In this document: positions 1 to 34,120 of the stretch, in pieces | How positions within the stretch are numbered: position 1 is the first letter of the stretch | How the letters are laid out: every line of letters starts with the position of its first letter | NCBI GenBank assembly: GCA_018695135.1 | Contig: JABHOV010000069.1 | Location: forward strand, 1-34,120 | Direction of reading: 5' to 3' | From: Candidatus Melainabacteria bacterium | GTDB taxonomy: Bacteria; Cyanobacteriota; Vampirovibrionia; LMEP-6097 | DNA length: 34,120 bases | Position numbers and translations under genes: made by a program | Notes under the pieces: generated by a model | What the model saw: only the letters and a program-made list of their open reading frames with translations | The model's database searches: none | Told to the model about the DNA's origin: nothing

Positions 1-680
1 AATACTTCTTCGCCTTCTTCAAGTTGAATACTACTCAAGTCTTTGACACCCGTTTCAACTTTGATCTTTTGAGCCATAAGTCCTTGCATAAACTTGGCGT
101 GAATGTCTTTATCCAAAAAAGGCATCAGTTCATCCATCATTTCTATCACCCGGACTTGTTTGCCATGGTGAGCAAGCATGGAAGCCAATTCCAAACCGAT
201 ATAGCCGCCACCAATAAATAAATATTTGTCCGCAAAACCCTTTGCCAGATTCTCCTCAGAGAAGAAACTATCACTAGTAAGTGCATCCGGAAACTCATCG
301 AGTGTCCGCGGCTTAGTGCCAGTGGCAATAATCAATTTACAATAGTCGAGTTTTTTGCCATTAACGACAACGCCATCAGTAGAGATTTGCGCTTCAGCAA
401 TAATCACTTCAATATCAGCAGCTTTCAGCTCACTTGCAATTGCTTTTTCAAGCATCATTTTGTTTTTTTTGATTAGCTTAGGAAAGTCAGCAAGATTCTT
501 AATAGAGTGCAGTTGCTTACTTGGGATACAACCGACGTGAAGACAAGCACCACCAAGTTTGTTTTTTTCAATCAATGTGATTTTTTGTCCTGAGAATCTC
601 TTACGAAGTTCTAGTGCCGACATGTAGCCAGCAGGGCCGCCTCCGATAATCACTATTGCTTTGTCATTTAGTTTAGACAT
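1..680 (-). CDS. lpdA: Dihydrolipoyl dehydrogenase / pyridine nucleotide-disulfide oxidoreductase, truncated at left window edge (N-terminal part only)
   Basis: Reverse-strand translation from ATG at 680: MSKLNDKAIVIIGGGPAGYMSALELRKRF...GGACLHVGCIPSK..., with FAD-binding GxGxxG and redox CxxxxC (GGACLHVGCIPSK), then a second GGGYIGLELA dinucleotide-binding motif. Absent from the ORF track because it runs off the window. Confidence 0.9.
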   Translation of the reverse strand, partial: MSKLNDKAIVIIGGGPAGYMSALELRKRFSGQKITLIEKNKLGGACLHVGCIPSKQLHSIKNLADFPKLIKKNKMMLEKAIASELKAADIEVIIAEAQISTDGVVVNGKKLDYCKLIIATGTKPRTLDEFPDALTSDSFFSEENLAKGFADKYLFIGGGYIGLELASMLAHHGKQVRVIEMMDELMPFLDKDIHAKFMQGLMAQKIKVETGVKDLSSIQLEEGEEV

Positions 681-689
681 CTCAAATTA

Positions 690-1676
690 TTATAACGAAA
701 GCTCCGGAAGGGGTTTCTTTAATTCACCAGCATTATGTGACATTCTCAATAAATATCTGCCAATACCATCAATACAGAGACTTAATGGCACAAAAGTATC
801 TCTGTGAGAAGGGAGCATTTTGGAGAGAAAGTCAAAAACGGTACCACCAATCAAACCTAAACCCGAAGCAAAGTAGAACTTCTTACCATTTTTGAGATGA
901 CCAGGATGTGCCTGTTCAAAATCAATCATAATTCCACCTAGATCTCTTAACGCAGTAGCAAATTTCTCCTTACCAGTCACAAGCCAAGTCAAAGCTCCCA
1001 CATTAGTCATAATACTGGCAATCACTCCGATCATTGCATTATTAGAATCAGCCAAGTTTGTGAATATCTCTTTGCTCACAAAATTGTGATAAGTCTTTTT
1101 AAGTCCTTCAAGAATATGTTTAAAATGATCACCGACTGATTTGAACTTATCATCACCATTAATAATCGAAAGGGAGTTGGCAAGAGTGTAAGTACCAGAA
1201 GCCGTTCCCCGATCAAGATAGGTGTGATCTTGTGGTACAAAGAAACCGACGACGATATCGTTAAAGTGCCCAAACGCTCCCAGCAAATCAAACTTGAGTA
1301 AATATTCAAGCATATTAATTGCTCCATTGAGGATCAAAAATGCCTTAGTACCAAATTTACCAAAGCTATCAGCAAAGCTTTTAACGGTATCAGAAAAATT
1401 ATATCGATGAGCTATTGCAGAAGCCGCATTACCAAAGATCGACAAAAAATTGGCTGCCTCTGGTATGAATTTTTTAATAACGAAATGGTCAGTAATTTGC
1501 TGCAAGTCTCTTTGCCAGTTTTCTTTTTCTTGTTTAGGTAAAAGCTGATCTTTAGACTGACTGGGAATTTCTGTTTTTTTGTCGTTAACAAATTTAGCTA
1601 GCGGCTCAATAGAAACTGATTCGGCAAAGGCCGGGTGGCTTATCTGAGTCTGTTCAGAGGAGGGGGCGATTTGCAA
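690..1676 (-). CDS. Hypothetical protein (328 aa)
   Basis: Long ORF in same orientation as lpdA; no family recognised. Confidence 0.7.
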   Translation of the reverse strand: MQIAPSSEQTQISHPAFAESVSIEPLAKFVNDKKTEIPSQSKDQLLPKQEKENWQRDLQQITDHFVIKKFIPEAANFLSIFGNAASAIAHRYNFSDTVKSFADSFGKFGTKAFLILNGAINMLEYLLKFDLLGAFGHFNDIVVGFFVPQDHTYLDRGTASGTYTLANSLSIINGDDKFKSVGDHFKHILEGLKKTYHNFVSKEIFTNLADSNNAMIGVIASIMTNVGALTWLVTGKEKFATALRDLGGIMIDFEQAHPGHLKNGKKFYFASGLGLIGGTVFDFLSKMLPSHRDTFVPLSLCIDGIGRYLLRMSHNAGELKKPLPELSL

Positions 1677-1826
1677 AATAAAATCCTAAGTAATATGAAT
1701 TGACAGAAATGACACTCCGCCTAAGCAAGCTTCGCGGTATTCGTCTTTGCTCAGAATAAATAATAGCACCACGGCAGGCACTCTTATCTCCAATTGATTT
1801 TAATCGAGTCCATGAAACAACTAAAA

Positions 1827-1863
1827 CGTTACGCTATCAACACCGGGTGATAACACCGTAACG
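1827..1863 (-). terminator. Possible Rho-independent terminator of the lipA-ligase pair
   Basis: Inverted repeat CGTTACG...CGTAACG with inner CACCGGGTG palindrome just after the ligase stop, followed on the minus strand by a short TTTT. Confidence 0.45.
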
Positions 1864-1871
1864 CTTTGTAT

Positions 1872-2492
1872 TTACGCATCAAGCTTTACTAATACCAATT
1901 CCAAATCATAATCCACCCCGGTCAATTCAGACAAAGTCACGTTAGCGGTCATAGACTTGAATTCAAAACTAGGTTTATTTAATTGAATAGATCCTTGCTG
2001 AATAAAAGCACGCTTGCCCATTGCTTGAGCGGCGCCGACTATTTTGTGGTCAGCATACACTCCTTCATTACATACTTGGTAACGGAAGCAGTTGTGCTCG
2101 CTTAGGTTCTCGTCATTACCAGCTACGTTAGTGGCGTGGCAATCCAGTCCCAGAATTTCATTCACCAAATCGATAACCTTTTCATTAACCGCTTGAAACG
2201 ACTCTTTTAATTTCCCACCATAAACAGCATCAGCCTGCGCTCCTATAAAAGTGTAACAAATATCCCCACCATGGCAAACCGCCTTGCCACCCGTCGGACG
2301 CACAAAACAATCAATACCCATGGACTGCGCTTCAGCCATCAACTCATCTCTGCCTCTTTGAGCTTTACCAAGAGTGATAGCTGGTTTGTCCCAAGTGTAG
2401 AAAAATAATAGATGCTCAGTTTTTTGACTTGAGTCAAAAATTTCGAAGAGTTCACGGTCTCGTTGCATTGGATTTACTAGAGTTACTATCAT
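1872..2492 (-). CDS. Lipoate/octanoate--protein ligase family (LplA/LipM-like)
   Basis: Family-like segments (FVRPTGGKAVCHGGDICYTFIG; NCFRYQVCNEGVYADHKIVGAAQAMGKRAFIQQGSI); adjacent to lipA with overlapping stop/start. Confidence 0.8.
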   Translation of the reverse strand: MIVTLVNPMQRDRELFEIFDSSQKTEHLLFFYTWDKPAITLGKAQRGRDELMAEAQSMGIDCFVRPTGGKAVCHGGDICYTFIGAQADAVYGGKLKESFQAVNEKVIDLVNEILGLDCHATNVAGNDENLSEHNCFRYQVCNEGVYADHKIVGAAQAMGKRAFIQQGSIQLNKPSFEFKSMTANVTLSELTGVDYDLELVLVKLDA

Positions 2493-3376
2493 GACTGCTC
2501 CGCTAATTGATCTGCCATATAACTAGACCTCACCAAGGGACCAGCCTTAATCCACAAACCAATCTTGAGCGCCTCTTCAGTATAAAAATCATAAGTCTCA
2601 GGTTCAACATATTCAAGCACAGGTAACGGCATACCAGGCGGCTGAAGATACTGACCGACTGTTGCATAACGTACTCCATGATCATAAAGATCCTGAAACA
2701 GTTCGAGCATTTCTTCGCGGGTTTCACCAAGTCCAACCATAATTCCACTCTTGAGTTTCAGATTACTATTGACGCGAAAGTACGAAAACAAATCAAGTGC
2801 TTTTTGGTAACTGAATCCAGGTCGTACATATGAGTAAGCCTTCTTCACTGTTTGAATATCAAAACAAAGCATGTCTGGTGCCGCAGCGATAATCTCATCA
2901 AAAGCAAAGCTTTGATTTTGAAAATCTGGAATCAACAACTCCAATTGCACGTCAGGTCTGTGCTCACGGACATAATTAACTACTTGCCTAAAATGCGCCG
3001 CACCACCATCAAATAAATCATCACGAGTCGGTGAAGTTATCACAACATACTTCGCTCCCATGTAATTAACCATGTCGAGCATCTTCTTGGCTTCACCAGG
3101 ATCAACGGGCTCAGGCTCACTGCGGTCAACAGCACAAAAAGTACAAGCGCGAGTACATTGCGAACCGAGTATCATCACGGTGACAATCCCACGACTAATA
3201 CATTCTCCGCGATTGGGGCATTTGGCTTCCTCACAAACAGTAGTCATGCCATCAAGCGGCATCTTTTTGATTAAGTTGTCAAAATGATACTTTGGCTTGT
3301 GATTACGCAACCACTTTGGTAATTTTGGAAGATCTGCCTTGGGGATCTTAAAAGGGTTTGCTTTGGCTTCAAGCAT
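2489..3376 (-). CDS. lipA: Lipoyl synthase, radical SAM
   Basis: CEEAKCPNRGEC and CTRACTFCAV Fe-S motifs typical of LipA; KPKWLR-like N-terminus. Confidence 0.95.
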   Translation of the reverse strand: MLEAKANPFKIPKADLPKLPKWLRNHKPKYHFDNLIKKMPLDGMTTVCEEAKCPNRGECISRGIVTVMILGSQCTRACTFCAVDRSEPEPVDPGEAKKMLDMVNYMGAKYVVITSPTRDDLFDGGAAHFRQVVNYVREHRPDVQLELLIPDFQNQSFAFDEIIAAAPDMLCFDIQTVKKAYSYVRPGFSYQKALDLFSYFRVNSNLKLKSGIMVGLGETREEMLELFQDLYDHGVRYATVGQYLQPPGMPLPVLEYVEPETYDFYTEEALKIGLWIKAGPLVRSSYMADQLAEQS

Positions 3377-3393
3377 GGAATAAAGTATACAAG

Positions 3394-4104
3394 ATGCAGG
3401 AGAAATTCTTAGTTAAAAATATTTTTTCTACTGAAGAAAAACTCCGGGTCTGTGATTCAGTACACAAACTCAAAGAACATTGGATTAATCGCGGTGGCTA
3501 TTTTGCATATCCCTTCTTTTCTTTAGGTGCAGCTAGCTATATGGATGCGCGCGAAGACCAAAGTCGCTACTATCAATGGGCAAAAAAATTCAATCCTCTA
3601 TTAGAAGCAGAATTTGCTTGGCTCTATACTAAAATCCAAGACTGGTTGCAAACAGAACTTGGCAAAGAAGTAAAATACCATCCAAAGCAAGCTCTCCCTG
3701 GCTTTCATATCTTTTTGGGTGACGAACTTTTTGAGATCCCTGTTGCTTCCAGACATGTTGATTTGCAATATAGAGATCTTGATTGGGGCGACTTGAAATA
3801 CAAACCTGAAGACTCTTTGAGCTTTACAGCCTATATCAAACTACCAGCCAATGGCGGTGGTATGTCAGTTTGGGACTATAGTCACCAAGACTTGCTTGAG
3901 CTAGATCCACTAGCAAGGGAAGCCAAACTCAGTGCAGCAGAGTCTAAGTATCAGAAATTCCAAGAAGGTGACATCGTCATTCACTCTGGACTTCACTATC
4001 ATCAAATTGCTCCAATGGAAGAGCCGACTGAAGAAGATCAAAGAATTAGCCTACAGGGACACGCAGTTTTGGCAGATGATGGTAGTTATCAGCTTTACTG
4101 GTAA
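3394..4104 (+). CDS. 2OG-Fe(II) oxygenase-like protein
   Basis: HVD...HSGLHYHQIAP...RISLQGHAV spacing consistent with HxD...H...R of 2OG-Fe(II) dioxygenases. Start moved from track 3358 to ATG 3394 because the track start overlaps lipA. Confidence 0.5.
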   Translation: MQEKFLVKNIFSTEEKLRVCDSVHKLKEHWINRGGYFAYPFFSLGAASYMDAREDQSRYYQWAKKFNPLLEAEFAWLYTKIQDWLQTELGKEVKYHPKQALPGFHIFLGDELFEIPVASRHVDLQYRDLDWGDLKYKPEDSLSFTAYIKLPANGGGMSVWDYSHQDLLELDPLAREAKLSAAESKYQKFQEGDIVIHSGLHYHQIAPMEEPTEEDQRISLQGHAVLADDGSYQLYW

Positions 4105-4158
4105 GGATTATCTTACTTTCCTTGCGCTTAGTCACAAGCACGTGCTATTTTTCTCTTA

Positions 4159-4887
4159 ATGCAGATTTTCAGTAGAAGGATTTTAGTTTCAGTTTTTGTT
4201 TTTGCGATCTTGTTTCCAAGTATCGCTAAAGCAGGTGTGGTTACAGGAGAACTTATTGAAGTTGATTCAGAACTGCGCGAAGAACTCGATGCTTACAGAG
4301 TCAAGCTTGATGAATGCGACAGTGACAAATACAGTTTAGAAGTTAGAGCTAAAGATCTTGATACAAAAATCGCTGCACTTGCTGCCAAAATGAAAAGTCT
4401 AGCCATGAACAATGACAGACTCAATAGTCAGCTCAACACACTAAAAGTAGAAAACAAACAATTATTATCAGAAAGAATCAGCGCTTTGAAAGAAGAAACC
4501 AAAGCTGAACCAGCTCCGATAGTTAAAAAACCAGCAGTAGTCAACAGTACTGATACTTGCGAGTCTCATCCAATCAAAAGCCCTCTTGGTGTAATTGTTG
4601 GTGCTCCACTTGGATTAGTAGCAGGTGGACTTAGAGGTGCAATCACTAAAGGTGTTGCAGTTTCAGACCATCTGCAAGAAAACCTTGGAGAAAGTCTTCC
4701 AGCTCAATTCGTTTCTAAAACAGTTGGATTTGTAATTGGAACTATACCTGGTGTTCTTTCAGGAATTATTACTGGATTCGTTGACGGTATCAGATACGGT
4801 TGGTGCAGTCCATTTACAGCAAAAAGTATCAGCCTAGAAGGTGACTTCGTTGGTGACTGGGATTCATACGATACTTTTAGATACTAA
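4159..4887 (+). CDS. Secreted/periplasmic hypothetical protein with coiled-coil and Gly-rich hydrophobic C-terminal region
   Basis: Signal peptide MQIFSRRILVSVFVFAILFPSIAKAG; coiled-coil heptads; GVIVGAPLGLVAGGLRGAITKG segment. Confidence 0.65.
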   Translation: MQIFSRRILVSVFVFAILFPSIAKAGVVTGELIEVDSELREELDAYRVKLDECDSDKYSLEVRAKDLDTKIAALAAKMKSLAMNNDRLNSQLNTLKVENKQLLSERISALKEETKAEPAPIVKKPAVVNSTDTCESHPIKSPLGVIVGAPLGLVAGGLRGAITKGVAVSDHLQENLGESLPAQFVSKTVGFVIGTIPGVLSGIITGFVDGIRYGWCSPFTAKSISLEGDFVGDWDSYDTFRY

Positions 4888-4898
4888 CGAATAGATTT

Positions 4899-5231
4899 AT
4901 GGCAAAATTTACAATATTACACAATCCACGCTGCGGCAAATCCCGCATTGCTCTCAAGTTGCTTGAAGGCGAGGGAGTAGACCTGGAAATCAGAGAATAC
5001 CTCGATGATCCTCTTTCAGAGAACGAACTTCAAGAACTACTAGCAGTTGCTAAGTTCAATACACAAGCATTAGTGCGTAACAAAGAAGCCAAAGACTTTG
5101 GTGTGAATCTCAAAACTGATGACTTAATCAAAGCCATTGCCATGTATCCCAAGATCATGCAAAGACCTATAGTTATCAAAGGCAAGACTGCTGTAATAGC
5201 GAGAGATGATGACTGGTTTGAACAACTATAA
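4899..5231 (+). CDS. arsC: ArsC family (arsenate reductase-like, thioredoxin fold)
   Basis: FTILHNPRCGKSRIALKLLE... and QRPIVIKGKTAVIAR motifs. Confidence 0.85.
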   Translation: MAKFTILHNPRCGKSRIALKLLEGEGVDLEIREYLDDPLSENELQELLAVAKFNTQALVRNKEAKDFGVNLKTDDLIKAIAMYPKIMQRPIVIKGKTAVIARDDDWFEQL

Positions 5232-5234
5232 ATT

Positions 5235-5873
5235 ATGCCCCGCGCTGCAGTACTAGTCCAAGGTGTTAATTCCGCAAACTATATCAAAGAAGCACTACTT
5301 GAAGGTGGCTTGGATCTACATGACTACGACAAAATACTAGAGCCTGACACTGAAGAGATTTTTGATAGGCATATTTTTTCCAAACTCGGTTTTTGGGATT
5401 GGGCTGGTGACGTAATTCAATTCTATAATAACCTCAGTCGTCGCCAAGCAGCTTGCCGCTTGGTACGCGAGTCAATTCTTGAATTACAAGCACAGGGCTA
5501 TGATGTTGATATCATCGCTCATTCACTAGGTTGTCAGATTGCTCTTTGCTGCGCACCGCAAAATAAAGAATCAATGCTCATTGTAAACAAGGTTGTTTTC
5601 ATGGGCTCACCAATGGGTATCATTTTTATTCCAATGGCATGGAGGATACTTAGTCATGCCAAAAGATATAGTAAGAATTTCAAAACTCGATCACTTGATT
5701 ATCTCTGGTCTAAAAATGACTGGATGTGTAGATCTTTTAATCGCCGTATCCAAAAAGTCATAGATCAAGTTACCAGCATTCCTGAACCAATTGAAAGCAC
5801 GAGCAAACATGAAGTACAGGAATATACCAGGGATTACATGAAGCAAAGCAAGTCAATTATTGCTATGCATTAA
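5235..5873 (+). CDS. Alpha/beta hydrolase / lipase-like protein
   Basis: IIAHSLGCQIA nucleophile-elbow-like GxSxG variant. Confidence 0.55.
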   Translation: MPRAAVLVQGVNSANYIKEALLEGGLDLHDYDKILEPDTEEIFDRHIFSKLGFWDWAGDVIQFYNNLSRRQAACRLVRESILELQAQGYDVDIIAHSLGCQIALCCAPQNKESMLIVNKVVFMGSPMGIIFIPMAWRILSHAKRYSKNFKTRSLDYLWSKNDWMCRSFNRRIQKVIDQVTSIPEPIESTSKHEVQEYTRDYMKQSKSIIAMH

Positions 5874-6854
5874 CTATAAAAAATAAAAATAACGAGGTCT
5901 CAATTTATCAGCAAAACTTTTTTTGATATCAATCAAACTCGGTTGCACAAAGAGGAAACTCATCTTGTGCATCAAAGTCTTGAGTACTAAAGCACCTTGA
6001 TCATCATGGGTATCTACAATCAAACTTGGAATCATTCCCAAGTTGATTCTTTTATAGTCAAGCTCTTTGAAAAATAAAATCGTGTGCACAAACAAAAACT
6101 CTAAAATCTCAGAAGAAAGTTCGGGAGATAATCGAATCAAATCAATATTCAATTCTCCAGGCTGACCACTTGAAACTAAATCAACAAAAGCAACTACATT
6201 GCCAGCAAAGTTCTCGACGGTCATCACTGTCGTTGACTTAATATAATCAGTATCAAAAGACCCAAGCGCAAATCCCTTCTCTTCTTCACCATTGGCTAAC
6301 CAAGACTTGGAGACTTGTTTTAGCTCAGTGAGGAATTCCCTATTGATAGGGTTTTTATAATAGCGAACCTTGTAACGAAGTGAATCTAATAATCTCAATC
6401 CAGCTCTCAGGCTCTTGTTCTTCTCACTAGCAATATTGAAACTTGATACATCAATAATTGATTCGTTACCAATTTTGACACTAGAAAAATCCAGACTCTG
6501 GTAAGTCACTGCTAACTGCGCTGAAGCTTGAAAAAAACAAGGCTTGAGATTTTGTTTTTGACAATGTTTTTTAAAACTATTTACTAATGGAACAAGGTCT
6601 TCAAACTCTCCTACCGGGTCACCTAAAACCATAGAGATGTTTTCAAAATTGGAATAAGCCAAAAAAGCATTCAAGCCCTCTGTAAAATAAAAAGACTTGT
6701 CGTCACGCAACTTGTAATAATCGAGACTTCCTTTGCCGAATTGCTCAACAAGCTCTGTTGCTTTCTGCTTATTGACATTGCTTGTGGTAAGTCCTAATAA
6801 TCCCAAAAGATCTGCGACTGATGTATTTAAGTATTTTTTATGATCTAATTGCAT
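5874..6854 (-). CDS. Phosphatidylglycerol lysyltransferase C-terminal-domain-like protein (DUF2156/MprF-C-like)
   Basis: KSFYFTEGLNAFLAYSNFENISMVLGDPVG... resembling the MprF C-terminal GNAT-like domain; no membrane N-terminal domain. Confidence 0.65.
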   Translation of the reverse strand: MQLDHKKYLNTSVADLLGLLGLTTSNVNKQKATELVEQFGKGSLDYYKLRDDKSFYFTEGLNAFLAYSNFENISMVLGDPVGEFEDLVPLVNSFKKHCQKQNLKPCFFQASAQLAVTYQSLDFSSVKIGNESIIDVSSFNIASEKNKSLRAGLRLLDSLRYKVRYYKNPINREFLTELKQVSKSWLANGEEEKGFALGSFDTDYIKSTTVMTVENFAGNVVAFVDLVSSGQPGELNIDLIRLSPELSSEILEFLFVHTILFFKELDYKRINLGMIPSLIVDTHDDQGALVLKTLMHKMSFLFVQPSLIDIKKSFADKLRPRYFYFL

Positions 6855-6960
6855 CGTACTAATCTATATATCGGCACTTAGAGCCAAAACTAAAGGCTCA
6901 ATAGGTCAAATGAATGGCTTTTCATAAGGAATTTTATAAGAATATGCTAATATTGCCTTT

Positions 6961-7776
6961 ATGAATAATGCCTTAGAAGAGTCTGTAGCAATTGAAATAC
7001 CCCCTATTCTTAAGGGTAAAAAGGTTTTAATCTCAGGATTAGCCAACAAACGCAGTATTGCATGGGGAATTGCTCAAGCTATGCATCAAGCTGGAGCTGA
7101 AATAATTTTTAGCTACCAGAGCGAAAGACTCAAAGGCGAAGTAGAGAAAGTCCTTAGTGGCAGTATCGACAATGCCACACTCGTTGAGCTAGACGTTGGT
7201 AGCGACGAGAGCCTAGATTCAGCATTTGCAACTATCGATAAAGAATTTGACGGCAAGCTAGACGCCATGGTTCATTGCCTGGCTTTTGCGCCGCGAGAAA
7301 CTCTGCAAGGTGGTTACGTTGACACTTTACGTGAGCATTACGCATTGGCTCAAGACATTTCTAGTTACTCACTTGCTGCAATGGCACGCAAGGCTAGACC
7401 ACTTATGCAAAAAGCAGGTGGTGGTTCAATTATTTCACTAAGCTATCTTGGCGCAGAAAAAGTAATCAAAAACTACAACATGATGGGGATTGCCAAAGCC
7501 GCTCTTGAAGCTGGTGTTCGTTACCTTGCTGGCGACCTTGGAGTTGACAATATTAGAGTAAATGCAATCTCAGCTGGTCCTGTTAAAACACTGGCTGCCA
7601 GAGGCATTGCCGACTTTACAACGATGCTTAACAAACATGCAGAGATTGCTCCACTGAAACGCAATGTCAGCGTTGAAGATATTGGTGCAACAGCTACGTT
7701 CTTGGCAAGTTCGATGAGTAACGGCATTACAGGAGAAGTTCTCCATGTAGATTGTGGTTATTCAATTATGGGTTAA
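6961..7776 (+). CDS. fabI: Enoyl-[acyl-carrier-protein] reductase (NADH)
   Basis: GLANKRSIAWGIAQAM, SLSYLGAEKVIKNYNMMGIAKAALEAGVRYLAGDLG and NAISAGPVKTLAARGI motifs. Confidence 0.95.
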   Translation: MNNALEESVAIEIPPILKGKKVLISGLANKRSIAWGIAQAMHQAGAEIIFSYQSERLKGEVEKVLSGSIDNATLVELDVGSDESLDSAFATIDKEFDGKLDAMVHCLAFAPRETLQGGYVDTLREHYALAQDISSYSLAAMARKARPLMQKAGGGSIISLSYLGAEKVIKNYNMMGIAKAALEAGVRYLAGDLGVDNIRVNAISAGPVKTLAARGIADFTTMLNKHAEIAPLKRNVSVEDIGATATFLASSMSNGITGEVLHVDCGYSIMG

Positions 7777-7779
7777 AAA

Positions 7780-8214
7780 CTAACAGCTCAATTCAAAATT
7801 CATATGCTCAAAAAATGTAGTATCAATTTCTTGTAATTTTGCAAACATTAATTCAGCGTATCTTAGTTTAGCGACTTGAGAATCATTGGCTTGCTCGCTC
7901 ATTGCAACCAATCGTGGATAGTTTTCACTGAGCGCTTGATCAGCAACTTTGCAAGCTTCAGCCAAAAGATCTGGTGCTGATAACTCAGCTGCTCTTTTAC
8001 TGAGCAAATTCTCTATGGCAGGTGCACTCGCCGCTTTATAACCAATAGAACAAAGAAAATCATTCTCCAACTCATGGAATTTTGCCGTCATTTTAACAGC
8101 ATAGGCATCTATGACTAAAATCTTTGCTGACTTTTTATTAGATTGCTGAGAAGCAAAGGTATTTGCTTGAGTATCTAGATTAGTCCAATTGGCTTTCAAT
8201 ATTTCATCGTGCAT
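7780..8214 (-). CDS. Hypothetical helical protein
   Basis: 144-aa ORF with a good RBS (AAGGAG 6 nt before ATG). Confidence 0.6.
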   Translation of the reverse strand: MHDEILKANWTNLDTQANTFASQQSNKKSAKILVIDAYAVKMTAKFHELENDFLCSIGYKAASAPAIENLLSKRAAELSAPDLLAEACKVADQALSENYPRLVAMSEQANDSQVAKLRYAELMFAKLQEIDTTFFEHMNFELSC

Positions 8215-8258
8215 AAAAAACTCCTTGAAGGTTAGTATAGCAGGAAATCAATTAAGCA

Positions 8259-8585
8259 TTAAGCCAAGAGGGGCTTTGCAAGTGGGATTTTAACAACTCT
8301 AATAAATTTATTTACCCAGGTTGCGGTTGCATGATAGAAAGCTACTATACCAATACAAATATGTCCAAGACCAACATGAAAGCCGAGATCATAACCTAAC
8401 TTTAAAAAAATATCAAAACCAAAAGTCATCGTTATCACTAGGTGCAAGAGCATCAAAGTTAAATTTTCATGTCCTGCAAGATAACCACAACTGCAGAAAA
8501 TAAAAAATAAACAACTGCGATTGGCAACAATCCCCCAGAGCCTAAGGAGATTATTTGTTTCCATACATTCATTACGCCCTATCAA
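8259..8585 (-). CDS. Hypothetical small membrane protein
   Basis: Hydrophobic 108-aa ORF; no family recognised. Confidence 0.4.
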   Translation of the reverse strand: MIGRNECMETNNLLRLWGIVANRSCLFFIFCSCGYLAGHENLTLMLLHLVITMTFGFDIFLKLGYDLGFHVGLGHICIGIVAFYHATATWVNKFIRVVKIPLAKPLLA

Positions 8586-8764
8586 TATTCAAACGCAACA
8601 CTATTGGGGGATTCAGGCTGGGAAATAGCATAAGGCACTAAAAAATGCGAAGTCTCAACCCTTGTCTGTCACGTGGGAGTCTTTACAGACCTAACATGGG
8701 TCATACTTTTTCGTTATCCTCTCTGCTTTTTTCCACAACCATGTTATGCACGGACAGAACCTAT

Positions 8765-8807
8765 TTATGGACACGCTAGAAAACTTCGTTGTTTAGCGTG
8801 TCCATAA
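8765..8807. repeat. 43-nt near-perfect hairpin
   Basis: TTATGGACACGCTA / TAGCGTGTCCATAA 14-bp perfect arms, extendable to ~20 pairs with a 3-nt TTC loop. Confidence 0.85.
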
Positions 8808-8934
8808 GCCAAACATTGACATAAAAAAAAATATTTTATAGTTTATTAGCTCTCATTTTTTAACCTCACCAGCTTTTGCAAAAGACAGGGGCATAGTTAA
8901 ATTTGATTCAATTAAATTCAAAGTATATAGTATA

Positions 8935-8956
8935 TAGGGTCGTATCCTGCCATCTG
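8935..8956 (+). repeat. Left copy of 22-bp inverted repeat flanking the Y1 transposase gene
   Basis: TAGGGTCGTATCCTGCCATCTG; exact reverse complement at 10110..10131. Confidence 0.9.
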
Positions 8957-9172
8957 CCTTAATCGTGTAATACACAGCTTCGTAATTTCACAATGCTAAA
9001 ATCTGCTCTAGTTTAAAGGAGAAGATTTATGGCAAGAGATTTATCTATCGAATTTCCAAATGCTTTCTATCACGCATTTTCAAGAGGTATTAATCGACAA
9101 CAACTTTTTTATGACAATGAAGATCATTGGATTTTTTTGAATCAATGCAGAAAAGCAGTCCAGAAATATAAC

Positions 9173-9330
9173 GTTTTGCCTTAATTTCCGCTTACTCGGG
9201 AGCAAGCTCACCGAGTTTTATCCGCGGAAATTATTGTTTCCTTCGAAAACAAACGGCAAAACCTTGATCGTCATTCCGTTCTATCCTCCGAGAGCAAGCT
9301 CTCGAGTTTTCACTACATTCGGAATAAAAT
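9173..9330. mobile_element. ~155-bp insertion carrying two REP-like hairpins inside the transposase gene
   Basis: GTTTTGCC/GGCAAAAC; TAATTTCCGC/GCGGAAATTA with inner ACTCGG-GAGCAAGCTC-A-CCGAGT; then ATTCCG...CGGAAT with inner CGAGAGC-AA-GCTCTCG. Boundaries approximate. Confidence 0.7.
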
Positions 9331-10109
9331 CAGAATTTTTGCTTTTTGTTTAATGAGCAATCACTACCATCTCTATCTTTGTACTCCCCAAGCCAATATT
9401 GCCAAGGTGATGAAGTTCATCAATCAGTCTTATGCGATTTATTTTTTGGCTAAATATCCAGAGAAGGACGGACATGTATTCAAAGGTAGATACAAAAAGA
9501 AAATTGTACAAACGGACAAGTATTCTAAAACACTAATCAACTACATTCACAACAATCCAGTTGTAGCGAATTTGAGCACAAACCTAGCTGCTTATCCCTG
9601 GTCAAGCTACTCTTCTTTCATTAACCCTAGAGAGCGTTACGACTTTATTGACTACTCCTGGGTTCTGGATCAATTCGGGCAACCTGATAAACAGATCAAG
9701 AGATTCAAGGAATTTCATCAAGAGAATTCAGACTCTGACTGGTGCCCCAGACAAGAAGCTAAGGCGCAAATATTTTTAGCTGATGACTCATTCATTAAAT
9801 CTATTTGTGATCAATATTTAGACTTTGACAAACTGGAAGGTAAACCCATCAATGGCTTGAGTGAGCTCAAAGCAATATACAATCGCGCCAATATAATAGA
9901 AGTCATTAACTCACTAGACTTTAAGGCGGATACCAATGCAAAAATCACAGCTTATTTATTAAGGGAGTACACTGACATTACGATTAAAGGAATTGGCGAA
10001 CTCCTCAATAAGTCCGACAATGCAGTCTGGAAGATACTACAGCGCTTTCGTAACTTGATCAAGAATGACCAAGAACTAGAACTCGAAATACGTAAATTGG
10101 TTGAAATGT

Positions 10110-10131
10110 CAGATGGCAGGATACGACCCTA
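10110..10131 (-). repeat. Right copy of 22-bp inverted repeat (overlaps the transposase 3' end)
   Basis: CAGATGGCAGGATACGACCCTA; encodes the terminal SDGRIRP* of the transposase. Confidence 0.9.
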
Positions 10132-10269
10132 AGGCGCTACTGCAAAAATAAATTTGGTTCATAGTGTCCGAAGTTTACTTTGTAAATATTCAGGGAAGAT
10201 CAAAGCCTAGATCTTTGGTAACGCAACTGAGTCCCCGTAATGAGCAACGCAGCTATTGGGCGTCATGGA

Positions 10270-10854
10270 TCAGTTTTGGTAGTGGCGTGTGATGAGATCA
10301 TTCTGTATCCATAATAACTTACTAAATGATCTAATGGCAGCTTGTGTTGTTTCGCAATCAAGCTTGAAACCAAAGATAGTGGCATTGACAGCGTCAGCAA
10401 CAAAACCCATCAAGGCATTCATTTGTACTAAAGGTACATCCAGCTTTGCGCTTCCTGCCTTTGGCGTATGCATTTTACCAACAAAGTCTAAATACTCAAC
10501 CATTTTGGCATCATAAGCACCAGTAACCAGCTTCTCTAAATACTTAGCTAAATGTCCTTTACGAAATTTGATCATCTCATGATCTTGGCTAAGTGCATCC
10601 ATATTCTCAGGAACTGCACCTTCATAACCTGATTGCTTAGGTACAAAATGTCTCTTGGTGCATTCATAAGAAAACAGCTTGTTATAAACCGCATCAACTA
10701 AACCTGGTACCAAAGGAGCCAAAAGTGGCGCTGCGCCAGTAATTATCTTGATATCGTCCGCACCAAAACCGATAAATTCAGCCAAATAACCAAATCTGTA
10801 CTGCAAATCGCTCTCTAAGCGGGCTTCATCTATTTTCTTTAATTCATTTCCCAT
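10270..10854 (-). CDS. Protoglobin-family single-domain globin
   Basis: LxxRFGYLAEFIGFGADDIKIITGAAPLLAPLVPGLVDAVYNKLF..., candidate proximal His in DFVGKMHTPKAG; pattern of protoglobin/globin-coupled-sensor globins. Confidence 0.8.
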   Translation of the reverse strand: MGNELKKIDEARLESDLQYRFGYLAEFIGFGADDIKIITGAAPLLAPLVPGLVDAVYNKLFSYECTKRHFVPKQSGYEGAVPENMDALSQDHEMIKFRKGHLAKYLEKLVTGAYDAKMVEYLDFVGKMHTPKAGSAKLDVPLVQMNALMGFVADAVNATIFGFKLDCETTQAAIRSFSKLLWIQNDLITRHYQN

Positions 10855-10901
10855 ATAATAATCTCCTGATTAATATCAATCTACCTCTTCTGGGTAATTA
10901 G

Positions 10902-10921
10902 TTTTTGACTTAAGTCAAAAA
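10902..10921. promoter_or_regulatory. Perfect 20-bp palindrome, candidate Crp/Fnr-family operator
   Basis: TTTTTGACTTAAGTCAAAAA between divergent protoglobin and Crp/Fnr genes; contains TTGAC-N4-GTCAA. Confidence 0.75.
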
Positions 10922-10938
10922 TCTGCCAAATTTATCCT

Positions 10939-11655
10939 ATGCTAAGCCCCGAATGTGATACACAGACCATAAAACAATGCCTCGCCAATAGAGTAGTTTG
11001 TATTTGTGATGTTATTCTCAAGCATCCTCTGTTTAAAAATATCCAACGAGAGCAAAGTCACAAGCTTGGCAAAATTGCAGATATTATAGATATTCAAAAC
11101 AAGCAAGCACTCTTCTTTAATTTCCAAGCACTCGACAGAATCTATTTTGTTCTTAGAGGCAGAGTGAAACTTCATAACTATGACGATGATTCATCCAAAG
11201 AATTTATCTATAGAATCCTAGATCAAGGGCAAGCTGCTGGACTTGAACTCATGCACACCGAGCTCAAGTATTTTCCTTATGCAGCGACTGTGCTAGTTGA
11301 ATCTAAAATTCTTACGCTCAAAGCAAATGAGTTTAAACAAATCATTGAAAATGATTCAACAATGAAAGCTAATTTACTAGGATATATTGCAAACTTGTCA
11401 CTTGGACTCTATGACAGGTCTCGAGACTATGTGCTGACCAGTGTCTCAGAACGTCTTCTGAAATACCTACAATATAAATCACTACAATATGGCTCTAATG
11501 AGTTTGAATTAGAGATCTCCAAAAGCGATCTTGCTAATTATTTGGGGACTATTTCGGCGACTCTTTCACGGGCTTTTAAGGAGCTTGAGGCGAAGGGGGT
11601 TTTGGAATTAAATAGGGATAGTGTGGTTTTAAAACAAAGCATAACCAACAACTAA
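10939..11655 (+). CDS. Crp/Fnr-family transcriptional regulator
   Basis: cNMP-binding-like domain plus C-terminal HTH EISKSDLANYLGTISATLSRAFKELEAKGVL. Confidence 0.9.
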   Translation: MLSPECDTQTIKQCLANRVVCICDVILKHPLFKNIQREQSHKLGKIADIIDIQNKQALFFNFQALDRIYFVLRGRVKLHNYDDDSSKEFIYRILDQGQAAGLELMHTELKYFPYAATVLVESKILTLKANEFKQIIENDSTMKANLLGYIANLSLGLYDRSRDYVLTSVSERLLKYLQYKSLQYGSNEFELEISKSDLANYLGTISATLSRAFKELEAKGVLELNRDSVVLKQSITNN

Positions 11656-11659
11656 AACA

Positions 11660-12388
11660 TTAGATACTTCTTGCAATCACTTGCAAATTAGCTCTAGTAG
11701 TCCAACGGAATTTAATCACCTCCAGACCATGCTGCTCAAGTAATTGAGTCAAGTTCTTGCGATTGAAGTAACAAATATGATCAGGAGTATGCACATGCTT
11801 CCAAGTTGTAAAGTCCTTGGGCACACGAAAATGTCCAGCGTCAGGAGTTGTCAAATAAAGTATCCCACCAGGATTGAGAATTGCCTTGACTGATTTAATA
11901 AAACTACTTGGGTCAGTAGTGTGCTCCAAAACTTCTGAACAAAAAACCAAATCAAAGGCGTCATTTTGTTTTTGTTTTACTTGCTCTGCCAAGTTCTCAA
12001 TGCTCATCACTTCAAAACGATTCTCAGGAAAAAGCTCACGAGCGTTATCAATGACAGTTGAACCTAAATCAATACCTAGAGTACTAAAGCCAAGCTGACG
12101 AGCTGCTTCTGTGTTAGCGCCAGCATTACAACCAACATCAACAAAAGCTTGCCCCATACTGTATTTGATTAATTTTTTGATCTTGCGCTTGCCAGACTTG
12201 AGTTTACGGTCAGCGACTTTAATATAGTGCCTTTGATTTTGATTACAATTGTAATATTCATTGAGCGCCTGCTCGCTAGGTATAGGATCCAAAAAACGCA
12301 AACCACAACCACTACATTCAACTACTTTATAACTATCTTTGTTACCAAGCTGCTGCTGCTCTTCAGAATCACATAGTAAACAAGCCAT
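11660..12388 (-). CDS. Class I SAM-dependent methyltransferase with N-terminal Zn-ribbon-like segment
   Basis: CLLC...CSGCGLRFLDP; FVDVGCNAGANTEAARQLGF; FCSEVLEHTTDP; YLTTPDAGH. Confidence 0.85.
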   Translation of the reverse strand: MACLLCDSEEQQQLGNKDSYKVVECSGCGLRFLDPIPSEQALNEYYNCNQNQRHYIKVADRKLKSGKRKIKKLIKYSMGQAFVDVGCNAGANTEAARQLGFSTLGIDLGSTVIDNARELFPENRFEVMSIENLAEQVKQKQNDAFDLVFCSEVLEHTTDPSSFIKSVKAILNPGGILYLTTPDAGHFRVPKDFTTWKHVHTPDHICYFNRKNLTQLLEQHGLEVIKFRWTTRANLQVIARSI

Positions 12389-12911
12389 TTGACTTCATTC
12401 TAACATTAGATTGATCACCAAAGGTCCAGTCGACATCACTAGCAAAACTTCGTTGTGCAGGATGTCTCTATCTTTCGAAAATCACAAAATTACTCAATTC
12501 AGATGGCTCTGGATCAAAGTTGTCATCAACCAAAGCCAGGTGTTGGTCTTCCGGATAAAGTGAAGAGGTATTTTCTACGAACCAAAGTCCCTTGACTGTT
12601 CCCTTAATGTCCTAAATTACTGTTCCACAAATCGGTTCAACCAGTCTCGGCTCATCATAGTGACCGAGCAGAGGCTCCAAGTCAGATTTGATTTCTTCAG
12701 AAAAATAATCAACCGAACAAACAGCATACTTATTATAGATCTTTCTTCCAGGGTTGCTTACTTGCATATTTTGTGTTTCTCACTCTCTTGTCATAGAGCC
12801 CGATGTCTAAAGCATTTTCTGTACCGCCGCCTGCAGTACCAAGCAATTCAGCTTCATCGACAACTAAAGCAACAGTAGCAAAACAATGACACCACTGCTC
12901 ACCATCTGGTG

Positions 12912-12959
12912 TAAAATCAATTGCCATGCGGAGCATAGCGAAGTTGGCAATTGATTTTA
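12912..12959. repeat. 48-nt hairpin with 15-bp perfect arms inside the pseudogene
   Basis: TAAAATCAATTGCCA ... TGGCAATTGATTTTA. Confidence 0.85.
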
Positions 12960-12960
12960 T

Positions 12961-13045
12961 GAGCTTGGCGTTCAGCCCCACTTAACTTGAGTTCTTAATA
13001 TTTTAGAGTATTTTTAGTTAAAAAGTGGGGCTGGATGACAAGCTC
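12961..13045. repeat. ~85-bp inverted-repeat element inside the pseudogene
   Basis: GAGCTTG-N5-CAGCCCCACTTAACT ... AGTTAAAAAGTGGGGCTG-N5-CAAGCTC. Confidence 0.75.
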
Positions 13046-13604
13046 CTAGAGAACTTACATGATCAAAATAGCCAGTCATTTGTTTGCAAACTGCAAAGTT
13101 GAAACTGTAATTGGATTTGTCTGGATCCCTTAAATTCGCTTTGGAATTGATCTTAGTGATCTTCATTTAAGTTGGTAAGTAAAGTCTTGTTGTGACACTT
13201 GGTGTACTAAAGTCAGCAACTGTTTCTCTTTCCAGATGGTAGTACATATGCCTAGTCGGAGAAGTGTGTGCAGGCGGAGCCGTATTGCCAAGTGGAATAA
13301 TATAAGTTATTTGAGATTGATCAATGGGGAGAGTTCCAAATAAGTCCTTTCTCTTCTTGCAAGATTTGAGTCTAAAATCCTCAGCGCAGCAGGGCATCAA
13401 TGCCACAAAAACTAAGAAACAAACTTGGGTAGTTACCCTCGTGACTATTATCTACTACAGCGAGCTACTTTTTCAACTCCTGAAATTTTTATGATGACCA
13501 CACTAGCAAAATAGAGTTGTTAGCAAGTCTAATCATTAACAAACAATAAGTATCTACAAATAATTGATTTCAAACTGTTAATACGTGCTAGGATTGGCAA
13601 CTCA

Positions 13605-15008
13605 ATGGCTAAATTTACAGATTTTAATATAAGCAAAGAAACCATCCAGGCGATAGAAGCCCTTGGTTATGAAGATGCAACCAAGATTCAAGCTGAGTCT
13701 CTTCCGCTTTTACTTGAGGGAAAAGACCTAATTGGGCAGGCTCAAACTGGAACAGGTAAAACAGCCGCTTTTGCAGTACCATGTATTGAGAAAATCAATA
13801 CTGGCATTTCTGCAACTCAAGCATTAATCATGTGTCCAACTAGAGAACTAGTAATTCAAGTTGCTGGTGAACTCAAAAAACTTACCAAGTTTCGCAAAGA
13901 TATTTCTATCGTACCTATTTATGGTGGACAAAACATCAGCGTACAACTAAGAGCTTTAAAAAACAGCTGCGATATCGTAATTGGTACTCCAGGAAGATTA
14001 ATGGATCACATGAGACGCAAGAGTCTTAGACTTGACCAAGTTAAATATTTGGTTCTTGATGAAGCTGATCAGATGCTCGATATGGGTTTCCGTGATGATA
14101 TGAAAGATATCATTGGTCAAACTTCTCCTGAAAGACAAACTGTAATGTTCTCTGCAACTATGTCTCAAGACCTGGTTCGCTTGATGGAGCGCTACCAAAA
14201 CAAAGCAATTAAAATCAATGTTACTGGCAACAAAGAACAAAGCCAGCAAATTGAACAACTATATTTCAACCTAAAAAGCTCACCTAAGCTTGATGCGCTC
14301 AAGCGTCTTCTCAAGGAATACAATGTGAAGTCAGGAATAATTTTTTGTAACACCAAAATGAAAGTAGATGAGCTTACTAAAAGATTAGTTCACGAAGACT
14401 ATATTGCAGCAGCATTACATGGTGATATTGACCAGAAAAAAAGAACTAGAGTTATGGGTGCTTTCAAAGCCGGTAATATAGAGCTTTTGGTTGCAACTGA
14501 TGTTGCAGCTCGTGGTTTGGATATAAATGATCTTGAAGTTGTAATCAACTATGATCTTCCAAGAGCTGACCAAGACTATATACATAGAATTGGTAGAACT
14601 GGTAGAGCCGGCAAAAAGGGATTAGCTCTTAACTTAGTAACTGGTAAAGAACTTTCACAAATAAGTCGTATCGCATACACAAGCAAATTAACAATCAACC
14701 CAGCACAACTTCCTGGAGTTCAAGGCACTGAAACACTTAATAGTGATAGTAGACCAAGCAACAGTGGCGGCAGTGGCGGCGGAGCCAGAGGCAGATTCAA
14801 CAAGAAATTTGGCTCAGACAAATCTAGCAGCAGTGGTGGATTTAATAGAGGTCCAAGATCCGGCGGTGGTTCAGGCGGCTCTAGATTCAAAAGCAGCGAT
14901 TCTAGCAGCAGTTCTAGTGGTGGTGGATCTTTCAGGGGTAAAGCAGCAGCAGGATCTAATAAGCCAAGAAGAAGTAACTTTAACAAAGCAGCTAAGTCAG
15001 CAGGTTAA
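13605..15008 (+). CDS. DEAD-box ATP-dependent RNA helicase with Gly/Ser/Arg-rich tail
   Basis: AQTGTGKT, PTRELVIQ, DEAD, SAT, HRIGRTGRAG motifs; GGSGGGARGRF...FRGKAAAGS tail. Confidence 0.97.
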   Translation: MAKFTDFNISKETIQAIEALGYEDATKIQAESLPLLLEGKDLIGQAQTGTGKTAAFAVPCIEKINTGISATQALIMCPTRELVIQVAGELKKLTKFRKDISIVPIYGGQNISVQLRALKNSCDIVIGTPGRLMDHMRRKSLRLDQVKYLVLDEADQMLDMGFRDDMKDIIGQTSPERQTVMFSATMSQDLVRLMERYQNKAIKINVTGNKEQSQQIEQLYFNLKSSPKLDALKRLLKEYNVKSGIIFCNTKMKVDELTKRLVHEDYIAAALHGDIDQKKRTRVMGAFKAGNIELLVATDVAARGLDINDLEVVINYDLPRADQDYIHRIGRTGRAGKKGLALNLVTGKELSQISRIAYTSKLTINPAQLPGVQGTETLNSDSRPSNSGGSGGGARGRFNKKFGSDKSSSSGGFNRGPRSGGGSGGSRFKSSDSSSSSSGGGSFRGKAAAGSNKPRRSNFNKAAKSAG

Positions 15009-15075
15009 ATCCTACTTGAGAAGCTCCGTATACAAAGCTTTCAAGCAGGATTTAGAAATTTTATTAAATGCGCAA

Positions 15076-16212
<1,137 letters not shown>

Positions 16213-16236
16213 CTAGTCATCAATCGTGACAATATC

Positions 16237-17889
16237 GTGCAATACATGTTCATAGTTCAATTACTCAGCCTGGGCTGCCTTCTAGTATTAATTATCAGTA
16301 ATCCCATTGAAGCCAAGCTCATCAAAGGATCAGAAGCAACTGAAACAATCAAGATTCAGGAAATCAAGGAACTACTCAGTACAACAAAACCAAGACCAGC
16401 AACGGTAGAGAAGCTCGGTGACACCCTTCACAGTGTGCTTTATGAGCTCAAGCCTGACCTGGCTGATCCAGGTTTAAGATACAGCGAAGAGCAAGGCAAG
16501 TATTTTGTTCGAGTAGTACACTGGAATATCTCAAATCTAGATTTTAAATATCTCAGTACTCTATTAGGTAGCAATAGACCTGTTTCGAAACAAAGTTTCG
16601 ATGTACAGGTCGCTCAAAAAAAGGTAGCAACCGCGCAAAATGCGCGTGTTGCCTTTGGAGATAATCTCGACTTTCAAAACAAGTCTAATGAGAATAATTC
16701 ATCTGCTGACCTTGAACTACTTAAAACAACTGACATCTTTATACTTAACGCTGCAGACTGGAAAACAGAACGCTCTGGCTTCAAAAACAATGTAGAGGAA
16801 TTTGCCAATTTGATGCATGGGCACTATGCCTTTGTGCCAGAGTTTATCGAAGCAAGTCCAGATTTCCTCAAAAAAATCCCTCTGGAGAGAATTGAGGCGC
16901 AAGAACAAAAGAAAGAAATCAATCCTTACCTGGCACATCTTGAAACTCAAAAAAACAGCTTCAAGCTTAGTGCTAATTTCAAATCTGATGATTTCAAAGG
17001 CTTGCATGGTAATGCAATTATCTCCAAGTTTCCTATTAGCAGGCTCGGCAAAATCCGTCTGCCAAGCTGCTACGACTGGTTTGAAGAAGAAGGGAAGTAC
17101 CTTCAAGATAGATCGCCAGACAAGCTACGCAAAAAAATCAAAGACAGAGCCGGCGAAGGCTATATCGATGAAATACGTAGAGGAGGTCGTGTCGCACTGA
17201 CGGCAGAAATAATGCTGCCTAACAACCAACCTATACTTGTCATGAGCACCCAACTAGAAAATAGAGCAAGTCCCGAATGCCGCGAGATGCAACTTCATTA
17301 TCTACTGAGTTACATACAAGGATCCAAAAAACCAGTAATACTTGGTGCTGGCTTAAACAACTTTGAAAAGAACTCCGGACCATTTTATCTTGGTAAAGCA
17401 ATCAAGCAGACAGTTACAGACCCGCAAGTACTTGCCAAAAAAGCAATCACCTATCTTAACCCCTTTGCTTTTATTACTAATCTCAGTTCGACAATCATTG
17501 GTGGTTATCGCAAAAAAAACAATCCAACTGTTTCTAACGTACCGATATTCATGAGAAACAGAGCTGCCAAGCTCTTTCGTAATCTTGAAAGATTTGAGTT
17601 TAGTGATGGCAACAAGTTTGACTTTGACGGTATCGAAGAATTTAATTACAGCAACTCAGAGAAGTTACTTGCTAATTCCAATCAACGTGGCAAAAAAGGG
17701 TTCATCACTACATATGAATACAAAAAACTCTTTGGCAAAGCCAAGGTCAAAATCGATTGGATTTTTGTTAAACCATTAGCTGATAGATATAGACCAATTA
17801 ATCCTCGCACTCTTCATGATTTCAATTATCAGTTTGAAGCCTTGCCAATTACTGAGCATAGTCCAGTTTTGCTTGATGTGATGATTTAA
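16237..17889 (+). CDS. Endonuclease/exonuclease/phosphatase (EEP) fold protein, secreted/membrane-anchored, degenerate catalytic motifs
   Basis: N-terminal signal/anchor; HWNIS, GLHGNAIISKFPISRLGKIRLPSCYDW, RRGGRVALTAEI, STQLENRASPECREMQLHYLL, PVILGAGLNN, KIDWIFVKP, EHSPVLLDV. Confidence 0.75.
   Translation: MQYMFIVQLLSLGCLLVLIISNPIEAKLIKGSEATETIKIQEIKELLSTTKPRPATVEKLGDTLHSVLYELKPDLADPGLRYSEEQGKYFVRVVHWNISNLDFKYLSTLLGSNRPVSKQSFDVQVAQKKVATAQNARVAFGDNLDFQNKSNENNSSADLELLKTTDIFILNAADWKTERSGFKNNVEEFANLMHGHYAFVPEFIEASPDFLKKIPLERIEAQEQKKEINPYLAHLETQKNSFKLSANFKSDDFKGLHGNAIISKFPISRLGKIRLPSCYDWFEEEGKYLQDRSPDKLRKKIKDRAGEGYIDEIRRGGRVALTAEIMLPNNQPILVMSTQLENRASPECREMQLHYLLSYIQGSKKPVILGAGLNNFEKNSGPFYLGKAIKQTVTDPQVLAKKAITYLNPFAFITNLSSTIIGGYRKKNNPTVSNVPIFMRNRAAKLFRNLERFEFSDGNKFDFDGIEEFNYSNSEKLLANSNQRGKKGFITTYEYKKLFGKAKVKIDWIFVKPLADRYRPINPRTLHDFNYQFEALPITEHSPVLLDVMI
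16577..16652. repeat. Two tandem hairpins within the EEP-fold coding sequence
   Basis: GACCTGT-t-TCGAAAC-AAA-GTTTCGA-tgt-ACAGGTC (16577..16611) and GCAAC-CGCGCA-AAA-TGCGCG-t-GTTGC (16627..16652). Confidence 0.85.
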
Positions 17890-17978
17890 CTCATCCTCAT
17901 TGCCAGGAGCACTAAATAAATCTAAAAATCAAGCTATCACAAGGCAAATGACCTGAAAACTGATAGGATCTGGTCTTC

Positions 17979-19508
17979 ATGCGAAAACTATTTAACTTCT
18001 TTGAAAACAAAAATAAAGTCAATTATCAAACCGAAATTCTCTCAGGACTGACAGTTGCCATTGCATTAATCCCTGAAGCTGTTGCTTTTGCATTTATTGC
18101 TGGCTTGTCACCACTTACTGGGCTTTATGCAGCTTTTGTTATGGGTTTAGTCACTGCTATTTTTGGTGGTCGCCCAGGTATGATTTCTGGTGCTACAGGT
18201 GCTGTTGCAGTTATCATTGTGGCACTTGCCAAAAACTACGGAGTTGAATATATTTTTGCTGCTGTTGTACTGGCAGGCATTATGCAAGTACTGGCTGGCT
18301 CATTCAAGCTCGGTAAATTCATGCGCCTAGTACCACATCCGGTCATCTTTGGTTTTGTGAATGGTCTTGCAATAATTATTTTCATGTCGCAAGTAGAGCA
18401 GTTTAAAGATGAATCAGGACAATGGCTAACTGGCAGTCCATTATATATTTTAAGTGCTTTGGTTCTCTTAACCATGTTAATCATTTGGGGTTTGCCTAAG
18501 CTCAGTAAAGCAGTACCAGCTTCGCTTGTAGCTATCTTATTTATTTTCGCATTAACAGCTATACTGGGAATTGAAACCAAAACCGTTGGAGACATTGCTT
18601 CAATCAAAGGTGGATTTCCACCATTTCATATTCCAATGATTCCATTCAAACTTGAAACCTTGATGATTATTTTTCCGTACTCGTTAGTAGTAGCAGGAGT
18701 CGGTTTAATTGAAAGCTTGCTGACACTTAATATCATTGACGAGATCACAGAAACTCGCGGCAATGGTAACAAAGAAGCAATCGCACAGGGTGCTGCCAAT
18801 ATCTGTTCTGGCTTTTTCTCTGGTATGGGTGGCTGCGCGATGTTAGGACAAAGCTTGATTAATATATCTTCAGGGGCAAGAGAAAGAATATCTGGCATAG
18901 TAGCCTCAGTCATGCTCTTAGTCTTCATTATGTTTGGAGCTGACCTAGTAGAACAACTTCCAATCGCCGCTTTGACTGGTTTGATGATCATGGTTGCAAT
19001 TGGGACATTTGAATGGGCAAGTCTCAAGACTTTTACCAGAATGCCAAATTCCGATATCTTGTTAATGATAGTCGTGACCCTGCTAACTGCTGTCTTACAC
19101 AATCTTGCACTTGCTGTTGTGATTGGAGTAATTCTTGCAGCACTCAAGTTCTCCTGGGACCATGCCAAACAAATCAGCACCAACCAATATATTGACGAGG
19201 CTGGAATAAAGCACTATGAACTGCATGGCGCCTTATTTTTTGCTTCAGTGACAGCTTTTTCAAACAAGTTTACTGTAGCAGAAGACCCAGATGAAGTAAT
19301 TATTGATTTTGCACATAGTCGAGTAGTTGACATGTCAGCAATTGAGGCATTGAACAAGATCACCAGCCGTTATCAAAAGCTTGGTAAAAAGGTTCACCTC
19401 AAACATTTGAGTCCAGACTGTCGTCAATTACTAGTAAACGCAGAAGAAATTATTGATGTAAATCTACTTGAAGATCCAACTTACAAACTTGCTGTCGATA
19501 AGATATAA
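17979..19508 (+). CDS. SulP-family anion permease with C-terminal STAS domain
   Basis: AIALIPEAVAFAFIAGLSPLTGLYAAFV...GRPGMISGATGAVAVI; STAS-like VIIDFAHSRVVDMSAIEALNKI. Confidence 0.95.
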   Translation: MRKLFNFFENKNKVNYQTEILSGLTVAIALIPEAVAFAFIAGLSPLTGLYAAFVMGLVTAIFGGRPGMISGATGAVAVIIVALAKNYGVEYIFAAVVLAGIMQVLAGSFKLGKFMRLVPHPVIFGFVNGLAIIIFMSQVEQFKDESGQWLTGSPLYILSALVLLTMLIIWGLPKLSKAVPASLVAILFIFALTAILGIETKTVGDIASIKGGFPPFHIPMIPFKLETLMIIFPYSLVVAGVGLIESLLTLNIIDEITETRGNGNKEAIAQGAANICSGFFSGMGGCAMLGQSLINISSGARERISGIVASVMLLVFIMFGADLVEQLPIAALTGLMIMVAIGTFEWASLKTFTRMPNSDILLMIVVTLLTAVLHNLALAVVIGVILAALKFSWDHAKQISTNQYIDEAGIKHYELHGALFFASVTAFSNKFTVAEDPDEVIIDFAHSRVVDMSAIEALNKITSRYQKLGKKVHLKHLSPDCRQLLVNAEEIIDVNLLEDPTYKLAVDKI

Positions 19509-19516
19509 TCGAAGAT

Positions 19517-19807
19517 ATGAAAATCTATACAATTGCTATTCTCAAAGCCAAAGATGGTAGTCAAGAACAAATGATTAGTAGCCTCACCAAATTAGCTCAG
19601 GCAAGCAGATCAGAACAGGGCTCTCTAGACTATGGCTTCTACCAAAGCCAAGAAGATCCCAATACAATTATTTCTTTTGAAGAATGGCAAGATCCTGAAG
19701 CTGAAGCTGCACACTGGCAAACGCCTCACCTGCAAGCTGCGCTCACAGAACTTGAACCAATCTTGGCTGAAGCACCAGTTATTTACAAAGGTCCAAAAAT
19801 AATTTAA
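19517..19807 (+). CDS. Antibiotic biosynthesis monooxygenase (ABM) domain protein
   Basis: ARSEQGSLDYGFYQSQEDPNTIISFEEWQDPEAEAAHWQTPHLQAAL. Confidence 0.85.
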   Translation: MKIYTIAILKAKDGSQEQMISSLTKLAQASRSEQGSLDYGFYQSQEDPNTIISFEEWQDPEAEAAHWQTPHLQAALTELEPILAEAPVIYKGPKII

Positions 19808-20079
19808 TGTCAAAAGCCAAACACAAAACAGTTCCCAAAGAACTCAAAAAAGAAATGGCTTGGATAGAGGCGCAAGGAGCCAAATTGGTTTTGGGAATTT
19901 GCGAATGCACCAGACACAAATTTGCACCTGGAAATATCCGCCTGCTTCGTAAGGAAGATGCTGGAATCAAATCAGTAGGCTATACCGGCAATGGCATAAT
20001 TAACTTTTTTATTGTTTGCAAAAACGATGAGATCTATCAAATTATGATTGAGAGATATGGTAAGCCGCACTATAACTAG
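19807..20079 (+). CDS. Hypothetical small protein
   Basis: 90-aa ORF overlapping/adjacent to the ABM gene; no family recognised. Confidence 0.6.
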   Translation: MSKAKHKTVPKELKKEMAWIEAQGAKLVLGICECTRHKFAPGNIRLLRKEDAGIKSVGYTGNGIINFFIVCKNDEIYQIMIERYGKPHYN

Positions 20080-20081
20080 AC

Positions 20082-20957
20082 TTAGCCGTTAATTACTACC
20101 GAATTCTTTTCATTCAAAAAACTCTTGAGCTCTTTACCATCATACATAGCAAACAAAACTCTAGTGTCGTGTCCGTTACCAACAACCATATTGCCGTGTT
20201 TATCGATACTAATTAAACCCATTAATACTTTTTGAGACTTCGCTCTTTTCATTATTTTTTCAACAGCGTCAGTTAAATCAACACCATCTTCAACTCTAGT
20301 TGCAATTTTGGCAGCAACTGCATTGTCAACAATCTGTTCTCCCTTGCCGGTGCAAGAAACGCCACAAAACTTAGAAGCATAAGTACCAGCAACGGTAGCA
20401 CTGTCAGAGACTCTACCTGGAGTTTCATAGCCAATCCCACCGGTTGAAGTTCCCACACAAATTATACCTGACGCTTCTAAAGCAACAACACCAACAGTAC
20501 CAGTTTCACCTTGCAACTTTGCGACGTGCTCTTGCATTCGATGGGGCGCAATAGGATCGAAATGAGGATATTTTTTACGTCGGGCATATTCTGTAGCCTG
20601 ATCACCACTCAAAACATGATGGCGTCCTTTTGCTAATGTATTTGCAATATCAATAGGGTGCTGAACATTTCTAATATTAATCACTCCCGAGAACTTACCA
20701 TTACTAGAGTCCATAATGGCAGCTGACATTCTTACCTCAGTATCTTTTTGTAAACGAGATCCGTAACCAGCATTAAAAATAGGATCATCTTCTAGTAATC
20801 TAATTCCATGCAAAACAGCAGCTCTTGCACCTAATTCAAGCAAAACTTTGTAAGTTTCTTGAATTATAGACCTTAATGATTCATCATATTGTTCAAAGGT
20901 GAAATGAGGGCTCTCAACAAGTCCAGCACCACCATGAATTATTAATTTTGCTTTCAA
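20082..20957 (-). CDS. Isoaspartyl peptidase / type 2 L-asparaginase (Ntn hydrolase)
   Basis: IIHGGAG; FNAGYGSRLQ; GTVGVVALEASG with catalytic Thr; TSTGG. Confidence 0.92.
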   Translation of the reverse strand: MKAKLIIHGGAGLVESPHFTFEQYDESLRSIIQETYKVLLELGARAAVLHGIRLLEDDPIFNAGYGSRLQKDTEVRMSAAIMDSSNGKFSGVINIRNVQHPIDIANTLAKGRHHVLSGDQATEYARRKKYPHFDPIAPHRMQEHVAKLQGETGTVGVVALEASGIICVGTSTGGIGYETPGRVSDSATVAGTYASKFCGVSCTGKGEQIVDNAVAAKIATRVEDGVDLTDAVEKIMKRAKSQKVLMGLISIDKHGNMVVGNGHDTRVLFAMYDGKELKSFLNEKNSVVING

Positions 20958-21020
20958 TAAATCACTCCTACCTAGTATTATAGTCCCTGCTTATCTAACA
21001 GAATACCTCAGATCGGCGAC

Positions 21021-21938
21021 GTGATCTTTGGCGAAATTATTCAAATTGGTGAACACATGAACTTAGAAAATAAATCAGGCAGAATTCATATGTTTCACAA
21101 TGGTTCTAAAAGTATTTTTGTGTTTGGCAATAGATACGCGCCAGACTGTTTTGAAGCAGTAGTACCAAATCATGCAGTTGAAGAAGTTGATTTATTAAAC
21201 AGGTCAGGAATGGTCGGCACTGTGAATAGTAAAAATACTCGTGTCAAAGATCCAACCAAAGTCAAAGTGCTCGGTTATGTCTGTGATGAAGAAGGTAAAT
21301 TGATTAACACAATTGACTATCCTTTGATCAAACTCAAAACCGAAGATAAAAAATCCCCTCGTTCTAAATTAATATTGGTTTGCGGCACAGCAATGAATTC
21401 TGGTAAAAGCATGGCTGCGACCGCTTGTTGTTGGGCACTAACTTCATTGGGACACAAAGTCAGCGCATCAAAAGTAACTGGTACTGCAAGTTTGCAAGAC
21501 ATTCTCAACATGGAAGATGCTGGCGCAGAACACTTTGCTGACTTCACCTTTTTAGGGCATCCTTCTACTTATCTCCTTGAAGAGAAATCTGTTCTTGACA
21601 TCTTCAATAAACTAGACTTGAAATATGCTAATAATCCACAAAATTATTGGATAGTCGAATTGGCTGATGGTATTAATCAAAGAGAGACAGCATACTTGCT
21701 CAACCATGAAGAGGTGAGATCAAGAATTCACAAATTGATTTTTTGCTCTTACGATGCATTTGGAGCCATTGGAGGACTCCAAGTCCTAAAAGACAAATTC
21801 AAACTGAAACCAGATGCAATCTCCGGAGTATGCACCAGTTCTCCATTACATCTCAAAGAACTTGCAGAATATACAAGTATCCCTGTCTTTAATAGTTTTG
21901 ATAAACATTTAGACCAGCTGAAAGCGATTTTGCTTTAA
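21021..21938 (+). CDS. P-loop NTPase domain protein (possibly DUF1611/DgcN-like)
   Basis: Walker A LVCGTAMNSGKSMAAT; WIVELADG segment; N-terminal Rossmann-like extension. Confidence 0.6.
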   Translation: MIFGEIIQIGEHMNLENKSGRIHMFHNGSKSIFVFGNRYAPDCFEAVVPNHAVEEVDLLNRSGMVGTVNSKNTRVKDPTKVKVLGYVCDEEGKLINTIDYPLIKLKTEDKKSPRSKLILVCGTAMNSGKSMAATACCWALTSLGHKVSASKVTGTASLQDILNMEDAGAEHFADFTFLGHPSTYLLEEKSVLDIFNKLDLKYANNPQNYWIVELADGINQRETAYLLNHEEVRSRIHKLIFCSYDAFGAIGGLQVLKDKFKLKPDAISGVCTSSPLHLKELAEYTSIPVFNSFDKHLDQLKAILL

Positions 21939-21976
21939 ACCTCCTCAGATATTCAATCATTCACTAGACCTGTTTC

Positions 21977-22016
21977 AAAAAAAGAGCCAGCTCAGATTGC
22001 TCCAAACTAGCTCTTT
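21977..22016 (-). terminator. Rho-independent terminator for the small Cys-rich peptide gene
   Basis: Minus strand AAAGAGCTAG ... CTGGCTCTTT (one U:G wobble) followed by a T run (A run 21977..21983 on +). Confidence 0.75.
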
Positions 22017-22065
22017 ATTAATCAACTGACTACTGCAAGACAAGATTCAAGTAGCAGCTGTGGAT

Positions 22066-22188
22066 TTAACCACAAGTACAAGACCCGCAAGTGCAAAGTC
22101 CACAAGCACAAGCTGCAGCATATGCAGCACTGGCCCCGCTTGCAAGAACTGCAATAACAAATGCGAATTTAGTTATTAGATTTTTCAT
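22066..22188 (-). CDS. 40-aa exported Cys-rich peptide: MKNLITKFAFVIAVLASGASAAYAAACACGLCTCGSCTCG
   Basis: Codon-by-codon reverse-strand reading; RBS AAAGGAG before ATG; Sec-type signal peptide; six Cys as three CxCG units; followed by terminator. Below the ORF-track length cutoff. Confidence 0.8.
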   Translation of the reverse strand: MKNLITKFAFVIAVLASGASAAYAAACACGLCTCGSCTCG

Positions 22189-22210
22189 TGTTAATTTCTC
22201 CTTTAATGCT

Positions 22211-22242
22211 ATTATTCACTCTAAAGTCGACTTGAGAGTCAA
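22211..22242 (-). promoter_or_regulatory. MerR-type promoter/operator driving the Cys-rich peptide
   Basis: Minus strand TTGACT-20 bp-AATAAT; spacer holds near-perfect 22-bp palindrome ACTCTAAAGTCGACTTGAGAGT (22218..22239). Confidence 0.8.
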
Positions 22243-22268
22243 CACTTTTGGGTCAGAAATTTCAAAAA

Positions 22269-22697
22269 ATGTCTAAAAATGAGCCGAACTACCTACAAAT
22301 AGGTGAATTATCAAAGCAAACTGGCGTGGCCGTCAGTGCCATTCGTTATTACCAAGAAATTGATTTACTTGAACCAAGTTTTTGTAATGATTCCAAATAT
22401 CGTTTTTACGTAGCAAGTGATGTTGCCTTGGTTAATTTCATTCAAAAATCCAAGAGACTAGGTTTTAGTTTAGAAGAAATCAAATCTATCTTAAAAGAAA
22501 GAGATGAAGGACGCTCACCCTGTCCCAAAGTAAGACTTCTAGCCAAGCACAAAATTGCTGAGCTTCAAAAGAAAACAGCAGAACTTAAAAAACTTGAAGA
22601 AGAATTAAATGATTATATCCTTGAAGCAAGTTCAGAGCTTGAATCTGGATCCAATGACTCAAAGATTTGTGGGCTAATTGATAAAGCAAAGGACTAA
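22269..22697 (+). CDS. MerR-family metalloregulator (ZntR/CadR-like)
   Basis: LQIGELSKQTGVAVSAIRYYQEIDLLEPSFCNDSKYRFY...VALVNFIQKSKRLGFSLEEIKSIL; C-terminal Cys (SPCPK, KICGL). Alternative upstream start TTG 22248. Confidence 0.9.
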   Translation: MSKNEPNYLQIGELSKQTGVAVSAIRYYQEIDLLEPSFCNDSKYRFYVASDVALVNFIQKSKRLGFSLEEIKSILKERDEGRSPCPKVRLLAKHKIAELQKKTAELKKLEEELNDYILEASSELESGSNDSKICGLIDKAKD

Positions 22698-22702
22698 AGA
22701 CA

Positions 22703-23560
22703 ATGAATCCCAAAATCGCTTTAATACACCACAGAGGACTTCACAACTTCAATCGTAATTCACAAAACAGCTTTGTAGCTGATTTAACAAGCCTGGCAGA
22801 AAACGGTCTAGCCGCCTTAACAAGAGCGGCTCAAGATCCAGATGCAATGGGCATGGAGTTTGACGTGCAGCTCTGCAAAGAAACAAATCAAGATCCAGAT
22901 ACTGCTTTTTGTGTTTTTCATGATGATAAATTATCTCAGGTCAATGGAGACGAGTCTAGCCTCGTTAGCAAACTGAGTTTAGCAGAGCTAAGTCAAGCAA
23001 CTGCAGCAACTACTAATCCAAGATTCTTTGATGATAATCAAGCAATGGCAACCGTACCAAGTTTCAAGGACTTGATGCTAGCTCTGTGTGATTACAGCGG
23101 CACCCTCTCTATTGAATTAAAGACAGAGCTTGATGATGTTTCTGAATATATTCAAAAATTCAAGACACAAGTTATTCACATACCTGATTCTGCCACTGTG
23201 ATTTTTCACAGCTTCAGTATCACTCTTCTAGATGGTCTCTACAAAGCTATTCTAGAAGCATACCCTCAAGCCAAACTTGCCTGCAATTTTGCAAACTTGA
23301 CAGACTTACAAAGACTCCAAAATGATTTCCCTGAATTATTTAAACAGATTGATTACCTTTATCCAGACTTCAAATGCATCCAAGCAGGCTCTGACAGCCG
23401 CCAATCAATACTCCAACTTGCCAAGCAAGAATCTAAACAACTTATTCCTTGGACCGTTAATGACAAAAACAGCTTGCGAGAATTGATAGATATCAATAAA
23501 ACAGATCCAGGGCGAGTAGTAGCGTTTATTAGTGATAATCCCGGCTTAAGAACAGCTTAA
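22703..23560 (+). CDS. Glycerophosphodiester phosphodiesterase-like (GDPD) protein
   Basis: HHRGLHNFNRNSQNSF...MGMEFDVQLCK...FCVFHDDKL...VPSFKDLMLAL...LSIELKTE. Confidence 0.8.
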   Translation: MNPKIALIHHRGLHNFNRNSQNSFVADLTSLAENGLAALTRAAQDPDAMGMEFDVQLCKETNQDPDTAFCVFHDDKLSQVNGDESSLVSKLSLAELSQATAATTNPRFFDDNQAMATVPSFKDLMLALCDYSGTLSIELKTELDDVSEYIQKFKTQVIHIPDSATVIFHSFSITLLDGLYKAILEAYPQAKLACNFANLTDLQRLQNDFPELFKQIDYLYPDFKCIQAGSDSRQSILQLAKQESKQLIPWTVNDKNSLRELIDINKTDPGRVVAFISDNPGLRTA

Positions 23561-23570
23561 CAGTACATTA

Positions 23571-24728
23571 TTACTGACTAAAGAAAGTACCTTGTAAATC
23601 AAAGTTTGGATTTGCAACCACTTTAGGGATTGAAAATATTTCACCCTTCGACAAAAGCAACATAGTAGCTTGTCGAGCTAAACAAGAACGAGCAGCAATG
23701 ATCTTACTTTTGATACCACCAGTCCCAAGTCCAGAACCGCTCTTGGTATTAGCCAAACTAGTAATCTCTTTATTAATCTTCTCGACTTTCTTAATTAACT
23801 TTGCATCCGGATTTTCATTTGGGTCTGAATCATATAGCCCAGCTGAGTCACTAATAATCACTAAGTGGCTGGCGTTGAGGATTTTACCGATTGCGGCAGC
23901 CAGTTTATCATTATCAATATCAATATTGTCTGAACAAATCACCGGATCATTGGAATTGATAATTGGAATAATGCCATGTTCAATCAAGTCAAACAAAGTG
24001 TTACGTATGTTTTCTTTGTATTCTAAATCATTATATGCAAGCAGAATTTGTGAAGCGATTAAATCATAGTTTTTGAAAACATCATCATAAATAGATATCA
24101 AGTGTGACTGTCCAATTGAAGTCAAGCTCTGTTGACTAATATCACCACACTTGTCTTGAAGCAAAGTTCGTCCTAAACACTTAGCTCCAGAACTGACAAC
24201 AATTGAAGCATAACCAAGTTCCTTGAGTTGCAAAATCACTTCAACCAGATCTTGCACTAGAGAATAATTAAACTTGCCTCTTTCCGTTGTAATAGAAGAA
24301 GTTCCAATTTTGAGGATCACGATTTGTTGTTGCTCAGGATTTTTATAACTCGATATCTTGCCATCTAAAAATGGGTCTATCGTGATATTGAATTCAGGGA
24401 TCATAAATACAAGATTGCCCTGATCATCCTCTGATTCAATTTCTATACTCTCTAATTCACCAGTCGCATTTTTCTGCAGGGTAATATCATTAATTTGGTC
24501 ACCAGAGACAGTGAGCAAAGTACTATCATGCTCCTCTTCCATGGTTACTTTGTAACCATCATTGAAACTAACTTCAAGATTGTGACCATCTTCAATTTCT
24601 TTTGTATCACCAAGCTTGGTTATAGCGTCATCTATCTTTTGGAAGCTGAGGGTATTGTCATCCTCTTCCCCATCAATAAATTCATTTAAAGAGAGGTCTA
24701 GATTTATTTTTTGCAAATCATCACTCAT
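23571..24728 (-). CDS. Glutamate 5-kinase-like amino acid kinase with ~130-aa acidic N-terminal extension
   Basis: VILKIGTSSIT, VVSSGAKCLGR, QILLAYNDLEYKENIRNTL, PIINSNDPVICSDNIDIDNDKLAAAIGKIL, GLGTGGIKSKIIAA; unusual acidic N-terminus; no C-terminal PUA domain. Confidence 0.8.
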   Translation of the reverse strand: MSDDLQKINLDLSLNEFIDGEEDDNTLSFQKIDDAITKLGDTKEIEDGHNLEVSFNDGYKVTMEEEHDSTLLTVSGDQINDITLQKNATGELESIEIESEDDQGNLVFMIPEFNITIDPFLDGKISSYKNPEQQQIVILKIGTSSITTERGKFNYSLVQDLVEVILQLKELGYASIVVSSGAKCLGRTLLQDKCGDISQQSLTSIGQSHLISIYDDVFKNYDLIASQILLAYNDLEYKENIRNTLFDLIEHGIIPIINSNDPVICSDNIDIDNDKLAAAIGKILNASHLVIISDSAGLYDSDPNENPDAKLIKKVEKINKEITSLANTKSGSGLGTGGIKSKIIAARSCLARQATMLLLSKGEIFSIPKVVANPNFDLQGTFFSQ

Positions 24729-24784
24729 GTTTATATTGTAACAATAATCAACGAGGGCATTTGTTAGAAGAAACTATAATTCAA

Positions 24785-26329
24785 TTAAGCATCCCAAGTG
24801 GTTGAATACAGGTCAAATCTTCTGTCCTTCAGATTTCGAACAGTCCCTGAAATTCTCGCTGTTACAATTTTCTCTAAGTCTAAATCAGCAAAAGCAACCA
24901 TTTCTGTATTAGCAGTAGTATCAGCAGCGATTCCATCTCGAGCAAATGGGAAATCACAAGGCGTCAAGATACAACTTTGAGCATATTGAATATCCATATT
25001 TTCCACACCAGGCAAGTTACCAACATTGCCTGACATCGCAACATAGCATTGATTTTCAATGGCTCTTGCTTGACAACAGTATCTGACACGATTATAGCTT
25101 TGTCTTTCATCAGTGCAAAATGGTACAAAAAGAATTAGAGCACCTTGATCTATCAAATGTCGTGAAAGTTCTGGAAATTCAGAATCATAACAAATCATCA
25201 CTCCAATTGGACCGCAATCAGTTTTAATTACATTAGATGTTGTTCCACCTTTAATATTCCACCAATATTTTTCATTTGGTGTTGGGTGGATTTTTTCTTG
25301 TGCATGTAGAGAACCATCTCTCAATGCAACATAGGTTATATTCTTTACATCATCACCATCTTGAGTGGGATGTGAACCACCAACAATGTTGATATTATAT
25401 CCAATAGCCATTTCAACCAAGAATTTTTTCAATCTATCAGTATACTCAGTAAGCTTTTCTATTGCTTGAACTGGTGAGAGCTTGTTATCAGAAAGCGACA
25501 ATAATTGCAAAGTAAAAAGCTCAGGGAATAAAACAAAATCAGCCTTGTAATCTGAAACCACATCAATAAAGTATTCTACATAGTCACAGAACTGCTCGAA
25601 TGATTCAACCTTACGTTGTTGATATTGTACAGTTGCTACCCTAACAACTTTTTTGGGTATTGAAATTGATTGACTAGTAACCAACTCGGCTTGATATTTC
25701 GGGTTGTGCCAAATCATATGCACTGCATAACCATGTGAGTCTTTATCTCTTGGCAAATAATTATCAATGATTCCCAATATTTCAAAACCATTGCGGGTTT
25801 GAAAGGAGATCGTTGAATCTCTTGTCTTTTTTTCTATGACTGCCTGAAGATAGTTCTCAGCGGTCTTAAACTTTTTGATCTTCTTGCTAAGGTCAGCCAT
25901 TCTTGCACCAAAGACAATTCCCTTAAGTTTAAGTTTTTCGCATAATTTCTTTCTCTCACTGTAGAGTCTCTGACCGATACGTTGCCCTCTAAACTCTGGA
26001 TCAACGCAAACCTCCATCCCATAAAGCATGTCTCCCTTGGGATTATGCCTAGAAGCATAACCATTACCTGTGATTTCTTTCCAGCTATGCTTCTTAAGAA
26101 TCTCTTTTTCATCAATAATAAAAGTAGAACAAAAACCTATTACGCGTCCCTCGTATTCAGCAAGAAACTGTCCCTTGCTGAAATTATTGATTTGCGCAAG
26201 CAACATTGCAGAAGTGTAAGCTTGCATACCAGGATAAACTAGCTTGCAAATACGAATCAAATCATCGATATCAGTTTCAACTGAATTTCTAATTATGATC
26301 TTAGGCTTAGATTGAGGACTAGTTGTCAT
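24785..26329 (-). CDS. Fusion of N-terminal GNAT acetyltransferase and C-terminal carbon-nitrogen hydrolase (nitrilase superfamily)
   Basis: GNAT: GMEVCVDPEFRGQRIGQRLYSERK; nitrilase: FPELF (Glu), NEKYWW (Lys), GVMICYDSEFPE (Cys). Confidence 0.92.
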   Translation of the reverse strand: MTTSPQSKPKIIIRNSVETDIDDLIRICKLVYPGMQAYTSAMLLAQINNFSKGQFLAEYEGRVIGFCSTFIIDEKEILKKHSWKEITGNGYASRHNPKGDMLYGMEVCVDPEFRGQRIGQRLYSERKKLCEKLKLKGIVFGARMADLSKKIKKFKTAENYLQAVIEKKTRDSTISFQTRNGFEILGIIDNYLPRDKDSHGYAVHMIWHNPKYQAELVTSQSISIPKKVVRVATVQYQQRKVESFEQFCDYVEYFIDVVSDYKADFVLFPELFTLQLLSLSDNKLSPVQAIEKLTEYTDRLKKFLVEMAIGYNINIVGGSHPTQDGDDVKNITYVALRDGSLHAQEKIHPTPNEKYWWNIKGGTTSNVIKTDCGPIGVMICYDSEFPELSRHLIDQGALILFVPFCTDERQSYNRVRYCCQARAIENQCYVAMSGNVGNLPGVENMDIQYAQSCILTPCDFPFARDGIAADTTANTEMVAFADLDLEKIVTARISGTVRNLKDRRFDLYSTTWDA

Positions 26330-26467
26330 ATGAGTATTCTAACAACAAATGACGTATTAAAGGACACGCTCAGAATGTAGTTTTCTAGCCAGGTCCATGG
26401 GAAAAGGTTCTGACTGTTCAGAGCAGGTATCAGATAAGGGTTGAGTCTTTGCATTTTCAGTGGGTCC

Positions 26468-29400
26468 TTAATGTACTTGCCTAGCAGCAAGATAGCTCGC
26501 TGTAATTTTCTGGAAATCGCAATCACCAATTGGCTTCACTATGACAAATTGTTTCAATTTATTTTCGAAATCATCCAAAACAGACTGAGCCCAGCCGCTA
26601 CCAGTCTCTTGAACAAAGTCTTTAAGTGCAATTTGTAAAAAAGCTCCGTGCTCACTAACAAGATTTGTAATCTCAATACCTTCGTAATTTATTCTCTTAT
26701 TAAACTTGCCATCAATATCATAGACAAGTGCAATTCCGCCGGTCATTCCAGCAGCAAAATTGATTCCTGTTTCACCAAGTACTACAACTACTCCGCCTGT
26801 CATATACTCACAGCAATGATCACCAACTCCTTCTAGAATTGCAATCGCACCAGAATTTCTAATAGCAAACCTCTCTCCTGCTTGCCCGCTCAAATAAAGC
26901 TTGCCGCCAGTGGCACCATAGAGACAGCCATTACCTGCAATTGGAGTATCTTGTGAAGCATAACAATGCCCCCTCGGTGGGTAGATCACGATCTTACCGC
27001 CAGCCATACCTTTACCAACATAATCATTGGCATCTCCTTCAAGATACAAATCAAGTCCGTTAATATTCCAAACCCCAAAACTCTGTCCAGCTGAGCCATT
27101 GAATCTAAAGCTAAGTTGAGATTTAGTGAGTCCTTGATTAGCATATCTTCTTGCAATCTCACCTGAGATCAATGCAGCAATAGAACGATCTGTGTTTTGT
27201 ATTGAATATTCTAGTTCTAAAGAAGTTTCGTTCTCAATGGCGTCCTTGGCGTCACGAAGCATTCTATTTGCAAGTATTGCTTTGTCAAAAGGATCATTTT
27301 TATCCTGCGTGCAGTAACGAGCTTTATCAAGCATCTCATCGGCAATCTGTGTAAATACTCCAAGGGAGAGGTTTTTTTGCTTCTCTGTTATTCCAGGAAG
27401 AAGCTCAAGAAATTCTGTTCTGCCAATAATTTCCTCAATAGATTTGACTCCAAGCTTTGCAAGTATTTCCCTAACTTCCATTGCCACAAAGCGGAGGTAA
27501 GCCTCAGCATGATCAGGTGCTCCCTTGTAGTACTTCTCTCTCAGGCTCGGGTCTTGAGTTGCAATCCCGGTAGGGCAAGTGTTCAAGTGACAAATTCTCA
27601 AAAAACGACAACCCAAAGAAACCAAAACTGCTGTGCCAAATCCATAAAGCTCAGCCCCTAAGATAGCTGCCTTGACTACATCCATGCCCACTTTGAAACC
27701 GCCATCAACTTGCAAACGCACTTTGCTTCTTAAATTATTCTTTCTAAGGACAAAATTAGTTTCAGCTAATCCAAGCTCCCAAGGTATACCAGCATAACGA
27801 ATTGAAGAAACCGGACTAGCTCCAGTACCGCCATCATGTCCGGCAATAGTAATAGAATCAGCATAAGTCTTTGCAACACCCGTTGCAACCGTCCCGACAC
27901 CAGCTCCGGCAACTAGCTTGACTGAGACAAGTGCTGTAGGATTGATTTGTTTAAGATCAAAAATCAATTGCGCCAAATCTTCAATTGAATAAATATCATG
28001 GTGCGGTGGTGGTGAAATCAAAGTGGTACCAGGCTTGGTATAGCGCAACTTGGCAATCATTTCATTCACCTTGAAACCAGGCAACTGACCGCCTTCACCG
28101 GGCTTGGCTCCTTGGGAGATCTTGATCTGCAACTCATCAGCATTAACCAGATATTCAGGTGTAACACCAAATCGTCCAGAAGCGACTTGTTTAATACGGG
28201 AGTTTTTTTCTGTCTTGAATCTAACGGGATCTTCACCACCTTCTCCAGAATTGGATTTGCCACCAAGCCGGTTCATGGCAATAGCAATAGCTTCATGCGC
28301 TTCAGGTGAGATTGCCCCAAGCGACATCGCAGCTGATGAAAAGCGCTTGGTAATTGCTTCTATCGGTTCAACTTCATCAATAGAGAGTGCTTGATCTGAA
28401 TATTTCAACTTGAATAAATCTCGAAGAGCAGTAATTGGTTTTTGAGCAAGTAGACTAGAGAATTCTTTGTACTTGGTATAATCATTGGAACTTGCTGCTG
28501 CTCTAAGTGCATTAATGACATCAGGATTAAAAATATGATATTCGGTCTTGGGTCTAAACTTGATGAGCCCGCCGTATTCTAAGTCTTTGAGCGGATCCCA
28601 AGCAGCTTGACTAAGTGATCTAGCGTCTTTTTCTAAATCATCAAAACTCGCTCCCTGAATGCGGCTGATAGTACCAGGAAAACAAAGATCAATAACTTCC
28701 TCATGAATACCAATGGCTTCAAAAAGCTGGGCACCTCTATAACTATTAATAGTAGAAATTCCCATTTTGGAAAGGATTTTCATCAAGCCATTATTAAGTC
28801 CTTCACGATAAATTTCCATTAAGGCAACAGTGTCGTCAGTCTTGATCTCATTTCGTTGAGCCATAAAATAAAGCTCTTGATAAGCAAGGTAAGGATAGAT
28901 GACAGTCGCACCAAAGCCAACAAGGGCAGCACAATGATGAGCATCTCTTACTGTACCAGTTTCAACACTTAAATTAGCATCGCTGCGCAAACCCTCTTTG
29001 CAAAGCCTTGCATTAATAGCACCAACAGCTAGCAAAGCATGAATAGGAACGCGATTACGCTTGATGCGCCTATCTGTAATAAAGAGCATGAGTTTACCAT
29101 TCCTAACAGCTTCCTCAGCTTTGTCACAAATCTTGACTATGGCATCTTTGAGATTACTTGATTCATGATAGGTGATATCAATAGTTTCATAGCTAAAATT
29201 CTGATCATCCGGTTGCAACAATAATTTAAAGGTTGATCTAGAGATCACCGGAGAACGAACTTCAATTTTGTAGGCATTTTCAGAACTGTCAACAAAGGGA
29301 TTGGCTTCCTTGCCAAGGCAAGTAGAAAGTGACATCACTCGTTTTTCTCGAATTGGATCAATCGCCGGATTAGTTACCTGAGCAAATTGCTGCCTAAAAT

Positions 29401-30925
29401 ATTCATAAAGCGGGCGCACTTTCTCTGAAAGTACAGCCAGCGGAGTATCATCTCCCATCGAACTCGTCGCTTCTGCTCCGTTCTCTGCAAGCGGCTTGAG
29501 GATTTGGGTTCTTTCTTCATGAGTCAATTGAAATTGCTTTTCATAGATCTTTAGTTCGTGCTCAAAAATAGGATCACAGCCGGGCTTCTCTTCAATAAAG
29601 TCAGGTCTATATTGCTTAGAAAAACTAGCAACCCAACTCTTGTATTCTTTGTTTTTAGTAAGATGTTTGTTGACTTCTGCTTGTCTCAAAATTGTACCTT
29701 GCTTAAAGTCAATTGCAAGTATTGAACCAGGCTTAATGCGACCTTTCTCTATAACATCAGCATCATTATAGTCATAGACACCAATCTCAGAAGCAACAGT
29801 AATGGTTCTATCTTTGGTGATCACATAGCGAGCCGGTCTCAATCCATTCTTATCAAGCGCACAAACGGCATAGTCACCATCTGTAAGCACTAAGGCTGCT
29901 GGTCCGTCCCATGGGTCCATAAATGAAGCATAAAACTCATAAAAAGATCTTAAATCAGGTTCCATCAACTCATCATTTTGCCAAGCTGGTGGAATCAAAA
30001 TAGTAATTGCTTTGATGATATCCATACCAATCATCAAGAGACCTTCAAGCATATTATCGAGGCTCAATGAATCAGAACCGGTTTTGGAAACTAATGGCAA
30101 AAGCTCATGAAAATTGGGTATCAAAGGAGTTTGATACTTGGACTCCCTTGAATAAGACCAATTGCGATTACCTTTGATGGTATTGATTTCACCATTGTGC
30201 GCTAGGTACCTAAATGGCTGAGCAAGTTTCCACATCGGAAAAGTATTTGTAGAAAACCTTTGGTGATAAAGACAAAGCGAAGTCTTAAAGCGCTGATCTG
30301 CCAGGTCTGGGAAGAACTTATTTAAGTTATGAGGCATCAATAAGCCTTTGTAGGAGAGGGTTTTACAAGAGCAACTGGCAATATAAAAATCCGGTTGTCT
30401 GTCACCTAAGCCAATCCTTGTTTTTCTTCTTGCGATATAAAGTTTGCGATCAAGTTCCTTCTCATCAATCTCTGCATTTTCTTGATTTGGTTTAACAAAG
30501 ACTTGCATAAAACGAGGAATCGATTCAAGTGCTTCTTGTCCACAATAGCTCTCATCAACGGGTACTAATCTCTCCCACAAAACTTCAAGACCAACTGTTT
30601 TAAGTTCTTTGCGTAACCAAGAAAGCCCACTAGAAGCAATAGCTTGATCACGGTTGACGAATGCTGATATCACAGCATACTGCTCTGGCAGCTCAATGTT
30701 GTTTTCTGAAGCTATTTCTCGGAAAAACTCTTTGGGCATTTTCACCAAGATCCCACAACCATCACCAGTGATGCCATCAGGTGCGACCGCTCCTCGATGT
30801 GTCAACCTCGTGAGTGAAGTGATAGCAGTTTCAAGCAAATCATGTGATTGCTTGTCGTCGATATTGGCTATCAAACCAAAACCACAATTATCTCTTTCAA
30901 ATTCAGGGTGGTAAAGCGAGGGCAT
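26468..30925 (-). CDS. gltB: Glutamate synthase large subunit
   Basis: Class II GATase Cys at CGFGLIA; PGEGGQLPGFKVNEMIAKLRYTKPGTTLISPPPHHDIYSIEDLAQLI; AGHDGGTGASP; CHLNTCPTGIATQD; C-terminal GXGXG domain GAGGKI-like repeats. Confidence 0.98.
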   Translation of the reverse strand: MPSLYHPEFERDNCGFGLIANIDDKQSHDLLETAITSLTRLTHRGAVAPDGITGDGCGILVKMPKEFFREIASENNIELPEQYAVISAFVNRDQAIASSGLSWLRKELKTVGLEVLWERLVPVDESYCGQEALESIPRFMQVFVKPNQENAEIDEKELDRKLYIARRKTRIGLGDRQPDFYIASCSCKTLSYKGLLMPHNLNKFFPDLADQRFKTSLCLYHQRFSTNTFPMWKLAQPFRYLAHNGEINTIKGNRNWSYSRESKYQTPLIPNFHELLPLVSKTGSDSLSLDNMLEGLLMIGMDIIKAITILIPPAWQNDELMEPDLRSFYEFYASFMDPWDGPAALVLTDGDYAVCALDKNGLRPARYVITKDRTITVASEIGVYDYNDADVIEKGRIKPGSILAIDFKQGTILRQAEVNKHLTKNKEYKSWVASFSKQYRPDFIEEKPGCDPIFEHELKIYEKQFQLTHEERTQILKPLAENGAEATSSMGDDTPLAVLSEKVRPLYEYFRQQFAQVTNPAIDPIREKRVMSLSTCLGKEANPFVDSSENAYKIEVRSPVISRSTFKLLLQPDDQNFSYETIDITYHESSNLKDAIVKICDKAEEAVRNGKLMLFITDRRIKRNRVPIHALLAVGAINARLCKEGLRSDANLSVETGTVRDAHHCAALVGFGATVIYPYLAYQELYFMAQRNEIKTDDTVALMEIYREGLNNGLMKILSKMGISTINSYRGAQLFEAIGIHEEVIDLCFPGTISRIQGASFDDLEKDARSLSQAAWDPLKDLEYGGLIKFRPKTEYHIFNPDVINALRAAASSNDYTKYKEFSSLLAQKPITALRDLFKLKYSDQALSIDEVEPIEAITKRFSSAAMSLGAISPEAHEAIAIAMNRLGGKSNSGEGGEDPVRFKTEKNSRIKQVASGRFGVTPEYLVNADELQIKISQGAKPGEGGQLPGFKVNEMIAKLRYTKPGTTLISPPPHHDIYSIEDLAQLIFDLKQINPTALVSVKLVAGAGVGTVATGVAKTYADSITIAGHDGGTGASPVSSIRYAGIPWELGLAETNFVLRKNNLRSKVRLQVDGGFKVGMDVVKAAILGAELYGFGTAVLVSLGCRFLRICHLNTCPTGIATQDPSLREKYYKGAPDHAEAYLRFVAMEVREILAKLGVKSIEEIIGRTEFLELLPGITEKQKNLSLGVFTQIADEMLDKARYCTQDKNDPFDKAILANRMLRDAKDAIENETSLELEYSIQNTDRSIAALISGEIARRYANQGLTKSQLSFRFNGSAGQSFGVWNINGLDLYLEGDANDYVGKGMAGGKIVIYPPRGHCYASQDTPIAGNGCLYGATGGKLYLSGQAGERFAIRNSGAIAILEGVGDHCCEYMTGGVVVVLGETGINFAAGMTGGIALVYDIDGKFNKRINYEGIEITNLVSEHGAFLQIALKDFVQETGSGWAQSVLDDFENKLKQFVIVKPIGDCDFQKITASYLAARQVH

Positions 30926-31078
30926 TATTAGTCAATATTAGCATTCCAGAAGAGAGATCTTTTCATGATCCAGTGATTACGCAATACTAAAATCCTTCCT
31001 TCGAGGTCTAGCTATAGCTACTGTTATCAGTGATAGCCCAACTCTATTTGCAATATCATGAATCCTTGTTAGGATATA

Positions 31079-31468
31079 GTGAGGTTAAACATGACACTAT
31101 ATCTATTTAAAGTTATCGGTTTATATTTTTTGATCATAGGACTCTCAGTTCTAATCAACCCTAAGATATACAAACAACTAATCAAGGAGCTAAGTGGACC
31201 AAGCTCTTTACTCAAGTTTGTCTTTGGATTCATTGCATTGGTGATTGGTATTTTGATGGTCACTGCACACAATAGCTGGAACAACTTTGCTGAAATTCTT
31301 GTTAGCCTCTATGGCTGGATATCGTTGATCAAAGGTGCAACATTACTTACAATGCCAGAGATCTATAGAAAACTAATCAGCAAACTTCATAATGACCAAT
31401 ACCTCAACTATACTGGTATCTTTTACCTAGTTTTGGGTCTGTATATTACTTATTCCAGTTTTGCTTAA
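31079..31468 (+). CDS. Hypothetical integral membrane protein
   Basis: 129 aa, four hydrophobic segments. Confidence 0.6.
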   Translation: MRLNMTLYLFKVIGLYFLIIGLSVLINPKIYKQLIKELSGPSSLLKFVFGFIALVIGILMVTAHNSWNNFAEILVSLYGWISLIKGATLLTMPEIYRKLISKLHNDQYLNYTGIFYLVLGLYITYSSFA

Positions 31469-31537
31469 GAACACGCTGTAAATAGAATCGATTAATCTTA
31501 TCGCCTTAATTACAAAAACTCTACTAAAATTAGTCTA

Positions 31538-31987
31538 GTGCTAACAACTTTAAAATTACTCATACCAGTATTTATTCCTTCTTGGCAGTTTTTTAATAAG
31601 ATCGCAGCTTCACCACGCATTGAATTTACCATGCAGGCTACTGCAGAAAAACAAACTGATAACTGGCAAGAGTTTTCCCGTAGACCCAAACAGCGATCAT
31701 TACTGACTATAATCAAGAGTATTTTTTATAATCCACAATGGAATGAATCACTCTTTATGACGACTTGCGCCGAACGATTAATAAGCAATCCAACTGAGCA
31801 AGCTAGTCAAGAAATAATAAAACGCATCAAGGCTGAGCTGGAACTAAGGCAAGTTAATTTGAGCAGGACTCCATACTTGCAATTCAGATTAGTTTTTGTA
31901 AGCAGAGAAGGCAACAAATTACAAGAAGATATTCTATTTATTTCAGAGCTAGAGAAGCTTGAGGAGCCTGATCATGAGCCTAATTGA
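31538..31987 (+). CDS. Hypothetical protein, partner of the following HTTM-like gene
   Basis: 149 aa, GTG start; 3' end overlaps the next ORF. Confidence 0.6.
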   Translation: MLTTLKLLIPVFIPSWQFFNKIAASPRIEFTMQATAEKQTDNWQEFSRRPKQRSLLTIIKSIFYNPQWNESLFMTTCAERLISNPTEQASQEIIKRIKAELELRQVNLSRTPYLQFRLVFVSREGNKLQEDILFISELEKLEEPDHEPN

Positions 31988-32654
31988 AGCAATTCGTTTA
32001 ACGGAAATATTCTTGGCGATCGCCTTGCTCCAGCAAAGTCTTGAGCACTTGCGTACCGCGCAAGATGAGCGAAAACTATTCATCCCTAGAATAATTCTAA
32101 GTATTCTACTCTTGCTTGGTTTGTGGACACCATGGATTTGTGTACTACTGTTGATTCAGGCACTCATAATTCTCAAACACTTTGATGGTCCTTACAATGG
32201 CGGTAGCGATCGCATGAGCCTACTTATATTGTCTTGCCTGTGTTTAATTAATTTCATGCCGTCATCACAGCTGCAAGGCTATGTTTTAGGATATTTAGCC
32301 TTGCAAGTTCTCTTGTCATATTTTGCTGCAGGCTGCTGCAAATTTATTAATAGAGAGTGGTGGAGCGGGCGAGCTCTGCAAGATTTGTTTCGGTTTTCTG
32401 CTTATCCAGCTAGTCAAGATTTGAGGTCATTGGCGGATCATCCCAAAGTCCTACTCTTTGCATCTTGGATTAGTATCCTATTTGAGTTACTGTTTCCCTT
32501 GACCTTGTTAAACCAAAATCTATTGATTATTGGATTATTGGCTGCCTTAACTTTTCATTTAACTAATGCTTATTTATTTGGACTCAACCGATTTGTTTGG
32601 GCTTGGATTGCTGCCTATCCTGCGCTTTTCTGGTTGCAAGGGCAGCTTATTTGA
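31974..32654 (+). CDS. Polytopic membrane protein, HTTM-like (vitamin K-dependent carboxylase-like fold)
   Basis: DGPYNGGSDRM, YFAAGCCKFINREWWSGRALQDL, LFELLFPL, LTNAYLFGLNRFVWAWIAAYPAL; start set to ATG 31974. Confidence 0.55.
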   Translation: MSLIEAIRLTEIFLAIALLQQSLEHLRTAQDERKLFIPRIILSILLLLGLWTPWICVLLLIQALIILKHFDGPYNGGSDRMSLLILSCLCLINFMPSSQLQGYVLGYLALQVLLSYFAAGCCKFINREWWSGRALQDLFRFSAYPASQDLRSLADHPKVLLFASWISILFELLFPLTLLNQNLLIIGLLAALTFHLTNAYLFGLNRFVWAWIAAYPALFWLQGQLI

Positions 32655-32680
32655 CAACGGGCTCGTCGACCCCGATGCCC

Positions 32681-32711
32681 TTGACAAACGATTGTACTAT
32701 TTAGTACAATC
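32681..32711 (+). promoter_or_regulatory. Sigma70-like promoter with overlapping 22-bp operator for the GST-TetR operon
   Basis: TTGACA - 18 bp - TACAAT; perfect palindrome GATTGTACTA-TT-TAGTACAATC at 32690..32711. Confidence 0.8.
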
Positions 32712-32738
32712 ATGCTTGTGCAAAACAAAAGGAGTTTT

Positions 32739-33383
32739 ATGCTAAAAATATACGGAAACAAAATATCATTTAAAGTAAACAAAGTTAGGTTCGTTGCCAA
32801 CTATTTAGGATTAGAGAATGAACTAATCATGTTAAACCCAATGCAAGGTGACATGAAAACGGAGGAATACCTCAAGATCAATCCGGTTGGTAAGATGCCA
32901 GCTATTATTGACGGAGATTTCAAGCTTAGTGAGAGTGGTGCGATCATTAGATACTTAGCAGCAAAGGCAAAGTCTGACTTATATCCAGAAGATATTGAAA
33001 AAAGAGCAGTAGTTGATCAGTGGATAGATTTTGGTACTCAACATGTCGGCGCAGCACTTATCAAAGTATTTTTTAATACCGTCATCTACAAAGTATTAGG
33101 AGCTGACAAAGATGAGAAATCACTCGCTGAAGGTAGAGACTGGGCTGTTAATAGATTCTTGCCAATCGTTGATCAGCAATTAGCAGAGAATGAATTTCTT
33201 TGCGGCAGCAAGATTAGTCTTGCTGATCTGAATTTATTGGCTTATATCGAAATGGTAGAACCATGTCAAATAGACTTGAGTGCATTTGCCAATATTAGTA
33301 AATGGAGCAATCATTTAAGATCCCAAGATTTCTACACCCAGTGTCACAAAAACTATAGTGATGTTTTAATGGCAATGAAATAG
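32739..33383 (+). CDS. Glutathione S-transferase family protein
   Basis: RBS AAAGGAG before ATG 32739; MLKIYGNKISFKVNKVRFVANYLGL...NPVGKMPAIIDGDFKLSESGAIIRYLA. Confidence 0.92.
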   Translation: MLKIYGNKISFKVNKVRFVANYLGLENELIMLNPMQGDMKTEEYLKINPVGKMPAIIDGDFKLSESGAIIRYLAAKAKSDLYPEDIEKRAVVDQWIDFGTQHVGAALIKVFFNTVIYKVLGADKDEKSLAEGRDWAVNRFLPIVDQQLAENEFLCGSKISLADLNLLAYIEMVEPCQIDLSAFANISKWSNHLRSQDFYTQCHKNYSDVLMAMK

Positions 33384-33392
33384 GAGTAATTC

Positions 33393-33971
33393 ATTAGTAA
33401 GACACGACAAAAAATTATTGATACAGCATTTAACCTTTTTCACAAAAAAGGTATAAATGCTGTGAGTGTCGATGAGATTTTGGAAGAATCCGGGACTGGT
33501 AAAGGGCAGTTTTATCATTATTTCAAAGCAAAGGAAGGCTTGATAGAAGCAGTCATTGACAATTTTGATAGCTTCATGAAATCAGCTGATTGTCCTATCA
33601 AACATGATATTCAGTCTTGGAAGGACTTAGAAACTTTTCTCAAGTATTTTATCCAAGCAACAAAAGGATTTGATCAACCTCGTGCATGCCCTATGGGGAT
33701 GATTGGTACTGGTTTAGATGATGATCAATCAGGACTAAGGGACAAAATCAATGATGTATTAGATTATTCCAAAAGTGCACTAATAAAATTCTTTAATCAA
33801 GCAAAAAAGAATGGTGAATTTAATCAAGTGGTGAATTCAGAGATGCTTGCTGATTTTTGCCAATCCATGATTCAAGGCGGTTTAGTACTCGCCAAAATCA
33901 GGAAAGACGTTCGACCATTAGAAAATACAGTTAAGCACGTTCTTAAATATCTTAAGTCACTTAGAGCTTGA
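33393..33971 (+). CDS. TetR/AcrR-family transcriptional regulator (apparent ATT start)
   Basis: (I/M)SKTRQKIIDTAFNLFHKKGINAVSVDEILEESGTGKGQFYHYFKAKEGLIEAVID; AGGAG 6 nt upstream; no ATG/GTG/TTG in frame before 33462. Confidence 0.85.
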   Translation: MSKTRQKIIDTAFNLFHKKGINAVSVDEILEESGTGKGQFYHYFKAKEGLIEAVIDNFDSFMKSADCPIKHDIQSWKDLETFLKYFIQATKGFDQPRACPMGMIGTGLDDDQSGLRDKINDVLDYSKSALIKFFNQAKKNGEFNQVVNSEMLADFCQSMIQGGLVLAKIRKDVRPLENTVKHVLKYLKSLRA

Positions 33972-34120
33972 TTGTCATTTTCATCCTTGATATTCATAGA
34001 ATTAGAGAATTAGGGGCCGCGTCTACACAATTCACTTTTTTAAATAATTTCTTAAAAACAACGATCTACCTCTAACAAACTTTTAGCAAGTTTCTTGTCT
34101 ATTACGGTCTTTCCTCTCAA

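Follow-up and report, generated by a model that had tools for sequence, protein, structure and literature searches.

A transposase-less hairpin element, probably of IS200/IS605 type, interrupts a RAYT-like gene in a Candidatus Melainabacteria genome

We analysed a window of 34,120 nucleotides (the whole stretch under study, contig JABHOV010000069.1 of the Candidatus Melainabacteria assembly GCA_018695135.1), and found at 9029-10132 a Y1/HUH RAYT-like transposase gene that is split just upstream of its HYH motif by a 156-bp insert. The N-terminal frame starts at 9029, runs through ...RKAVQKYN-VLP and meets a TAA at 9182-9184. The C-terminal frame (...KIRIFAFCLMSNHYHLYL) continues in the same frame to the stop at 10130-10132. 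A previous sequence-only reading had described this split, and both the shared frame of the two halves and all of the hairpin arms that it named were confirmed. The parts of the gene and the repeats around it are listed here.

8935-8956, + strand: left terminal inverted repeat of the RAYT unit (TAGGGTCGTATCCTGCCATCTG), the cognate repeat; forms a perfect 22-nt inverted repeat with 10110-10131 and is dispersed as inverted pairs
9029-9171, + strand: N-terminal part of the RAYT/TIRYT; 60-79% identity with the N-termini of the homologues L021, L022 and L074; the frame continues to the insert TAA at 9182-9184
9324-10132, + strand: C-terminal part of the RAYT/TIRYT with the Y1_Tnp domain (PF01797, E 1.8e-6); first ATG at 9353
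10110-10131, - strand: right terminal inverted repeat of the RAYT unit; overlaps the final codons of the RAYT gene and its stop

We take the HYH motif to lie at 9362-9370 and the candidate catalytic tyrosine to be encoded at 9542-9544. Upstream of the RAYT unit, at 8765-8807, there is a separate 20-nt inverted repeat (90%, TTATGGACACGCT...AGCGTGTCCATAA).

The closest intact relatives of the split gene are L022 in the same genome and L074 in a congener, with 79% identity over the N-terminal piece and 68-69% over the C-terminal part. Compared with the paralogues L021 and L022, the split gene contains exactly 156 bp (52 codons) of surplus DNA. The insert was absent from 12/12 RAYT homologues compared, including L021, L022 and L074, and the possibility that it is ancestral coding sequence, which the earlier reading had named as a result that would overturn it, was rejected on this ground. 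That reading had also called for an uninterrupted paralogue, which L022 provides, and had proposed that removal of about 155 bp would restore the gene; the restoration holds, with the size corrected to 156 bp. The insertion target lies in codons KY(K/N)I, and the reconstructed empty site, AAATATAAAATCAGA, reads K-Y-K-I-R-I-F where the paralogue has K-Y-G-I-R-I-Y. Exact removal of the insert yields an open RAYT frame of 315 codons. The split RAYT is presumably inactive unless the element leaves again, because the stop codon closes the N-terminal frame and no start precedes ATG 9353, from which translation would leave out the N-terminal part of the fold. The PF01797 match can be extended into the insert, but this improves only modestly on the C-terminal part by itself; we treated the extension as a chance alignment.

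The insert can equally be written as 9172-9327 with an identical empty site, because ATAA is common to both ends. Its features are as follows.

9168-9323, - strand (bottom strand read as the putative active strand): inserted element of 156 bp, defined by paralogue alignment, copies, covariance model and guide rule
9168-9171, - strand: matching TTAT at the other element end, the putative right cleavage site, from copy comparison and the guide test
9173-9262, no strand assigned: three-way junction with outer stem 9173-9180/9255-9262 and stem 9182-9191/9224-9233, from covariation
9195-9215 and 9234-9252, no strand assigned: hairpins inside the three-way junction, from covariation
9195-9215, no strand assigned: first conserved hairpin, CTCGG-GAGC-AA-GCTC-A-CCGAG, from sequence and consensus fold
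9216-9219, - strand: putative guide tetranucleotide AAAA, immediately 5' of the first hairpin, from the guide test
9286-9306, no strand assigned: second conserved hairpin, CTC-c-GAGAGC-AA-GCTCTC-GAG, oriented as the first, from sequence and consensus fold
9307-9310, - strand: putative guide tetranucleotide AAAA, immediately 5' of the second hairpin, from the guide test
9324-9327, - strand: target and putative left cleavage site TTAT (host), kept beside the element; constant in nearly all f1/f6 copies listed and present in empty sites

The stem at 9182-9191/9224-9233 has the arms TAATTTCCGC/GCGGAAATTA, and the arms ATTCCG/CGGAAT are also present. The outer stem, GTTTTGCC/GGCAAAAC at 9173-9180/9255-9262, had been overlooked. 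GAGCAAGCTC occurs at 9200 and again at 9292 as a direct repeat with 92-nt spacing, and its strand is unchanged across all copies. The stretch forms a far better fold than shuffled versions of it (z -5.1, 0/200), and it brings the in-frame TAA at 9182-9184 ahead of the HYH motif.

The hairpin pair recurs in the genome, a check that the earlier reading had called for. A 176-bp query gave 17 matches at E<0.01 in the own genome (G000; 2.05 Mb, 124 contigs), 8 of them long, at unrelated sites. Glutamate synthase comparison shows the host to be gammaproteobacterium-like, with no named organism close to it. The insert is a mobile element, present in this genome as about 17 full or partial copies. Two congeners have further ones, with about 20 matches in G001 and about 9 in G002, the latter about 72% identical to the window copy and near-identical among themselves. 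Near-identical copies in G041 and G002 suggest, from their sequence similarity, recent activity. Full copies span 151-161 bp, and because of this variation the length of 52 codons is not special. The copies listed begin with (T/A)ATAA and finish with ATAAA. In single-hairpin copies, which are about 70 bp long, the left portion of the first hairpin is fused with the right portion of the second; these copies look like core deletions between the two hairpins. One copy, L266 (G018:C23:8250-8465), has its first hairpin module duplicated in tandem.

For two of the copies, C91 and C120, the surrounding DNA is another repeat, whose empty copies read straight through the site. All 14 empty matches in three genomes have AATAAA at the site (AATAAA/CTTCG) and none has AATAAC, with one of the 14 altered just before AATAAA. 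Insertion is seamless at ATAA, which then stands on both sides, because the empty host-repeat copies all keep AATAAA; a boundary model in which the target had a variable C/A was rejected for the same reason. There is no terminal inverted repeat or duplication beyond the common ATAA core, and the host base ahead of ATAA differs among near-identical copies. Orthologous empty sites in congeners were mostly unusable, the intergenic DNA being too diverged. A dispersed repeat of about 140 bp with inverted ends AGAACCTGTCTTGAAAG was also seen (L007, L002; G002 copies L182-L206), and two insert-family copies lie inside such repeats at the same AATAAA.

The fold is conserved. The consensus over 15 copies has 42 pairs with 97% of cells paired, and 76 cells are changed on both sides versus 0-9 when the partners are slid. 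A covariance model built from these copies found full-length copies in G004, of the same family, and in G041, of another family. A second covariance model, searched over 382 genomes of the class, located the element in 12 genomes of Gammaproteobacteria belonging to families f1 and f6, and the remainder gave no match at E<=0.001. Among 24 diverse copies, compensatory changes occur in 34/42 pairs (213 cells versus 17-47 with partners slid), although the alignment was fitted to the covariance model, which favours covariation but not by as much as seen. The element was absent from the phage, plasmid and viral-contig libraries searched. It appears to be a new, previously uncatalogued family present in at least two bacterial families. 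A resemblance to integron attC sites (AAC/GTT) was dropped, since type B copies read AAAG.

IS608 recognises its cleavage site through a guide tetranucleotide that lies 5' of the hairpin, with the pairs GL AAAG/CL TTAC and GR GAAT/CR TCAA and the contacts A16:T-3 and A17:T-4 (PMC5934647). As we read these two guide/site pairs, position -1 is paired by the fourth base of the guide, and the third base has no canonical partner. On the bottom strand, TTAT stands at both ends in the f1 and f6 copies listed, with the G004 copies reading AATG rather than ATAA at one end. From a TTAT site, the predicted guide under the IS608 code is therefore AANA. The bottom-strand tetranucleotide 5' of the hairpin foot was AANA (AAAA, AATA, AACA) in 47/48 cases against a baseline of 3.4% elsewhere in the elements, a test that was post hoc as to strand and made on related copies, so that 47/48 does not amount to 48 independent trials. 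The sole varying position is the third, the one without a canonical pair on our reading of the IS608 code. An A-T pair beneath some hairpins makes the exact hairpin foot arguable. Reading the top strand as active, which was considered first, failed the guide prediction (ATNT in just 5/48). The AATG copies in G004 (L215, L221, L226, L231) keep the same fold, with the change on the left and the guide still AATA.

The two hairpins face the same way, and their flanking motifs match each other within nearly every copy. The + strand of the element lies on the C-rich strand in 46/67 copies (p=0.003), as judged by the GC skew of +-10 kb, a crude proxy for replication direction with many weak windows. 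The bottom strand accordingly lies on the G-rich strand, as expected if it were the lagging-strand template. Under the top-strand reading the orientation had first been predicted the opposite way and the guide test came after, so the two results are not independent predictions. The anatomy is that of the IS200/IS605 type, the single-strand ("peel and paste") transposons: same-strand subterminal hairpins, no terminal inverted repeats, no target duplication, a fixed short target at one end with a matching end sequence (G004 differing at one end), and a guide tetranucleotide 5' of each hairpin that fits the cleavage site. The terminal inverted repeats and target duplication of a classical MITE are absent.

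The interrupted gene carries repeats of its own. We found a Y1_Tnp domain with the HUH motif, as in a REPtron (PF01797 in the C-terminal part; homologues L021, L022 and L074), and the flanking GGGTCGTATCCTGCCATCTG inverted repeats do not have the GT(A/G)G head and GC-rich palindrome architecture of REPs. Instead, the RAYT-like gene lies between terminal inverted repeats unrelated to GTAG REPs that are themselves dispersed, which is the TIRYT/TIRtron arrangement. Allowing <=3 mismatches, the 22-nt terminal repeat gave 17 matches, mostly inverted pairs 71-120 bp apart. Pairs of this spacing with the form GGGTCGTATCCTGACAT(C/T)(T/G)G make up a TIR-dimer family in G000 (C27, C119, C121, C16; L056-L063), and a palindromic copy of the terminal repeat in G001 (L191) lies near where G000 has an insert-family copy (C123). 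Published TIRYTs/TIRtrons share the gene between inverted repeats, the 3' repeat overlapping the gene, and the dispersal of the repeats as dimers (PMC3733652). Against that background the gene here is an ordinary member, and the unusual feature is its interruption; it is a TIRYT broken by an unrelated element. The other RAYTs examined in the own genome, and most in G001 and G002, each have their own, differing flanking repeats (L021, L022, L024, L025 and L026 in the own genome; L077-L080 in G001/G002). Across these genomes this applies to nearly every RAYT, with the 3' copy in most cases located at the stop codon or overlapping it.

We consider it likely that the insert is a PATE-like, non-autonomous, transposase-less element of the IS200/IS605 type that has no special relation to the RAYT/TIRYT gene in which it sits; its landing there is best read as chance. 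A Y1 HUH transposase supplied in trans would bind the two subterminal hairpins, which face the same way, on the bottom strand while it is single-stranded, probably as the lagging-strand template. The AANA 5' of each hairpin would pair with the TTAT cleavage site at each end, and the single strand may then leave as a circle and reinsert on the 3' side of a different TTAT, neither duplicating nor losing target sequence. In this gene, the element's TAA (9182-9184) would stop RAYT translation ahead of the HYH motif. The PATEs of Haloquadratum walsbyi (palindrome-associated transposable elements, PMC3119063) are likewise transposase-free, with IS605-type subterminal palindromes and a short targeting sequence; they also show core deletions between the two palindromes and are often nested in other mobile elements, IS605-type transposons included. 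In contrast, the element here has bacterial hosts, one end formed by a conserved three-way junction, a fold conserved across two families, and no related full-length IS605 element found. With IS608/ISDra2 (IS200/IS605 family, PMC5934647) it shares subterminal hairpins, a guide tetranucleotide on their 5' side that would pair with the cleavage site (AANA with TTAT here, AAAG with TTAC in IS608), insertion on the 3' side of the target and perhaps the lagging-strand orientation, but it has no tnpA or tnpB, is only 156 bp long, and has identical guides and targets at both ends. None of the Y1_Tnp genes or loci examined in the draft genomes G000, G001, G002, G004 and G041 is flanked by insert-type ends. 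An autonomous relative with tnpA, which a non-autonomous element does not itself need but which should occur somewhere, was not found among them, and this speaks against the PATE-like reading. In G041, one Y1_Tnp gene of another type (L246, G041:C3:134063-134414) is apparently broken by stops or a frameshift.

A possible, though rather unlikely, alternative is that a resident TIRYT/RAYT enzyme of relaxed specificity moves the element in trans, the element not being its cognate repeat. The anatomy of the element calls for a Y1-type enzyme, and TIRYTs/RAYTs are the only Y1 enzymes found in the own genome. However, no RAYT has flanking repeats that match the element ends, and among the genomes examined no RAYT types are common to the f1 and f6 hosts.

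The very strong covariation of the three-way junction could also be the mark of a conserved structured RNA, a gene or regulator dispersed in cassette form, whose fold is selected at the RNA level. We regard this as very unlikely. There is no sign of selection on the + strand RNA alone, because G.T and A.C cells occur in similar numbers (43 versus 50). Rfam 15 gave no match to the insert at the settings used, the insert lies within a transposase gene, and its ends follow the DNA guide/target logic of the PATE-like reading.

The sequence-only reading had taken the insert for a BIME-like pair and suggested that the gene may be an enzyme inactivated by its own substrate; the insert would then be a REP pair (BIME/REPIN) on which the broken RAYT itself acts. 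A hairpin pair does lie within a RAYT-like gene, and the element is mobile and repeated. REP/BIME/REPIN sequences, too, are short repeats that form hairpins; Y1 enzymes are believed to move them, and some lie within genes (PMC2817692, PMC3116915, PMC3733652). REP dimers, however, are mostly inverted and GTAG- or CGTC-tagged, whereas the element is direct and AANA-tagged, with fixed ends and target. Beside its hairpins we found AAAA/AATA on the bottom strand and CTTA, CTAT and similar tetranucleotides on the top strand, and neither GTAG nor any other REP head. The repeat that belongs to the RAYT is a different one, the 22-bp inverted repeat at 8935-8956/10110-10131, dispersed in inverted pairs, and insert-type ends flank no Y1 transposase locus examined in the five genomes. 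The element flourishes in G041 as well, where the Y1 genes belong to a different type. We therefore hold the own-substrate explanation to be highly improbable; the earlier observation was confirmed and its interpretation partly supported. Rickettsia palindromic elements, as cited in PMC3733652, are likewise palindromic and inside genes, but by that account they stay in frame and are translated, whereas the insert here carries a stop codon. An assembly artefact, in which a repeat joined two unrelated contigs of this metagenome-assembled draft (124 contigs, many repeats), has a negligible likelihood, since one RAYT supplies both flanks, its halves share a frame, and they meet at the exact residue expected from paralogues.

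More speculatively, the element might be the founder of a class of single-strand elements, structured, transposase-less and widespread, which by borrowing Y1 enzymes have lasted across bacterial families, and at the same time a reversible off-switch in the RAYT for a rival mobile system, the latter idea arising because excision is exact. We consider this combined proposal unlikely.

The element adds to mobile DNA an uncatalogued family of small elements whose anatomy reproduces the IS608 guide/target code, and the family offers a natural set of variants with which to test the base-pairing recognition of DNA by Y1 transposases. RAYTs with individual flanking repeats form a second natural series, of enzyme/repeat pairs. 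The locus itself represents a case of one hairpin-based parasite breaking the transposase of another.

Follow-up and report, generated by a model that had tools for sequence, protein, structure and literature searches.

The window, a 34,120-nucleotide stretch of Candidatus Melainabacteria DNA, carries a 40-codon gene whose predicted product is, with a probability of roughly three in four, a minimal exported metallothionein-like peptide that would be induced by a divalent metal via a divergently encoded MerR regulator and would bind metal through its thiolates in the envelope. Judged by its conservation, the ORF is a genuine gene. No model in the Pfam or NCBIfam libraries covers or names its family; nor was a description of the family found in the papers searched, which is weak evidence of absence. 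If the proposed function is true, then, as the only operator-linked target of its sensor, this 16-residue exported Cys6 peptide would rank with the smallest gene products suggested to serve metal defence, and buffering of metal in the envelope could be the primary response. Annotation easily misses genes as short as this one. The mature micropeptide is small enough for synthesis, and the claim is thus directly testable.

The micropeptide gene and its relatives

The reading put forward by the first-pass annotation, a signal peptide followed by a six-Cys mature part, was recovered exactly (Table 1). The full product, MKNLITKFAFVIAVLASGASAAYAAACACGLCTCGSCTCG, splits into the signal-peptide-like and mature parts listed there, the latter ending at the stop codon. 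The N-terminus reaches a Kyte-Doolittle 11-residue mean of 2.4. A lipoprotein reading was considered and rejected, as the peptide lacks an L-x-[GA]-C lipobox before the Cys part. The ribosome-binding site that had been claimed is an AAAGGAG Shine-Dalgarno sequence preceding the ATG, and the claimed terminator is a 16-bp hairpin with a U-run just downstream (within 21972-22034); its fold energy of -23.1 kcal/mol (z -4.0) was equalled by none of 200 shuffles. A generic terminator scan, with a loop limit of 3-8 and strict tails, missed this element. The gene beyond it, at 21021-21938, is convergent with the micropeptide gene, and the plus-strand copy of the terminator can also serve that neighbour. 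Given the strong terminator and the convergent gene, the micropeptide gene is probably monocistronic.

Table 1. Coordinates of the micropeptide gene, its regulatory elements and the divergent regulator in the window
Feature	Position	Strand	Basis
Exported Cys-rich micropeptide gene, 40 aa (predicted)	22066..22188	-	ORF, profile match, conserved Cys, purifying selection
Signal-peptide-like N-terminus, residues 1-24, MKNLITKFAFVIAVLASGASAAYA	22117..22188	-	AYA|A type-I cleavage motif, lipobox absent
Mature part AACACGLCTCGSCTCG, 16 aa, six Cys (predicted)	22069..22116	-	sequence
Intrinsic terminator of micropeptide transcript	21981..22016	-	fold energy, shuffles
MerR-type promoter of micropeptide: -35 TTGACT (22242-22237), 20-bp spacer, -10 AATAAT (22216-22211)	22211..22242	-	
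22-bp operator dyad ACTCTAAAGTCGACTTGAGAGT, 10 of 11 positions paired	22218..22239	.	only close match to operator pattern in the genome
MerR-family metalloregulator, divergent from micropeptide	22269..22697	+	Pfam MerR_1 and MerR-DNA-bind

To find relatives, both the peptide and the MerR were used as queries against 197 related genomes; peptide alignments were then run against a class sample and a phylum sample, each of 392 genomes. The single-sequence search returned mostly noise below its top dozen matches and missed true members (e.g., C27 of genome G029), which were recovered by the alignment search. In total, the family comprises 16 homologues from 11 Vampirovibrionia (Melainabacteria/Caenarcanales) genomes; two members belong to the window's genus (the window copy and that of its congener G002) and all others to family f6. 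Low-scoring profile matches from family f4 (E 1e-4 to 0.1) were left out, as they mostly covered the signal part only and lay inside longer ORFs. In all 16 homologues the N-terminus is hydrophobic and none of the six Cys residues varies, so that the conservation of frame and Cys spacing in relatives, named earlier as a check on the interpretation, was borne out. The earlier description of a five-residue CxCG periodicity holds for the window copy but not for the family, whose rule is CxC-x(2-3)-CxC-x2-CxC. An AxA-like motif precedes the Cys part in several homologues, and a clear AxA site is missing from some; members of the latter kind may stay membrane-anchored with the Cys tail outside.

To avoid circularity, a profile was built from the f6 relatives alone, with the window excluded. 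Searched against the window's six frames, it matched only the micropeptide, at an E-value of 8.3e-5 scaled to the genome. When the mature part was shuffled, none of 1000 permutations reached the micropeptide's score; the score also fell when the signal part was shuffled, with 2 of 1000 reaching it. Among the three closest relatives, pN ranged from 0.04 to 0.11 and pS from 0.24 to 0.71, values which show, at the level of sequence, that these close relatives are under purifying selection.

The distribution of the unit is narrow. A tblastn search of plasmid records produced no copies, its four partial matches being at chance level (E 2 or more), and no homologous peptide was found within 2.5 kb of MerR relatives from true cyanobacteria and Proteobacteria (L112-L187). 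The MerR proteins of true cyanobacteria are approximately 38-42% identical to the window's and have no peptide beside them, and the MerR-micropeptide unit is therefore a lineage-specific arrangement.

Other short Cys-rich peptides were encountered in the scanned loci. A second unnamed family (L066:7123-7275, L192:6028-6180, L194:5783-5935 and L063:5901-6056) comprises peptides of 50-51 aa with one hydrophobic segment and a Cys-rich tail, e.g., CNCVNLCSCLACFCCK; its genes mostly lie beside one for a YHS-domain exported protein and near CusA/CzcA genes, and three copies compared show a pN lower than pS. In genus f3/g28, a 40-aa Cys-rich peptide with no clear signal is encoded on the same strand as, and just downstream of, a different MerR, a separate pairing (L072:6464-6586, L073:5975-6097 and L074:5430-5552, which overlap the MerR stop; L070:1734-1856 and L071:6472-6594). 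A 56-aa exported Cys-rich peptide of family f8, CACCKVCKCEPVCNC, is likewise encoded just downstream of a MerR gene (L075:5971-6141). Two copies of yet another exported Cys-rich peptide, CECTGCDTCTxGDCSCSSCECD, occur in family f5 (L079:5816-5953 and 8550-8684), with no metal regulator recognised nearby. YjbQ/UPF0047 genes recur near micropeptides (L061:6414-6953, L067:2547-2963, L077:4641-5072, L078:5658-6074, L188:5362-5778 and L189:6774-7214).

The promoter and the divergent MerR regulator

Promoters controlled by metal-sensing MerR proteins have 19-20-bp spacers containing a dyad (PMC9909328, PMC3431237). The MerR-type promoter proposed in the first-pass annotation has this architecture: in the sense of the peptide it reads TTGACT-CTCAAGTCGACTTTAGAGTG-AATAAT, with a 20-bp spacer and the 22-bp dyad ACTCTcAAGTCGACTTtAGAGT. 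A generic sigma-70 scan, which allowed spacers of 16-18 only, detected no promoter at this position. Over the -35 element plus spacer, 22 of 26 positions agree with the ZntR operator of Escherichia coli zntA, a sequence confirmed in 5398 of the 5426 E. coli genomes searched and located just upstream of annotated zntA. The operator pattern has one close match in the window's genome, at the micropeptide; apart from merR itself, which may be autoregulated, the micropeptide is thus the sole target found with a link to the operator. Two further near-perfect 22-bp palindromes, GTTTTTGACTTAAGTCAAAAAT and GATTGTACTATTTAGTACAATC, lie elsewhere in the window, at 10901-10922 and 32690-32711.

Seven loci encode a MerR at least 45% identical to that of the window, and at six of these the peptide is immediately divergent. 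A TTGAC-N20 promoter with the conserved dyad is present at all seven, to which the mismatch-free operator is confined among the 12 genomes searched. At the seventh locus, in G024, the same operator faces genes for a MerC-like membrane protein and a thioredoxin-like protein, which the close MerR relative would drive (L065:6777-7485).

The regulator gene starts with the ATG at 22269, with an extension possible from a TTG at 22248. The winged-HTH MerR fold is evident from matches to PF13411 (8e-15) and PF09278 (3e-17), and the nearest solved structures are those of MerR(Hg) and CadR. No ZntR, CadR or MerR equivalog of NCBIfam reached its cut-off, the best score being 85.8 bits against 150.85 for TIGR02051. 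In the protein encoded at 22269-22694, C85, which is invariant in the alignment with ZntR, is the equivalent of ZntR C79, and C134 that of C124. A Cys at ZntR position 79 is a mark of divalent sensors (PMC9909328, PMC3431237). Of the usual Cys residues, the MerRs of the window and G002 keep only these two, and they lack the ZntR ligands C114, C115 and H119; the f6 MerRs also carry ZntR's CC pair. Because of these missing ligands, the metal and even the metal response are uncertain in the window's genus. Given the altered MerR loop, Zn, Cd or Pb would be no more than a first guess for the inducing metal.

Metal-linked neighbours, proposed role and alternatives

The regulators beside the family include MerR proteins of the ZntR type as well as members of the CsoR, ArsR and Fur families. 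A CsoR-type repressor is divergent from five homologues (G014, G019, G024, G038 and one of the two in G042), with one small gene intervening in G024. These repressors carry a Cys-His-Cys set, the ligand set of Cu(I) sensors, and taccc/gggta-type dyads are present at several promoters of this group. Fur-family regulators adjoin three homologue loci (G024, G054 C65 and G029 C14). Furthermore, CusA/CzcA-type efflux genes accompany homologues in G029, G054 and G019. In G054, the peptide gene heads a same-strand series that continues with genes for a YHS-domain exported protein, another Cys peptide, an OMF, an MFP and an RND pump of the CusA/CzcA type, and the order in G029 is equivalent. The linkage of two unrelated sensor families to one peptide family is the strongest argument for metal as the common theme. 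The earlier suspicion of a metal link thus extends beyond a single MerR to a zntA-like operator, CsoR neighbours and CusA/CzcA-type RND genes beside homologues.

The window's own genome (2.05 Mb) offers a sparser picture. No P-type ATPase was detected in it, an absence that is not certain at 94% completeness, and no CusA/CzcA-type RND was found, the only full-size RND scoring as a multidrug type; a CDF transporter is present. There is no efflux gene beside the window's micropeptide copy. OEP-type outer-membrane efflux proteins fit a two-membrane envelope, in which the micropeptide would be periplasmic. The genome also encodes a VKOR homologue, which suggests an oxidising periplasm; exported thiols may thus be oxidised, a problem unless metal binds first or conditions are anoxic.

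On the proposed route, a divalent thiophilic ion, most likely Zn, Cd or Pb, would enter the cytoplasm and bind the MerR dimer sitting on the 20-bp-spaced promoter, inducing the micropeptide. The peptide would be exported through Sec, after which cleavage at AYA|A would free the mature part of about 16 residues, or the peptide would stay tethered to the inner membrane. Outside the cytoplasmic membrane, its six thiolates could form a Cys6 cluster that binds a few Cu(I) ions or about two divalent ions, the latter number being taken by analogy from the gamma domain of wheat Ec-1. Metal so bound would be buffered in the envelope, and toxic metal would be trapped there. In relatives whose operon runs into a CusA/CzcA-type RND pump, the peptide may deliver metal to that pump as well. 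The sequences show the gene, its six conserved Cys residues, the operator, the divergent MerR and, in relatives, the linkage to metal sensors and pumps; from these we infer induction, export, cleavage, metal binding, the identity of the metal and its buffering or delivery. Somewhat better than even odds can be given to the broader proposal that these peptides form a distinct class, the minimal exported metallothioneins of non-photosynthetic Cyanobacteriota, in which one six-Cys module on an export signal is wired to a ZntR-like MerR or a CsoR as needed. In the window's genus, the peptide would then be MerR's sole operator-linked target, in place of the efflux ATPase of E. coli.

The same neighbourhoods can be read in other ways. 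The peptide could serve mainly to transfer metal to an acceptor in the envelope, such as an RND/MFP pump, in the manner of CusF, which would be a sub-case of the metallothionein-like reading and compatible with metal binding. The same-strand operons of G054 and G029 speak for such a shuttle; the window gene, however, stands alone with its terminator in a genome where no CusA/CzcA-type RND was found, and delivery as the main role is rather unlikely. Less plausible still is an envelope thiol/redox peptide, induced by metal or oxidative stress, whose paired Cys residues, instead of storing metal, would alternate between dithiol and disulfide states and so protect or reduce proteins of the envelope. 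The arrangement of the Cys residues in CxC pairs, the VKOR homologue and the one relative whose MerR drives MerC-like and thioredoxin-like proteins are in keeping with this idea. The neighbours, however, are metal-sensor regulators and CusA/CzcA pumps, the peptide matches no thioredoxin-like or Dsb-like family, and the spacing of its six Cys resembles that of metallothionein domains, so that a redox role is unlikely.

A RiPP precursor of the ranthipeptide/SCIFF-like kind, with modified Cys residues and a function as metallophore or signal, might be imagined from the repeated Cys units; SCIFF peptides contain six Cys in about 45 residues, similar to the micropeptide in size and Cys number. Such a precursor is highly improbable here, as the N-terminus is of the export type rather than part of a leader and core beside a maturase. 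No radical-SAM maturase was found beside the gene in the scanned loci, where the motif CxxxCxxC occurred only in two homologous 482-aa proteins; it lies there in a hydrophobic stretch, and the proteins are not radical-SAM-like. With only 40 codons, the ORF could also be a non-functional chance reading or a regulatory leader peptide, given that Cys-rich upstream ORFs can act as attenuators. Conserved Cys residues and purifying selection argue against both, and the strong terminator followed by a convergent gene leaves nothing in the window to attenuate; the chance of either is close to negligible.

Comparison with known systems

Proteins such as ZraP, CusF and SilE resemble the micropeptide in expected place and role, as envelope metal buffers or chaperones beside efflux systems. 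They are set apart by description, being longer, folded or Met/His-rich, in contrast to a bare Cys6 peptide. The prokaryotic metallothioneins SmtA/BmtA (PF02069) are likewise short Cys-rich proteins found beside metal-responsive regulators. SmtA-type metallothioneins are cytosolic and longer, whereas the micropeptide is predicted, from its hydrophobic signal-like N-terminus with AYA|A, to leave the cytosol. Neither it nor its G054 and G002 homologues matched PF02069 at E up to 1, while a BmtA-like protein of a relative (L071) matches that model at 4e-18.

Plant metallothioneins (wheat Ec and the C-terminal domain of type 2, PF01439) share the Cys pattern CxCxxxCxCxxCxC with it; the best PDB profile match of the micropeptide is wheat Ec metallothionein (2kak, E 0.003). 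The PF01439 cut-off of 23 bits was not reached, with no match for the micropeptide and 17.9 bits (0.006) for one homologue. Plant metallothioneins consist of several domains and, unlike the micropeptide, have no bacterial export segment; the likeness is probably convergent Cys spacing. The gamma domain of wheat Ec-1 also has six Cys residues. Its metal load is two ions of Zn or Cd (PMC4813231, PMC6269658).

The best-known role of MerR-type sensors is to turn on efflux ATPases (PMC9909328). The window's system resembles that of the Zn/Cd/Pb sensor ZntR and zntA in its TTGACT-N20 promoter, its 22-bp dyad and the equivalents of C79 and C124, and differs in that its MerR lacks C114, C115 and H119 and its target is a 40-aa exported peptide instead of the P-type ATPase of E. 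coli. Targets other than pumps have been described: for the MerR regulator PmtR of Proteus mirabilis, the listed target is a zinc-binding protein (PMC9909328). The closest published parallel found is CadR-Zrd of Pseudomonas aeruginosa, in which a Cd/Zn-responsive MerR regulator activates the gene for a Cys-containing protein that the authors liken to metallothioneins (PMC12301328). Zrd is described there as a zinc-ribbon protein that has two Cys4 sites and whose N-terminus is disordered, with no mention of export (PMC12301328), whereas the micropeptide combines an export-type N-terminus with six Cys.
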